Shown: in pieces, positions 1 to 64,000 of the stretch | How positions within the stretch are numbered: position 1 is the first letter of the stretch | Layout: each line of letters opens with the position of its first letter | DNA from: Histomonas meleagridis | Taxonomy: Eukaryota > Parabasalia > Tritrichomonadida > Dientamoebidae | DNA: 64,000 nt | NCBI GenBank assembly: GCA_020186115.1 | Contig: WSYJ01000105.1 | Span: 94,475-158,474 of the forward strand | Direction of reading: 5' to 3' | The notes under the pieces: generated by a model | What the model was told of the DNA's origin: nothing | Seen by the model: the letters and a program-made list of their open reading frames with translations, nothing else | Databases searched by the model: none | Program-made: the position numbers and the translations under genes

Positions 1-57
1 ATTTGCTTTTTGGCCGACCGTTTATAGATCAATTTAATTTCACATAACATTTCAGAA

Positions 58-705
58 ATGCAAAATAAAGGATGGTATTCTAAAGTTATATGTTCTGATA
101 ATGAACCACAAACGCGCTGGGTATCTTTTGATTCATACTTTCTTTGCGCATATTCAAACAAAAAAGATACAATTCCAAATTTAGCTTTTCATGTTGACAA
201 TATTCAAATTACAGAAGCATTCGAAGAAATCGGTCAAATGCATTCAATAAGATTAAACTTGTCTCACCAATGTTCTTTTGATCATTTTTTCATTTATACT
301 CCAAATCAATTTGATATTGTTGAAATAAAGGATGAAATAATTAATCAACAAAACAAGTGGCGTGAGCATTGCACAAATGATGAGCCAGATTATTCGCAAG
401 ATTATGTCTTAGATGTAACAGGAAAATTCATCTTCAGACCAGCTGACAGAATTCATTTTTCGTTATCTCAAACAGAAGTTAAAGTTACACAACTTAACCA
501 AGAAGATATCATCATTCCAATAAATTCCAATTTTGATATCCATCCAAGTAATGAATCTCCAAAAGACGTAAAATGGATTATAATCAAATACGAATCAGAC
601 AGCGAAACAAAAACTGCTCAATATCACTGTTCGAATCTTGATATAATGAAGAAGCTTGTGAGCACATCATTGCAAATCAGAAATCGTTTGCAATCGTACA
701 CATAA
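58..705 (+). CDS. Hypothetical protein, 215 aa
   Basis: I do not recognise this protein. It is an uninterrupted ATG-started frame with no signal peptide, no membrane segment and no low-complexity run, so it is probably soluble and cytosolic. The C-terminal half (about residues 115-200) alternates short hydrophobic strands with polar turns and reads like a beta-rich domain followed by a helix, which would suit a PH-like fold; that is only an impression. Upstream lie a CCGTTTA element (18-24) and TTTCACATA (39-47), the latter fitting the trichomonad Inr consensus about 15 nt before the ATG. The stop codon reads TAAA, a form that doubles as a polyadenylation signal in trichomonads. Confidence 0.75.
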   Translation: MQNKGWYSKVICSDNEPQTRWVSFDSYFLCAYSNKKDTIPNLAFHVDNIQITEAFEEIGQMHSIRLNLSHQCSFDHFFIYTPNQFDIVEIKDEIINQQNKWREHCTNDEPDYSQDYVLDVTGKFIFRPADRIHFSLSQTEVKVTQLNQEDIIIPINSNFDIHPSNESPKDVKWIIIKYESDSETKTAQYHCSNLDIMKKLVSTSLQIRNRLQSYT

Positions 706-1034
706 ATGGCAGAGAACATTTTGCAATATGCAAAAATCGGCAGAACTTATTAAATCATTTATCCAAAAGTTCTTTTAACTGAGTTGTGAGAAGTAATCGA
801 AAAGAAAAGCTGAAATACTTCATTTTTATTAAATAAAACCATAATATTTCCCATGGCACAAAGAAGAAATTGTAGAGTTTTGCGCAACAATTTTTTTATA
901 TTTACAAATTGGATTATTGAATTGTAAGTAACTTTAATATTTCTAAAAGATTCATTGGGAAATGTAATAAACAATTAACATTTAATTAAGACCGAGAAAA
1001 GAAGATGAAACGTTACGTTTAATGTGTGATATTT
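706..1034. other. Intergenic, nothing recognised
   Basis: This stretch holds the 3' flanks of two convergent genes. No coding frame longer than about 70 codons is convincing here, and no repeat or structured element was seen. Confidence 0.5.
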
Positions 1035-1511
1035 TCATTTTGGAATTATCTCTTTTCTGAAATGAAGTTGGATGGATGCAAGGTCCTGAGGAGCTTCGTT
1101 TCCTCCCTTGATTGCTTTGAGCATTCCTTCTATTTCCTTAATCTTCTTCGAGATTTCCTTTAGATTTGCCTTGTTTTCTTTTGCAGCTTTAGCTGAATCT
1201 CCAATACGCTTTTCTTCTCTTTCTTGATATCTTTTGATTTCTTCTTCCATTTCTGCAAAGGAACGAAGATTCGTGTTAAGATCTCTTTGAATATTTGACT
1301 TTTCTAATTGATCAAAGTTACTGTGAATTCTTTCTGCTGTTTTAGCGAGTAAAGAAATACGAGATTCATACTCAGTGATTTCATCAGATAAATCGTTGAC
1401 CTTGAATGATGCAAAATTGATTTGTGTTTCGATTTCTTTGGCGTCTTCCTCAAATGTCTTGATTTCAGCCATTAAATCCTTGATCTTATTGGAAATCTCT
1501 TGAGAGCTCAT
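1035..1511 (-). CDS. Coiled-coil protein, 158 aa
   Basis: The product is a nearly continuous alpha-helical coiled coil, rich in Glu, Lys, Ile and Leu in heptad spacing from about residue 5 to 140. A Gly-Gly break follows (KAIKGGNE) before a short tail. No catalytic motif is present, so a structural or cytoskeletal role is a guess. The start is placed at MSSQEIS, not ten codons upstream, because TTTCATTTCTCTG lies directly before this ATG on the coding strand. It matches the trichomonad Inr (TCA plus pyrimidine) at the usual short distance, which would leave the upstream ATG outside the transcript. Confidence 0.75.
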   Translation of the reverse strand: MSSQEISNKIKDLMAEIKTFEEDAKEIETQINFASFKVNDLSDEITEYESRISLLAKTAERIHSNFDQLEKSNIQRDLNTNLRSFAEMEEEIKRYQEREEKRIGDSAKAAKENKANLKEISKKIKEIEGMLKAIKGGNEAPQDLASIQLHFRKEIIPK

Positions 1512-1661
1512 CAGAGAAATGAAAACCGCAACTTTTTTCACATTTCATTTCACAATTCAAAAACTGTATACAATTTTTCACTACTTTATTCATCATCTAA
1601 CTTTTGGAGTAAAGTTCGTAAAATTGAATATTTAGAAATAAAGTAAACGTACATACAACAA

Positions 1662-2015
1662 ATGCTTGAAGAATTAAATCGTAGACTCGATGTTATTGAA
1701 GGATATGTAGAAGGAATTCATGAAAGAACAGAACAATCAATGCCTGAAATGACACCGCCATATCCGAATCGTTTGATGCGAAGACAACAAATTGAAAGAC
1801 AAATTAATCAATCCATCTTTTCACCAAATCTTCACGAACTATATAAATCAGTCCCAAAAAACTATGCTGGCCCTGAATTCATTAAACAATTATTGGAAGC
1901 AGAAAATAATCAATCTCGAAAAACAAAGAACAAAAAGTCATTTGATATAGATTACCAAGAGTATATAACCATTTTAGCCCAACGAAACTCCAATTCAGCT
2001 CCGTACAAAATCTAA
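1662..2015 (+). CDS. Hypothetical small protein, 117 aa
   Basis: Not recognised. The N-terminal 30 residues (MLEELNRRLDVIEGYVEGI) form an amphipathic helix that could be a short coiled coil. A proline-containing linker and a basic Arg/Lys/Gln-rich region follow. There is no signal peptide or membrane segment. It lies between two genes read on the minus strand. A coding role is supported by clean ATG and stop boundaries and a plausible composition only. Confidence 0.55.
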   Translation: MLEELNRRLDVIEGYVEGIHERTEQSMPEMTPPYPNRLMRRQQIERQINQSIFSPNLHELYKSVPKNYAGPEFIKQLLEAENNQSRKTKNKKSFDIDYQEYITILAQRNSNSAPYKI

Positions 2016-2144
2016 TTTTTTCTTTTTGTAAAAATATATATAACAAAATGACTTTTCCATCATAACTCAAATCGTCAAAAATCACTTACAGTTTTATCCG
2101 ATTCCAAAATTCATTATTTTTGATAAATTTATAATCTTTATTAA

Positions 2145-3203
2145 TCATTGAAAATCGCGTGCTTCTCTGATAAGCCTAGACTTTGTCTTAGACTCTTGCC
2201 TCTTCTTTATTTTCCTTTTGTATCTATTTTCTTTCGATACTCTATTCTGAATTCTCTCATCTTCATCAACTTCTTCTTCTTCTTCAGACGTCTTTCCTTT
2301 CTTATTATAATACTTTCCTTTTAAGTCTATTGGTGTAATTTCATCTACAAAGTCTGAAAATTGTGGAATAGATTCAACCTCAAGATCAAACCTTAACAAG
2401 AAAAAGCGTCTGAGCTCTCCCAAATCATGGTTAAACTTTTCCTCAGCTTCACTACTTGTATATGGGAGACATTGTGGAAAATCAATTAATCTGATTTTTC
2501 CATCAGGCTGTAAAATGATATTAAATTGGCTAAAATCAGCATGTACAACGCCAGACTTTAACAAATTAACAGCTAAATCAACACATTCTTCGAAGGTGTG
2601 TGCTGGATCTTCAAGATATTCAACGCTATTAAGAAGAGTTCCATTGATGTATGACATGACAACACAGTGACGATTCCAATCGATTGGTGTTGGAACTGGA
2701 AATGCCTGGAGTGCTGTCATATTCTGAAATTCTCTTTGAGCAGAAAGTCTTGATAAGTAAAGCCAAGATGATGAATGTTTCTTGTTGAGGTAATCACGAG
2801 TGTCTTTAGCTTTTCGGAAAGAAACACGACCAATTCGATGGAATTTAATAACAACAGGTGTTTCATCATCAGTGTAACCAACATAAACATCAGCTTCTTT
2901 ACCCTGACCAAGGATACCACCAAGGTGAGAAATGACACCTCTTTTAACTAAAGCATGTAATGCAAGAAAATCATATCCATTTTTTGAAAGTTGATAACCA
3001 TCATAAGGTTTGCCTTCATGAAGTGCCAATCTACGCTGTACTAAACTTCCTAATGCATGATGAATTGAACCACGAAGACCTGATATTGAATGAACAAGTT
3101 CTGCTGCAACAAGTTCGTGATTTCTCTGTCCCATTTCAATTGCTGTAAGAACACGCCATTCATCATCTTCGATGTATGGCAATAAAGATGCATCAAAAGC
3201 CAT
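2145..3203 (-). CDS. RIOK2: RIO2-type atypical protein kinase/ATPase
   Basis: RIO2 is an atypical kinase/ATPase that acts on pre-40S particles in late small-subunit ribosome maturation. The 352-residue product shows the family layout. An N-terminal winged-helix domain covers about residues 5-85. The nucleotide loop GQGKEADVY is near 99-107, the ATP-binding lysine is K120 in VVIKFH, the catalytic loop is HADFSQFN (D223, N228), and the metal-binding aspartate is D241 in LIDFPQ. The C-terminal tail (about 300-352) is acidic then strongly basic, as in eukaryotic RIO2. The winged helix and the HADFSQFN loop separate it from RIO1. All key residues are present, so it should be functional. Confidence 0.95.
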   Translation of the reverse strand: MAFDASLLPYIEDDEWRVLTAIEMGQRNHELVAAELVHSISGLRGSIHHALGSLVQRRLALHEGKPYDGYQLSKNGYDFLALHALVKRGVISHLGGILGQGKEADVYVGYTDDETPVVIKFHRIGRVSFRKAKDTRDYLNKKHSSSWLYLSRLSAQREFQNMTALQAFPVPTPIDWNRHCVVMSYINGTLLNSVEYLEDPAHTFEECVDLAVNLLKSGVVHADFSQFNIILQPDGKIRLIDFPQCLPYTSSEAEEKFNHDLGELRRFFLLRFDLEVESIPQFSDFVDEITPIDLKGKYYNKKGKTSEEEEEVDEDERIQNRVSKENRYKRKIKKRQESKTKSRLIREARDFQ

Positions 3204-3559
3204 CTCGCCTCGATTTTGGTCGTCAGAAATTCAGAACAAATTTTGCGGTTATGACACAACAAAAATTTTCGTTTCTCATTTTCACTTGATTAAATCAATC
3301 TCTTTATCACTTTCTTTTTTAAAAAAAGGTATACACCAAATTTCCAATAAATATACTAAAAATAATTATTCATAAATTTATGATTATATAATCAATTGAT
3401 CAAATTTTTGTTTTTATCCAAATCATCTGGCTTGCTTACTCGCGTTGTTTACATCAATAATGTGGATTATACTAGTATTTCTCTAAATATTATTTTGAAA
3501 ATGAATTGAAATGTTAATACAAAAAGTGACAAAAACACGTTTTTCTTGAATTTTGCTAA

Positions 3560-4684
3560 ATGAGGAAGCCAAGTAGGGGCGGCGCACAAAAGCCAAGCTT
3601 AGCCCTTCGTGCTGCTGCCCTCCAACAGCATATGTCACAAAAAATGTTTCTTTCAGAACCACTTTATAAACCAAATATTCCGAAAACAACGATATCGCGG
3701 CAAAAGCCCAAACGTAAGCATCCAAATGTTACTAAGCCAAGCGTTCCTACATCAACAATATTCGAATCTAAATCTGTATCATATAAACGTAAAATTTATA
3801 ATCAAAAACTTACACTTGCTGAGCAACTCGGCCTTGTAAAGCCTCCGCCTGCACCTCTTACAGACGAGCAGTTTGAAACAGTTAAAATCAACACTCAAAA
3901 ACGTGGATTTTTTAATGAATGCTGTCCTATTTGTCTTGAAAAATTTGGACCTGATAATCTGGTTCTCCTTTCATGCAGCCACCTTCTTCATACCACTTGT
4001 TTAATGAACTTCAGGAAGTTTACTCGTGGTAAAGTTCACACATGTCCTGTCTGCCGTTGCCAATATGAATTTGTTGAAGTCAAAGCAGAAGCTGCTTATC
4101 ACGATCGTTGTGCTCGTGATATTCAACGTGTTTTCCGTGGGTATCTTGTACGTGACAAAATATGTCGTAATGCGCCTGTCAATTCAATTCTTCATCGCAA
4201 ATGGGTAATTGGGAAAGCACAAGATGTATCCCATAGGCTAACAAAAGCTATTGATAGCCAAAATGATGCTGTCGATGCTTTTCTGTCTTCTATTGATGCT
4301 GATCTGGAATATCAAAGAGGTTTGTTGAAAGCATTTGAAGAAAGAGAAAAAACCGTCAACTTTAACGTCTGCCGTAAAAAAGCGGTTGAAATTAACGAGG
4401 AAATGGAGTGCCCCATTTGCCTCAGGAAAATAGAAACAGAAGAATGCGAAGTTACTTCATGCTGTCATGTTTTTCACATTAATTGTTTAATGTCTTGGTT
4501 GAATTTTTGCGAAAATCAAGGAAAACAAGGGACGTGCCCAGTTTGCAGATCTGTTTTCCAACATGCGCATTTTGTTGAAAAAGATGAACACAATAACCGA
4601 GAAACTAATGATGATGAGAAAGAAGTCAAACAAAAAACAAAAAGAGGAAGGGAGAAGTCAAACAAAAGGATTGGTCAAAAATGA
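3560..4684 (+). CDS. Double RING finger protein with IQ motif (RNF32-like)
   Basis: The 374-residue protein has two RING-type zinc fingers flanking an IQ motif. RING 1 covers about residues 122-168 (CPIC, then CSH-LLH, ending CPVC). The IQ-like segment IQRVFRGYLVRD is near 188-199. RING 2 covers about 284-332 (CPIC, CCHVFH, CPVC). This order, with LTLAEQLGLVKPPPAPL just before the first RING, is the layout of animal RNF32, a probable ubiquitin ligase with a calmodulin-type binding site. The C-terminal tail is highly charged (Lys/Glu/Arg). Ubiquitin ligase activity is inferred from the RINGs; no substrate is known. RNF32-like proteins are mainly known from ciliated or flagellated organisms, which fits a flagellate. 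Confidence 0.85.
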   Translation: MRKPSRGGAQKPSLALRAAALQQHMSQKMFLSEPLYKPNIPKTTISRQKPKRKHPNVTKPSVPTSTIFESKSVSYKRKIYNQKLTLAEQLGLVKPPPAPLTDEQFETVKINTQKRGFFNECCPICLEKFGPDNLVLLSCSHLLHTTCLMNFRKFTRGKVHTCPVCRCQYEFVEVKAEAAYHDRCARDIQRVFRGYLVRDKICRNAPVNSILHRKWVIGKAQDVSHRLTKAIDSQNDAVDAFLSSIDADLEYQRGLLKAFEEREKTVNFNVCRKKAVEINEEMECPICLRKIETEECEVTSCCHVFHINCLMSWLNFCENQGKQGTCPVCRSVFQHAHFVEKDEHNNRETNDDEKEVKQKTKRGREKSNKRIGQK

Positions 4685-4795
4685 TTTTGTATTTTATAAG
4701 AGAACTCATAAATTTGAAGAATTTGCTTTCTTTAAATGTTAATAAATTTTGGAACTTTGAATTTTAATTGATATTTTTTTTCTCCCGATTGAACA

Positions 4796-5526
4796 TGGCG
4801 ATGTTACTGGGGATTGGGATGATATGGAAAGTTTTGTATGCACATCTTCTACAACGAATTACTTGTTGATCCAGCTGAACATCCAGTTCTTCTTACAGAA
4901 TCCCCAATCACTCACAAGATTCAACGTGTAAAGATAATCCATATTCAATTTGAAACATTCCAGCATTCTACATTGGTAATCAAGCTGTTCTTTCCCTTTA
5001 CTCATCTAACTGTACCACTGGTATTGTTCGCGATATCAAAGAAAACCTTTCGTATGTTACATTTGATTTTGATGAAGAATTGAATAAAGCAAATTACTAC
5101 AACATCTGAATGTGATATCTCGTACACACTTCCAAATGGCAATGTCATCACCATTGGCAGTGAACGCTTCGAATGTGCAGAACTTCCTTTCAAGCCGCAC
5201 ATGAATGGATTCGATTACGAAGGCATTGATCAAACACTTTTTAAATCTATCATGGCATGTGATACCAATTTTTGTAAAGATCTCTATGTTAATGTTTTCC
5301 TTTCAGGCGGTAACACAATGTTCGAAGGATTTCAAGAACGAATAGAGAATGAGCTATTGAATCTTGCACCATCAGCAATGAAAATAAATGTCGCTTCAAC
5401 ACCACAGCCGAAGTACGCAGCGTGGATTGGTGGGTGTAAACTTGCTTCGCTTCCTACTTTCCAACAAATGGTTATCAGCGGAATGAATATGATGAAGAAG
5501 GAATTGTTGATTGTAAGTGTTTCTAA
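4796..5526 (+). pseudogene. Actin pseudogene, 5'-truncated and frameshifted
   Basis: Pieces of actin appear in the right order but in different frames. They are VTGDWDDME, then [18 protein letters not shown], then a TTGIV...RDIKENL segment, then FECAELPFKPHMNG to YAAWIGGCKLASLPTFQQM, and finally the actin C-terminus YDEEGIVDCKCF with its stop at 5524-5526. At least four frame changes and an in-frame stop break it. The N-terminal 70 or so codons are absent. The segment normally lying between TTGIV and RDIKE (the second phosphate loop region) is missing. The strongest open stretch, 5201-5536, is therefore only a fragment and ends in the wrong frame. No functional actin can come from it. Confidence 0.88.
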
Positions 5527-5895
5527 AGGAACATAGTAAAATTATATTTTCAATTTAAATGCATTAAATGAAATTTTTATATCCATTCATGAATTTATTT
5601 ATTGTTCTTAATTACAATTTATCAAAAATTTATTTTGATAAACACCATTGAATTCATTATCAATTACAAATTTGATCTAAATTAATGGTGATACTTGGGT
5701 AGTGCTTTTCATTACCTTTATTAGAATTCTAATTAAAAAATTACTGAAACAATTTCATTTTGTCGGTTCTATTGAGTCATTGGCTTTAACCGAACATTTA
5801 ATAATTTAAAAAGTTACTATCATCGATTATTTTTCAGTGAAAAAAACTTCACCATTGAATTAAAAGTGACATGTGTTTGGCCTTTCTGTTTGGAA
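5527..5895. other. Intergenic, promoter of eL6 gene
   Basis: AT-rich spacer after the actin relic. CTTCACCATT (about 5847-5856) resembles an Inr, and GAACATTTAATAATTT lies further up. No gene is seen. Confidence 0.4.
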
Positions 5896-6360
5896 ATGAC
5901 CGAACTTCTCTTCATATCTCCAATCCAAAAAAAGGATCCAAGAAAGCCAACATGGCACGGTATTCCACGCGTTGCTCTCACACGCCCAGCCGTTGCTGCA
6001 GAAATTGATCCAGTTCAACCAGAAACAATTCCAGTTGAAGAAAGGAAGACTCGTGCCTCAATCAAAATTGGTACAATTGTCATAATTCTTGATGGAGAGT
6101 TTAAGGGCAAACGTGGTGTTGTTTTCGCCGATAATGGCAAAGGAATTGTTAAAGTTAATGGCCCAGCTATCAAACCAGTTGAAATTGACCAAGATTTCTT
6201 AATTGCCACATCCACAAAATTAGAAATTGGTAACGTTGACGAAGCAGGATCTGCTGCAGCAATCAATGCTGCTGCAGAAAAAATACCAGAAATGTCTGAC
6301 TACCTTAAAGCTACATTTACTCTTAGACCAGGAGATCGTCCACATCTTATGAAGTTCTAA
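5896..6360 (+). CDS. RPL6: 60S ribosomal protein eL6
   Basis: eL6 is a structural protein of the large cytosolic ribosomal subunit. The KOW-like core is clear: IKIGTIVIILDGEFKGKRGV, then GKGIVKVNGP, then DQDFLIATSTKLEI, which parallels the family's GTVLIL...GKRVV...GLL.VTGP...FVIATSTK run. The frame continues upstream of this ATG only through a GTG, so ATG 5896 (MTELLF) is the first usable start, giving 154 residues. The first ten residues are hydrophobic and odd for a ribosomal protein, so the true N-terminus may differ. Codon use favours A/T-ending codons with many GCT/CCA, as in the other ribosomal genes here. Confidence 0.88.
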   Translation: MTELLFISPIQKKDPRKPTWHGIPRVALTRPAVAAEIDPVQPETIPVEERKTRASIKIGTIVIILDGEFKGKRGVVFADNGKGIVKVNGPAIKPVEIDQDFLIATSTKLEIGNVDEAGSAAAINAAAEKIPEMSDYLKATFTLRPGDRPHLMKF

Positions 6361-6569
6361 AAACTTTTGGTATTGAATTATTTATTTCTTTAACAATTTC
6401 AATATTTGAAAATATTCTTTATCACATAGGAAACAATGTATTTCATGCAGTGAAAATAAAAAATATTTTATGAGTATGAATAATGTAATTGAGATCATAA
6501 TTAAATTCATAAAAAAAAAATTGTTATTTCAAGGTTTATTGTTTTGCTAAATAGTTTGTAACCATCTGT

Positions 6570-6743
6570 TTAGTCATATTTCTTGAATCCAAGAAGTCCG
6601 GCACGTTCACGGAAACATCTACGGCACATGTTGATTCCATATGAGCGGATAACACCACGACGGCGTTGGCAGCAGCGGCAGCCACGATCAAAAGCACCTT
6701 TGGCATGTTCGCGGTTGTGTTTAGGAACAAATTGGGTTGGCAT
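6570..6743 (-). CDS. RPS29: 40S ribosomal protein uS14 (S29)
   Basis: A 57-residue zinc-binding protein of the small ribosomal subunit. It has the C-x2-C ... C-x2-C ribbon: C22 and C25 in GCRCCQ, C40 and C43 in MCRRCF. The family signature [13 protein letters not shown] and the terminal GFKKYD are present, so length and motifs match eukaryotic S29. The start is the ATG of MPTQFV at 6743. Upstream codons belong to the leader, which contains repeated ACCG/CGGT elements at about 6764-6781. Confidence 0.93.
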
Positions 6744-7197
6744 TAGAAAAAAGGGAGAGACCAAAACCGTAAAAACCGAAAAACTTCCGGCACTTTTTCT
6801 AATGGTCTACTGTTCACTATTTTGCATGTCAAAATTAGCTATACAAAAAGGAATTGATAAAAATGCCTAAAATATTTATTAATATTATTTGAAATTAATA
6901 TTATTTGCTATAACAAAATGAAATTTATTTAAAATATTTAATGTATCGCTCATTCATTTAAAAATAATCATACGGAAATAGTTAAAGTTTATAAATAAAT
7001 TTACTTTGTTCTTCTTAAACAAGGGGAAATTGATGTAAATGCATAACTTGATAGAAAACATCTCAATGATTTGGCCACATGAAAAACTTTCATAAATAAA
7101 TTTTGCTCTCAGAGCCAATTATCCAAAAACACAAATCCTCTTTTAAATATAAAAATTAGTCTTGTTAATTTTTACTTATTCAATCAAACAAGACTAA
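6744..7197. other. Intergenic, AT-rich
   Basis: Contains the uS14 promoter at its left end and the 3' flank of the ankyrin gene at its right end. A faint ankyrin-like trace (GAAATAGTTAAAG... near 6975 and AATTGATGTAAATGC near 7028-7042, plus strand) suggests very old ankyrin debris. Nothing else was recognised. Confidence 0.35.
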
Positions 7198-8926
7198 TTA
7201 CATTTTTGATTGTAATAAATTGATTATTTCTTTGTTTCCACTATTTTTAGCATGATCAAGTGCTGTATTAAATAAAACGAATTCATTCCAAATATTTATA
7301 CAAAACACGAAAATATTATTATAAATATTAAATAATACAAATTAATATCTTTAATGTTAATATCAATTTTTTCATTGGAAATGAGTTCTTTAGCAATTTC
7401 AGTTCTCTCTTTTAAGCATGCGTGAATTAGTGCGGTCCAAAGTAATTTGCATAAACACCCAACAGAATTATTAAACATTAAATAAATTAAAATTAACTTC
7501 ATATTTAATAAATAAATATTTTTAGCATTAATATCAATTCCTTCCTGTTCAAGAAGTAATTTCACTATTTCTGTATGACCTTCACTTGCTGCTCTAGTGA
7601 GTGCTGTATTAAATAATATAAATAAATCCCAAATATTATTTTATAATATCAAATAATTATAATTAACTTCATATTTAATAAATAAATATTTTTAGCATTA
7701 ATATCAATTCCTTCCTGTTCAAGAAGTAATTTAACTATTTCTACATTACCTTCACTAGATGCTAAAATAAGTGGTGTATCAAATAATTTAAATAATTTCC
7801 AAATATTATTTTATAATATCAAATAATTATAATTAACTTCATATTTAACAAATAAATATTTTTAGCATTGATATCAATTCCTTCTTGTTTGAGAAGTAAT
7901 TTAACTATTTCGTCATATCCTTCTTTAGATGCATACATAAGTGGTGTTGAAAATCACCGAAAAAATCACAAATTATTATAATCAAATATCAAATTATTAA
8001 AATAAATTTCATATTTAAAAAATAAATATTTTGGGCATTAATATCAATATCTTTATGTTCAAGAAGTAATTCAACAATTTCAGTATAACCTGCTACACAT
8101 GCTAAAATAAGTGCGTTATCAAATAAATTAAATATTTTCCAAATATTATTATAATATATCAAATATTTAAAATAAATATCAAATTATATTTATAAAAATC
8201 TTCAGCATTAACATCAACATCTTCATGTTCAAGAAGTATTTTAACCATATTTGTCAAACCTTTTGAAGCTGCGTAAATAAGTGGTGTATAAAATATATAA
8301 AACAATTTCCAAATATTATTTCGAAACATCAAAAAATTAAAATTAACACTAAATCACACAAATAAATATCTCTTTCATTTACATCAATCTCTTCTTGTTT
8401 GAGAAGGAATTTAACTATTTTCTCATCTTTCGTTTGAATTGCTGAAAATAGATCTTCTGGTAAATCTTCAAATTATTAAAATTTATGTCATCTTCATCAT
8501 TATTTCCATAGTTAAGTATCATATTCATAATTTGAAAACATACATTTTCTCTTGCATAATCAAGGGCTGTTTTAAATATTTAGGACAATTTCCAAATATT
8601 ATTTCAAAATTTCAAATTATTAATATAAATATTAATAAAAAGAAATTGATGTTTTTTGCATTAATATCAATTCCTTCTTGTGCAAGAAGGAATACAACAA
8701 CTTCACCACGATCTTTTGAAGAGGCAAGCATAAGTGCTGTTTCAAATATTTTAACTAAATTCCAAATTTTTTATTGAAACATCAAATTAAATATATCTGA
8801 CTGAAAATGGATTAAATGAATATTTTTAGCATTGACATCAACCTTTCCTTGTTCAAGAAGGGATTTAACTTTCTCTAGGTTGCCATCGTAAGATGCCTTC
8901 AAAAATTCTTGGATCGAAGATTCCAT
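7198..8926 (-). CDS. Ankyrin-repeat gene with ankyrin repeats separated by 68-69-nt spacers
   Basis: Read on the minus strand, the gene begins MESSIQEFLKASYDG (ATG 8924-8926) and ends with a typical last ankyrin repeat, TALDHAKNSGNKEIINLL, and stop at 7198-7200. Ankyrin cores start (coding direction) near 8740, 8570, 8457, 8287, 8117, 7947, 7777, 7607, 7436 and 7266. Core spacing is 170 nt, apart from one 171 and one 113. Each core is stop-free and matches TALxxASxxGxTEIVKLLLEQEGIDINAKD. Between cores lies a conserved AT-rich spacer that changes frame and usually holds TGA or TAA. Removing 68 or 69 nt per spacer gives the standard 34-residue repeat throughout. Ankyrin arrays mediate protein binding; no partner can be named. 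The splicing is inferred, and an old pseudogene is the alternative. Confidence 0.6.
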
Positions 8927-8929
8927 TCA

Positions 8930-9178
8930 GTTAAAACTAAATGTCATAACGGTTTTTCACAAAAATTGAATAGATGACATTTTGATTGATAGTCAAACTT
9001 GTAAGTTGTCATCGTTTTGTAAACAATTCATTTTAACTAGTTTTTCAAAATAACGTACTTACAAAATTACTTGTTTCACAACAGATATATTTGGTAATAA
9101 TGGTTAGTGATTGTCCTCGTTTTATGATACAGCTTCATGTATTTTTGATCCATGTCCTTTTAATGCATGTTTGGTATT
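8930..9178 (+). repeat. Left arm of a perfect 249-bp inverted repeat
   Basis: By eye, this arm is base-for-base the reverse complement of 9684-9932. It starts GTTAAAACTAAATGTCATAA and stops three bases short of the start codon of the ankyrin gene on the minus strand, so it is also that gene's promoter region. It contains an AACGG motif (8958-8962). Confidence 0.92.
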
Positions 9179-9375
9179 CTTCCAATTTAATTTTATTCAA
9201 ATAATGATAAAAAGAACCTTTTTATACCTAAAGAACCTTGTTCAACACGAAAATGTTTCGTTATTAAGTTTTAGTAATTTCGAAAAAGTAATCTTTAAAT
9301 GTAAATTAAATTTATGTGGAAACTAAAAAATTATATTGAAATGATGGATGCCATAACTAATGTTTATTAATGAGT

Positions 9376-9561
9376 TTAGCGGGCCCATGATGGTGCTTGT
9401 TGAGTGTAATTCCATCCGTAGTCACCATGGCATTTGGGACAACAGTTTGCTGAACTATCCCTGTTACCATTTTGATCCTTATGGCAGTTATTGCAATAAA
9501 TAGTATTGCAACGACGGCAGATTTTCCAGCAGTTTGCAACTCCGCAAAATGGACAACCCAT
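9376..9561 (-). CDS. Small zinc-ribbon protein, 61 aa
   Basis: The short protein is packed with paired cysteines: CPFC (3-6), CRRC, CNNC-H and CPKC-H. This is the spacing of two treble-clef or ribbon-type zinc sites. It has no signal peptide. I cannot assign a family. The gene lies in the 505-bp space between the two arms of the perfect inverted repeat. Directly before its ATG the coding strand reads TTTCACTTCATTTGCA, which holds two Inr-like TCA elements. An intact frame and a good initiator support real expression. It could be cargo of a duplicated or mobile segment. Confidence 0.65.
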   Translation of the reverse strand: MGCPFCGVANCWKICRRCNTIYCNNCHKDQNGNRDSSANCCPKCHGDYGWNYTQQAPSWAR

Positions 9562-9683
9562 TGCAAATGAAGTGAAATTTTTTTTTTATTTCAATTTTCA
9601 ATGCAATGAAAACTGTATTTAAAAAGTTCCAAATCCAAAAAACGCATTAACCTACAGGTTATCACAATGTTAACATTGTTACA

Positions 9684-9932
9684 AATACCAAACATGCATT
9701 AAAAGGACATGGATCAAAAATACATGAAGCTGTATCATAAAACGAGGACAATCACTAACCATTATTACCAAATATATCTGTTGTGAAACAAGTAATTTTG
9801 TAAGTACGTTATTTTGAAAAACTAGTTAAAATGAATTGTTTACAAAACGATGACAACTTACAAGTTTGACTATCAATCAAAATGTCATCTATTCAATTTT
9901 TGTGAAAAACCGTTATGACATTTAGTTTTAAC
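9684..9932 (-). repeat. Right arm of the perfect 249-bp inverted repeat
   Basis: Exact reverse complement of 8930-9178. Beyond the arm the plus strand reads ATGGATCTG, which resembles the ATGGAATCT start of the ankyrin gene beyond the left arm. This suggests the arms are duplicated promoter regions of two divergent ankyrin genes, the right one now decayed. Confidence 0.92.
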
Positions 9933-10126
9933 ACTGGTATGGATCTGTAACATTTCAAACAATGTGATTTTTATTATGAGTAAATTTTAATACATATTGC
10001 TATTGAACAATTATTGTATTTTTTTCTCATATACGCAATTTTGATATTAAAATTAATTTTAGTTTATCATAATTTCATTTTATTAATAAATCGTTTTTTA
10101 ATGAAATTGTAATTATCTTTATTTGA

Positions 10127-10297
10127 TACAGTACTTATAAACTCATCTCAAAAAGGTGAAAAAAAATCAAATTACTTCTTGAACAATCTGAAATACATTA
10201 AAAAAAAATTTTTCAAACTGCATACATAATTGCATCTAAAAAAGGACACCAAGAAATAGTTAAATTGCTTATTGAAAAAGGAGCAAAAAGAGATTAA
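10127..10297 (+). pseudogene. Ankyrin-gene remnant (last two repeats)
   Basis: On the plus strand a degenerate repeat (ACAGTACTTATAAACTCATC...) is followed by a clean terminal repeat that translates as IIASKKGHQEIVKLLIEKGA and then KRD and stop (10295-10297). An IEKGAK ending is the usual last repeat of such genes. The rest of the gene between 9933 and 10126 is unrecognisable. It points away from the inverted repeat and mirrors the ankyrin gene at 7198-8926. Confidence 0.7.
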
Positions 10298-10506
10298 TTC
10301 ACACAAGTACATATAATTCATTTTATGCAACTAAGTTATAAAAAGAGAAAATATAACATCTACGCAACCTCATTTGGAAGGAATGCAAATTCTTAAGTAA
10401 ATAAGATGTGTTACTTATTTAAATAGATAAACATCAATTGTATCTTTTTATATTGTTGGGAAATTTATGGCAAAACAACAAAATGCAAAAAAAAAATTAA
10501 TAAAGT

Positions 10507-10833
10507 TTACATGAAATCAATATACAAATCATCAGGGCCTTCGTTATCACTATCTGCATCAGAGTCATCGCTTTGGTTTCGTTTGATATGATACTCAACA
10601 TCACCAGCTTTTTCACCCTTTGCACGTTGCTCAGCGAGTCTTTTTGTATGGTTTGCAATCTCTAATGTTTGTTCAGGTGTCAAATCACTCACAAGATTTT
10701 TGATTAAATCTTGAACAAATATCTTGTATTGGATATCGTCCGAAAAAGAAAGGCAATGTTCTCCAAGTGCGTAAGCGAAATCTTCGAATTCTTGAACAGT
10801 TTTAGGCGTTGTTGACAAAGCTTTCGAGGCCAT
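10507..10833 (-). CDS. eIF3 subunit j-like protein
   Basis: A 108-residue acidic/basic protein. The body TVQEFEDFAYALGEHCL to KNLVSDLTPEQTLEIANHTKRLAEQ parallels the C-terminal helical domain of eIF3j (FxxFxxxLxxxI..Y.....Y..FL..L...L...L....L). The last residues, DDLYIDFM, match the aspartate-rich Y-x-D-F-M tail typical of eIF3j, which reaches the 40S decoding centre. It is much shorter than animal or yeast eIF3j because the acidic N-terminal half is absent; parabasalid proteins are often reduced. ATCACTTGCAAT directly before the ATG is a good Inr. The assignment rests on the pattern and tail only. Confidence 0.6.
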   Translation of the reverse strand: MASKALSTTPKTVQEFEDFAYALGEHCLSFSDDIQYKIFVQDLIKNLVSDLTPEQTLEIANHTKRLAEQRAKGEKAGDVEYHIKRNQSDDSDADSDNEGPDDLYIDFM

Positions 10834-11810
10834 ATTGCAAGTGATCGTTTTACATTCAATTTGGAGGTTTTGACAGAGGTCGACAAATGTAAAGTTTCAT
10901 CAGCAAACGTCAAATTTTGAATAAACATAATTCTGACGTATAAAATTAACATATATTACGATTTGATAAATACATAAATATGTGTTCAAATTTCATAAAT
11001 CGCATATCATCAAAAAATCAAAATTTTCATTTTTTAATTCATTTTTTATACATTAAATACTGTATATAATGGAAAGGATTCTATAGAGAAATTCGTGTCC
11101 TCTAATTTGGAGCACATTTAAAAAGGCTTATTTCGGTCTAGTAGAGCCTCATCCACTCTATAATTGGCACAAGTTCAACGGCACTGGGTTTTATCATTTT
11201 TGTGTCTATGAAATATGTTTTCCGCGATATTATAACATAATTGAAGTCAATCTCCGAATGATTCCAAATAAGGCATCTGTTGCTTATTTGTGTTGTTGGA
11301 ATTCAAGTTTTCATTATTTTCTTCCCTTAATCGATTTGTGGCCCTAGTTACAGTGTAGGCGTGGGTTATAATAAGGTGTCAGCCTACAGATTTTCGCTGC
11401 AGTCTATATTGAGTAATTAAGAAAATTATTTTAAATAAATTATCATTTTTACTAGTGAATATATCACCAAATTTTATGTATTATGAAGCAAAAATACTTT
11501 AAATGAAATGGGAATTATTTTGTTTTTATTTTGATGTAACATTTAAATAATGATATTGTTTATTTGAAGGACTTACGAACATAATACGGGTCAGATCATA
11601 CAAGTTCATTAATTACAGGGTGATCCAAAAGTCTTTAAATCTCACTTTTTCACAATAACTAAAAGATATTTAATAAAACATTTATATTATATAGCAGTCT
11701 TGAATGTGTAGAATATTTTATCTTTTATGAATGTGTAATGAGTTATATAGGTTTAAAATTTTATACGTCAGAATTTCGAACAGTACTTCATTATTTCTTT
11801 CTTCATGGAT
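10834..11810. other. Long non-coding stretch with hairpins and a mariner-like end
   Basis: No coding frame is convincing. The part from about 11080 to 11410 is less AT-rich than its surroundings and contains three short inverted repeats (GGCT...AGCC near 11127-11150; TTCCAA...TTGGAA near 11267-11299; TGTAGGC...GCCTACA near 11355-11386). ACAGGGTGATCCAAAAGTCT (11617-11636) resembles the terminal sequence of Tc1/mariner-type elements, but no partner or transposase was found nearby. Confidence 0.35.
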
Positions 11811-12332
11811 TATCATTTGAAGATACATATAATGGGATGACCATCGCTTATGGCTATACACATTAAGAAAGATATATATCACATGAGTTACATCAGTCAA
11901 TAGAAGTGTCAATGCAATATTTTATACAAAAGTCACTCAAAGACATTTGAAATGTGATCGAAATTCACTTTTTATTATTTCTTTTTTCGTGGATTATAAT
12001 TTGAAGATACATCTAATGGAATGACCATCGCTTACGGCTATACACATTAAGAAAGATATATATCACATGAAGATACAGCGCCTATAGAAGTGTCAATGCA
12101 ATATTTTATACAAAAGTCACTCAAAGGCATTTGAAATGTGATCGAAATTCACTTTTTATTATTTCTTTTTTCGTGGATTATCATTTGAAGATACATCTAA
12201 TGGAATGACCATCGCTTACGGCTATACACATTAAGAAAGATATATATCACATGAAGATACGGCGTCTATAGAAGTGTCAATGCAATATTTTATATAAAAG
12301 TCACTCAAAGGCATTTGAAATGTGATCGAAAT
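11811..12332. repeat. Three tandem copies of a 184-bp repeat
   Basis: The phrase TATCATTTGAAGATACAT recurs at about 11811, 11995 and 12179, exactly 184 bp apart. The flanking text (GACCATCGCTTACGGCTATA, GAAGTGTCAATGCAATATTT, GGCATTTGAAATGTGATCGA) repeats with few changes. Copies 2 and 3 are closest to each other. A degraded partial copy precedes the first. The array ends about 30 bp before the stop of the next gene, so it sits in that gene's 3' region. No frame runs through it. Confidence 0.9.
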
Positions 12333-12362
12333 ACACGTTCATTTTTATTAATATTTCATTTA

Positions 12363-14129
12363 TCACGCAGCCGTATTGGAGAGAATTTTCACCTTTTGCT
12401 GTAGCACTTCAACCACGTGATTTATCCTATACTCGTCGTATAGCGATGAAGACTTAAAGTAATACTTCTCTACAAGCTCCTTGTCGGAAGTCAAGTAAAG
12501 GTACCATTCGACCATTCGCTGCATTTTGAGTCCGAGGAATATGAAGTCTTCGAGTGGCGTTCCATAGTATCGGTCGTCGTCCATTATATCCGATTTGTTA
12601 AAGTGGTCGATTTTGTTGATGAGCTCTTTGAAGCTATTGTTGTCGAATTTGCTGTTATTCTTTTGGAGAAATGTCATTATGAAGTTCCATGGCCCTAATG
12701 TATTAAACGCTTCTCGAATGCGAAGGCCATCACTAAAAATAGAGACCATAAACTGGACAATGTTCTTTGTGTTAGCTTCGTTGATACAACAGAATGTGTA
12801 TGCTGGGTTATAGAAGTAACATTCGAGATCATTAAATGTGGCATTGATAATACAATCATTACGTGGTTCAGTAGTCGTAATATTCGATGGAAGTTTATCA
12901 AGAAGCTTTAATGTCTTTGGTATAACTTTCTTATTACTTAATAATGCAAATTGCGTATAGTTTTGCGTAAGCCATTCATGGCCTTGTTCAGATATTACGG
13001 TAAGAATTGGCTTTAAGAGATTGGAATTGATTACACTTGATACAAATAAAGAGATTTGTTTGCTTGGCTTTGGTTCTTTTTGTGATGCTTGAAGAACCTC
13101 TTCGAGCTTAACGTTCTCCGATCCGGGGAACTTTTTCTGAAAGAGCTTTTTGAATGCAACGATGGAGTCCATGAAACGGTTTTGATCGATGATCCCGTTA
13201 AGGAATAATGAAATGATAAGAAAACAAAAGCGTTCGTTCGGGTTTTCGGTGTTCGAAGGTAAGTTGGAAAGTTCTTTGAAGAATGGGACATATGGAGATT
13301 TTGGCTTTTCTGTGAAAGGTTGGAAATCGAGAGATGGGACATCCCTATAAGTTGGCTTTCCAATGATTTCTTCGATTGGTGTAACAGGAACATCTTTGAC
13401 GACAACTTCTTTGGGTTCTAATTTCTTGGTCTTATTGCAAAGAATCGACATATGGATGGAAAGCATCCACGACATGGCTTGGGTCTCATTTTTAGCTACA
13501 AATGTATAACAATTTTCGGTATTACCGACTTCCATTAATTGGAATGATCTGAGGAAAATTGTTTTGTCCTTCTTTAAAGATTTTGGGCATTCGAGAAGTG
13601 TTGTGATATAAGTGTTTCTTCCAAATATGTATTCGAATCCTGGAATTATCATATTCTTTTTTTGAAAATGTGTTTGGAGGAATACATGATGTTGTTTGAT
13701 TTGAAGAGAAGTAAGAAAAGATTCCAAATTTTTGGATCCTGGAAGAAGACCTTCGATTTCTTCAACGTTTAAATAATCATTCATCTCAGCATTTCGGAAA
13801 AATACTTCGATTTCTCCGAGAGTTTCGAAGAATGATTTCGTAAAGTTATCACATTTTTCCTTATCGGAAAATGTCAAATTGTATTTGAGTGAATTAAATG
13901 TCATGTTCACTAAAATAATGGTAAACTTCTTTGTTGGGTCAGGGATCGGAGAAAAGTTTGGGCAGAACAAAGCGAATTTTGCCTTTGATGAAGAAAAGAA
14001 TAAAAATGGCCCGTTTGAAAATAAGTTGTAAACACCCGGCGGCATGGAACCTATTTCGGATGTCTTCACTGACCCCCAATCGTTTTTACTCTGGAGGCTA
14101 CTGAAAAGGAGAGGCAGGTCATAGCTCAT
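12363..14129 (-). CDS. Large hypothetical protein with a possible PH-like domain, 588 aa
   Basis: The family is not recognised. About residues 180-235 read like the end of a PH domain (LRSFQLMEVGNTENCYTFVA then a helix with a conserved-looking tryptophan, MSWMLSIHMSI). The remaining 330 residues are predicted mainly helical, with no catalytic motif, signal peptide or membrane segment. Such a layout suits a cytosolic adaptor or a small-GTPase regulator, but that is inference. The gene diverges from the DUF1963 gene at 14227, and the 97-bp gap holds TTAAACGGTTTCATCG (14171-14186), a Myb-like site next to an Inr-like TCA. The repeat array lies directly behind its stop codon. Confidence 0.75.
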   Translation of the reverse strand: MSYDLPLLFSSLQSKNDWGSVKTSEIGSMPPGVYNLFSNGPFLFFSSSKAKFALFCPNFSPIPDPTKKFTIILVNMTFNSLKYNLTFSDKEKCDNFTKSFFETLGEIEVFFRNAEMNDYLNVEEIEGLLPGSKNLESFLTSLQIKQHHVFLQTHFQKKNMIIPGFEYIFGRNTYITTLLECPKSLKKDKTIFLRSFQLMEVGNTENCYTFVAKNETQAMSWMLSIHMSILCNKTKKLEPKEVVVKDVPVTPIEEIIGKPTYRDVPSLDFQPFTEKPKSPYVPFFKELSNLPSNTENPNERFCFLIISLFLNGIIDQNRFMDSIVAFKKLFQKKFPGSENVKLEEVLQASQKEPKPSKQISLFVSSVINSNLLKPILTVISEQGHEWLTQNYTQFALLSNKKVIPKTLKLLDKLPSNITTTEPRNDCIINATFNDLECYFYNPAYTFCCINEANTKNIVQFMVSIFSDGLRIREAFNTLGPWNFIMTFLQKNNSKFDNNSFKELINKIDHFNKSDIMDDDRYYGTPLEDFIFLGLKMQRMVEWYLYLTSDKELVEKYYFKSSSLYDEYRINHVVEVLQQKVKILSNTAA

Positions 14130-14170
14130 TTTCTCTTATAGCAGTAAATGTAATATATTCAAAAATCATT

Positions 14171-14186
14171 TTAAACGGTTTCATCG
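14171..14186. promoter_or_regulatory. Shared AAACGG/Inr element between divergent genes
   Basis: TTAAACGGTTTCATCG joins a Myb-type YAACGG core and a TCAT Inr-like element midway between two divergent start codons (14129 and 14227). Either gene, or both, may use it. Confidence 0.45.
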
Positions 14187-14226
14187 CTGTTCTGAAAAGA
14201 AAATTGAATGGTTTACCACAGATTAA

Positions 14227-15054
14227 ATGGAAACTTACGAAAAAACAGTAACACAAATCAAAGAATTCATTAATAAGAACAACTTATATCGAAAAACTGC
14301 TATCCCAGTGATTTCTAGTGTTGCAGAGGATGAAAATCCTCGAGTTTCGAAATTCGGTGGAAAATATCCTTATTTGCCAAATGAAACAATTCAAAAATGT
14401 CCAGTGTGTGAACAATTCCCAATGATGGCTGTGCAACTTTACATTCCATCACTCCCAGAGTTTGTTCAACAATATTTTCAAGAGGCAGATCGGAAATCTT
14501 TGCTTGTTCTAGGTATATGTCCCGAATGTCTAGGTTCAAATGGTTACCAAATTAAGATTTATGGAGAAGGAGAACTTGATAAACTCGTTTATCATGATGA
14601 CCACGGAAAGATTTGGGCAAGTCCGGAATATCATGAAAGAAGACACTTCCCTCGAATTCCATTTTCTCCTCAGCCATATGATTCATTTGATGAGCAAAGG
14701 CAATATTTCCAATTTTGTACAATAGAAAGTTGGAAAGAAACAGAAATGGTCCCATACACATCTCTCAAACAAATCCAAGAGTTGATAAAGAGTGAAGGAA
14801 TCGAAAGTAGTAATCGATACTTCCTTATTGCTCATGGAATAAATATGCAAAATAATGTTAGCGGAAATTCATACCTCGCAGGATGGCCACATTTCTGTGA
14901 GTCTGATCAAACACCAGATGGGTATCAAATTCTTTTAAATATGTGTGAATCGGAAGCTGCAACACTTGGATGGGGCGATTGTGGAACTGCTCAAATTTGG
15001 GTTGGAACTGGTTCTAATGCAGGAAAATATCTTTTCACTTGTTCTAGTCATTAA
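14227..15054 (+). CDS. DUF1963 (YwqG-like) protein
   Basis: A 275-residue protein with the DUF1963 layout. An early SKFGGKYPYLP motif (about 41-51) is followed by a CPVC ... CPEC metal-binding pair (about 58-61 and 98-101) around the strand MAVQLYIPSLPEF. A C-terminal AGWPHFCES / LLNMCESE / GWGDCGTAQIWVG block is equivalent to the family's ending in G-D-x-G...W-I. Function is unknown in any organism. DUF1963 is commonest in bacteria and scattered in protists, so an old lateral gain is possible. The extra cysteine pairs suggest a bound zinc. No targeting signal is seen. Confidence 0.82.
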   Translation: METYEKTVTQIKEFINKNNLYRKTAIPVISSVAEDENPRVSKFGGKYPYLPNETIQKCPVCEQFPMMAVQLYIPSLPEFVQQYFQEADRKSLLVLGICPECLGSNGYQIKIYGEGELDKLVYHDDHGKIWASPEYHERRHFPRIPFSPQPYDSFDEQRQYFQFCTIESWKETEMVPYTSLKQIQELIKSEGIESSNRYFLIAHGINMQNNVSGNSYLAGWPHFCESDQTPDGYQILLNMCESEAATLGWGDCGTAQIWVGTGSNAGKYLFTCSSH

Positions 15055-15098
15055 ATTGATGCTGTCTTGATTTTTTTAAATTTTGGTGAAGTAGTCGT

Positions 15099-15106
15099 AA
15101 ACGGTT
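15099..15106. promoter_or_regulatory. AAACGGTT Myb-like motif upstream of succinyl-CoA ligase gene
   Basis: AAACGGTT lies about 150 bp before the ATG of the succinyl-CoA ligase beta gene. The same core recurs before several other genes in the window. Confidence 0.4.
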
Positions 15107-15254
15107 TTCGAATTGAAATTCATCGTCCGACATTTTCCATAATAAAAATGTAACGTTCGCTTTTTGACCATATTTTTGTCACTTTTATGAGTGGCTATAG
15201 CAATTCAAAAATTTGCATTTGTTTCTGAAGAATGAACTGGCCACTTCACTTTTA

Positions 15255-16472
15255 ATGCTTTCCACAAGCTTCTCACGTAAATTCAACATCCTTGAATACC
15301 AATCCAAGGAAATCTGCGCTAAGTTCAACGTTTCAGCAGGTATCAACCAAGTTGCTTTCACACCAGATGAAGCAGCTGAAGCATTCAAGAAGATCGGTCT
15401 TCCAGCAGTCGTTGTTAAAGCTCAAGTTTATGCCGGTGGTCGTGGCAAAGGCACATGGGTTGAAGATGGCTTCAAGTCAGGTGTTCATTTCGTTAAATCA
15501 GCTGAAGAAGCTAAACAAGTTGCTGCTAAAATGATCGGCAGACATCTCCGCACAAAGCAAACAACAAAAGAAGGCGCCCTCTGCAAGTGCGTTATGCTTT
15601 CAGACCCAGTTGAGATCAAGCGTGAATTATACTTCGCAATTCTCCTTGATCGTGCTTCACAAGCACCAGTTGTAATTGCCTCAACACAAGGTGGTGTCGA
15701 AATCGAAGAAGTTGCTAAGAACCAACCAGATGCAATCTTCAAGGAAGTTCTTGATGGTGTTGATGGTATCACAGAAGACGTTGCTAAGCGCCTCGCTAAG
15801 AAACTCGGTCTTGAAGGTGCTGCATATCAAAGTGGTGTTCAAGAAATGCAAAAGCTTTGGAAATTATTTGTTGGTTCAGATGCTACACAAGTCGAAGTTA
15901 ACCCACTTGCCGAAACAGTTGACGGCCGTATTATCACAGTCGATTCCAAATTCAACTTTGATGATGCTGCTCATTATCGTCAAAAAGAAATCTTCAGCTA
16001 TCGCGACCTTAAACAAGTTAACCCAATGGAACTCCGTGCCGAGAAATATGGTCTTAACTATGTCCAACTTGATGGTGATATCGCATGTCTTGTTAACGGA
16101 GCTGGTCTTGCAATGGCTACAATGGATGTCATCAAATTATCCGGTGGTGATCCAGCTAACTTCCTTGATCTTGGTGGTGCTGCTTCTGAGAAGGCCGTCA
16201 CTGAAGGATTCCTTATCATCAGCTCAAATCCAAAGGTTAAGGCAATTCTTGTTAACATCTTCGGTGGTATTGTCAAATGCGACATGATTGCTAAGGGTGT
16301 CATTGCAGCCGTAAAGAAGGTGGGACTTAAGATCCCACTTGTTGTTAGACTCGAAGGTACAAATGTTGATCTTGGTAAGAAGATCCTTAAGGAATCAGGT
16401 CTCCCAATCATCCCCGCTAGCAACCTTACAGAAGCTGGTGAAAAGGCTGTTCAAGCAGCTCGCAGCCATTAA
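15255..16472 (+). CDS. Succinyl-CoA ligase beta subunit, hydrogenosomal
   Basis: With the alpha subunit it converts succinyl-CoA and ADP plus phosphate to succinate, CoA and ATP, the substrate-level ATP step of the hydrogenosome. The ATP-grasp half shows KAQVYAGGRGKG (about 47-58). The CoA-ligase half shows NGAGLAMATMD, GGDPANFLDLGG and NIFGGIVKCD, all standard for the beta subunit. The start is placed at MLSTSFSRKFNILEY because TTCACTTTTAATG puts a perfect Inr nine bases before this ATG; the frame upstream has no ATG. MLSTSFSRKF is a typical short hydrogenosomal presequence, probably cut just after the arginine region. Codon use is strongly biased, as in highly expressed genes. Confidence 0.97.
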   Translation: MLSTSFSRKFNILEYQSKEICAKFNVSAGINQVAFTPDEAAEAFKKIGLPAVVVKAQVYAGGRGKGTWVEDGFKSGVHFVKSAEEAKQVAAKMIGRHLRTKQTTKEGALCKCVMLSDPVEIKRELYFAILLDRASQAPVVIASTQGGVEIEEVAKNQPDAIFKEVLDGVDGITEDVAKRLAKKLGLEGAAYQSGVQEMQKLWKLFVGSDATQVEVNPLAETVDGRIITVDSKFNFDDAAHYRQKEIFSYRDLKQVNPMELRAEKYGLNYVQLDGDIACLVNGAGLAMATMDVIKLSGGDPANFLDLGGAASEKAVTEGFLIISSNPKVKAILVNIFGGIVKCDMIAKGVIAAVKKVGLKIPLVVRLEGTNVDLGKKILKESGLPIIPASNLTEAGEKAVQAARSH

Positions 16473-16683
16473 TTACGCAATGAATAAAGGCCACAAATAA
16501 AATTAATTAATACATCAAATTTTGATGTACGGTTATTATTTCTTACATTTCTCTGATTTTTAATAAAAACAGAACGATTTAGAAAAGCATTATGAAATAA
16601 TCATTGTTTAAATGAGATTTTAACCAAATTAAATGGAAAAAGAACAAAATGAAAAGAAATGAAGTAATAGGGCTGCCCCAAAT

Positions 16684-16703
16684 AAACGGTGTAGTAAACG
16701 GTT
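16684..16703. promoter_or_regulatory. Two AAACGGT motifs upstream of uL2
   Basis: AAACGGT at 16684 and AAACGGTT at 16696, 12 bp apart, lie 40-60 bp before the uL2 start codon. They fall in what would be coding sequence if an upstream ATG were used, which argues that the upstream ATG is not the start. Confidence 0.45.
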
Positions 16704-16741
16704 TTGGGAGTTTTGGCGGTTTTGGTCAAGCCTTGGTTTAT

Positions 16742-17500
16742 ATGGGACACATCATTCGTGCTCAGCGTAAAGGTAATGGTAATGTTTTCCGTGCTCACAC
16801 ACACCACAGGAAAGGCGCTGCAAAGTTCATGCCATTAACAGCTGCACAAAGGTCTGCTCAAATCGTTGGTGTTGTCAAAGACATTATCCATGATCCAGGA
16901 AGAGGCGCTCCACTTGCTCAACTTGTTTTCCAAAAATCCGGAAAAGCAGGTCTTGAAAGACATCTTGTTATTGCCCCAGAAGGTATTCACACTGGTCAAT
17001 TAATCCAAGTTGGTTCAACAGCCTCCCTCCATGTTGGTAACATTCTCCCACTCGGTCAAATCCCAGAAGGTGCCGAAGTTTGCAACGTTGAACATCATCC
17101 AGGAGATGGTGGTCGTTATGGCCGTTGCTCAGGTGATTCATGCCGTGTTATCACACACAACGATGATGGCTACACACGTGTCCAACTCCCATCCGGCCGT
17201 AAAGTCGTTGTTTCCAGCAATTGCCGCGCATGCCTTGGTGTTGTATCTGGTGGCGGTCGTCTTGAAAAGCCACTCCTTAAGGCCGGTACAGTTGCACACA
17301 AATACGCTGCAAAGAGGAAGGCATGGCCAGTTGTCCGTGGTACAGCAATGAACCCAGTCGATCACCCATACGGTGGTGGTTCACATCAACACATCGGTAA
17401 GCCATCAACAGTTTCTCGTAACGCTCGTCCAGGTCAAAAGGTTGGTCTCGTCGCCGCCCGCCGTACTGGTCGCAGGAGGGGTACAATCTCAGTCGTCTAA
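16742..17500 (+). CDS. RPL8: 60S ribosomal protein uL2 (L8)
   Basis: uL2 is a core protein of the large subunit near the peptidyl-transferase centre. The 252-residue product starts [20 protein letters not shown], the normal eukaryotic N-terminus, so the in-frame ATG 93 bases upstream was rejected. Landmarks are [38 protein letters not shown], and the C-terminal [20 protein letters not shown], which holds the conserved histidine near the peptidyl-transferase centre. It ends [12 protein letters not shown]. Codon use is highly biased (GGT, CGT, ATC, CTT/CTC), as expected for a ribosomal gene. Confidence 0.97.
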
Positions 17501-17793
17501 AAACCAAATTTTGCATAATTTCATCGTTTTTGATTCCATTAAATTTAAGTATATCTTAATCTGTTAGCACATAATTGGATTTGAGTAATTATTTTATATG
17601 GTTTGTGTATTATGTTGGAGTAATCAGTCTGAAACTTGACAAATGAATAATTGAGTTTCTTTTTTTATCTTGAGTTCATACAATTTCTCAACACATTTTA
17701 GTCAACAAAAACAATTTTTTTGATCGATCATTAGATTGGTTCAGATATTACAATTGTAATATTAAAGTAAACAAAATAAATACAAACAAATGT

Positions 17794-18855
17794 TTATGTA
17801 TTATATGGATTTCTTGTGTATTCAAATGACCCGAGTGATGAATTTCTCGTTTTCCTTATCATGCTTAATGAGTTCATTGATTCCTTTATATAATTTAATT
17901 GTTCTTTAGCTGAACGAAGTGCATTGACAAAATTTTGATCAACAATTTCGGTGTTATTAACTGAAAGTGAATGTAGCGATTGAAAGTTTATTCTGTTTTG
18001 CTTATGTGAATTAGAAAAAGAGTTTATTTGCTTGTGTGAATTTGTATCAGCATCATCATTCACATAAGATATATCTTCTAGTACAAAAACAGGCGAAAGA
18101 TTGAGTTCTGGTTTATCATTTTTAGGTGAAAAATCGCGATTTTCATCTTCACTTGAAAAATATATTTCCTTCGAAATTGTTAAAGAATGAGGTTTTGGAA
18201 TCGAATTATTAATACTCAAGAGGGATGAGGGCATTGTGGGAATTTGTTGCTCAAATTCTTCGGATTCATCAGATTTGATCATAAGATTTGAATACTTAGA
18301 TTCTTTTGGTAAGGATTCTTTCGGAATGGTATCACAGAGGCTAAAAGAAAAACAAATTTCTGTTTGTTCATCTTCTATTGAAAGTGGTTTGATACTATTT
18401 GGAGAAAATAAATCTTCTGTAAGATCTGTTTGAGAATCATCTGAATCACTAAACGTGATTCTTTTTTTAATAGGTGTTTTTGTTACACTTTCATATTCTG
18501 GAATGTCGTTAGACAGATTTTGATTATCAATTTCAGATTCTAATTGATTTGAATTTATTGAAGGGCTGTTTGTATTGGTAAAATTGCTGTTATTTTTGGT
18601 AGTTTCTGATGAATTAGTTGGATTTTTGATATTTTGAGGTGTGATTTCAACTGTTGAAAGACACATGTTTTTAACCAACGAATCCAAAGATTCTTCTTCT
18701 TCTTCCTCTTCATTTACAAAAAACTTATCGTTTAAAATGGATGAATGAATATGAAGTTTTTTCTCATATTTTTCTATTGACCCGTAAATATTTGAAGTTG
18801 TTATAGAAGAATTATCTAAGAAACTTTCCAATTCGCTGTCGATATCATCTTCCAT
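17794..18855 (-). CDS. Serine/asparagine-rich, probably disordered protein, 353 aa
   Basis: Not recognised. The protein is dominated by Ser, Asn, Glu, Asp and Thr and has no obvious globular domain, signal peptide or membrane segment. An acidic run (NEEEEEEES) is near residue 48. There are several proline-directed or acidic phosphorylation-like contexts (TPIKKR, SFSPNS, FSDSDDSQTDLTED). A short helical region near the C-terminus (NALRSAKEQLNYIKESMNSL) is the best candidate for an interaction helix. A regulatory or scaffold role is only a guess. It diverges from the methyltransferase gene at 18912; the 56-bp gap contains AACCGTTTAT. Confidence 0.7.
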   Translation of the reverse strand: MEDDIDSELESFLDNSSITTSNIYGSIEKYEKKLHIHSSILNDKFFVNEEEEEEESLDSLVKNMCLSTVEITPQNIKNPTNSSETTKNNSNFTNTNSPSINSNQLESEIDNQNLSNDIPEYESVTKTPIKKRITFSDSDDSQTDLTEDLFSPNSIKPLSIEDEQTEICFSFSLCDTIPKESLPKESKYSNLMIKSDESEEFEQQIPTMPSSLLSINNSIPKPHSLTISKEIYFSSEDENRDFSPKNDKPELNLSPVFVLEDISYVNDDADTNSHKQINSFSNSHKQNRINFQSLHSLSVNNTEIVDQNFVNALRSAKEQLNYIKESMNSLSMIRKTRNSSLGSFEYTRNPYNT

Positions 18856-18880
18856 AAAAAATTTCTTGTTTGAGCTTGAA

Positions 18881-18890
18881 AACCGTTTAT
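18881..18890. promoter_or_regulatory. AACCGTTTAT motif between divergent genes
   Basis: Myb-like AACCGTT core in the 56-bp gap between start codons at 18855 (minus) and 18912 (plus). TTTTTCAGAG follows it and resembles an Inr for the plus-strand gene. Confidence 0.45.
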
Positions 18891-18911
18891 TTTTTCAGAG
18901 TTTAAAAATAG

Positions 18912-19427
18912 ATGTCAACAATAATCGTTGTTAACATCTTTGATCTAATTTTATTTATAACACTTGTTGCGCCATATATACTCTATTCAATTGCATATAA
19001 ATATCCTCAAATATTCAAACGATTTATGACACAAAATCAACTTATTTTATTATCATCTATCATGAAAACCATTTGCATGGTATTATATGCAGCTTATGGT
19101 TTCCAAGGCAAGTTTACATTTAAATATATTTATATTAGTATTGTTTGTATTGCTATAGGTCAATATCTTAATTATATCGTTTATACACGTCTTGGCAAAG
19201 TACGTGCATATTATGGCTGGGAACTTGGTATTGATAATTCACCTCCAATTCATGGCTTCCCATTTGATATTGGACATCCACAGTACAAAGGTTGCTTCCT
19301 TACGCTTCTTGGAACGTATCTTTTGTTTGAGGCAACCAAAAAGTTCACATTTTTCACAATAATATGGACCATTATGTACTTTTATATCACCCTTATTGAG
19401 AGCACTTCTCCTGGAAGAAAAGCATGA
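18912..19427 (+). CDS. Phosphatidylethanolamine/phospholipid N-methyltransferase
   Basis: A 171-residue membrane enzyme of the PEMT/PLMT type, which moves methyl groups from S-adenosylmethionine to phosphatidylethanolamine derivatives on the way to phosphatidylcholine. Four hydrophobic segments lie near residues 8-28, 42-62, 70-90 and 130-160. The conserved family block is present: GQYLNYIVYTRLGKVRAYYG, then FPFDIGHPQYKGCFLTLLG, and a C-terminal glutamate in YFYITLIESTSPG. The order and length match the short plant-type PLMT. It should act in the ER membrane. All expected motif positions are intact. Confidence 0.88.
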   Translation: MSTIIVVNIFDLILFITLVAPYILYSIAYKYPQIFKRFMTQNQLILLSSIMKTICMVLYAAYGFQGKFTFKYIYISIVCIAIGQYLNYIVYTRLGKVRAYYGWELGIDNSPPIHGFPFDIGHPQYKGCFLTLLGTYLLFEATKKFTFFTIIWTIMYFYITLIESTSPGRKA

Positions 19428-19751
19428 GTAAAAAGTAATTAGACGCATAAAAAAAAATTTTTAAATAATTCAAGGAACGCAAATGAAGAATTGTTTAGAT
19501 GACCAATGATATTTTTAACCATAGTTATTATTTGCTAAGCCAAATTGTGTTTGAAATATCATTGTTATCAATTTGAAATGTGTTTCATGTGTATCCATTA
19601 AATTATCGCAATATTTTCCTATTGTTCTAATTTGCTCACGCCAAAATGCACTAAAATAAAGTTTTCAATGATATGTTCGCATTTTTTTGAATATGTCGAT
19701 AAGGGCGAAAAGATTTTCACTAGGTTTGCTTGTCCGGTACTATAAAACAAA
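19428..19751. other. Intergenic, promoter of ankyrin gene
   Basis: Mostly AT-rich sequence. TTTTCACTAGG (about 19706-19716) is an Inr-like element roughly 45 bp before the start of the next gene. No gene seen. Confidence 0.4.
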
Positions 19752-21976
19752 ATGAACAATTGGGAAACAATTCAGTTTATTCAACAAAAAATATTTTCCT
19801 TAAATAAAGAAAATCTTGTTCAAGCAGCTATTTCAGTGTTTGATATATTTGATAATAATTATCAGTATTCATTTAACTTACTTATTAGTCAAATAATTTA
19901 TTCATCATTTGTAGCAGGTATGAATGATTTAGAAGTCTATATGAATTTCATTAAAGAAATAAAAAAATTTGAAGATAACAAACAAACTCAAAGTAAAATA
20001 CATAAAGTTTTTTTACAAATGATTTTAAATATATATTCTCAAGAATCAAATTATTTTCTTGAGAGAATGATTCAAGAAAATTTATGCGAATCAAACATAG
20101 TTGTACAGATGAGAGAAGAATCGTATTTTATACATTACATGTCCAAAAAATTTCTAGAAAAAAAAGAATATTTGAAACAAAATATAGTAAACATTGAAAA
20201 ACTTTCAAAGAATGATTGGGAAATTCATAAGAAACTTATTAAAGAAGGACAAAATCCTAATGAAATTTCGAAAATAATTCGAAATGATGAAATAGAAAAA
20301 CTTCAAGAAATATCAGCACAAAATGAATTCGATTTTAATCAAACAATTAAACCATCACTTTATGAAAGATGTTCTTTTATTAATACACAAAATGTTACAT
20401 TAATTGATTATGCAGCATTTTTCGGATCAATTAAATGTTTTAAATATTTACTTATGAATGGTTCTGATATAAAAAATACAGGTAGGTATGCAGTTGCAGG
20501 TGGAAATGAAGAAATCATTCATTTATGTGAACAAAATCATTCATCATTTGAAGGTGCATATGAAGTAGCAATTGAATTTCATCGAAATGATATCTTTAAA
20601 TATCTTTATGAAAATAAAATTGCTGAAATTAATAATTTAGAAGAATTTGGAAAGAAGTGTATTTCATCTCATAATTATGAAATTTTTATATTTTTACAAA
20701 AAGAAGGGATGCTAATTTGCGAAAACATTATTAATGAATCAACAAAAATTGGAAACATATTTCTCATAAAACATTTTCTTGAATGTAATCAAATTCCGAA
20801 AGATATTTTAGTATTTTCATCAGAGTCAGGAAATATTGAACTTGTTAATTATATTTTAATACAAGAAGGAATTGATATTAATGCTAAAGATATTTATTTG
20901 TTTTATTTAAAATTTATTTTAATAATTTGATATTTCAAAATAATATTTGGAAATTATTTAAATTATTTAAAACAGCACTTATGTGGGCATCTGAAAATGG
21001 TCGTACAGAAATCGTTAAATTACTTCTTAAACAAGAAGGAATTGATATCAATGCTAAAGATATTTATTTGTTTTATTTAAAATTTATTTTAATAATTTGA
21101 TATTTCAAAATAATATTTGGAAATTATTTAAAATATTTGATACAGCACTTATGTGGGCATCTTTAGAAGGTCATAAAGAAATCGTTAAATTACTTCTTGA
21201 ACAAGAAAGAATTGATATCAATGCTAAAGATATTTATTTGATTTATTTAAAATTTATTTTAATAATTTGATATTTCAAAATAATATTTGGAAATCATTTA
21301 AATTATTTAGAACAGCACTTATGGAAGCATCTTATAATGGTCATACAGAAACAGTTAAATTACTTCTTGAACAAATAGGAATTGATATTAATGCTAAAGA
21401 TATTTATTCGTTTTATTTATAATTTATTTTAATAATTTGATATTTCGAAATAATATTTGGAAATCATTTAAATTATTTAGAACAGCACTTATGGAAGCAT
21501 CTTATAATGGTCATACAGAAACAGTTAAATTACTTCTTGAACAAATAGGAATTGATATTAATGCTAAAGATATTTATTTGTTTTGTTTATAATTTATTTT
21601 AATAATTTGATATTTTAATATAATATTTGGAAATTATTTAAATTATTTAAAACAGCACTTATGTGGGCATCTTTAGGAGGTCATAAAGAAATAGTTAAAT
21701 TACTTCTTGAAAAAGAAGGAATTGATATTAATGCTAAAGATATTTATTTGATTTATTTAAAATTTATTTTAATAATTTGATATTTCAAAATAATATTTGG
21801 AAATTATTTAAAATAATATCATATTTGAAAATTATATAAAGTATTTTGAACAGCATACATGTACGCAAGAAAATGAATATACCGAAATAATTGAAATGTT
21901 TCGTAAAAAAGAAGGAATCCAAGATGATATAACAGATAAAGCAAATGATCAAATGGAATTCTTTCCATTTTGGTAA
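19752..21976 (+). CDS. DUF3447/ankyrin-repeat gene with a 170-bp unit array
   Basis: The first continuous part (19752 to about 20891) encodes roughly 380 residues. It has an N-terminal helical region, then a DUF3447 block (IDYAAFFGSIKCFKYLLMNG ... KNTGRYAVAGGNEEIIHLCE) and ankyrin repeats ending EGIDINAKD. Five further ankyrin cores follow near 20972, 21142, 21312, 21482 and 21652, each 170 bp after the last. Every core is stop-free (for example ALMWASENGRTEIVKLLLKQ). The spacers shift frame and carry TGA. A last degenerate repeat ends FFPFW and stop at 21974-21976 but has one extra frame slip near 21866. Removing 68 nt per spacer joins all cores in frame. This family is large in trichomonads; the function is unknown. 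The final slip may mean 3' decay. Confidence 0.65.
20869..21800 (+). repeat. Six near-identical 170-bp ankyrin-plus-spacer units
   Basis: GAATTGATAT recurs every 170 bp (about 20869, 21039, 21209, 21379, 21549, 21719). The units at 21312 and 21482 are almost identical, pointing to recent unit duplication or gene conversion. Each unit is 102 nt of ankyrin coding sequence plus 68 nt of AT-rich spacer. Confidence 0.92.
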
Positions 21977-22696
21977 GGAATTGGTATCATTCTAAAAAAC
22001 TTACCGAATAAACATATATAAAAAGTTAAAGAATTTTTAAAACACGTAACATATTTTAATGAGCTTTGAAGTTGTTTGGTTACATAATTTGAAGTAAAAA
22101 GAAAATGTTTAAAGTGTAATAAAGAGAAATATCAATTACATTCCCTCACCAAAAATTGTGTTGTAAAATCATTCGACTTTTTCTGTAAAAAATTCAAACA
22201 AATTTAGTTTGCCATTAATTACATCAATTTTTTGTTTGAAAAAAAATATGTCAATTTATTCCTACAAAAGGATGCTATCACAAGGTGTGGATATGTATAA
22301 GGAAAAAGGTATAATAAAATGGTGTGAACAATTATAGTTGAAACAAATTTTTGAAGTGGTGGTGGATGCATACAACTTTTTTCTTTCATTTTTCAAGTAA
22401 AATTGTAAACTTTCATACATCCAGCTGACCATGGTCTATACCTAAAAAAAAAAAAAAAAAAATAAAACCTTTTTATTTTATACTTTGTTTGATTGATGAA
22501 CGCTCATCATTTTAGGAAAACAACAAGAAAATTATGATGAACTTTTACATAATGATTTTGAACTTCATAATTATGTTAAAAAATGCGTTAATTATATACA
22601 ATGAATTAACAATATATTTGTTATTTTCATAATAATTTACTTTTTGTTCAAACTTAATTTATCACAGATAAAAGCAGAACTACTCAAGACGAACAC
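21977..22696. other. Non-coding stretch with a 19-20-nt A run
   Basis: No gene is seen. ACCT followed by about 19 A residues occurs near 22442-22461. A sequence copied from a polyadenylated transcript is conceivable, but no target-site duplication was identified. Confidence 0.35.
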
Positions 22697-23510
22697 TTAT
22701 TTGAAATTGAAATATCTTTGATAAACAATATCTTCTGTAGTAAATTTAATAGTATTATTATATGTTATGTTTGTCATAACTTCTACATCATATTTAGAAT
22801 TTTCGCTAATCATATATTTATAACATTTGATTCCCGTAGTAACATTAACATCAGCTTCTGAATTATCGATTTCTTTGCCTTCACGATTATATGATACAAC
22901 TTTAAATGTGTATAACGTTCCAACATCGTGTGCTTCGATTATTGCTAAATAATTAATTAGATCTTTTGTTACCTTGCTAATCACTGGATTTGCTTTGTCA
23001 ATCGAATAGTGATGTTCTTCAAACTCGTGTTCAGTCGTCCTTTGCTTAAGATAAAACATAGTGTTAACAAAGACTATCCTTTCAAATTCTGTTGCATTAC
23101 ATTTGCTGTGTCCTGTTTGAATCATTGCTGTGTTTCCATAAGTATTAAGATAAAAATTTTCTGTTTCAGATATTTGACTGGTACTATCGGGAAACGAATA
23201 CCAAATATCTCCAGTGGCATTTTGCTTCGCTGTATGAGAAAAGTAAATTATATATATATTGTTATTAAATACCAAATAAATAAAACAAATATATAATTAT
23301 TTAAAGAAATATCCCTCGCATTAACATCAATTCCTTTTTGTTCAAGAAGTAATTTAACAACATCTATATAGGCATTTCCAGATGCTTGCATTAGAGCTGA
23401 TCTAAAGAATTTGAATAAAATTGAAAAATTATTTTGATATATAAAATTATTAAAACAAACAAAAAATAAAACAAATTAATACCTTTAGCATTAATATCAA
23501 TAAAAAATGA
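22697..23510 (-). pseudogene. 5'-truncated ankyrin array joined to an unrelated 3' exon
   Basis: Read on the minus strand, an ankyrin tail (IDINAKG, about 23500) is followed by a spacer, one full core (SALMQASGNAYIDVVKLLLE, then QKGIDVNARD) and a second spacer ending CTCATACAGC. At the position where TAL should begin the next core, the frame instead reads TAKQNATGDIWYSFP and continues open for about 175 residues to 22697. That part is unknown, Asn/Thr/Tyr-rich, with no ankyrin pattern. There is no ATG at the head of the open frame, and the 5' end of the array is missing. Either a shuffled 3' exon or a chance fusion by deletion could produce this. Confidence 0.55.
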
Positions 23511-23612
23511 ATGAATTCAAAATAATTTATATTCACTTATTTTTTTGTTATAAGTTATTAAACATAAACAAATAAAATAAAATTGAAACAAAATTTTAAT
23601 ACAAAAAATCGC

Positions 23613-25244
23613 TTAGTTTTGAGTTTCGAGTTGAGATGGATTCATAATACTCTCTATTGTTTCTAAAATTGGCGATGTATCAACTTTTTTGGTCTTTGGA
23701 GCTATGAATTGTGGGAGAACAACATTTGAAATCTGTGGCGTTGTGCATGATACCATTGAACTAAGTATTTCAGTAAGCGCTTTTCTTCTTTGAGATATAT
23801 TAGATTCAACTGGTGGAGGAAGTTCAAAGTTTTCATTACTTTGAGGTACGTCAACTTCTTCAATTGGTATCGAAAAATCAATTTGTTGAAATTCCTGTGC
23901 AATATTTTGAGGAAGTTTCGAAATTACATTAGACTGAAATTTTTGTATCGAAGTATTTTTGCATGTTTCATCATCTTGGATTATTTCCGGGAGTTGAATA
24001 TGAATACTCCCATCATCTTTAACGTCCTCCGTGACATGTGATTTGAAAGACGGTTTAAAAGAATCAAAATCAGAAATAAACGTTTTCGTGCGCTCTATTG
24101 TTTGTTGTATTTGTTGAGAAAATTTAATCAGCTCTTTGTCGATTTCGGTTTTTCTTATACACTTTGGTTTTGGTGGAGGTACGAATGCTGGAATTTCTAA
24201 AGTTTCTTCATATAATTTTTCAATACTAAGTTGATTATCTTTTTTCATGTGGTTGCTTTGGAGATTTTCGTAGAATTGTCTAAATTGCTCTGACAAAACA
24301 ACGTCAGGACCTTCTGTAGATTGAGGTTTTAGCTCTTCATTTATAACGAGTGGTGTAATTGCATCAATTTGTGAAATGATTTTTAATCTATTTTGGATTT
24401 GTGATTCTATAATTTGCATCTCCTGTTCATTTATCTTTTTATTTTCTAGTAAATTTTTAAGATTTTGAAAGAATTCCAATTGAGATGAATAAATTGATTT
24501 TTCCATATTTTCATGGTATTGGAGAATTTTAATGAGGTTCTGAATATCTTCTTCGAGTGCTTCAACCTTGGAATCGATCGATTGAGAATCGTTGAAATTT
24601 TCTATAATTGTTGGGAAAAGTTTGAATTCATCAAATGTAATATCCGAAATTGAGTGCTTGGTCCATTGAGAGCTTGTAGGAAGGGAGTATTCTTCAGCCA
24701 AAATAGATGTGATATCTTCTGAATTATCAAATTTCTCATTTTTATCAATCAGTGATAAAAGAGAAATTTCATGATCTATTGCCTTTCTTAACTCACGGAT
24801 TGATTTTATTTCAGTTTCTAACTCTGAATAATCGCATGTTGAATACTCTTGAGAAATGATTTCTAAAATTTCATTAATTTTTTCATTAATTTCAGATATA
24901 GTAGTCGACGAAATATCCGGAACTTCTGCTTCGCCATAATCTTTATTTTTTTCTTGGAATAAACTGATGAGTCTTTCTATTTGAACAGATTGTTGTTCAT
25001 ATTGATTGATTAATTTTTTGTTGTATGATACTTTTTCATGGCCTTCATTGTTTTCTGACCTTAATTGGTTCAGTTCTTCTTTAAGCATTGATATCATTTT
25101 TTCTTTTTCATTAATTTGGAAATTAATATTATCTAATTGTTCTAATGCTAATTCATATTCTGACTTTCCTTTTATGACTTCTGAATGAATTTTTGAAATA
25201 TTATTATAAATTTCATTTGGTGCCTGATAAAGGTGCTCAGCCAT
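23613..25244 (-). CDS. Coiled-coil protein, 543 aa
   Basis: The family is not recognised. Residues from about 15 to 180 and 215 to 320 have strong heptad patterns rich in Glu, Ile, Leu, Lys and Gln, so it is mostly coiled coil. A proline-containing segment (FVPPPKPKC, about 365-373) and a weakly structured C-terminal third follow. It has no signal peptide, membrane segment or enzymatic motif. A cytoskeletal or organising role is plausible for a flagellate but unproven. The start ATG (25242-25244) lies only 27 bp from the divergent start of the decayed DUF3447 gene. Confidence 0.8.
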   Translation of the reverse strand: MAEHLYQAPNEIYNNISKIHSEVIKGKSEYELALEQLDNINFQINEKEKMISMLKEELNQLRSENNEGHEKVSYNKKLINQYEQQSVQIERLISLFQEKNKDYGEAEVPDISSTTISEINEKINEILEIISQEYSTCDYSELETEIKSIRELRKAIDHEISLLSLIDKNEKFDNSEDITSILAEEYSLPTSSQWTKHSISDITFDEFKLFPTIIENFNDSQSIDSKVEALEEDIQNLIKILQYHENMEKSIYSSQLEFFQNLKNLLENKKINEQEMQIIESQIQNRLKIISQIDAITPLVINEELKPQSTEGPDVVLSEQFRQFYENLQSNHMKKDNQLSIEKLYEETLEIPAFVPPPKPKCIRKTEIDKELIKFSQQIQQTIERTKTFISDFDSFKPSFKSHVTEDVKDDGSIHIQLPEIIQDDETCKNTSIQKFQSNVISKLPQNIAQEFQQIDFSIPIEEVDVPQSNENFELPPPVESNISQRRKALTEILSSMVSCTTPQISNVVLPQFIAPKTKKVDTSPILETIESIMNPSQLETQN

Positions 25245-25271
25245 TAAATACAGTCAATTTTTTGACATTTA

Positions 25272-26020
25272 ATGTCAATTAGGTTGCGAGACGATAGCTT
25301 TTTTTCAGAGAAATATCACAATTCAGAATATTCACATTTTTATTCATATATGAAAATTCATGAAGGATTTAACACAAATCAATTTAATAATGAGTGGGAA
25401 ACGCTAATGTCAAGAAAACAATTGGTGTTTGAAGCAAATAAAGAAAATATTATTCACTCAGCAAATTTAATTTTTAGTGAAATGGAAGAAAATTTCAATT
25501 TAACTTTTAACATAATCCTAAGTCAAATGATATACATACTATGTTTTATAAAAATAAACGATGTTGATTTTTATTTAAGATTTATGAATGAAATAGAAAC
25601 TTTGGAAGAAAATAATAAAAATAAAGATAAAATATATGATATATTAAAGAAAATCCTAAATAAGCCCACACAAGAATATAATTATATTCTTGAACACATG
25701 ATTGAAAATAATTTTATTCCAGTAAAAGTTGTTCAGAATAAAAAAAAATTCAATATTTTATGCATTATATTCCTAAAAAAGATATAAACGAAATTTGTAA
25801 TAAAGTTGAAAAATTTAAAGAACTTTCAAAGAATAATTTTGATCTTCATAAACAATTAATTAAAGAAGGAATTGATATTATTTTTCTCTATTATATATTC
25901 ATTTTAATAATTATGTATTCCAAAAGAATATTTCGAAATAATTGAAAATATTTAGAACAGCACTTGAATATGAGATCGCAAAATTACTTCATTCCAATAA
26001 GGAATTGATTCCTCTTAAAA
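25272..26020 (+). pseudogene. Decayed DUF3447/ankyrin gene
   Basis: The N-terminal region is recognisable (NEWETLMSRKQLVFEANKEN, LSQMIYILCFIKINDVDFYL) and parallels the starts of the genes at 19752 and 45113. The frame breaks near 25780, continues in another frame as KELSKNNFDLHKQLIKEG, then jumps straight to a spacer-like sequence. The DUF3447 core and the intervening repeats are deleted. A last trace, ACAGCACTTGAATATGAGAT (25956-25975), is a degenerate ankyrin core. The protein cannot be full length. Confidence 0.8.
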
Positions 26021-26273
26021 ATTTAAACACTTTTATAATGAATTATTTTTCATTTGTACCACTGATGAACTATACACCACTGTAGCGCCTTATATAAGTG
26101 TTGGAGCAGTCCCATAATTACTTCATTGAAACTAATTGTAATAATCGAATTTTCATATTATTTCCGCAAATTATCGCCAATTAACAGATTTTACTTATAA
26201 ATTCAACTAAATAACAATTTATATATATTTTTGATATCAATGAGTTTACTAGAAAACATTTACACTTAAGTTT

Positions 26274-28928
26274 TCACTTCTTCTTTTTCCTATTCTTTTT
26301 AGCCGCCTTCTTCTTGTTCTGCATCAACGTTCCTCCAGCGCCCAATGATATCCTCAAGTTGAATGGCAATTGGTTAATTACGTCGTTTCCGTTCACCAAT
26401 TTGATCAGTGCTATTTCTTCCGGTGGCACTCCTTTCATCGACACGAAGTAATTCTGTATCACCGGCCACGCCTTTCCTTTCTTCATGTCGCCTGGCGTGA
26501 ACTTCACTTTGTATTTGAAGTTGTTCAGCGCAGACAATGGCGCAACCATAATATACGCAGCATAGAACTCGTCATCTCGAAGTGGTTGTCCTGTTAATGA
26601 ATTAATTCCTTCGACATCGATATCAACAGATAACCCTTCGTTCTCCATCACATCAATTACTTCTTGCTCAAGTGGCTGTGGCTTAGGTTTCGGTCGATTC
26701 CGTTTTTCTTTACGTTCTTTTCTTCTTCGTGCAACATCTGCTCGCTCTGGTTCTTCCATTGCGATTCTTGCTAATTCATAATCACTTAATTCTTCTTCCT
26801 CATCATCATCACCTTCTTCTTCATCTTTCTTGTTTTCTTCACCGGCACTTTTCGTATCGTCGACCAACTTCACTTCACTCTTCACTTCACTTTTCACTTC
26901 CTCTTCGGTTTCAACGTTTTGGAATGGAAGTTCTTTTGCGATATCTGCTGAGTCTATTTGCTCAATAACTGGTTCATCTTCTGTAGTGTCACCTTCATAA
27001 TCTGATTCTACTCGAATTCTTCTTTCTTCTAAATGATTTTTCACATGTTCTTCTGTTACATGGAATAATATTCCAAGTCCCATTTGAGGCATTGTCATTG
27101 TCATATAATTCTTCTCGCCTACAATGAAGAATGATCCTGTTTTAGCTTGCTCTTGACCAAGGACTTTCTTAACTTGATTTGCATATACCCAAAAACATTG
27201 ACAAGGTTCGTTCGTTTTCCAGGCAGTTGATCTTGCGACAGCAAACTCGGCTGCTTGCTGTAAACTTATAGGTGATATTGGATGCCCATTAGGGTTCTTA
27301 ATGATAACAGATGCTGCGCCATGAATTTCGGCATGTAAGTAAATATCATCTTTTTTCAAATAATGTTTGACCAAAACATCATTTTGTATCTTATCCCTAC
27401 CAGCTAACACAAGATAATTCTCAGTTGTAATGAACCAATGAAACCTTTCAAACCACCAAGTCTTCCGTTTTTCTTGAATCGACATTGCAATCGATTTCTT
27501 ATTCCTCTGTGCTTCTTTATCAACTTTCTTTACTACTTCTTTTTCTTTTTCGGATGTTCGTTTTAACTTCTCTGCTATAGCTAAACGTGAGTCATAATAA
27601 AAAGAAGAATTAGCGTAGGCACTTTTGCGTAAGTCTATCAAAACACGGTGAACATCACCTTCGTTATCGGTTATTAATGCCCAAAATTTTCCTTGTTCGA
27701 ACTCGACTTTGTCTATCATACTCGCAAGTGGATTACCTGATTCTTGATAAGCTCTAATTGCTAAACGAATTTCATCCCAACGAATATGATTACCTATGAA
27801 TGAGTTAATTATATTTCGACAATTTTCTATTTCTGTCGCATGTTCATTAATTAATTGTCCGATTAAATTAAGTCGATCTAATTCTTCTTGTAATTCTTGT
27901 TTCTTTTTCTCAAAATTACGTTTGACACTATTGACTTTACGTTCTGGAATACTTTCAATTTGTTTCTTAGACTTTTGGGCAGTTTCTAATTCAGCTTCTG
28001 ACCATAATTTATCACATGCAATGTCAAAAGTATCGCATTTGGTAACAAACTTTGGGTCCCATTGTGCTAATTGAATTCCACAAATACATCGGTCCTTAAC
28101 GTTCTTGGGGGAGTACAAATAGCCGATAGGTTTGGGCGGGAGGACCGTTACTTCGGGCTCTGGCGGTTGGGGCTCCCCGTCGGACGGTTGTTGGCGGGGT
28201 GGCCTAGGTGCGGGTTTAGATAATAAGATTTCATCAAAGCGGCGCATTTCTTTGATGAATATGTCAACTTTATCTTTGTCGTAAACAAATGTTTCTAATG
28301 TTGAATTAAGTGGAATTTTGGAAACTGTCATTGCATGATCAAAGAAAGTATGTCTATGGAATGGGAATATCTTTGTTAAGTATGTACGGATTTTTTGGTT
28401 TGTTTTCTCGGGAATGTTTTTGAGGGATTCATGAATAAATTCATCTGTTGGTGGAACATAATCACGAAATTGATCAACCATATATGGCTGGTTAACACCA
28501 ACAATTGTGGTTCCTTGGATAACATGGTACCTAAGGACAGCAAGAATTTTACTATCTGATTGTTGAAATAGAATAATGTTACCTGCTTGGAAAAGTTCAA
28601 GACAAAGCCTTAGATCTCCAAAGCAGAAGTAGACTGCTCTGTCGTTTCCAGGTTGGATTATATCATCAAGACGACGAAAACGAAGTAATTTACGAAGACG
28701 ACAACAAAAATCTGGAGGTGTTTTGGGCTTCTCTCGAGGAAACTCGGTGAGATGGAAACGAATTCCATTCTTGATGAGAAGATTACGTGTTACGCCAAGT
28801 TTCCAAAATTTGATAATTATAGTGTCTTTGGATATTTGATGGACATTTCCAACCCTCATTCCTACAAGTTCTTGTATGGAATCTATTTCAAGTTTGACCT
28901 CATGATTGGAAAATCTGAAAAGAGTCAT
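26274..28928 (-). CDS. NEMF: Rqc2/NEMF homologue (NFACT protein) of ribosome quality control
   Basis: NEMF/Rqc2 binds stalled 60S-nascent chain complexes, recruits the Listerin ligase and can add C-terminal tails to stalled peptides. The 884-residue product has the standard NFACT order. The N-terminal NFACT-N domain starts MTLFRFSNHEVKLEI. A long coiled coil covers about 320-480. NFACT-R covers about 490-600 (DDIYLHAEIHGAASVIIKN, then VYANQVKKVLGQEQAKTGSF). An acidic linker (about 680-720) and NFACT-C (about 770-875; FKYKVKFTPGDMKKGKAW) complete it. It ends in a lysine-rich tail. A proline-rich insert (about 240-270) has higher GC than its surroundings. Length and all domains are complete, so it should be functional. 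Confidence 0.95.
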   Translation of the reverse strand: MTLFRFSNHEVKLEIDSIQELVGMRVGNVHQISKDTIIIKFWKLGVTRNLLIKNGIRFHLTEFPREKPKTPPDFCCRLRKLLRFRRLDDIIQPGNDRAVYFCFGDLRLCLELFQAGNIILFQQSDSKILAVLRYHVIQGTTIVGVNQPYMVDQFRDYVPPTDEFIHESLKNIPEKTNQKIRTYLTKIFPFHRHTFFDHAMTVSKIPLNSTLETFVYDKDKVDIFIKEMRRFDEILLSKPAPRPPRQQPSDGEPQPPEPEVTVLPPKPIGYLYSPKNVKDRCICGIQLAQWDPKFVTKCDTFDIACDKLWSEAELETAQKSKKQIESIPERKVNSVKRNFEKKKQELQEELDRLNLIGQLINEHATEIENCRNIINSFIGNHIRWDEIRLAIRAYQESGNPLASMIDKVEFEQGKFWALITDNEGDVHRVLIDLRKSAYANSSFYYDSRLAIAEKLKRTSEKEKEVVKKVDKEAQRNKKSIAMSIQEKRKTWWFERFHWFITTENYLVLAGRDKIQNDVLVKHYLKKDDIYLHAEIHGAASVIIKNPNGHPISPISLQQAAEFAVARSTAWKTNEPCQCFWVYANQVKKVLGQEQAKTGSFFIVGEKNYMTMTMPQMGLGILFHVTEEHVKNHLEERRIRVESDYEGDTTEDEPVIEQIDSADIAKELPFQNVETEEEVKSEVKSEVKLVDDTKSAGEENKKDEEEGDDDEEEELSDYELARIAMEEPERADVARRRKERKEKRNRPKPKPQPLEQEVIDVMENEGLSVDIDVEGINSLTGQPLRDDEFYAAYIMVAPLSALNNFKYKVKFTPGDMKKGKAWPVIQNYFVSMKGVPPEEIALIKLVNGNDVINQLPFNLRISLGAGGTLMQNKKKAAKKNRKKKK

Positions 28929-29345
28929 TACTGAAATGTGATGTGAAAATTGGTCATACTAAATTCATTTGCAAAATCAAAAACATTTTCAAAGTCAAGT
29001 ACTCTTTTCAAATCTAATACATTCAAAGACTTTTAAAAAAAACTCGTTCTTCAAATATGAAAAATTAAACTTTCTTACATTAACACTTTCATTAACATAT
29101 GTTTAGCCAATTTCAAGTTATAAGCACATTTAAAATAAATTTCTATCTCATATTTTGAAGTGTTGTGTACTTATCTAGAAACAGTATTTATTTATAGCAT
29201 GCGCATTATCGATATTAATGTAATTGCGTTCAGCTGAAATATTTTGCCGAATTTCACTTATTGAATGCAAACGTTCTGAAAAGTGAAAAAATAATGGGAG
29301 GACGTTTAAACGAACGTTAGGAAACAAGATTTGAATTGATTGACA
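28929..29345. other. Intergenic with CGTTTAAACG palindrome
   Basis: Holds the promoter of the NEMF gene at its left end. Near the right end is CGTTTAAACG (29303-29312), a 10-bp palindrome about 35 bp before the decayed seven-TM gene, followed by GAACGTT. Confidence 0.4.
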
Positions 29346-30199
29346 ATGAAGAATTTTGTGAATATACGATCCATTCCTAAAGGAGGTAAAAAGTATCTTG
29401 GTTATTACACGAGTGAGATTTTCAATGATTCCAAATGTATCATCGGGGGTACATTCGAAGATTGTAATAGGCAGGATTGCTCCTTTTTATCTGGCCTTAT
29501 TATATCAGAAAGTGTTTCTTCATTTATATTAATTTGTTTTTTTTTGCCAAATTTTCACGTAATTTTTTCATCAATCCAACAAATGCCAATCGAAAAATAG
29601 CATCCTTAGTTTTTCCAGGTATTTTTTATTCTGTGATCAATATTTTTTTTTTGCTACTTTTCACATTATGAAAATTCAATTCAATCTTTTTATATGGTAT
29701 CAACTGCATTAAAGTGCTTTACGTATATTGTTGCATCGAATCAAGTTATTTTCCTCATCCGAGTTAATTTCCCTAAGTTTGGAGCTATTCTATCCTTTAT
29801 CATGATATTGGTTGGATTAGCTAATTCAATATATATCATTCTAACCTTCATAAGTGGATACTTTCGCCTGGGTATTGCAAAAAAATGAAAATTATTATAT
29901 TTGTGAATTCGCTTTTTAGTTTTTTGAACATTATTTATAGGACTATTTTCCATAGTGACGATTACGAATTAATGCCTTATATTATGTTTGTCTTAAAAGA
30001 TTGGTCATATAAAAACAGAAGAAATTTTAGCTTTTTCCTTTTTTTCTTGCAAAAATTTGTTTTTGGAAATTTGCCTGTTTTATTGGTTGTGATTGCAATG
30101 ATATATATGAAGCCAAATGATAACGTGGCTAATGATGGCGATAAAACAGAACCATCAGAAAGTACATCCAAAGTAATGCTACACAGTGATTTAATTCCT
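29346..30199 (+). pseudogene. Decayed paralogue of the seven-TM gene at 34286
   Basis: Fragments in several frames match the intact gene at 34286-35272 in order: EIFNDSKCIIGGTFEDCN, SFILICFF, then MVSTALKCFTYIVASNQVIF, then MKIIIFVNSLFSFLNIIYR, and a nearly identical C-terminal part ending MLHSDLIP. At least three frame breaks occur, near 29540-29600, 29650 and 29880. The region encoding the fifth membrane segment (about 55 residues between ILTFIS and FRLGIAKK) is deleted. The last 100 residues are very similar to the intact copy, so duplication and decay are recent. Confidence 0.85.
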
Positions 30200-30359
30200 T
30201 GAATAAATAATTAGTTTGCGGATTTTTTTATGTGCAATATTTAAAAGATTGAAATATGAAAAATATTCATGTTTTTATCTTAAAAAAGTTTTAAACAAAA
30301 AACGTTTTTCAAATATTATTTTGAAATATCAAATTATTAACAAAATACATATTAAATAA

Positions 30360-31117
30360 AACTAATATAAATATTTTAGCATTAATATCAATACCTTCAT
30401 GTTCAAGAATTAATTTAACGACTTCTGTTCGAAATTTTGAAGATGCTAATATAAGTTCTGTATAAAATAATTTAAACAATTTTAAAATACTGTGTTGTTT
30501 TTCTGAATCACATAAATGAATATTTCCAGCTTCAAAATCATCTCATGATTCGTGTAGAGATTTTCTATGAAAAAGTTTTTAATTGAATTGTATTTAATCG
30601 TGAGCCGTTATAAACCCGACCGATTATCTTCTCAATTCCTAAGGCGATCAAAATGAATTGAATTTCTGGTAAACGAATTTTGGATTTAAATAGGTTTTCG
30701 GACTTTTTGTAGCATAATATTTCCCATCATGTATAAAATAAAACATGTACTAAAATATATTTTGAACAATTTTATTGATTTTAGGCATAATTAGTTTTCT
30801 CATCATAGTAAACCATTGAAATTTATTTCTTGTGCGCATAATCAGCCGGACAAATATCACAATAATTATTTTTGGCTTAAAAAACCTTTTTTATTAAATC
30901 GTTTAAATGTACATTTATATTAGATGTGACTTTATTGTTCTATTAAAATGTTCTTATTTCTTTTATAATATTCCAAATCTGCATAATTATTTTTAATTAC
31001 AAATAAATAATATATCATTTGAATAATAACTAAATCATAAGATAAATGATGAATTTCATCGATAAATTTATCGATTATTAAACATAAAGATCGAGTGAAA
31101 TTTTCTTTATTCAAACT
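30360..31117 (-). pseudogene. DUF3447/ankyrin gene fragment
   Basis: On the minus strand, 31117-30932 encodes SLNKENFTRSLCLIIDKFID, a match to residues 16-75 of the gene at 19752. After a gap, 30480-30360 carries a single ankyrin core and the start of a standard spacer. The frame has no ATG, and the DUF3447 core is missing. The remnant is one more member of the same family. Confidence 0.7.
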
Positions 31118-31188
31118 TATTGAACGGCCCTATTTTTCGTACTCAGTTTACTTTTTCCTGAATAAGACTTTATTCAACTTCAATTTTA

Positions 31189-32750
31189 CTAATCTATCAA
31201 GCTCATGTCAAGCGTGTTCTCACTGTTGTTGTTGTTGTTGTTGTATTGTTTCTTTTTTCTAGAAAGAATAACTAATCCAACAATTAATGCCGTACCCAAA
31301 ATCACAGCAAGCAGAACGGAGACACAAATTGCGATAGTCGTGGTGTTGATACCGGAAGAATACGTGCCCGAATTAGTGATTGCGCTCGAAAATGTACTTG
31401 AAAATATGTTTGAAAATGTGTTTGAAAATATTTTCGATTGCGTGAATGTATATAAAAATGTGTTTGATTTCGTGAATGTACGTAAAAATGTGTTTGATTT
31501 CGTGAATGTACGTAAAAATGTGTTCGATTTCGTGAATGTACGTAAAAATGTGTTCGATTTCGTGAATGTGTTTGAAGTGATTGTTGATATTGGCTGACAT
31601 CCTTCAATTGTTATTCCTTTGGAAGGTTTCAAATTTCCAAACTTTTTATCTTCATATGTTTCCAATGTCATAACATATTCTGCTGGAACGCCGTCAAAAA
31701 AATTATAATAAAATAATGGCGATGATTGGCCATAAAAATAAATGCATTTGAGTGACCTGCATAAATAGAATGCATAATCATCAATTACTTTCACCCCTTG
31801 GCCATTAATGACTGTTGCAAATCCAGAACAATTATAAAATGCATAATCACCAATCGTTTCAACGCCTTCGCCAATAATGACTGTTTCTAATTTATTACAT
31901 TCATAAAATACATAGTCACTAATTAATGTGACTGTGCTTGGGATTACAAATTTTGCACTTCGAATTCCGGATGGATAGCAAATGATAGCAGTACTATTTT
32001 TGTTGTAAATGATTCCATTGATATCATTGATATAATGCGCATTTCCTTCAGACACATTGATGAATTGGAGACTTTGGCAATCTGCAAATGGATTTAAGCC
32101 AATTGATGTGACTGAACTCGGAAATGTGATGACTTTCAATGAAGAACATTGAGTAAATACATAATAACCAATTGTTTTCATCCCTTCGCCAATAGTGACC
32201 GTTACTAATTTAGTACAAGATACAAATGCATAATTATCATTTGATGTGACTGAACCAGGAATTGCGATGTCTTGCAATGAAGAACATAATTCAAATGCAT
32301 CTAAACTGATTGTTTCCACGCCTTCTCCAATAGTGACTGTTACTAATAAAGAACATGAATGAAATGCACGTTGACCAATTAATGTGACTGAACCAGGAAT
32401 TGCGATGATTTTCAATGAATCGCATTTTTCAAATGCAGAATCACCAATTAATGTGACTGAACTCGGAATTGTGATGGTTTTCAATGAAGAACATAATTCA
32501 AATGCATGATCACCAATTGTTTTCACACCTTCGCCAATAGTGACTTTCTCTAATTTATTACATGAATAAAATGCAGAATCACCAATTAATGTGACTATGC
32601 TTGGGATTACATGTATTTCATTTGTGAAACTCACTCGGATCCGACACAGTGAAAGTTTTCGTTATATCATCATATGTCTGTAACGTGTGGGTGAAGAATA
32701 CGACAATAAGAAAAGAAATAAACTGTCTTTCTTCGGAGCAATTATCTAAA
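31189..32750 (-). pseudogene. BspA-like leucine-rich-repeat surface protein, frameshifted near the N-terminus
   Basis: The open part (32634-31189) encodes 480 residues: about ten LRR_5 (BspA) repeats of the type IPSSVTLIGDSAFExC, then four copies of a 10-residue repeat TFTKSNTFLR, a transmembrane helix (AICVSVLLAVILGTALIVGL) and a short tail with an Asn run. This is a trichomonad surface protein layout, thought to bind host or bacterial surfaces. The frame begins at a GTG with no ATG. The missing leader (ISFLIVVFFTHTLQTYDD, KTFTVSDPSEF) lies upstream in another frame, about 32640-32730. So one frame break, with loss of some N-terminal residues, separates leader and repeats. A sequencing error is possible. 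Confidence 0.78.
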
Positions 32751-32777
32751 ATAGGACTTGCTTTGATGGGGGCTGTG

Positions 32778-33560
32778 TTATTTAAAAGGGAAAATAATGT
32801 AATCACACAAATGATACAAATATGAAAAAGCAAATGTTTGTCTCGTTGACATGAAATTTAAGATGTTTTGAATCAGAAACATTTTGCCTGAGAAATGCAC
32901 GTGATCATGGATAGTAGCGTGGCAGTAGTTGCTCGAAAAATCTTCGTTTTCAAATAGCATGTTGCTTTGGACTTTAAACACAACTTGGCTCAGTGAATTT
33001 TGGCATGGACATGTTGTGTGCGCTGCAAGTATCAAAAAACAAAATGCATAATAAATAATTTCATTTATATTATTTACATCCTCAATAGTTTTTATTAATT
33101 TACAATTATAAAATGAATATTCGCCAATTTCACTTACGTTATTCCTATTTATAATTTCATAGCAATGATATAAAAATATAAAATGTTTCATAACTAAATA
33201 CACTTAGTATATTTCCTATTATAACATTTTGTAATGAATTGCAATTTCTGTTAATATGCCATCAAGTGTAAATACCATACGGGTATATTTATAAATATTG
33301 TTAAATCATAACATTTTTGAAATGAATAATCACCAAGTGTTGTTAATGAATCAGAAAAAACTACTTCACTAAGACTTACACAATTTAAAAACGCACATTC
33401 GCCAACAGTATTTAATCCTTCAGTAAAATTAATTTTTATGAATATTTTACAGACGAAAAGGCATATGAATCAAAATTTGTGACTGATTCAGGAATAGTAA
33501 TAAATAGATATGAATTGCATGATGAAAATATTGAATTTGGTATTATTTTTAGATTAGACA
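32778..33560 (-). pseudogene. BspA-like repeat debris
   Basis: On the minus strand, scattered LRR_5 words appear in different frames: SIFSSC and TIPESVTN with FDSYAF near 33450-33530, and NVSEIGEYSFYNC followed by KLIKTI near 33085-33140. Between them are stops and frame changes. It looks like a second, older BspA copy upstream of the one at 31189-32750. An open stretch continues to 32778 without BspA pattern. Confidence 0.65.
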
Positions 33561-34285
33561 TTCTTCATGCATTAATTTAATTTTTTAGAAAGGTGAACAT
33601 TGTTTTATTTTTTCCACTTTATTTTATTTTTTATGACTTTTATTACCGTTTATTTCAATTAAACATATGCAATGCCAAATATTCCGGAAATGGCTACATA
33701 TTCAATTTTTTTATGCATGATTTGTAAATCCTTGCGTCTTAGCGTTTTTTTGAGTGCTTTTTCAAGACGATACAGCATTTTCAGGAGGTTACAGAAAAAT
33801 CACATACGGTTATGAGAAAACAACAAAAGGTTTCATCAACAATTATCAGTGCGGAATTTTCTTGTATTCATGAATTCATAAGAAAAATTAAACTGTCTGT
33901 ATTTATACAAATTGTTGATGTCTGTATCTGCTATTATATTTTTATGTTGCTTTATTGCACAATGCACTTCAAAATGCAATTTCAAAAATTGATTAGCCAA
34001 TTGTGTTGCTATTTTGGCATTATATGCTATGCTTTGCATAAGATATTTTTAGCATCAAAAAATTTATAAATAAACATCGCATTCATTTTTCTTTTGAAAA
34101 GCAAAATCTAAGTTCTAAGAAACCGTTTATATCGATCCTCAATATAACCGTTTATCGTTTTCCCATAACCCCCTGAAAAATGCTGTAAAACAGGTGAAAA
34201 AGTTGGCATTTTTGAATGTTCTTTGGTTGGTTTACATCACAAAAAGGTGGCCATTATTTAGGGTCAAAAAAGTGGGAAATTTCAA
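33561..34285. other. Intergenic with two AACCGTTTAT motifs
   Basis: No convincing gene. AACCGTTTAT (34121-34130) and TAACCGTTTATCG (34145-34157) form a tight pair about 130-165 bp before the seven-TM gene. They recall the Myb-like sites before other genes here. Confidence 0.45.
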
Positions 34286-35272
34286 ATGTCCAATGGTCAG
34301 TTTCCCTTAAATACAGTCAATGTAACAAAGGAAATAGGTATTAGCACTTGGTACCAGAATCAAATTTTCAATGATTCTGCCTGTATAATCGGATATACAT
34401 CTCATGATTGTCAGATGAATGGGAAACACGGTCTTTTAACTGTCCTTGTTGTTTCTCAAAGTATCTCTTCTTTTATATTAATTTATTTTTTTGCCAAATT
34501 TGCACGTAATTTTTTCATCAATCCAACAAATGCCAATCGAAAAATGGCATCTTTGGTTATTCCAGGGATCCTTTATTCCTTGATCAATGTTTTTTTTTGC
34601 TACTTTTCAAATTATGAAATTTCAATACAATATCTTTATATTATATCTATGGCACTCAGGTGCTTTACATATATTGTTGCAGCAAATCAAGTTATTTTCC
34701 TCATCCGTGTTAATTCCCCTATTTTTGGAGCTGTTCTACACTTTATCATGGTATTGATTGGATTAGTTAATTCAATTTTTATCATTGCGATCTTAGTATG
34801 TGTTTTAACAATGCATCATTTTGAGAACTATGAATTTTATATATTTCTTGTAATTGAAAGTTTATCAATTTTATTATATACATTTGTATGTGTTCATGTA
34901 TTTGTCTTTTCAAACGAGGTTGAGTGGATAGTTTCGCCTGGGTATTGCAAAAAAATGAAAATTATAATATTTGTGAATTCGCTTTTTAGTTTTTTCAGCA
35001 TTGCTTATAAGATCATTTTTCATAGTGGCGATTACTTATTAATGCCTTATATTATGTTTGTCTTATTAGGCTGGGAGAAAGAAAAGAGAAGAAATTTTAA
35101 CTTTTTCCTTTTTTTCTTGCAAAAATTTGTTTTTGGAAATTTACCTGTTTTATTGGTTGTGATTGCAATGATATATATGAAGCCAAATGATAACGTGGCT
35201 AATGGCGATAAAACAGAACCATCAGAAAATACATCCAAAGCAATGCTCCACAGTGATTTAGTCGATCCTTGA
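34286..35272 (+). CDS. Seven-transmembrane protein, 328 aa
   Basis: Seven hydrophobic helices are visible near residues 44-68, 78-100, 105-130, 140-167, 172-198, 214-240 and 272-298. A 44-residue N-terminal part holds N-x-T/S sites (NVT, NDS) and two cysteines. A 30-residue polar tail ends it. This is the shape of a G-protein-coupled-receptor-like protein, but no family signature such as DRY or NPxxY was found. ATTTCAAATG places an Inr-like TCA directly on the start codon. A decayed paralogue lies 5 kb upstream in the same orientation, so the gene belongs to a small local family. Receptor, sensor or transporter roles are all possible. Confidence 0.75.
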   Translation: MSNGQFPLNTVNVTKEIGISTWYQNQIFNDSACIIGYTSHDCQMNGKHGLLTVLVVSQSISSFILIYFFAKFARNFFINPTNANRKMASLVIPGILYSLINVFFCYFSNYEISIQYLYIISMALRCFTYIVAANQVIFLIRVNSPIFGAVLHFIMVLIGLVNSIFIIAILVCVLTMHHFENYEFYIFLVIESLSILLYTFVCVHVFVFSNEVEWIVSPGYCKKMKIIIFVNSLFSFFSIAYKIIFHSGDYLLMPYIMFVLLGWEKEKRRNFNFFLFFLQKFVFGNLPVLLVVIAMIYMKPNDNVANGDKTEPSENTSKAMLHSDLVDP

Positions 35273-35662
35273 ATGAACAATTCGTATGCGATGAAATAAT
35301 AAAAAATAAAGACAACTTTTTGATTTTGTTAATTCAAACACTTGTTCAACAACTTGATTTGTTTGGGCTGATTAATATATTATAACATTTAAGTAAAAAA
35401 TTATATGAAAATGGTTTTGTTTATCAATACTTAGAAGTAAATTTTTTTAAGAAAATTTCTGATAATTTGCCAAAATAAATTTTGAGATTTAAAGAATTTT
35501 ATTTTTGTTAAAGTTGATGTGTGTATGCACACAGTGCCAAAAATTGATGAATTTTCCTAAAACAATTTCTTCAAGAAAAATTTGCACGAGAGAAATTTTC
35601 ATAGAAAATATTGCTGCCAAAATAATTCATACGTTTTAAATTTCGTCAGCTATAGGAGTTGT
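35273..35662. other. Intergenic, promoter of zinc-finger gene
   Basis: AT-rich; no gene seen. TTTCGTCAGCTATAGGAG (35641-35658) carries an Inr-like TCA just before the next start codon. Confidence 0.4.
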
Positions 35663-37348
35663 ATGGATGAAGATTTTTCGCTGATAATTCAAGAATTTTT
35701 AGAGCAATTTAGAAATAGTGAAGACACCGATAATTCATATTGTTATGGGCTTGGACAACATGATCCACTTTCTCCATTTTTATTTAGATATCCGTTAGTA
35801 CCCAACATTTCTTTATTTCTTGAAGGTCCATCAATTTTCGATAACAGCCTTTCAAGCACAAATACTCTGCAAAATTTTGGCGTTTATGATGATGATTCAT
35901 TATCAGAAGAATATTTCTCCATCATTTCCATGATACATTGTTTTTCAGAACTCAACACCAAACGTATTTCTTATAACAAATACAAATGCCAATTTTGTGA
36001 ATTCTGTAATTCACGAACAGAAGTTTTAAATCATATCATTGAATCACACCAAAAAGAAATATGTACTCATCTTGAATCTCATCTTCATTATATTAAGAGT
36101 GATAAAGATTATTTAGAAGGCATGCTTACCAAACTCCAATTTGATCGTGCTATCAAACGAAATAAACAACCAAATTATATTCTTCAATCCAACAGTAATA
36201 CCATTGCTCCAAGCCTCCAAGCTTACGAATCCGGCTCAGAAGAGTCCTATGATGATTTTGAGGAAGACTTTGAAATTGATATCAATGACAATTCCAATTC
36301 CGACGAAGCACATTCTACGTTTGGAATTTATTATAATTCGAAATATTCTTCAACGTTTACCAAATTTATCCGAAAACATTCACCTACCAATTCATCATCA
36401 TATGATATATTTGATTTGCCAATCCAATCATTCAACAATATAAATGCTGGGGAACAAATATTACTTCCGATTATTGACTCATATATCCAACCTAACGACT
36501 TTTTTCGTGATTCAATTTTATCATCATTTCCTGAAGAAGAAGAAATTTCTTCAAAAAATCGGTCGAAACGTAAAAAGCGAAAACCCGAAACAATATCATA
36601 TCTTGAGACTATTCCCAAACAATATCAACAGACCATTATTCAGAACATTTCTACGAATTTAATCAAAAAATACATTTTCACAAATTGTAATCAAATTATT
36701 CGAACGAATTTACAAGCCAAAAAGAAACAAATTCAAGAACAACTTCTTAAAGAGAAAGAACAAAGACAACGGAATGAAGAAAAGCAACGACTAATAGCAA
36801 TGCGAGAACGCCGTAAGCAAAAGATCAATGAATATTCGACTAAATTACAAGAGCCTCTTATCAAAACATTTATTCGTAATGAGATTCATAACATATATAA
36901 TGAAGAGATTGAAAACAATAATTCATTATACAACTTGAAAAATATAAATTTGGAATATAATAACGTTGTTATTGTCCATGGTTTAGTTCTTCGAAAACAT
37001 TTAAATATCGAATTCTTGGAAAACGCATTTAATACATTGGCATTCGAAACTGATGAAGATGGAAACCCGAAAATTCGTTTCATATATTACGAAAATAGAA
37101 TTATGCCGCTGCTGTTCCTCGCAAATTTGGACGAGGTGAAAAAGGCGTTGTCAATGAGCTTCGGAATGTTCGAGTCGTCCGTAGTGCGGCTGTCGAGATT
37201 CGATGACAGTAATGGCGACGAAATCATAAAACTGTTCACGGGGCAACAAATAGTGAAGAAAATAGCAAAGAATTTTAACGAGATAAATGAAAACGGAGGT
37301 AAAAATGTGCTGAAGGAAATGTCGCCAATAATAAATTTAGATAAATAA
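35663..37348 (+). CDS. Single C2H2-type zinc-finger protein, 561 aa
   Basis: One C2H2-like finger is visible (YKCQFCEFCNSRTEVLNHII followed by ESH), near residues 110-133 of the product. The central part is acidic and serine-rich (YESGSEESYDDFEEDFEIDI). A basic stretch (NRSKRKKRKPET) would serve as a nuclear signal. A long charged helix (about 370-410, KKQIQEQLLKEKEQRQRNEE) follows. The C-terminal 120 residues appear globular but unknown. A nuclear role is likely, but I cannot say whether it binds DNA or RNA. The start was moved from a TTG-headed frame to ATG 35663 (MDEDFSLIIQEFL), which follows an Inr-like TCAGCT. Confidence 0.72.
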   Translation: MDEDFSLIIQEFLEQFRNSEDTDNSYCYGLGQHDPLSPFLFRYPLVPNISLFLEGPSIFDNSLSSTNTLQNFGVYDDDSLSEEYFSIISMIHCFSELNTKRISYNKYKCQFCEFCNSRTEVLNHIIESHQKEICTHLESHLHYIKSDKDYLEGMLTKLQFDRAIKRNKQPNYILQSNSNTIAPSLQAYESGSEESYDDFEEDFEIDINDNSNSDEAHSTFGIYYNSKYSSTFTKFIRKHSPTNSSSYDIFDLPIQSFNNINAGEQILLPIIDSYIQPNDFFRDSILSSFPEEEEISSKNRSKRKKRKPETISYLETIPKQYQQTIIQNISTNLIKKYIFTNCNQIIRTNLQAKKKQIQEQLLKEKEQRQRNEEKQRLIAMRERRKQKINEYSTKLQEPLIKTFIRNEIHNIYNEEIENNNSLYNLKNINLEYNNVVIVHGLVLRKHLNIEFLENAFNTLAFETDEDGNPKIRFIYYENRIMPLLFLANLDEVKKALSMSFGMFESSVVRLSRFDDSNGDEIIKLFTGQQIVKKIAKNFNEINENGGKNVLKEMSPIINLDK

Positions 37349-38079
37349 ATATATAATGAAATGTTTAATACGTGAAAAATTTACTTTCATGAGTCCATAA
37401 CTCCACACCATCGAATCAATGCAAACTAAAATTATAATAATTAATTCAACTATAGAAATACTTTGATAATATCGAAAAATTGTACAAAAACAACAGAATC
37501 ATACATTTCATCAAATTCCCAATTTCAAATCCAAATGATTTCATTTTTTGTTTAATAAGAGAACATATTATGGTTATTTTATTTATCATTTTTATCTTTC
37601 ATTTAAGAACATGGGGGAATAAAAAATAATATGATTAAAGTTGTTTAATTTTATTCATCTCCTTAAAACGCGTTTCGAAAAAAAAAAGCATTTGAATGAA
37701 ATAACCGCTAACGATAACGTAGTAATATCAATTCAAAAATCATTAATCTGAAACCCGTTATAATTTGAGCGCATCGTTTCGGTTTGTGTAAACAAAATAA
37801 ATAAAATAAAAAAAGAATAAATTCTTGTTATCTTTTTCTTTGTTATATTTATAAATCTTTTGATAAATTGATTTTACAAAATAAATCATGAAAAATATTT
37901 AGGCTTTTAAATGAATTTTAGGTCAATTGGCCATTTTCTTTAGATAAATCATTAGGACCAAATCTTTTCTACATAACACCTAAGCATAAAGAAAAAACTC
38001 TCGATAGTTTTCTAGAAAAAGTAAATTTTTTTACCATATACATGCACATTATATTTGACCAAGTTTCTTTTGGAAACGG

Positions 38080-38141
38080 GATTTCATTGACACTTTTAAA
38101 TATTCATATCAAAAAATCTATTTAAAAGTGTCAATGAAATC
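38080..38141. repeat. Perfect 23-bp inverted repeat with 16-nt loop
   Basis: 38080-38102 and 38119-38141 are exact reverse complements (GATTTCATTGAC... and ...GTCAATGAAATC), with a 16-base loop between them. As RNA it would be a stable stem-loop with no mismatch. It is not followed by a T run, so a simple terminator is unlikely. Confidence 0.9.
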
Positions 38142-38482
38142 GGCAGAAGAAAAAAACGGAGAAAAAAATGAAATTCTTTTCAATATTTTTATATTTTAGT
38201 AATATGTATCATGAAAACCATATGAGTTATATATGTAAATTATTAAAAAACGAAACAATTTATAATAATTTTTTTTGAAATTATTTGGTATCGAAAATAA
38301 CAAAAAGAAACAAAAAACTGCTTGACCCAATCAGAATCAATTTGACCCTAGATAATAGTTTATGAATTTCAGCCTCTGAAAGTAAGTAATGGTGGCTAGA
38401 GTTCTGAAAGTTATTTAACAATACCTCAAGTGAAATGAACTTTTGCGGTGTTGAACGTTTGTATAAAATTAGTCAGGAATTT

Positions 38483-38500
38483 GAACGGTTATAACCGTTC
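38483..38500. promoter_or_regulatory. 18-bp palindromic double Myb-like site
   Basis: GAACGGTTATAACCGTTC is a perfect palindrome made of two inverted AACGGTT half-sites, 69 bp before the first ATG of the BspA gene. CATAGGGAGAACGTTC follows directly. A dimeric or paired Myb-type factor is the natural reader. Confidence 0.6.
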
Positions 38501-38568
38501 ATAGGGAGAACGTTCTTATGAAAAAGTCATTTTTTACTCAAAAGGTTAATTATTGTTAAAAAAAACTC

Positions 38569-41349
38569 ATGCTTTCGTTTCTTCGATTGTTTCTAGTGTA
38601 TGCGCATTCAGTGGAAAATATTGGAAACCTGAAATGGAAGCCTTGTTTTACAAAAATGCTATGTCAAGTATCTAAAAATTCAAATGCTAGATCTCATCAA
38701 CAAATTCTTATGTGTCACTTATTATCATTTCCTACTATATCAAGCTCATCACCAGTTAGATCGCATTCTTATTTTTTTAATCCCATATGTTTAAAAATTC
38801 AACAATATTCTTCATGTTTATATTTCTTTGTTAATATCATTTTTATAATCATTTTACCAGTTATTTTATTTTTATATATGAAAATGGTAAATTTTAATTA
38901 TCAAAGTATTCCCAAAAATAAAATAATCAAACAAAAATTTATTTCCTTTATAAGTATATTTATACTCTTTTTTACATATTCATTTGAAACATATGTTTCA
39001 TCGACTCATACATTAACTATATCTAATTCAGATGATTTTAACCAAAGAACTCTTTTCAAAGATCAAGCCCAACATCTCATAGTTAATGGTGATATACAAG
39101 AAATTGTTTCAAATGCTTTTTATAATTGGGGTTCATTAGTTTCTGTTATAATTGATAATTCAGTTACATCTATTGGAAGTTTTGCATTCCAATTATGTTC
39201 AAACCTTCAAACCTTAACTTTAGGAAATAATGTTGAAACAATTGGTGATAAAGCATTCTCATCATGTTTCCAATTAACAGGTGTTACATTTAGCGAAAAT
39301 GTAAAAGCAATCGGTGATAATGCTTTTCAAGCATGTTTTCAAATCACCAATATTTATGTTCCAAAATCAGTTACACTTGGATCAGGTGCTTTTTCAGGCT
39401 GCACAAGACTTCAATTTATAGAAGTTTCGAGTGAAAATAAATATTATGTTAATGGGGATAATGGAATTCTTTTCAGCAAAGATATGACAACAATCATTTG
39501 TTATCCAGCAGGGCTAACGAGTGAAACATATGAAATCCCAAATTCCGTTATAATAATTGGTGGTCATGCATTTTATTTATGCAAGTCTTTAAAAAATGTC
39601 ATTATTCCAGAATCAGTTACAACAATTGAAAGTTCTGCATTTTCTTCATGTTCTGGTTTTGTACGTTTTACGTTTGGCGAAAATGTAAAAACAATAGGAA
39701 GCTCGTCATTTTATATATGTACATCATTAACTCATGTTACAATCCCAAAATCAGTTGAATCTATTGGGTCAGGTGCTTTTGCAGGTTGTACAAAACTTCA
39801 ATTTTTCGAAGTTTCTGATGATAATATGCATTATTCTAATATAAATAGCGGAATTCTTTTTAACAAAGATATGACAACAATTGTTTGCTATCCAATAGGA
39901 ATAACTAGTGAAACATATGAAATACCAAGTTCTGTTACAACAATTGGAGCTTATGCATTTTATCAATGTTCAACTTTTACGTCTTTCATAATTCCAGAAA
40001 CAATCACTAAAATTGAACAATTTTCATTTCATGAATGCAGTAATTTAGAATCAATTACTATCGGAAATAATGTTAACACAATAAATGGTTATGTATTTTA
40101 TTCATGTACTAAATTAGAAACAGTTACAATTGGAAAAAATGTTAAGTCATTTGGGATAAATGCTTTTGGCAGATGTTTATCATTAACAAATATCATAATT
40201 CCAGATTTAGTTACTTCAATTGCTATGTATGCATTTTATTACTGCACAAGTTTAAGTACAGTTACAATTGGAAGAAGCGTTACTTCAATTGGAGTTTATG
40301 CATTTGACAAATGTGATAATTTAAAGTGTATTTATTTCGCTGGATATGAGCCACCAACAGGTTCAAATGTATTTAGTACTTCGCTAGAAATACATGTTAT
40401 GACTTCAGATTTGTATCAAGGCACAGAGTTTTTTGGACTTGAGGTATCCAAAGGTTCATCAATTGCCGGATGTGATCAATACATATGGCCAACGCATACG
40501 TTTACAAAATCGAATTCATTCACCAAATCAAATACATTTTCACAATCCAATTCATATACGCAATCAAACACATTTTCTCAATCAAATACATTTACAAAAT
40601 CGAATACATTTTCTCAATCAAATACATTTACAAAATCGAATTCATTCACTAAATCGAATACATTTACAAAATCAAATACTTTTACAAAATCGAATACATT
40701 TTCTCAATCAAATTCATATACGCAATCAAACACATTTTCTCAATCAAATACATTTACAAAATCGAATACATTTTCTCAATCCAATGCACATATTAATCTA
40801 AATACTTTCACAGGATCAAATATAATAACAAATACATTTACATCATCAAATCAATTCGGAGCAACATATGTTGAAACAATAGTTTTCTCACAATTAATAT
40901 CGCAAACATTAGTTCCTAAATCGACATTTTCACAAACTATTACACTTTATATGTTTGATTCAACTTATTCTTATGTTGAAACGATATTTATATATTATAA
41001 ATACGAAGTTATTGAGTATACATTATATTTATCATATTACACAGGTTTCTATACGATTTTGAATCAAAATGCAAATGAAGATAATAATGAAAATAATAAA
41101 ACGAATGAAATCATAATCGGAGTATGCGTAAGTGTTGGTATTATTGTGATGATTATCATAGTTGTCATCTTGGCTGGAAAACTTCGGAATAGGAAACAAA
41201 GCACTTTCGAAAGCGAAATTGATGAAAACGTAAACTTTGGTAATAATACTTATGACATTTCAACAAATAACTTTGTTAATGTATCAAATGTTGAAGAAGA
41301 TCCTTTTGCAAAAGATTTCAGAGAAGATGATTTTGTTGTAAATATTTAG
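38569..41349 (+). CDS. BspA-like leucine-rich-repeat surface protein, 926 aa
   Basis: A hydrophobic signal segment (FISFISIFILFFTYSF, about 124-139) precedes many LRR_5 repeats (about 170-620; consensus VTxIGxxAFxxCxxLxxVTI). A Ser/Thr/Asn-rich stretch of FTKSNT-like hexapeptides follows (about 643-740). A second threonine/tyrosine-rich spacer, a transmembrane helix (about 848-868, IIIGVCVSVGIIVMIIIVVI) and a 55-residue acidic tail end the protein. Trichomonad BspA-like proteins are cell-surface proteins implicated in adhesion. The first 105 residues have no LRR or signal character, so translation may really begin at ATG 38878 or 38884. The TCATTTTACC element at 38849 would then be its Inr. 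Confidence 0.88.
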   Translation: MLSFLRLFLVYAHSVENIGNLKWKPCFTKMLCQVSKNSNARSHQQILMCHLLSFPTISSSSPVRSHSYFFNPICLKIQQYSSCLYFFVNIIFIIILPVILFLYMKMVNFNYQSIPKNKIIKQKFISFISIFILFFTYSFETYVSSTHTLTISNSDDFNQRTLFKDQAQHLIVNGDIQEIVSNAFYNWGSLVSVIIDNSVTSIGSFAFQLCSNLQTLTLGNNVETIGDKAFSSCFQLTGVTFSENVKAIGDNAFQACFQITNIYVPKSVTLGSGAFSGCTRLQFIEVSSENKYYVNGDNGILFSKDMTTIICYPAGLTSETYEIPNSVIIIGGHAFYLCKSLKNVIIPESVTTIESSAFSSCSGFVRFTFGENVKTIGSSSFYICTSLTHVTIPKSVESIGSGAFAGCTKLQFFEVSDDNMHYSNINSGILFNKDMTTIVCYPIGITSETYEIPSSVTTIGAYAFYQCSTFTSFIIPETITKIEQFSFHECSNLESITIGNNVNTINGYVFYSCTKLETVTIGKNVKSFGINAFGRCLSLTNIIIPDLVTSIAMYAFYYCTSLSTVTIGRSVTSIGVYAFDKCDNLKCIYFAGYEPPTGSNVFSTSLEIHVMTSDLYQGTEFFGLEVSKGSSIAGCDQYIWPTHTFTKSNSFTKSNTFSQSNSYTQSNTFSQSNTFTKSNTFSQSNTFTKSNSFTKSNTFTKSNTFTKSNTFSQSNSYTQSNTFSQSNTFTKSNTFSQSNAHINLNTFTGSNIITNTFTSSNQFGATYVETIVFSQLISQTLVPKSTFSQTITLYMFDSTYSYVETIFIYYKYEVIEYTLYLSYYTGFYTILNQNANEDNNENNKTNEIIIGVCVSVGIIVMIIIVVILAGKLRNRKQSTFESEIDENVNFGNNTYDISTNNFVNVSNVEEDPFAKDFREDDFVVNI
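40497..40800 (+). repeat. Tandem 18-bp coding repeats (FTKSNT/FSQSNT)
   Basis: About seventeen tandem 18-bp units alternate ACATTTACAAAATCGAAT-like and ACATTTTCTCAATCAAAT-like sequences inside the BspA gene. Near-identical blocks indicate recent expansion. They encode a Ser/Thr-rich stalk before the membrane segment. Confidence 0.9.
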
Positions 41350-42001
41350 TTAATATGGAGACGCAGACAAAATTTAAATTTTTTATATTTTTATAAATAA
41401 ATTCTATTAATCGATATAAGCGAAGAGCTGTGATAGGTTTTATTCGATCAATTTTTTTTTTTTAAGTTTTGAGAAAAATTGAAATTCATTGAGAATAGAA
41501 TTTCGAACATATCTCAGTATTTTATTTATCACATATATTCAAATGGACACTTGTGTGAAGTATATTTTATTTCGTTTTCTTCAAATATTTGGAATATAGT
41601 TTCAATTTAATTTTATGTCGAAAAATGTATTATATTAATTTCTTCATATCTTATTAATTTAAAGAAATAATAGCACTTCTTTCTTTTATATTAAAGAAAA
41701 AATCTCAAGAAATGATGAAAAGGTTTTTCAAAAATTCAATATTTCTCGAAATTTCTTGATGATTTTTTTTACTCTTGATAAAGTAAAGTAAAAATTTTTG
41801 ATTTTTTATAAAAGTACTTTTTCTCAAAAACTATCAGATAAAAACCAAAATGATTATGTTTTTCAATATGCATATAACATTTCCGACATACCATATAAAT
41901 TTGGTAATGAATCTATCGTGAGATTTTATAAATCCACCTATTTTTCAACTATCGTTCGTTTGTCGCTGACATGTGAAGTCAAATTCTCCATAACCGACCA
42001 A
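41350..42001. other. Intergenic, AT-rich
   Basis: The 3' flank of the BspA gene, then the promoter of the hydrolase gene. The frame that extends 200 bases upstream of ATG 42002 starts only at a TTG, contains no ATG, and looks non-coding. Confidence 0.4.
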
Positions 42002-42757
42002 ATGGAAAGCTCTTCGACCATAAAATTAGCATGTTTAGGAACACTTGGTTTTCATGATAGTGAGAAAGGACGCACAGCATGCTATATGATACCTGAACTC
42101 GGAATTGTTTTTGATTGTGGATCTGGTTTATTTAGGGTGATGAAAAATCTTCGAACAAAAGAAATTGACATTTTCCTTTCTCACTCACATGTTGATCATG
42201 TCGCAGGGTTACCAGTTCTTTTAGAAGTCTTTGAAGTTGGACATATCGAAAAAATACGTTTTCATTCAGAAAAAGATATTTTAAATGCTGCAAAGTCTCT
42301 TTTAGAAAGGCCTTATTTTCCAGTTCATGTTGAAATAGAGTACATTCCATTTGAAGACAACAAACCAATTGAACTTCCAAATGGATGTAAGGTTACATAT
42401 TTCAAATTAAATCACACAGATCCTTGTTATGGCTATAGGGTTGAAAGAAGTGATATTTCTTTTGCTTATATAACAGATACAACATCAAATGAAGAATCTG
42501 AATATATTAAAGATGTTGTTGGTGTCAAAGTATTAGCTCATGAAATGTACTGTAACCAAAGCCAACATGAAATTGCACCACATATAGGTCATACATCAAC
42601 ACTTGGATTGAAACAATTTGTTGATAAAGTTAAACCAGAAAAAGTTATTGCAATACACCATAATCCTAATGGTGATTTGGAGTCAATTGAGAAAGAAGGA
42701 CATGAAATGATTCCGAATTTAGTTTTTGCAAAAGATAATCTTGAAATCGATATTTAA
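42002..42757 (+). CDS. Metallo-beta-lactamase-fold hydrolase, RNase Z-like subgroup
   Basis: The 251-residue protein begins in the first strand of the fold (IKLACLGTLGFHDS). It has the metal-binding HSHVDH motif (H61, H63, D65, H66), a histidine in LNHTD (H138), aspartate D159 in ITDTTS, H197 in GHTST and HH at 219-220. This is a full two-metal set. The layout resembles the RNase Z/ElaC and phosphorylcholine-esterase branch of the superfamily, but the tRNase Z exosite arm is not evident, so the substrate is open. A compact form with no eukaryotic extension suggests bacterial ancestry. The start ATG follows GTCAAATTCTCCATAACC, an Inr-like context. Confidence 0.87.
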   Translation: MESSSTIKLACLGTLGFHDSEKGRTACYMIPELGIVFDCGSGLFRVMKNLRTKEIDIFLSHSHVDHVAGLPVLLEVFEVGHIEKIRFHSEKDILNAAKSLLERPYFPVHVEIEYIPFEDNKPIELPNGCKVTYFKLNHTDPCYGYRVERSDISFAYITDTTSNEESEYIKDVVGVKVLAHEMYCNQSQHEIAPHIGHTSTLGLKQFVDKVKPEKVIAIHHNPNGDLESIEKEGHEMIPNLVFAKDNLEIDI

Positions 42758-43284
42758 CAATCCTTTGTAGTAAACGAAACTTCACTCACCTTAAGGGAAA
42801 AGAATTGTCCTGAATCAACTCGAACAGCATTTGTTTGTTACTTTAAACTGAGCAAAAATCAAAATTGCCATTTTCCATAATTTTGGGTTTTTTTGAGGCA
42901 AAATAAAAAAGCCAAATAAAAAGTCAGGAAATTTCTTTTTCTTTATGTTTAAGGCTATATAATCAACAGCTTCAAACTTTAAATATTAAACCCATCAGAA
43001 TTTAACTGTTTCTATTTTATGTTTAATAATTTGAGATTTAATATATAGTTTCATACAAATTTTTTTTTCTTAATATATTTATTAACATGTCATTGCATGA
43101 GTAATATTTTGTTCTAACACATTTACAATGTATCATTTTACACATAATATTCGGTTGAATTTTGTTATTATTTATTTTTAAAATTAGTGAAAAATAATGT
43201 TTTGGAGAGCATTATCAAGGACAGCCCTTAAGAAAAATTGGTAAATAGTGCAACAAATTTGGAAAAAGTTACAAGTTTTTGCCC
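42758..43284. other. Intergenic between convergent genes
   Basis: AT-rich and non-coding. No structure seen beyond T and A runs. Confidence 0.4.
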
Positions 43285-45113
43285 CTATTCTAAAAGTAAT
43301 TTAACAATTTCATTGTGACCTCCCCTATATGCATACATTCGTGCTGTTCTAAATAATTTAAATAATTTCCAAATATTATTATGAAACATAAAATTATTAA
43401 AATAAATCCTAAATAAAACAAATAAATATCTTTTGCATTAATATCAATTCCTTCTTGTTCAAGAAGTAATTTAACTATTTCTGTATCACCTTTTGAAGAT
43501 GCCAAAATAAGTGCTGTTTCAAATATTTAAAATAATTTCCAAATATTATTATGAAACATAAAATTATTATAATAAATTTTAAATAAAACAAATAAATATC
43601 TTTTGCATTAATATCAATTCCTTCTTGTTCAAGAAGTAATTTAACTATTTCTGTATCACCTTTTGAAGATGCTTTTATAAGTGCTGTCCAAAATAATTTA
43701 AATAATTTCCAAATATTATTATGAAACATAAAATTATTATAATAAATTTTAAATAAAACAAATAAATATCTTTTGCATTAATATCAATTCCTTCTTGTTC
43801 AAGAAGTAATTTAACAATTTCTGTATGACCTTTTGAAGATGCCAAAATAAGTGCTGTTTCAAACACTTCTAATAATTTCCAAATATTATTTTGAAATATC
43901 AAATTATTATAATAAATACTAAATAAAACAAATAAATATCATCAGCATTAATATCAATTCCTTTTTGCTTTAAAATGTATGTAACAAGTTCAATATTTCC
44001 TGAAAATGAAGCAAAAACTAAAGTATTTACTGGAAGTTGATTATTTTTATGGAAATATTTTACAAGAAAAATATTTCCAATTTTTACTGCTTCATTAATG
44101 ATATTTTCATTAATTTTCATTCCTTCTTTTTCTAAATATATAAAAATTTCATAATTAAAATAAGAAATGCATTTTTCTCCTAATTCTTTTAATTGATTAA
44201 TATCTTCAATTTTATTTTCATAAAAATATTTAAAGATCTCATTTTGATGAAACATAATTGCTGTTTCATATGCACCTTCAAATGATGGATGATATTGTTC
44301 GCATAAATGAATGATTTCTTCATTTCCACCTGCAACAGCGTATTTACCTGTTTTTTCGACACTTGCATGATTCATAAGTAAATATTTAAAACATTTAACT
44401 GATGAAAAAAATGCTGCATAATCAATTAATGTAACATTTTTATGATTAATAAATGAATATCTTTCATAAAGTGATGGTTCAATTGTTTGATTAAAATCAA
44501 AATTTGATTGTGACGATATTTCTTGTAGTTTTTCAATTTCATCATTTCGAATTATTTTAGCAATTTCATTTGGATTAACTCCTTCTTTAATTAATTGTTT
44601 ATGAAGTTCAAAATCATTCTTTGATAGTTCTTCATAATCAATATTTTCTTGATCAAATAAATACTTATATTTATCTAATTTATCTTGATTAATATGAACA
44701 AAAAATGGATTAAATGTATTTTTGATGAATTTTGATTCAAGTAAATTATAATTAATCATGTAATTAAGTAAATAAAATGATTCTTGTGTGTTTTCTTTAA
44801 GTAAAAATTGAGCAAATAAATTTATTATTTTTGTGTTAATTTTATTATTTTCTTCATATTTTTCAATTTCTTGTAATAATCTCAAATATATATCAAAATT
44901 ATTACTATTAATCAGAAGAGATGTATATATCATTCGGTTTATAGTGATATCATAAGACATTGGATATTCTTTACAAAATTTGCTGATAATAAAATTTGAT
45001 GATTGAGCAAAATTATCTATATTCAAACCAAAGATTATGTTTTTGAGCGTTGTAAGTGTTTCCCATTCGTTTTGAGATTTCTGACTTGTTGTTGCTGTTT
45101 GCTTTTTGTCCAT
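43285..45113 (-). CDS. DUF3447/ankyrin-repeat gene with 170-bp unit array
   Basis: The first part (45113 to about 43945) encodes roughly 390 residues: NEWETLTTLKNIIFGLNIDN, a helical N-region, DUF3447 (IDYAAFFSSVKCFKYLLMNH, KYAVAGGNEEIIHLCEQYHP) and an ankyrin repeat ending KQKGIDINADD. Three complete cores then start at 43857, 43687 and 43517 (TALILASSKGHTEIVKLLLE and close variants). A short last core (TARMYAYRGGHNEIVKLLLE) begins at 43347 and stops at 43285-43287. Core spacing is exactly 170 bp. Spacers are the same family as at 7.2-8.9 and 20.9 kb; two lack the internal TGA but still shift frame. Removing 68 nt each restores an open array. The core and spacer boundaries are inferred. Confidence 0.65.
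43347..43950 (-). repeat. Tandem 170-bp ankyrin-plus-spacer units
   Basis: ATATCAATTCCTT recurs at about 43441, 43611, 43781 and 43951 on the plus strand, exactly 170 bp apart. The middle units differ at only a few bases, including inside the spacer, which points to recent homogenisation. Confidence 0.92.
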
Positions 45114-45545
45114 CTTGAACTAATAAACTACTCAATAACTTAGTATTGAATTTTGTGAATATTCGCTTTTTCTAAATTTTACTTGATCGGTTTCAGTTCA
45201 AAAAGTGAAAATCGTACCGATAACCGCCGGAAAGTGTGCAAACAGTTTGATCGCTTTTCTATAAAATGAACTAAGTCGAAGAACTTATCCATCAACAAAA
45301 TCAGATGCTCAAGAGCACCCATTTCTGAAGGACGTATTTTGTTGGTTATCACATGAATTAACAAAATTTATGTCGTTTTCAAAAACATAAATCTGACAAA
45401 ACATCGTAAGGTTTCAATGTTTATTGATCGTTATTCTCAATTTCCACACTTTTTGTCAAACAGTTTTAAAATGTTCCAAAAACTAAAAGGAAATAAGGAT
45501 AAAAAGTTTAAAACTATTCCAAAAAATTCTTTACCTTCCCATTAT
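45114..45545. other. Intergenic, nothing recognised
   Basis: Contains the promoter of the ankyrin gene (GTTCAAGATGG on the minus strand puts an Inr-like TCA next to the ATG) and the 3' flank of the saposin-like gene. The 61-codon frame here starts at TTG and looks accidental. Confidence 0.4.
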
Positions 45546-46811
45546 TTAGCATAATTTAACCTTCTTGCAAATTGTTTCAGCATCATACTTCTTGGTGATT
45601 AAGTCGATTATTGTTGGAAGGCGTTTTTCGATAATTGATGTGCAGAGTGTCTGAAGTTGAGTTAATGGGAGTTTCTTGCAGATTGATGTGTCAACATGAT
45701 ACTTGTCGATGACGTTTTGAGCCCATTTGACGACGATCTTACATACATTGCACCTATCAACATTAGAAATTCCGGCTGGGATTTCGATTTCGAGGTCGTC
45801 ATTGGCTGTTGTATACTTCTTGCAAACAGATGGAGCACGAAGAATACCAGCTGGTCCATACTTCCTAACGATTTCACTGTAACATTTCATGTATTGAACC
45901 ATACCTTCAAGTGTGCTGATTTCTTCTACTTCTTCATCTTCATCATTTGAGCCAATGCAAACGTTCTTGCAACGAACTGCTGCAACTCCTAGACCTAAGA
46001 CTGGGCCATGGATAACAACTTGAGCAGCAACACATGTAGCACATTGAGCGTCACCATTAGCTGATTCATCACCATCATTTCTATTATATAAGAAGTAACA
46101 GCTTTCATTAGCAGCTGTGAATCCTTTGTAAATGAACTTCTTTACACAGTCATTATATTCGAAGATATTATTGCTTTCTTCTTCAACTCCATTTGAGCAT
46201 CTGCTTGGGCATTGCTTGGCTGCATTGATTGGACCATTAATTGGGCCATATTGAGAAATCATTTGAGCAAGGCAGGAAGCATAGCATCCAACTGTGTCAA
46301 AAACACCGTTTTCGACTTCATCATCGGAGTTCTTTGCGCAAATGCTTGGACATTTCTTAAGGGCCATGACTGGACCTAAGACTGAACCGTAGATGGCAAT
46401 TTGTTGTGCAAGGCAGATGGCGCATGTAGCATATGAATTTTCACCAACTTCTTCAACATAATATTCTTCGTCGTTTGAACCGCAAAGCTTGATGCGTTGG
46501 CAGATGTTAGCCTTGGCGAGACCAGATGAAGCTAAGTTCATGATTGTTCCAAGGAAATTGTTAACGATTGAATTGCAAAGTGTCTTAGCAGCTGAGTTAG
46601 ATAACTTGTTGCAAGCTTTAAGTGCTGCGTTTTTGACGTATGATTGAACCTTGGAATTCTTTAATGCGGATTGAATTGCTGAAACAACTGTCTTGCAAAC
46701 TGAGCAAGCATCAGCATTAGAAAGTCCCTGTGGGATTTCGATTTTAGGAAGTTGTTTCGACAATGATTGAACAAGGAGAATAGCGAACATGAATGAATTT
46801 GACAACCGCAT
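45546..46811 (-). CDS. Secreted saposin-like protein with two SapB domains
   Basis: A signal peptide (MRLSNSFMFAILLVQSLS) precedes a first saposin-B domain (about 33-112; six cysteines, ACSVCKTVV ... KLCG). Three to four internal cysteine-rich repeats with the core YGPINGP or YGSVLGP (about 125-340) follow, then a second SapB domain (about 344-421; RCNVCKIVV ... KKVKLC). SapB domains bind or disturb lipids, and amoebapore-like members in protists act on bacterial or host membranes. Whether this one is pore-forming or a lipid carrier cannot be told. The internal YGP repeats with C-x2-C pairs are not a domain I recognise. An Inr-like TTCAATG overlaps the start codon. Confidence 0.85.
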   Translation of the reverse strand: MRLSNSFMFAILLVQSLSKQLPKIEIPQGLSNADACSVCKTVVSAIQSALKNSKVQSYVKNAALKACNKLSNSAAKTLCNSIVNNFLGTIMNLASSGLAKANICQRIKLCGSNDEEYYVEEVGENSYATCAICLAQQIAIYGSVLGPVMALKKCPSICAKNSDDEVENGVFDTVGCYASCLAQMISQYGPINGPINAAKQCPSRCSNGVEEESNNIFEYNDCVKKFIYKGFTAANESCYFLYNRNDGDESANGDAQCATCVAAQVVIHGPVLGLGVAAVRCKNVCIGSNDEDEEVEEISTLEGMVQYMKCYSEIVRKYGPAGILRAPSVCKKYTTANDDLEIEIPAGISNVDRCNVCKIVVKWAQNVIDKYHVDTSICKKLPLTQLQTLCTSIIEKRLPTIIDLITKKYDAETICKKVKLC

Positions 46812-48940
46812 TGAATTATCCCAAATCTTGTCAGTTTGACAAAACTATGTCAAACTGACTGCCTATCGTAGATATCTTTTGGATTGGTCGAAACTTCTCA
46901 AACAAATTGAAGATCGAAAAAGAATATTCTGCAATATAATCTTTAAATAATGAATTCATTAATATTAATATCACTATGTATTGTATATGTTTCTTGTACC
47001 ATGTTTGAATGTAGTTGCTTTTTATAGTTTTTGGAGATTTTTATATTTGAAATCAAAGGAGAATTTCAAAGGAGAAATAGTTTAACGTCTTTTGACAAGG
47101 AGTTAAAAAACCTCATAGAAAATATTGAATGAAAAATGTGATTATAAACGTTTGAAAAAAATCGTGAAAATTTTCATGAAAGCGTTATTTGAAGTTTGAA
47201 TTTATTCAAAAACAAATTTTTCTCACAAAAAGTTAATTTCGCGCCCTTTTGCATTGGTGCCCATCCTCAAATCCTTCAGTCACAATTGTGTTACTTAAAA
47301 CCTTAAATACTACAACATAAGCTCAATCACCACCAACATTACGTTATCGATAAATATCAATGGTAGCATTATTACAAATACTAAACACAGAAAATTTTGA
47401 TGAAATGTTAAATATTTTCTTACCAGAAGTTGTTGGAGCATCAAAACACATAAAACAGTTAATGATTTCATAAAATAAGGACAATCATCAACACCATTGT
47501 TATTACATATATCTGTTAGTATAACACCAAACTCATGTTATTTTGTAAGGGCTACAATTGATGCTATTGAATGTATAATTTCATGAAATGTTAACCTTGA
47601 AGATCTTGGACAGTTTTGTTTAATATGTTTTAAGGGTGCTGGTTCTAATCCGTGAGTTACAAGTGTTTCATTGTGTATTGCAATTTTCGAAAACATTAAT
47701 TTCTCGACTACCGAAATTTGTTTAATTTTCCCAAGTTGGTGTAATATGATAATACTTTGGAATTAGCTCAAATTTCAGGATATCCAATTATTTCATCAAT
47801 TTTTCTACCTGACATAAAATGATTTGAAAATGGAATTGTTATATTTTAACAATTTTTGGTTGAACAAAATTATGATCAATCTATTTCCTTTGAGAGAAAA
47901 TATGATTCTTGTGTTTTTATGTAGAAGGAAACATGAAAATACATCAAATATTCTGGGTTTGATTTGTTTCATTTCTTTTGATCTGTCAACTTCTTCAAAA
48001 AAAGTGAAAATAAATATTTAAATTATTTGCTTGATAGATAGTAATGTATCCAATTCAGTTTTTTATTCTCTTCTTTATCGCTTTGTATTTTCTTTAAAAA
48101 AATGTAATATAAGGCATTACACTGAACAAATACATAAAATGAGGTGGTTGCAGAAAGGTTTCCCAAACACTACAGTTTTTGAATATAAATCCGATGATTT
48201 CTAATTCATTCGATTCTATCGTTGGAAAACCACTTTACAATTATAATGAATAAATAATTTTGACAATAAATTGAAATATTTTAAACATTTTTAAAATCAA
48301 AGATTAGAGATTAATTTATCATATTACAAATACTTAATGAATAATGCATCTAATTTTATGATATGAAAAATTATATCAGAATTAAATAATCCCTTTATTT
48401 GGAATGGAATTTCGCTTAGTAAAAAAAATTTATTTTGATATTTATTCATTTAATGACGTGTTACTTATTGTGCTGAATAACCTGATTTAACTTTTGCATT
48501 AATTCTTTACTCAACAAGTTCTATTTGTATCTATTATGGGATATTTTTAGGATGGCATGATTCGTTGATAAACCAACTCTTTTGACTGATCATAGGTTTA
48601 CAATATTTTTGTATTTTTTATCTATGCGGAAGAGATATTGAATTACAAACTTTTACACGAATGCAACAATATTTTTTTTAACTATTTTTTCGATGTATTT
48701 TTTCCGAACCGTCAAAATGTCAAATTTTTCTCATCACCAAAAAGAAATTAATAAACATTAATCATAAGTACATACATTTTAATTTTGCATGATAAAATAA
48801 TAATATTAAATTTATTTATTCACTTGAAGTCAAGATAGGAGGGTCAATCTTTAAAAGAAAGTATGATTTAGAACGACTTTTCTATCCAATGAATCCGAAA
48901 CTATTCGCCCTTTGTTACTTCTGTTGTTGCATCAATAAAA
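46812..48940. other. 2.1-kb gene-poor region with a degenerate repeat copy
   Basis: No convincing gene. The part 47370-47560 resembles the right arm of the 9-kb inverted repeat. A frame starting at 47360 reads MVALLQILNTENFDEMLNIF and stops after 37 codons. The 65-codon frame at 47824-48021 has no support beyond being open. Confidence 0.45.
47370..47560 (+). repeat. Diverged copy of the 9.7-kb inverted-repeat arm
   Basis: ACAAATACTAAAC, AGGACAATCATCAAC, ATTACATATATCTGTT and TTATTTTGTAAG follow in the same order as in 9681-9810. Spacing differs by an insertion of about 60 bases. So the arm sequence is a dispersed repeat or part of an old gene, not unique to the ankyrin island. Confidence 0.65.
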
Positions 48941-50512
48941 TCAATTTATATTTTTCTTGCCTTTTCTGATAGCTACAAAGATTTTCATTAATTTTTTCCT
49001 AAAGAAAATCAAAAACATTAAAATTATTAACATTAATAATATTATTAGGTACTTTAATTCATATGTTTCTTCTATTTCTTCATATATTTCATCAACGGTA
49101 ATGTTTTCCGCTTGTTTTAAAAATACACAACTTACACAATCTCCAAACAAATTTGAAGAAATTTCATTTTTCATTTCATTAGTGAACGTAATATTTTTGA
49201 AGTGATTTTTAGTATTATTTGTTGATATCGAATATTCATACATTGCATAATTATCATCAAAAATAGTGTTTTCTATATCTAAAAAACATTCATTAGCACA
49301 AATAGAAGCTCCATTAATCAAAGAATTTGTTTTCTTAAATAGAGAATTCTTAACTATAAAATTCGAATTTTGTAATGAAATTGCAGCACCGCAAATTCTT
49401 GATTTTGATGAAATTATAGAAATTTCTTCAAAAGATATATTAGAATGAAAGTCATTAAATGATGAACCATATATTGATGTATTATTTATGAATAAAGTGT
49501 TATGTATATCAATGTAATTATTTGTTGATTGAATGATATCTTTAGGTGAAACATTTCCATAAAAATTCGAAGAATAAATTGAAACTTTAGAAGTGTTAAC
49601 TTCTAAAAGTTTCCCGCATGAATTAGATGTAAAAAAAGATTGATTAACTCGAAAAGTTGAATTTATTATACTAATTATTGGAATAGATATACAATTTTTA
49701 CGAAGTGTTATGTTAAAGAAGAAACAATTTGTTTCATTTATAGAGTAAAGAAGTGAACAAGAATTCGAAATATATGTGCAATTATAATTATATATTTGTG
49801 AATGATCTAAAGCGGATATTAAATAATTTCCACAATTTTCTGTTATAAATGAATGCTGAATTAAAAATGATGAATTGATGAGATGAAAAAATGGCATTTG
49901 GTAATAATTTGAAGAAATATTTACGGAGTTTAGATTAATGTATGATTGAGACATAGTGAAAAATGATGTTCCTGAATTTGGAAATTGTGAAACTGAATCA
50001 AAATTAGTTTGATTAAAAATAAATTTGGAATTAGTTATATTGAAAATTGGATTATATTTTACTAAAAGATACTTAAAGGCACAGTTATAAAAAGATAATG
50101 TGGAATTAAATGTGAGAAATAATTGTGACGAATGATGAAATGATAAATTATCAAAAATTAAAGAAGAATTTTTAACAACAAAAATTGGTTCATCAGCATC
50201 TGCTATTGTAAAATTTATGATTTCTATATGATTAATATTTGTAAAATTGAATTGATGATGATTATGCCTGAATGATATTGTTTGATTTTGTCCAATAATT
50301 ATAACACCCTTTAGAGCATTGCTACAATTTGAAACAAAATTACAAAAGGAAGCAATTTTTTCATTTGAATCGAAATCATCAATAATTTTATATTTTGTTG
50401 AATTTGAAGGAAACTTCATATATGAACATGGATCAATTTTAGTACATTTTGTCCCATTTCCATTGTGTTTCAAATGAATGAGTTGGGTTGTAATAAAAGC
50501 AACCCAAAACAT
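48941..50512 (-). CDS. Beta-helix-type surface membrane protein, 523 aa
   Basis: A short hydrophobic leader (MFWVAFITTQLIHL) starts the protein. The body (about 90-470) is a series of imperfect 20-25-residue repeats rich in Asn, Ser, Phe and Ile (INSTFRVNQSFFTSNSCG type), the pattern of right-handed beta-helix proteins and of the Pmp-like family of trichomonads. Many N-x-S/T sites suggest heavy glycosylation. A transmembrane helix (about 490-510, YLIILLMLIILMFLIFF) and a lysine-rich cytoplasmic tail close it. The whole layout is a type I surface protein. No adhesion motif such as GGA(I/L/V) is obvious, apart from one CGAAISL. Confidence 0.78.
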   Translation of the reverse strand: MFWVAFITTQLIHLKHNGNGTKCTKIDPCSYMKFPSNSTKYKIIDDFDSNEKIASFCNFVSNCSNALKGVIIIGQNQTISFRHNHHQFNFTNINHIEIINFTIADADEPIFVVKNSSLIFDNLSFHHSSQLFLTFNSTLSFYNCAFKYLLVKYNPIFNITNSKFIFNQTNFDSVSQFPNSGTSFFTMSQSYINLNSVNISSNYYQMPFFHLINSSFLIQHSFITENCGNYLISALDHSQIYNYNCTYISNSCSLLYSINETNCFFFNITLRKNCISIPIISIINSTFRVNQSFFTSNSCGKLLEVNTSKVSIYSSNFYGNVSPKDIIQSTNNYIDIHNTLFINNTSIYGSSFNDFHSNISFEEISIISSKSRICGAAISLQNSNFIVKNSLFKKTNSLINGASICANECFLDIENTIFDDNYAMYEYSISTNNTKNHFKNITFTNEMKNEISSNLFGDCVSCVFLKQAENITVDEIYEEIEETYELKYLIILLMLIILMFLIFFRKKLMKIFVAIRKGKKNIN

Positions 50513-50631
50513 CTCATTCCTATCGTCCGACCAGCCGATAATTTAATAACAATCTTTGAATAGTATACTCAAAAGTGGTTCTTGTGCAAAACAAAACAAA
50601 CGCGATTTCACTAAAAACACATTTTTACATA

Positions 50632-51870
50632 TTATTTTGTTGTTACGCGCCGAACTATAGGTTTTTTAGTTGGTGACACACGAGAAGCTGCCACTGTTCT
50701 TACTCTTGTATTTGCTACAGGTGCTGGTGATTGTCTCACCATTCTTCTTGGCGATTTCAAATACGGATCTCTTGGTGATGGTGGTGCTGTAGTTGCTTCT
50801 GTTTCCGCCTCCAAACTTTTTATTCTTCTTTCGAAGTTTGCAATTGTTTTTTTCAATACTGAAATTTCATGCGATTTTTCCTTTTCGAATTTTCCCCATT
50901 TTCGTTCCCAGTTCCTATCGAAGCATTGCATTTGTTGTCTTTGTGCTTCTACTAATTGTTTTCTTTGAGTATTAAAATCTTTTAAAAATCTTTTTCTTTG
51001 TTGTTCAAGTTCTTCGTTTTCTAATTTGTCGGCTCTTTCTCTGAATGGAATAGCTTCCTCATATCTTTTTGATAGCACAAGATGACGTTCTTGTTCACGG
51101 AGTTGAAGAACATGAATACTAACCTTTCTATAGTTTGCAGGTAAGACGTCGGGAAATGAATTATCGAAATCTTCGAGCTGTTGTTTCTGTTGTTGTTTAA
51201 GGGAATTTAATGCCGTATTATATTCATTTGTAAACTCTTCCTCCATACCTGCCCAATATTCGTCAGCTGCTTTGAAGTCGGATTGGGCTTCCATTAATTG
51301 CGATTTAAGATTGGAAAGTTTGGAATCTTGTATTGAATGATATGTACTATTATAAATACAAGTATTGGCATCTTGTATGAGATTCTCAAGGTGCTGCGTA
51401 AGTTGGTAATCACCTTCTGAAATAGTTTCTTCTTTTCGTTGTTTGAGATTGTTTATGATTTTGTTCATATCTTTGGGATCAACTGTATTGATATCACGAC
51501 CTTCAATGAGTTCATCAACAAGGAGATCGATTTCAGTGTCATTTTTATTGGTGGGTGTTGGTTCTTTGATAGATATGGAACGCTTTGTTGGCTGTTGAGA
51601 AATTTGGCGGGATCTTTGTGGTTTTCCAGGTTGAAGATTAAGATCTTTCATAAGTGCTTGAATTCTTTTTACAATGGAAGTATTCCCAGTTACAATGGCT
51701 TCATTTTTCTTAGCCGATAAGGGGATCAATAATTTTGGATGAAGTTCTTCCCTTACCCTTGAAAGAGGCATTCCTGCTATTAGACGTTCTACAATGCTTT
51801 TTATATCATTTGGGTCATTTTTTACTTGAATTCTCTTCGTCATTATTTGTACGTTATTTTTGTAAACCAT
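50632..51870 (-). CDS. Coiled-coil protein with basic C-terminal tail, 412 aa
   Basis: An N-terminal helical unit (about 15-80) is followed by a basic linker (KPQRSRQISQQPTKRSISIK). A second helical unit is near 115-165, and a long coiled coil (about 180-355) is rich in Gln, Glu and Arg (KQQQKQQLEDFDNSFPDVLP, FNTQRKQLVEAQRQQM). A Pro/Arg/Ser-rich basic tail (about 360-412) ends it. I recall similar proteins as a sizeable family in trichomonads, but cannot name a function. The tail could bind microtubules or nucleic acid. The first ATG (MVYKNN) follows TTCAGAATAA, an Inr-like element; a second ATG nine codons later (MTKRIQ) is the alternative start. Confidence 0.8.
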   Translation of the reverse strand: MVYKNNVQIMTKRIQVKNDPNDIKSIVERLIAGMPLSRVREELHPKLLIPLSAKKNEAIVTGNTSIVKRIQALMKDLNLQPGKPQRSRQISQQPTKRSISIKEPTPTNKNDTEIDLLVDELIEGRDINTVDPKDMNKIINNLKQRKEETISEGDYQLTQHLENLIQDANTCIYNSTYHSIQDSKLSNLKSQLMEAQSDFKAADEYWAGMEEEFTNEYNTALNSLKQQQKQQLEDFDNSFPDVLPANYRKVSIHVLQLREQERHLVLSKRYEEAIPFRERADKLENEELEQQRKRFLKDFNTQRKQLVEAQRQQMQCFDRNWERKWGKFEKEKSHEISVLKKTIANFERRIKSLEAETEATTAPPSPRDPYLKSPRRMVRQSPAPVANTRVRTVAASRVSPTKKPIVRRVTTK

Positions 51871-52409
51871 TTATTCTGAATTCAATACGATTTGATCGTC
51901 TTTTCTGATGGGAATACACGACACTTTTAAATAAAACTTTGAAGTTCATTGAACTAGAAATCAGTAAAATATTAAACATAAGATTTCTTATCCTGTTATC
52001 AGCCCATTTCATTTGAATATGGTTTTAATATCTTTTAAAAATTGGAATAACATTTTTTAAAATCCTTAAAAACTTGTTACTGTTCATATTGATTTGATTA
52101 TTTTTTAAAGATTGATATTGCACATAAAATGTAGTAAAATATGATAATAAAATTTATATTGAAAAATAAAATGGTACAAATATGTTACCTTAAAATTAAC
52201 AAAAATCACAGTTTAATATAAGAAAAAAAAAAATTTAAACAATATTAATAAATTTATTTCGTTTTCGTTTTTGTTTTTTTTTTTTTTTTTTTTTGTATTT
52301 CTTTTTCTATAAAAAAAGAAAGAAACAGAAAGAAAGTTTTACAAAGCATATGAAATATAGAGAACGTTAAAACCGTTATTTTTGAGTCCAAAAAACGGTT
52401 ATTTGATAC
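51871..52409. other. Intergenic with long T tract and AACGG motifs
   Basis: Contains a run of about 22 T near 52270-52293 and, next to the TBC gene's stop, AACCGTTATT (52371-52380) and AACGGTTAT (52395-52403) in inverted order. These motifs lie roughly 500 bp before the coiled-coil gene, so their target is unclear. Confidence 0.45.
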
Positions 52410-53441
52410 TCAAGTTTGTAAGCTGGAGTTGTACTGATCCCAAACATCTTCAGCTCTTGCAAGAATGGTTGGAGGGTCCAAATCACGAATATTTTGAACG
52501 TCATTCAGTAGCTTGTTGGAATTTTTAGCGTTCATAAGATTTTGTTTTGATTCAATTAATTGGGCCACAGCTATTGCCATAGCAAATTCTATCACGTTAA
52601 ATTCTTTTATAAGTATTCTATCCCATACAATCAGCAAATTTTGTAATGTGAAGTTTTGTGCAAAAAGAAGTGATATCCAAGAAAATGCAAATTGTGCTGG
52701 AACTAATGGTTTATCACTCTTAAAGAGGCGCTTGTAAAGAGAGCCATCCGCAATTTGGCACATTGTCTCGATCAGATGAAACTTAGAAACAATTGAATCC
52801 AAGTTTTGTGTAAGTAAGAATATATCTCCCAAACCAGCTCCGATAATAAGGTTTTGAAAGATATAAAATGCATGGAATTCGCCATCATTGTCATTCTTGC
52901 CCATGAGTCTGTTGGCTGTCATTGATACATAATAAATTGGAATAACTATTTCATTGAATCCTTGTGTGTATGAATAAGTGGAATTAAGACAAGAAAATAT
53001 ATAAAGAATACGTTCAATCCTTCTGATGTGTTGAGAAAATTCATTGAGTGGAAACCCGAATTCAAGATATTGAGAGTTTGGCATTCGCGTTAAATCACCA
53101 TGGATTTCAGACATAATGTCGTCACTAGATAATCCAAATGATTTTCTTTTAACTTCAGCCTTTTCTATTGGAAGATCAATCCAATCTTGAAAATTTGAAA
53201 AATATTTTTCAACCCAACTCCAATATAATGTGCTTTTTGAAGTTACGACATATTCCCATCTCGAACGGTCTTTTGGGATAATTCTTAAAACAAGTTCCCA
53301 AAAAAAAAATCTGGATACTTGATCATTATTTGGAATTCCTTGTTTGGACAAGTCAATTAGTAACTCAAGATTAACTTCACCAGTTGGGTTGTGTGGGTCA
53401 ATAACCCTTTGGATGACATTTGGCATGTTTGGTGTTGCCAT
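52410..53441 (-). CDS. TBC-domain Rab GTPase-activating protein (TBC1D13-like)
   Basis: TBC proteins speed GTP hydrolysis by Rab GTPases in membrane traffic. The 343-residue product has the arginine finger motif IHGDLTRM (D116, R119) and the glutamine finger YTQGFNE (Q160). Both catalytic residues are intact. RIERILYIFSCLNSTYSYTQ, NEIVIPIYYV and PAQFAFSWISLLFAQNF parallel the TBC1D13 group, whose TBC domain likewise fills most of the protein. The start is the first in-frame ATG (MATPNMPN, 53439-53441); the frame upstream begins only at a TTG. No membrane anchor or targeting signal is present. Confidence 0.92.
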   Translation of the reverse strand: MATPNMPNVIQRVIDPHNPTGEVNLELLIDLSKQGIPNNDQVSRFFFWELVLRIIPKDRSRWEYVVTSKSTLYWSWVEKYFSNFQDWIDLPIEKAEVKRKSFGLSSDDIMSEIHGDLTRMPNSQYLEFGFPLNEFSQHIRRIERILYIFSCLNSTYSYTQGFNEIVIPIYYVSMTANRLMGKNDNDGEFHAFYIFQNLIIGAGLGDIFLLTQNLDSIVSKFHLIETMCQIADGSLYKRLFKSDKPLVPAQFAFSWISLLFAQNFTLQNLLIVWDRILIKEFNVIEFAMAIAVAQLIESKQNLMNAKNSNKLLNDVQNIRDLDPPTILARAEDVWDQYNSSLQT

Positions 53442-54059
53442 AACCAACCCAGAAAAAACGTTTAAAGTCAGAAATTGCAAATAAGAAATTTTGTGCGAAT
53501 ATTCATCGTTTTACTCACAAATTACAAGAGCCGTTTAGATAACCCATTCTAGAAAACCCACCCGTTTTATAGGTGAGGAAATAACATCATTAGCACTTAA
53601 TTTATTCACTAAAGTTGCATAAGGAATGTTTTGTTAAATTTATACTTCATACACTTCAATGGAATTATTTGCAATCACTACAACTTTGTATATATGGCAT
53701 AGCAAGAGTGGTACTTAAAAGAAAGTGTTTAAATGATGTTTGTTGCCTATTTTATTAACTTTTTTTGATAAGTTTTTTTCAAGATATTCTGATAGATCTC
53801 TGGTAAAAAGAAAAAATGATTTAGTGTATAGAACTAAATTAGTGAGCTTACCTTAGTAGCAGCTATAGGAAACTGGTATTTACCTGTTTTTTTAAAATTT
53901 AATTTCATGAATCTGTTCAATATTTTAAAGCTTCATTTTGCAAGTATTTATGAGTCTTTTTATGGTTAATGAGCTTTAAATATGCTTGACGTACGCTTGG
54001 ATTTTGGTTAATTGATCGGAATTACGATAGCTTTTACTTGACCAAATAGAAATTCTGGG
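53442..54059. other. Intergenic between divergent genes
   Basis: No gene is seen. GAGCCGTTTAG (53528-53538) is a weak match to the CCGTTTA element, about 90 bp before the TBC gene. The rest is AT-rich. Confidence 0.4.
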
Positions 54060-55487
54060 ATGTTTTTATTATTTCTAACATTAATAAGCTCCACATTAAA
54101 GCCGGGAGAAAATCCATATGAAATTCTTGGTGTTAAGCGCACAGCAACAGACGAAGAAATTCGTAAAGCATTTCGTGATATCACAAAAAAATATCATCCA
54201 GACATCAGCAAAGAAGAAAATGCGGAAAAAATTTGGGTACATGCTAATGATGCATATGAACTTCTTCATGATCCAGAACGTCGTCGAATATATGATCAAA
54301 CCGGATCTGTTGCAGAAGATCCCTCACAACCAGGATATCAAGGTTCAGCCGAAGATATATTCAATCAATTTTTCCATTTTGGTTTTCATCAATCTCAATC
54401 AGTCGAGATGAAAACTCAAGAGATCAATTTCGATAATTATTTAACATATCTCAAGGAATCCGGTGAATTTTTTGTCTTTATTTACAATAGCCGTGATCCT
54501 TTTAACACTCCTCGTTATGCGCAATTTTTTGAAAGCATTGCAGACGAATTTGAAAAAGTGACCACATTTGTTCATAACAATGCGTTTGCAGATCCACGAT
54601 TTGCCGTTAATTTTAAAGTTCGGTCAGCCCCACGTTTTGTTTATCTTAAGCTTAATAATGATGGCAGTATTCTCTCACGTGTTAGTGGAAACATTCGCTC
54701 ACGTGAATCATTTATTAAATGGATGATTAATTGTTGGAATCCTGACTATAAAGTATTTGATAAATATTCATCGCTCCGTAAATGGCTCAAAACGAATGAG
54801 CGTTATACATGTGTAATTAGTGTCGAACGTGGCAATGAGCCAAGTATGGAATTTAAGCGACTTTCATCCATATACACGCATTGTAAATTTGCTGTATTAA
54901 TCGATGATTATATCAAAGCAATTCGATCATTAAAGATCACAGAATTTCCAGCAAATTATATCATTCGTGGAGGTGTCCGAGTTTCAACGCATAAATATTC
55001 GAAACTTACCAAACTTTCGAACCCATTATTTTTAGATTTAAGTTATAATATGTTTAATGAGCTTTGTAAAGATATTTGTTTAATATATATTGGTGACATA
55101 AATAAAAATATAACTAAAAAATTCGCAAAGTTTAATACAATTCCTTTAATGCATGTTAAGAAGGAATCATCTTTTGCGAAACAATTTGGTAATGAAAATT
55201 GGGCACTGATAAGTAGTGGGAAAATGAAATATAAAAATATAAAAATAGAAAATTTAGAAAATGAAATTAAAAGTTTTAACAATGGAAAAATAAATACGAA
55301 AGATTTGTCCAAAAAAGCAGATTGGACATTTAGGGATATAAGTGATTTGTTGTTAAAATACGCTAAGAAAATTAAACCTAAAAATCTGTTCGAAAAAATT
55401 CAAAGCTTCGGCGTGGAGATGGAGTTCCCATTCTCGATTTTGTTGTTTTTGTTGTTGTATCTCCTTTTGCGATTTATTTCTGCATAA
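54060..55487 (+). CDS. ER membrane J-protein with thioredoxin-like domains (DNAJC16/ERdj-type)
   Basis: A signal sequence (MFLLFLTLISSTLK) is followed by a complete J domain (about 19-82: NPYEILGVKRTATDEEIRKA and YHPDIS, with the HPD triad at 46-48 needed to stimulate Hsp70). A short linker leads to a thioredoxin-like region (about 120-225; FFVFIYNSRDPFN, KVRSAPRFVYLKL) without a CxxC active site, then a second divergent region. A C-terminal membrane helix (about 456-474, FSILLFLLLYLLLRFIS) ends it. This order matches DNAJC16-like ER co-chaperones with inactive thioredoxin folds. It should work with BiP-type Hsp70 in the ER lumen. No KDEL signal is needed, given the anchor. Confidence 0.87.
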   Translation: MFLLFLTLISSTLKPGENPYEILGVKRTATDEEIRKAFRDITKKYHPDISKEENAEKIWVHANDAYELLHDPERRRIYDQTGSVAEDPSQPGYQGSAEDIFNQFFHFGFHQSQSVEMKTQEINFDNYLTYLKESGEFFVFIYNSRDPFNTPRYAQFFESIADEFEKVTTFVHNNAFADPRFAVNFKVRSAPRFVYLKLNNDGSILSRVSGNIRSRESFIKWMINCWNPDYKVFDKYSSLRKWLKTNERYTCVISVERGNEPSMEFKRLSSIYTHCKFAVLIDDYIKAIRSLKITEFPANYIIRGGVRVSTHKYSKLTKLSNPLFLDLSYNMFNELCKDICLIYIGDINKNITKKFAKFNTIPLMHVKKESSFAKQFGNENWALISSGKMKYKNIKIENLENEIKSFNNGKINTKDLSKKADWTFRDISDLLLKYAKKIKPKNLFEKIQSFGVEMEFPFSILLFLLLYLLLRFISA

Positions 55488-55631
55488 TAAACTTTCCATA
55501 AAAATAATTGTTCTATAAAGCTTTATAATAAAAGAATTTTTCATCTAATCAATAAAATATTGTTTTTGCATTTTTAAATATTATTATTAATGTTATCTTT
55601 TACTAATTCAATATGAAATTTCCTTTTATGT

Positions 55632-58600
55632 TTAAACGGAGCGCTGAGGATGCTCATCTCCCTCAATGTTCATTTCTATACCATGTGTTATTGCATATTT
55701 TAACTTTTCTTCCATTTCTTCTTTTGTTTCATAAATTGGTACATATATTGTATTTGTACAAGTAGAAGCATGCGGCAACTTATCATTATTATCTTCGAAT
55801 TCAACATCGATATATGAAGGTTGTGAAGGTTGTGCAGCAGTAAAAATGAAGAAATTTCGTAACATTTCTTGATCAAATCCGTTTAAAATCTCAATAAATA
55901 ATTTCTCTAATTTTTCATTTCTTTTAGTAAATCTCAAATTATTAATAACTTTTTCTTTATCAATTAATTCCGCATAACACAAATTTTTAAGTAAACCACC
56001 GCTCATAAAAGAAATTTTCTCATTACTATCAATTTTTTGATTCATCCAAAAACCATTGCGAATTATTTTAAGACATTTTTCAATAGATTTAATTCTTAAA
56101 TTAATAACAATTCGTTCATATAATTCAATGAATTCTTTTTCGATTGGTTTATCACTTGGTAACCCATCAATTGGTTTCGAAATGCCATTCCAATCATCAT
56201 ATTTCCAATAATAAGTTTCTTCATCATTATTTTTCATATCTTCTATTTTATCTTTTAATCTAGTGTCATTTTCATATATATCATCTTTTGTTATAGGTTT
56301 TCCAGCTAAATATTTCCAAACAAAATTTGGAAAGTGAATAATTTGTGGTGACGACATTCGAATCATTGAACCCAAAATAATTCCGAATCCATAATACATA
56401 TTTTCGATATCTTTATTAAATTTTGTAGAAAAAGGAATTATATCCAAATTATTTTCTTCAAAATTATTTGGCGATTTTATGCATAAACCTGTTTTAAGAT
56501 TTATAAATGAATTTGCTGCCATCATTACTGTTTGACGTGTTGCTCCTCCTGTGTCAAAAACAGGTTCATTTGTAAATCGAATAACCCATGTTGGAAATTG
56601 ATATCTTATTTCATAATGTTTTATTGTTTTTGAAAATTGATATATCATACTATCTTTAATATTATTCGATTTCCCCTTCTCATAATCCATGGCTTTATTT
56701 GCATCAAAAACTATTTTATTTCGGAGAAAACCCATTAATATTGGCCCTGACTCTTTAATTTGGAATATATCGAATTTTCGATTTTCGTATTGTATTAAAT
56801 GTGAATTTTCTTTTATTATTCTTAACATTTCATTATTGACAATTTCTTTATTATGTAATTTAACAAATAAATAGTTAATAAGATATATACAAACTGCTTT
56901 ACATTGAACAGTAATAATTCCAAATTCATTTATTAATTTCTTCATTTCGAATGCATTAAATTTAAATGAGTTAAAATCTTCTTTCATAAAATTAAATGAT
57001 GAAATATGTGAAAGAAATTCATTTGTGTGTTGATCTTCCCATTTTATTGCAAAATTTTCTCTGCAATTTTCTTTGTTTAAATCTTTTTCTTTATAATCTA
57101 AAATTTTAAACGCTGTAATATGAATATTTTTTGTTTTAGTTGAATCATAACTAACTTTAATTTTTGTATTTGGTCCCAAAGTATATTCAGTGATTTCTTT
57201 AATATCATTTGAATTATTAAATGTTACTCGAAGCAAAACATCTGATTTTGTTCTATTAGTAATTTTTACTTGGTTATTTATGATTTTATATGGATATTCA
57301 TCTTCTTTACATAACTTATACTTTTTGTTTTTAATAATATATTCATAAATTGAATCAAAGAATTGATTTGGAAAATTCTCTAAATTGTCATAATGTCTCA
57401 TTAAATGAATTATATTAAATAAAATATTCGAATATTGTGTGTGTAATTTCGATTTTACATTTTCTTTAATTACATCAAAATAATTATTTTTATTAGTTTT
57501 TCTTTCTTTTTCTATTTCAAAAAATAATTTTATTTGTAAATTATTTGGATTTTTCATTGAAAGATATTCTAAATGTTCAAAATATGTTTGATTGAAATCA
57601 TTTGGCGTGAAATCTAATTTCTTTTCCATATATGAAAGAAAATCAGGAAGAAATTCCTTTATCATTGGTGAATTCATTATCCAACAATCAATTAAAGCAA
57701 GTTTAGCATTAATACGTTGTTCTGAAGTCGAACAATTTTCAATAAAAATCCATAACAAAAAGAGAAATTCTATTGGCGTATTAATTATCCAATTTCCGCT
57801 TTTGTCCATTTCAATTATTCCTTTTGAATCAGTAAATTGTATTACATAATCACTTTCTTTTTCTTTATAATTATTTAATTCTTTATTTGATACATATATT
57901 AAATCACTTTTATAATAAAGATTTTGATACTTATAATCACCGGCCATTTTTACAAGTTCATTTCCAAGTGAATCCATAAATTCTTTTGACTTAATAAGTT
58001 TATTAGTTGCTAAAAATATAATTTGGAAATATTTATTTTGAAGTATTCTTTCAGAACAATGTTTGAAAAACCCTAAATCGAGATTATATGAAAACTTATC
58101 AATTTTAATGATAGGATTATCAATAAGTGATACAACAGCGGATCTTATAAATGATAAATTTATTGTTTCATTTACATATTCATTATTATATATAATCAAT
58201 AATGCTATTAAAACACTTTTTAATTGATTACACATTTCGGATTCAATATAATTTTGCAATATTGGTATTACATTTGTTGAGAAACCAAATTGTTTTGTAA
58301 AATCAATTTTTAAATCATTAGCTACTGAACAATATAAAGAATTATATTCTTCTCTATTTATATTTTGATCATTTACAAAATTAATTTGATTCGAGTTTTC
58401 ATTTGTTTCTTGATTTCCTTCATTTATTTCTTTACTAGTAAATTTAAATTTAAAATGATCATAAGAATCAATAATAAATTCAATTATAGTATTTTTATCA
58501 GCATAAAATTTATGATCATTAATATAAATATATTTTAATTGAGATTCATATTTAATATTAAGAGTAGATTCATATTTAAGAGTAGATTCATGAATTTTGA

Positions 58601-61600
58601 TATTATTTTCAGTTCCACATATTACACCTGATGGTATCTGAACATAAATCAAACTTTTATTTCTAAGTATAATATAACCTTTACCATACCACGAAATATT
58701 TAATGCGAAACTTTTATATTTTGTAACATCTATTGGAAACAAATGACACCAATTATTTTGATCAATTCTAGCCATGCGTTCACTGCTTTCCAATTTTTTT
58801 TGGTTTATTATAGTTTTTAGAATATGTTCTTTAAAATAATATGTATAATAATTTGTAAATGGTTTTGCATCTTGAATAATTTTACTTAAATCTTTAATTT
58901 TATTAATATCTGCTTTACCCTCATTGATATAACGAATTAATGTTAATATATATAACTTATTTAAATATTTATTATTTGTATTCATGCAAACATCCCAAAA
59001 TGAACAAATTTCATCAAAACTTAAAGCGTTTTCTAAGTTAAGTTCTTCCTCTTGAATTGTTTCATATATATTTGTATCTGCTAAAGGTACAGGTTGATTA
59101 TATGGAGTAAATGGAACTTTTACACATTTTAATATAAATTGTTTAGCAAATAACCAATTTCCTTCTTCATTTCTAAATGCGAATAAATCTTCATGTTCTG
59201 TTAAATCTGCAGCAATTATTGCAAACGAAAATATAATATCTTTAATTGAAGATTTTTTAAAAACATCTTGTTTAACTTGAATGCTTTGATTTAATAAACT
59301 TCTAAATCCTTTTATAATTGATGAAAATGAGGGCGAAACATAATAAAATTTAATCATTTTTGGATCTTTATCTTTGATTTTATGTAAATAATCATTTAGA
59401 ATTAAATTTTTATTCTTTAATATTCCAAAAATAATATTAATCAAAGTTTTATTTAGATGCCAATCATTAATATCAAAAATTTTATCAAGAATTTTGGAAT
59501 CACAATTAGCATATGCTTCATCTGAAAATTTAATATTCATAGTACTAAAAGTTTTATATTGTTTTTTATCATAAATTTCTTCTAAAATTTTATTTATATT
59601 AATTGATAAGCCTATACTTGTATATAACATAGGAGCATTTTCATTAATATTTTTCTTTAAATCCGATAATGTTTCATTTGCTAATTCAGATAAACTTTTA
59701 CACGTGCTAAGGATTGTAAATAAAGCTTCTAAACTTGTAAAGAAATTAATATCATGAACTGAATCATTTAAAGTATGTATAAAACCTGCTAATATAGAAG
59801 ATTCTTCATCATTAAAACGTTTTATTGATAATAAATAATCAAGTCTTTGGTATGAATTAGTTTTTGCTATTCCATTTATTACAAATTTTAAGAATAGAAA
59901 ATTTTTAGATTCAGCAAAAATATATTCAAAATTTTTAAGACCATATATTATATCATTAATTCTTTGTGGTAATATTTTTAATACATCTAAGAATAACATT
60001 GGATCATTATTCCAAATAAATAATTTAATATTTTCTAAATAGTATCCTAAATTTCCCGGATTTTTTATAAGATCAAATGCTGGATTAAGTTCAATTAATA
60101 ATATCATGTTATATATAAGCTGCTTAACTTTGTTTATATCTTTATTTATATCTTTATCTATTTCATTTTTTTGTTTAAGTTTATTGTATTGACTACTTTC
60201 AGATGTTACCCATTTAATAATGTCTCGCATTTCTTCTGTTATTTTATTATTAGAGATTTCATTTTGAAATTTATCGAAAAGATTTGTTTGATGTAATATT
60301 ACAGAAATAAGAAGTTTCTTAATCCATGGATTATTTATTATTAATAAATTTGGGAAATTATTTCTAAAAAATTCATTAGATTCATCTTGAATAAATTGAT
60401 ATATTTTTTCATTTGTTCGTACTTCAATAAAATTGTCAAAATTCTCCAATTCTTTAAATTTATTTTCACCTTTTAAATCATCATTTTTAATCATTTTAAA
60501 ATTTTCACGAATATTATATTTTTCATAATTCGTTTTAATTAACCATGAATAATCTATTTCACATTGGTAAGTATCACCACCATTAATTAAATTGGATATA
60601 GCATTGGTATAAATCATTAAATAATATAAAATAACAATTAAATTTTCATCAAATTTTTTTGTTTCTTCGTGAAATTTTTTTAAAATATTTTTGGAAATTT
60701 CACTTGTTAATTCATGTTTAATTTTTGATGAAGAAAGTAATGGTGCTGCAAGAGAAACAAAATTCAAAAATAATTCAAAGATTATACTATTAAAATCTAT
60801 TTTACTATTACTTAAGAAATTATTAAATCTTTGATAAAGCTCTTTAATATATTTACATATATTATCAATAATATCGGAGTTATTAATGTCCATTGGATCC
60901 TTTTCAATAACTTCTACAGCAGAATCAATTAAATTTCCTTGACAAATAAGAACAAAATCAAATAACCAAGAGTTTATTTTAATCGGTAATTTATCCCAAT
61001 CTTGTCTATCATATAAAATTTCTAATAGATCAGAATCAATTATAAGTTTAGATGACAATGATGAATGCCATAATTGACGAAGACACCAATCCAAAAAATA
61101 AGAACAAATATTTTCATTTTTCTTTGAAATTATATTAAAAAAGAAAAACACAAAATCATATGTTTCAGAAAAAAATAAATCAACGTTATTCATAATCACT
61201 CCAATAATTAAAATGTTTAATTCTTCATTAGAAGAATTATTTTCATATTTATCAATTAAAAACATTTTAATATTTTCTGCTGCTTCTTTACAACGATAAT
61301 TTGATAAGTTTAAATCTATAAGAATTAAAAGTGGTTTTAAAAGTTCATTTCCTAGTTTCTTTTTTTTGATAAAAGATACAAATTCTTTTAATTGGTTATC
61401 ACTTTTAAATTTAAGTTCTTCAGGAATTAAACGTGTAAAAGATAAATTTATAAGTTTTGAATAAAGTATATTATCAAATGATTCATTTACATTTTTCTTG
61501 AAATATGAATCATTTAATAAAAAATTCACAGCACCTTTACAAGGATAAGAAGAAATTATATGTTTTCCATCAACATTTGTTATGATAAAAATCGCTTCAT

Positions 61601-62699
61601 GATATGAATTTATTGTTGCTGCTTCTATTTCACCATTTATTTCCTTAAATAATTGTTGTTGTGTTGCGTTTGATCCATCTAATAAAGAAGTAATTATATT
61701 ATTTTTATACTCATTATTAATAATAGATATTGTTGTTCCATTTATTAAATAAATAAGATCTTTTGTTAAATTATTGGGATTTACATTATATTTTTCATAT
61801 GGGAAATCATATTTTACTGTTATTTTTTCATTACTAAATGTAATTGATCCATTTTTACCAAATAATATATAACTTGATCCATCTGAACAACCACCAATAT
61901 TATCTTCGAAATCGTTTATTGTATCAAATGAAGAAATATTATCGCCTTCGAATGTTGATAATGGAATTTTATATGTATTTGATTCCGTTTTAATGTATAA
62001 ATCGAAAACAGAACAAAACATAATTGTGTTTTTATTTACTTCTAAATTTTTTAAATTACACTTTTTTGGTTTACCTAAAATTAATCCATTATATATTTTA
62101 TAGACCTTTAAGTTATTTTCGTCATTTATAATAAATAAATGTGTATTACTACTACATGCACACTGCCTAAAAACGGAGTGTTTTGTTTCTATTGAAGAAA
62201 TTTGTTGAGAAAAATCATAAGAAATAGGTATGTCAATTTGTGATTCACTGAATTTCTTTAGATCGGAATAGTCATCGCACTCCAAACACCTTTTGATTTC
62301 ATCAATTGAAAGCTTAGGTGGTTCCTTGGTTTTAAGATCTGAAATAAAACTTTTAAATGGAGTGGGTGATTCAATTATATAATGACTTGACTTGATTTTG
62401 CGTCTATGCTTACTATGAAAAATTGCATTCTTTTTACATAAATTCATATTTTCGCTATAAGCAAATAATTGTTTTTCCATTGTGTGAAAGGTTGACAAAC
62501 GAATAGCTGAACGAAAAACATCATGAGGTGACTCGCAAAATTGAGGTGCTGTAGTTGCAATATAAAATTGAACAGAAGAATTAAACTGATAATTGCATAT
62601 GTCCTTTTCTAATGTTTTTTGATAAAACTCTGTCTCTTTATATTTATTATGAAGAAATGAAAAATCTAGTTCAGATGGATTGGTTTTGTTTCTTTTCAT
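55632..62699 (-). CDS. Giant HECT-domain E3 ubiquitin ligase, 2355 aa
   Basis: The C-terminal 350 residues are a HECT domain. FDTGGATRQTVMM (N-lobe start), IIHFPNFVWKYLAGKPITKD, FMSGGLLKNL and the catalytic HASTCTNTIYVP, with cysteine at about 2314, 41 residues from the end, are all recognisable. The cysteine takes ubiquitin from an E2 and passes it to lysines. About residues 165-410 contain beta-rich repeats with glycine turns, which may be RCC1- or WD-like. The middle 1600 residues are long helical stretches rich in Asn, Ile and Lys without a clear domain, as in HERC/Upl-type giants. The frame is unbroken for 7 kb, which implies selection. No substrate can be named. Confidence 0.9.
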   Translation of the reverse strand: MKRNKTNPSELDFSFLHNKYKETEFYQKTLEKDICNYQFNSSVQFYIATTAPQFCESPHDVFRSAIRLSTFHTMEKQLFAYSENMNLCKKNAIFHSKHRRKIKSSHYIIESPTPFKSFISDLKTKEPPKLSIDEIKRCLECDDYSDLKKFSESQIDIPISYDFSQQISSIETKHSVFRQCACSSNTHLFIINDENNLKVYKIYNGLILGKPKKCNLKNLEVNKNTIMFCSVFDLYIKTESNTYKIPLSTFEGDNISSFDTINDFEDNIGGCSDGSSYILFGKNGSITFSNEKITVKYDFPYEKYNVNPNNLTKDLIYLINGTTISIINNEYKNNIITSLLDGSNATQQQLFKEINGEIEAATINSYHEAIFIITNVDGKHIISSYPCKGAVNFLLNDSYFKKNVNESFDNILYSKLINLSFTRLIPEELKFKSDNQLKEFVSFIKKKKLGNELLKPLLILIDLNLSNYRCKEAAENIKMFLIDKYENNSSNEELNILIIGVIMNNVDLFFSETYDFVFFFFNIISKKNENICSYFLDWCLRQLWHSSLSSKLIIDSDLLEILYDRQDWDKLPIKINSWLFDFVLICQGNLIDSAVEVIEKDPMDINNSDIIDNICKYIKELYQRFNNFLSNSKIDFNSIIFELFLNFVSLAAPLLSSSKIKHELTSEISKNILKKFHEETKKFDENLIVILYYLMIYTNAISNLINGGDTYQCEIDYSWLIKTNYEKYNIRENFKMIKNDDLKGENKFKELENFDNFIEVRTNEKIYQFIQDESNEFFRNNFPNLLIINNPWIKKLLISVILHQTNLFDKFQNEISNNKITEEMRDIIKWVTSESSQYNKLKQKNEIDKDINKDINKVKQLIYNMILLIELNPAFDLIKNPGNLGYYLENIKLFIWNNDPMLFLDVLKILPQRINDIIYGLKNFEYIFAESKNFLFLKFVINGIAKTNSYQRLDYLLSIKRFNDEESSILAGFIHTLNDSVHDINFFTSLEALFTILSTCKSLSELANETLSDLKKNINENAPMLYTSIGLSININKILEEIYDKKQYKTFSTMNIKFSDEAYANCDSKILDKIFDINDWHLNKTLINIIFGILKNKNLILNDYLHKIKDKDPKMIKFYYVSPSFSSIIKGFRSLLNQSIQVKQDVFKKSSIKDIIFSFAIIAADLTEHEDLFAFRNEEGNWLFAKQFILKCVKVPFTPYNQPVPLADTNIYETIQEEELNLENALSFDEICSFWDVCMNTNNKYLNKLYILTLIRYINEGKADINKIKDLSKIIQDAKPFTNYYTYYFKEHILKTIINQKKLESSERMARIDQNNWCHLFPIDVTKYKSFALNISWYGKGYIILRNKSLIYVQIPSGVICGTENNIKIHESTLKYESTLNIKYESQLKYIYINDHKFYADKNTIIEFIIDSYDHFKFKFTSKEINEGNQETNENSNQINFVNDQNINREEYNSLYCSVANDLKIDFTKQFGFSTNVIPILQNYIESEMCNQLKSVLIALLIIYNNEYVNETINLSFIRSAVVSLIDNPIIKIDKFSYNLDLGFFKHCSERILQNKYFQIIFLATNKLIKSKEFMDSLGNELVKMAGDYKYQNLYYKSDLIYVSNKELNNYKEKESDYVIQFTDSKGIIEMDKSGNWIINTPIEFLFLLWIFIENCSTSEQRINAKLALIDCWIMNSPMIKEFLPDFLSYMEKKLDFTPNDFNQTYFEHLEYLSMKNPNNLQIKLFFEIEKERKTNKNNYFDVIKENVKSKLHTQYSNILFNIIHLMRHYDNLENFPNQFFDSIYEYIIKNKKYKLCKEDEYPYKIINNQVKITNRTKSDVLLRVTFNNSNDIKEITEYTLGPNTKIKVSYDSTKTKNIHITAFKILDYKEKDLNKENCRENFAIKWEDQHTNEFLSHISSFNFMKEDFNSFKFNAFEMKKLINEFGIITVQCKAVCIYLINYLFVKLHNKEIVNNEMLRIIKENSHLIQYENRKFDIFQIKESGPILMGFLRNKIVFDANKAMDYEKGKSNNIKDSMIYQFSKTIKHYEIRYQFPTWVIRFTNEPVFDTGGATRQTVMMAANSFINLKTGLCIKSPNNFEENNLDIIPFSTKFNKDIENMYYGFGIILGSMIRMSSPQIIHFPNFVWKYLAGKPITKDDIYENDTRLKDKIEDMKNNDEETYYWKYDDWNGISKPIDGLPSDKPIEKEFIELYERIVINLRIKSIEKCLKIIRNGFWMNQKIDSNEKISFMSGGLLKNLCYAELIDKEKVINNLRFTKRNEKLEKLFIEILNGFDQEMLRNFFIFTAAQPSQPSYIDVEFEDNNDKLPHASTCTNTIYVPIYETKEEMEEKLKYAITHGIEMNIEGDEHPQRSV

Positions 62700-63038
62700 T
62701 CAAAACTTACAAATGTTCAGTGCTGACACGCAACGATAAAAAACTGATTTGAAAAGTGGGAATATACAAAAAGTGAAATTTACTAACAAAAACGAGGGTA
62801 AAAGACAGACATTTGACTACTTTTCAATACAGAAATAAAACTCAATTTCTCGCAAAATTCGCAAATACGATTTTTTTTAATTTCAATATAATCAAATACA
62901 TACTAAGTACAGCAAAATTCATAAATTAAAATAACTTCTACAGACTAAAATTTAAGATATTGTTCCTTTAAAATTAAATATAAAGTGGTCGCGACCGATA
63001 GGTTTACCAACGATATAGGTGAACGTTCAAAGTTTAAA
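62700..63038. other. Intergenic; probable left edge of Tc1/mariner element
   Basis: The promoter of the HECT gene lies at the left. TATAAAGTGGTCGCGACCGA (62980-62999) contains the palindrome GGTCGCGACC and may be the start of the transposon's terminal repeat after a TA target, but the other end is outside the window. Confidence 0.4.
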
Positions 63039-64000
63039 ATGACAAGTTACTTATCACATCTAATGGAAAAAAGAACAAAGGTTATTTTATTTGTGATGCA
63101 GGGATTAAGCGATATGGAAATACAGCGTATAACAAATGTTGATAATAAAACAATTAAGAAATACCGAAATTTATGGAATTCTGGAAAATTATTTTCGCTC
63201 GAAGGCAAAATTGGAACCCCAACAAAAAAGACGTCTGACCTAGTGGAATATATCGATAGTGCTACCAAAAGAAACAGGAGAATGTCCAATGAACATATTT
63301 CGAAAATTATTAAAGATAATTATAAATGTTTCGAAAATGTTTCAGCAACGCTTGTTAGACAAATTCGGCAGGAATTAGGGTACAAATTTTTACCACCTAT
63401 AAGGACTTTCATTCTAACGCAGCAGCAAAAAATTGCAAGATTAAATTTCTGCTTAAAGCATATTCAACATAATACTAATTGGGACAATGTGATATTTACT
63501 GATGTGAACTACTTTTGGCTTGGAGAAGATTACCGACCGTTATATAGAAAAGGGGAGAACATTGCATAGAGGTCGAGGTTCATGAAAAAAAGTTCCCTGA
63601 GAAAGTTCTTGTGTTCAGCGGAATATCAAAACGATACGAAACAAATCTCATAATAATAAAACGTGAAACTGTTGACTTTTTAACAAATATTGATGATCTT
63701 ATTGATGTATCTTGTTTGATTCCTGCAATGAACAGCATTTATAAAAATGGGTGGGTTTTAATGCAGGATGGAGCTTCTGCGCACACTTCATTTAAGACCA
63801 TGGAATTATGTCAATATATAGGAGGATTGGCCTTCAATGTCTCCTGACTTAAATCTTATCGAAAATCTATGGTCTATAATGAAACGAAGAGTATCCGAAT
63901 TACAACCCAAAACAAAAGAAGACTTAATTTCATGCATAATTGCAGTATGGGAAAGTATTACACAAGAGCTGATAAGTAATCTGATAGAACCTATGCCCGA
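63039..64000 (+). mobile_element. Tc1/mariner-family transposase, frameshifted, cut by the window end
   Basis: A helix-turn-helix N-terminus (RTKVILFVMQGLSDMEIQRI, 63069-63128) and a second DNA-binding region lead to the DDE core. The first aspartate is in VIFTDVNYFWLG, the second in WVLMQDGASAHTS, and the third acidic residue (E) in SPDLNLIENLWSIMKRR. The spacing of the last two suits Tc1/mariner elements. The frame breaks twice: a stop at 63567-63569 with continuation in another frame at about 63580, and a shift near 63830-63840, just before the SPDLN motif. The copy is therefore inactive unless these are sequencing errors. The 3' end lies beyond the window. Confidence 0.88.

Follow-up and report, generated by a model that had tools for sequence, protein, structure and literature searches.

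In animals, ankyrin genes carry one repeat per exon, the exons being 99 nt long and the introns of the GT-AG type and usually longer than the spacers described here. Among parabasalids, the available sections of PMC12316389 describe GT and AG in all 63 introns of T. vaginalis, with the branch site fused with the 3' motif. For Histomonas meleagridis, the available sections of PMC8529796 report a genome of 43 Mb with 28.66% GC and 573 introns, at most one per gene, in agreement with an earlier note on the DNA studied here that had called the lineage intron-poor. The word ankyrin is absent from the main text of that paper as available, and in the accessible text of two Histomonas proteome papers it is applied to one protein in PMC10063853 and to none in PMC6250841. 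Within the open-licence literature on Histomonas, Trichomonas, parabasalid introns and ankyrin exons, no title or abstract opening describes an ankyrin gene with spacers between its repeats. The H. meleagridis gene presented here, from a stretch of 64,000 nucleotides (the window), consists of single-repeat blocks parted by spacers of about 71 nt at all but one of its ten junctions.

Results

The focal gene and other members in the window

On the minus strand of the window, the focal gene (8926-7198) runs from an ATG through eleven ankyrin blocks to a stop. One block starts from the ATG at 8926 and the other ten cores start at 8740, 8570, 8457, 8287, 8117, 7947, 7777, 7607, 7436 and 7266, with spacings, 5' to 3', of 171, 170, 113, 170, 170, 170, 170, 170, 171 and 170 nt. 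The earlier note had given these ten starts and a spacing of mostly 170 nt, all of which proved exact on re-measurement, and it had rightly taken the start and the terminal repeat with its stop to be intact.

The start codon and first block (8819-8926; MESSIQEF...VDVNAKNI) are followed by spacer 1 (8747-8818), which is 72 nt long in a unit of 171 nt and keeps the frame but carries a TAA; its 3' part matches the spacer profile described below at E 1.2e-4, and for this and the following E-values it should be kept in mind that the profile was built partly from units of the window. Next come block 2 (8648-8746, 99 nt), spacer 2 (8577-8647, 71 nt, E 2.5e-8) and block 3, which together with an irregular junction occupies 8458-8576, a 113-nt unit with a frame change and no normal spacer. 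In this unit, a degenerate repeat is joined to a block (EDLFSAIQTKDEKIVKFLL) that looks like the first cores of other members. Downstream lie block 4 (8365-8457; EDLFSAIQTKDEKIVKFLLKQEEIDVNERDI), spacer 4 (8294-8364, 71 nt, E 1.2e-8), block 5 (8195-8293), spacer 5 (8124-8194, E 1.8e-5), block 6 (8025-8123), spacer 6 (7954-8024, E 1.3e-3), block 7 (7855-7953), spacer 7 (7784-7854, E 1.6e-8), block 8 (7685-7783), spacer 8 (7614-7684, E 4.7e-6) and block 9 (7515-7613). Spacer 9 (7443-7514, 72 nt, again in a unit of 171 nt) is in frame, free of stops and a weak match to the profile (E 0.77); block 10 (7344-7442), spacer 10 (7273-7343, E 6.9e-5) and the terminal block with its stop (7198-7272; TALDHAKNSGNKEIINLLQSKM) complete the gene.

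Ten pieces of the gene were run against Pfam, block 8570 being left out, and seven of them reached the Ank (PF00023) gathering score of 21.1 bits, namely 8740, 8287, 8117, 7947, 7777, 7607 and 7436 (blocks 2 and 5 to 10), with 37.4 bits for block 7 and 21.9 bits for block 10. The first block (15.2 bits) and block 4 at 8457 (17.5 bits) scored below it, and the last block, of 22 residues, had no Pfam match on its own. An Rfam scan of 6600-9500 gave nothing at E<=1. The claim that the spacers shift the frame and hold stops stands for most of the gene, since the frame shifts at eight of the ten junctions and the old frame meets a stop at eight; however, junction 9 (7607 to 7436, 171 nt) keeps the frame and is open, and junction 3 (8570 to 8457, 113 nt) leaves no room for a normal spacer and is an unexplained exception. 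At nine junctions, all but junction 3, the two codons preceding the core are free of stops.

The focal gene opens directly with an ankyrin repeat, and the piece holding that repeat matched Ank profiles only. DUF3447 (PF11929) precedes the repeats in the gene at 19752, a second member on the plus strand (19752-21820) in which a DUF3447-ankyrin ORF (19752-20930) is followed by a 170-nt array with six spacers; spacers and cores were located there at 20893-21814. A third member, on the minus strand (43258-45113), has an ORF with the 26-codon repeat spacing (45113-43899) and then an array with four spacers, its spacers and cores lying at 43352-43936. Three single elements of the family are found at 23406-23479, 30303-30366 and 25888-25952.

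The family across the genome

The H. meleagridis assembly (43,276,120 bases in 121 contigs) was searched with a 109-nt query from the focal unit, which gave at least 85 matching places, 40 of 1,269 first-look candidates having been scored. Around these matches we fetched 37 regions, chosen by likeness to the focal unit, so that spacer-bearing arrays are over-represented among them; in 28 of the 37, repeats at the 26-codon (78- or 81-nt) spacing of the DUF3447 type lie 5' of units of about 170 nt. A spacer profile, itself derived from units found via their cores, identified 402 spacers at E<=1, 352 of them at E<1e-3, over the 37 regions and the window, and 22 of the 42 listed arrays have at least eight spacers in a row. 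When the protein of a relative, P0006, was compared with the genome, at least 101 matches were obtained in 95 scored stretches (8,799 candidates), although a match by P0006 alone does not imply an array. One array is present in two near-identical copies, L029 and L030 (C88), which lie about 27 kb from each other and face opposite ways.

In 27 of 32 rows, the first core belongs to a type of its own, roughly [ND]ILVF.S.SGNIELV.YIL, the remaining five comprising three that are not true first junctions (two exon-1 repeats and one internal unit) and two that differ. Three paralogues lack the first spacer and pass from repeat 1 to repeat 2 in frame, at 102, 105 and 111 nt, which makes repeat 2 part of their protein; four more have a first unit of 147, 150, 150 and 153 nt that is matched without stops, all seven having been selected for stop-free matches to P0006.

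Edges of the blocks

Block edges were analysed in 372 units that are 140-200 nt long and score above 12 bits at both cores, of which 274 are distinct at 170 nt. Among the 274, stops in the old frame number 0 at each codon from 60 to 90 and then 7, 3, 2, 5, 10 and 9 from codon 93, while stops in the new frame number 13 at codon 161 and 0 at codons 164, 167 and further; the zeros inside the core (offsets 0-89 of either core) arise partly by construction, as cores were sought in open pieces, and codons 90, 164 and 167 fall outside the profile used to find cores. Since codons 90 (ATT) and 164 (TTT) are not one step from a stop, the telling codon is the one at 167-169, which varies greatly and in most units could become a stop by one substitution, yet is a stop in no unit (AAT 54, AAA 47, GAA 38, AGA 26, GAT 26, TGG 22, CAA 19 and TAT 18; n=279). 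A removal of 71 nt fits all the stop counts, whereas one of 68 nt would require the translation of a codon at which 7 or 13 of the 274 units have a stop; we therefore replace the split into 34 residues (102 nt) and 68 nt that had been proposed for this gene by one of 33 codons (about 99 nt) and about 71 nt. The consensus over the 33 codons is F-x-T-A/P-L ... I-N-A-K-D/N-I.

Among 54 units with a length divisible by 3, 27 are readable straight through and the other 27 carry a spacer stop. Core spacings of 130-164 nt are divisible by 3 in 53 of 73 cases (L009-L045 and the window, some of them chance matches), an excess that may hint at in-frame linkers as the origin of the spacers; the length classes of the short units stem from few deletion types, and for this reason we draw no conclusion from it.

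Cores read as protein

Of the 402 spacer matches, 343 entered a test in which cores were placed solely by the end of the upstream spacer: 316 of these cores are open over 32 codons in the predicted frame, the other two frames containing stops in 321 and 339. Among the 27 cores with stops, 24 close an array, a place in which a stop is to be expected, although a few of these seem to be truncated or isolated copies. Non-terminal cores contain a stop in 3 of 302 cases, against 43% expected at the spacer stop rate of 1.76% per codon (old-frame spacer codons 93-123), which bears out selection on the cores, argued in the earlier note to act on the joined product. In blocks below 200 nt, the length between successive spacers is a multiple of 3 in 253 of 258 and exactly 99 nt in 245. 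In 38 of 41 arrays, the terminal block stays open in frame over 17 codons or more, versus 11 and 5 arrays in the other frames; the listing holds 42 arrays, one of them running off its end, and arrays with a cut-short last spacer match, including the focal one, were left out. Indel counts from a global alignment of the units were dropped as alignment artefacts (compensating gap pairs), and spacer-to-spacer lengths were used. The open cores and the stop counts, together with four hypervariable codons, establish the cores as protein-coding and the spacers as untranslated, with the frame set block by block.

Codon variation was measured in 258 stop-free units from 39 strand-loci. The hypervariable codons, 167, c4, c7 and c8, have pN of 0.50-0.63 whatever the spacer distance, including comparisons in which the spacers are less than 5% diverged. 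With the T of TPLH as position 6, they correspond to positions 5, 10, 13 and 14, which we take to be the concave binding or contact face of ankyrin repeats. In L009-L045, few codons are used per residue at these four positions (Ser at c7 is TCA in 46 of 49), as if whole codons had been swapped and not mutated.

In the cores, the non-hypervariable codons have dN/dS of 0.62-0.80, with pN/pS of 0.2-0.5 at several structural residues, but pN/pS with all codons pooled is 1.10 (409 order-matched array pairs), so that purifying selection is modest. In two paralogous array pairs, pN/pS at non-hypervariable codons is 0.054/0.078 and 0.025/0.070, on 12 and 4.5 synonymous changes respectively, a third pair (L029/L030) being left out as almost identical.

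Divergence, splice signals and structure of the spacers

Over the 409 array pairs, spacer divergence is 0.103 versus 0.129 at synonymous sites, and in the two paralogous pairs 0.063 versus 0.078 and 0.067 versus 0.070. By bins of spacer distance, the spacer and synonymous values are 0.035/0.105, 0.081/0.108, 0.125/0.125, 0.174/0.178, 0.248/0.265, 0.356/0.279 and 0.498/0.334, the binning on spacer distance itself widening the gap at both ends of the range. Mean divergence reaches 40% among the 50 most diverged units of 170 nt. The spacers, which had been described as conserved, thus diverge nearly as synonymous sites do, and their identity is due to recent duplication or homogenisation.

The spacers are AT-rich and about 71 nt long. 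A degenerate 5' motif of the Trichomonas type (GYAYGY or GTWYWD) is present in 286 of 362 units; GT occurs at nt 98 in 207 of 274 units and an AG ends at nt 173, inside the coding block, in 239 of 274, but this GT gives no boundary that preserves the frame with any 3' AG. Within nt 140-166, only 26 of 274 units contain an AG at all; the branch/3' motif (CTAAC..AG) or a bare CTAAC is seen in 1 of 362, and none of the tested boundary dinucleotides exceeds 91%. Single folds are no better than those of shuffled sequences (mean z +0.36 in 46 units and -0.15 in the 50 diverged units), and the alignment fold, which scored 0.0 for the real spacers and for all 200 shuffled sets, had no power.

A search for canonical parabasalid introns was not productive, the looser GTATGT form occurring 6 times in the genome and 10 in the control and ACTAACACACAG 3 times and 2 times. 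The stricter GTATGT..TCTAACACAG occurs once in the genome and 0 times in the control, as a 25-nt element in L063 (C30:1059941-1059965) that is possibly an ordinary short parabasalid intron.

Discussion

The best explanation for the spacers appears to be their removal at the RNA level as non-canonical introns, a reading to which, from DNA evidence, we give an even chance. A single transcript would span the gene, ATG and terminal stop included. Before translation it would lose the spacers as phase-0 intron-like elements, through a spliceosomal or other process able to do without a 3' AG and without the branch motif usual in parabasalids. Translation would then yield an ankyrin stack in which the four hypervariable positions of each repeat may form a diversified binding surface, and the symmetric module of about 99 nt would allow tandem duplication to expand the array with no damage to the frame. 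As the cores are selected as protein and the spacers untranslated, a joined multi-repeat product would require that the spacers be skipped. Counting against removal are the missing 3' signal, which is a serious objection, the drift of the spacers at about the synonymous rate, single folds no better than those of shuffled sequences, the modest purifying selection, the 27 of 54 units of a length divisible by 3 that are readable straight through, and the 113-nt focal junction with no normal spacer, and also the relatives discussed below whose ORFs end at the first block as if the protein stopped there. In its fullest form, the proposal would be that Histomonas strips hundreds of RNA segments of about 71 nt with no 3' AG, branch motif or hairpin cue, possibly by their AT-richness or length, and obtains a modular repertoire of hypervariable ankyrin binders whose predicted proteins now stop after repeat 1; this we advance tentatively, as somewhat less probable than not.

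The main rival is that the blocks are never joined, the product ending just past the first block and the downstream blocks serving as a store of modules that stay open because gene conversion or unequal crossing-over transfers them to expressed genes. Silent-cassette antigen systems work in this manner, with modules copied into expressed copies. Such a store would require no removal signals and would leave the spacers looking neutral, and hypervariable codons on a homogenised scaffold suit it well. Furthermore, among the first 16 metagenome relatives (P0001-P0016, 38-60% identity), the predicted ORF ends exactly at the I or V closing the first block in seven, and it ends within about 40 residues past the first block in seven (P0001, P0002, P0004, P0005, P0012, P0014 and P0016); P0006 ends one repeat further on and P0008 before the close of the first block. 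However, the first cores are a type of their own and not cassette-like (27 of 32 rows), hence no slot for the modules was found; nor was a recipient, as a strict pattern of contiguous consensus cores has one match in the genome, which lies inside a spacer. The search for processed, spacer-free copies ended at that same match. The terminal blocks, open and in frame in 38 of 41 arrays, and the rarity of broken non-terminal cores (3 of 302) beside far-drifted spacers also speak against a store, and we consider it rather unlikely.

The arrays could instead be decaying pseudogenes, amplified recently enough that their open cores are merely young. The broken cores in L026, L011 and L021 and a dN/dS that is not low would agree with this, but spacers of the same age carry stops at a rate that should have broken 43% of the cores and not 3 of 302, and the frame is kept by the block lengths, which makes decay improbable in our judgement. 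Recoding, in which the ribosome would shift by -1 within each spacer or hop across it, seems very improbable. Overlapping open frames are present in 232 of 287 170-nt units; in the other 55, no frame overlap exists (five each in L009 and L032, neither of which has a broken non-terminal core), and stops in the new frame are common, with 32 and 29 of 274 at codons 134 and 146. Translational bypass wants matching take-off and landing codons, but here a block mostly ends in ATT (241 of 279), whereas landing would be on TTT (251 of 279). Because no single frameshift crosses those 55 units and hopping codons are missing, joined blocks would need the spacers to be lost from RNA, and removal is favoured. 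Finally, ordinary GT-AG introns with shifted boundaries, suggested by the frequent GT at nt 98 and AG at nt 173 and by the Trichomonas-type 5' motif, have hardly any probability left, as they would leave 94 nt and break the frame at every junction, would delete the stop-free and hypervariable codon 167-169, and meet 67 of 274 units with no GT at nt 98 and a 3' motif or bare CTAAC in 1 of 362.

If the spacers are removed, the intron content of the species would be badly undercounted: 38 stretches alone hold 352 spacers at E<1e-3, to be set against the 573 introns counted genome-wide in the available sections of PMC8529796. Excision in which the usual marks play no part would then exist, and pipelines that filter junctions by motif would discard such introns; the one outlined in the accessible part of PMC12316389, which discards junctions that do not show the degenerate motifs, might overlook elements of this kind. 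If the spacers are kept, the arrays would be a protected store of hypervariable binding modules, and either outcome alters the annotation of a large gene family in a poultry parasite. The architecture may also extend beyond Histomonas, as we infer from P0077, a more distant metagenome relative in which a long hydrophobic, spacer-like stretch between two repeats is read in frame. No Histomonas-like protein with many contiguous repeats was seen in the protein collection, to which length limits apply and which is drawn from genomes and metagenomes, so that absence there says little, and no relative was confirmed in IMG/VR, where records close to the window's own genome may be missing.

Several described systems come near to these spacers. 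The Trichomonas introns, in the available sections of PMC12316389, come from a parabasalid host and are similar in size, and a degenerate 5' motif of their kind recurs in many Histomonas spacers (286 of 362 units). The non-canonical introns of the tunicate Fritillaria, as presented in the accessible part of PMC13326754, are established and genome-wide, whereas the Histomonas spacers belong to one gene family and are putative introns. The nonconventional introns of Euglena are likewise not GT-AG, but their termini form structured motifs according to the available text of PMC11170887, and in the Histomonas spacers a weak test found none.

Tritrichomonas DUF3447-ankyrin proteins (P0035 and P0075) have the same amino-terminal family, listed as DUF3447; unlike the Histomonas arrays, P0035 reads several repeats through with no spacer. 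With respect to animal ankyrin introns, the spacers are set apart by their length of about 71 nt and by the lack of a 3' AG or branch motif, whereas the modules themselves are alike, since animal ankyrins are also made of symmetric 33-codon modules interrupted between repeats.
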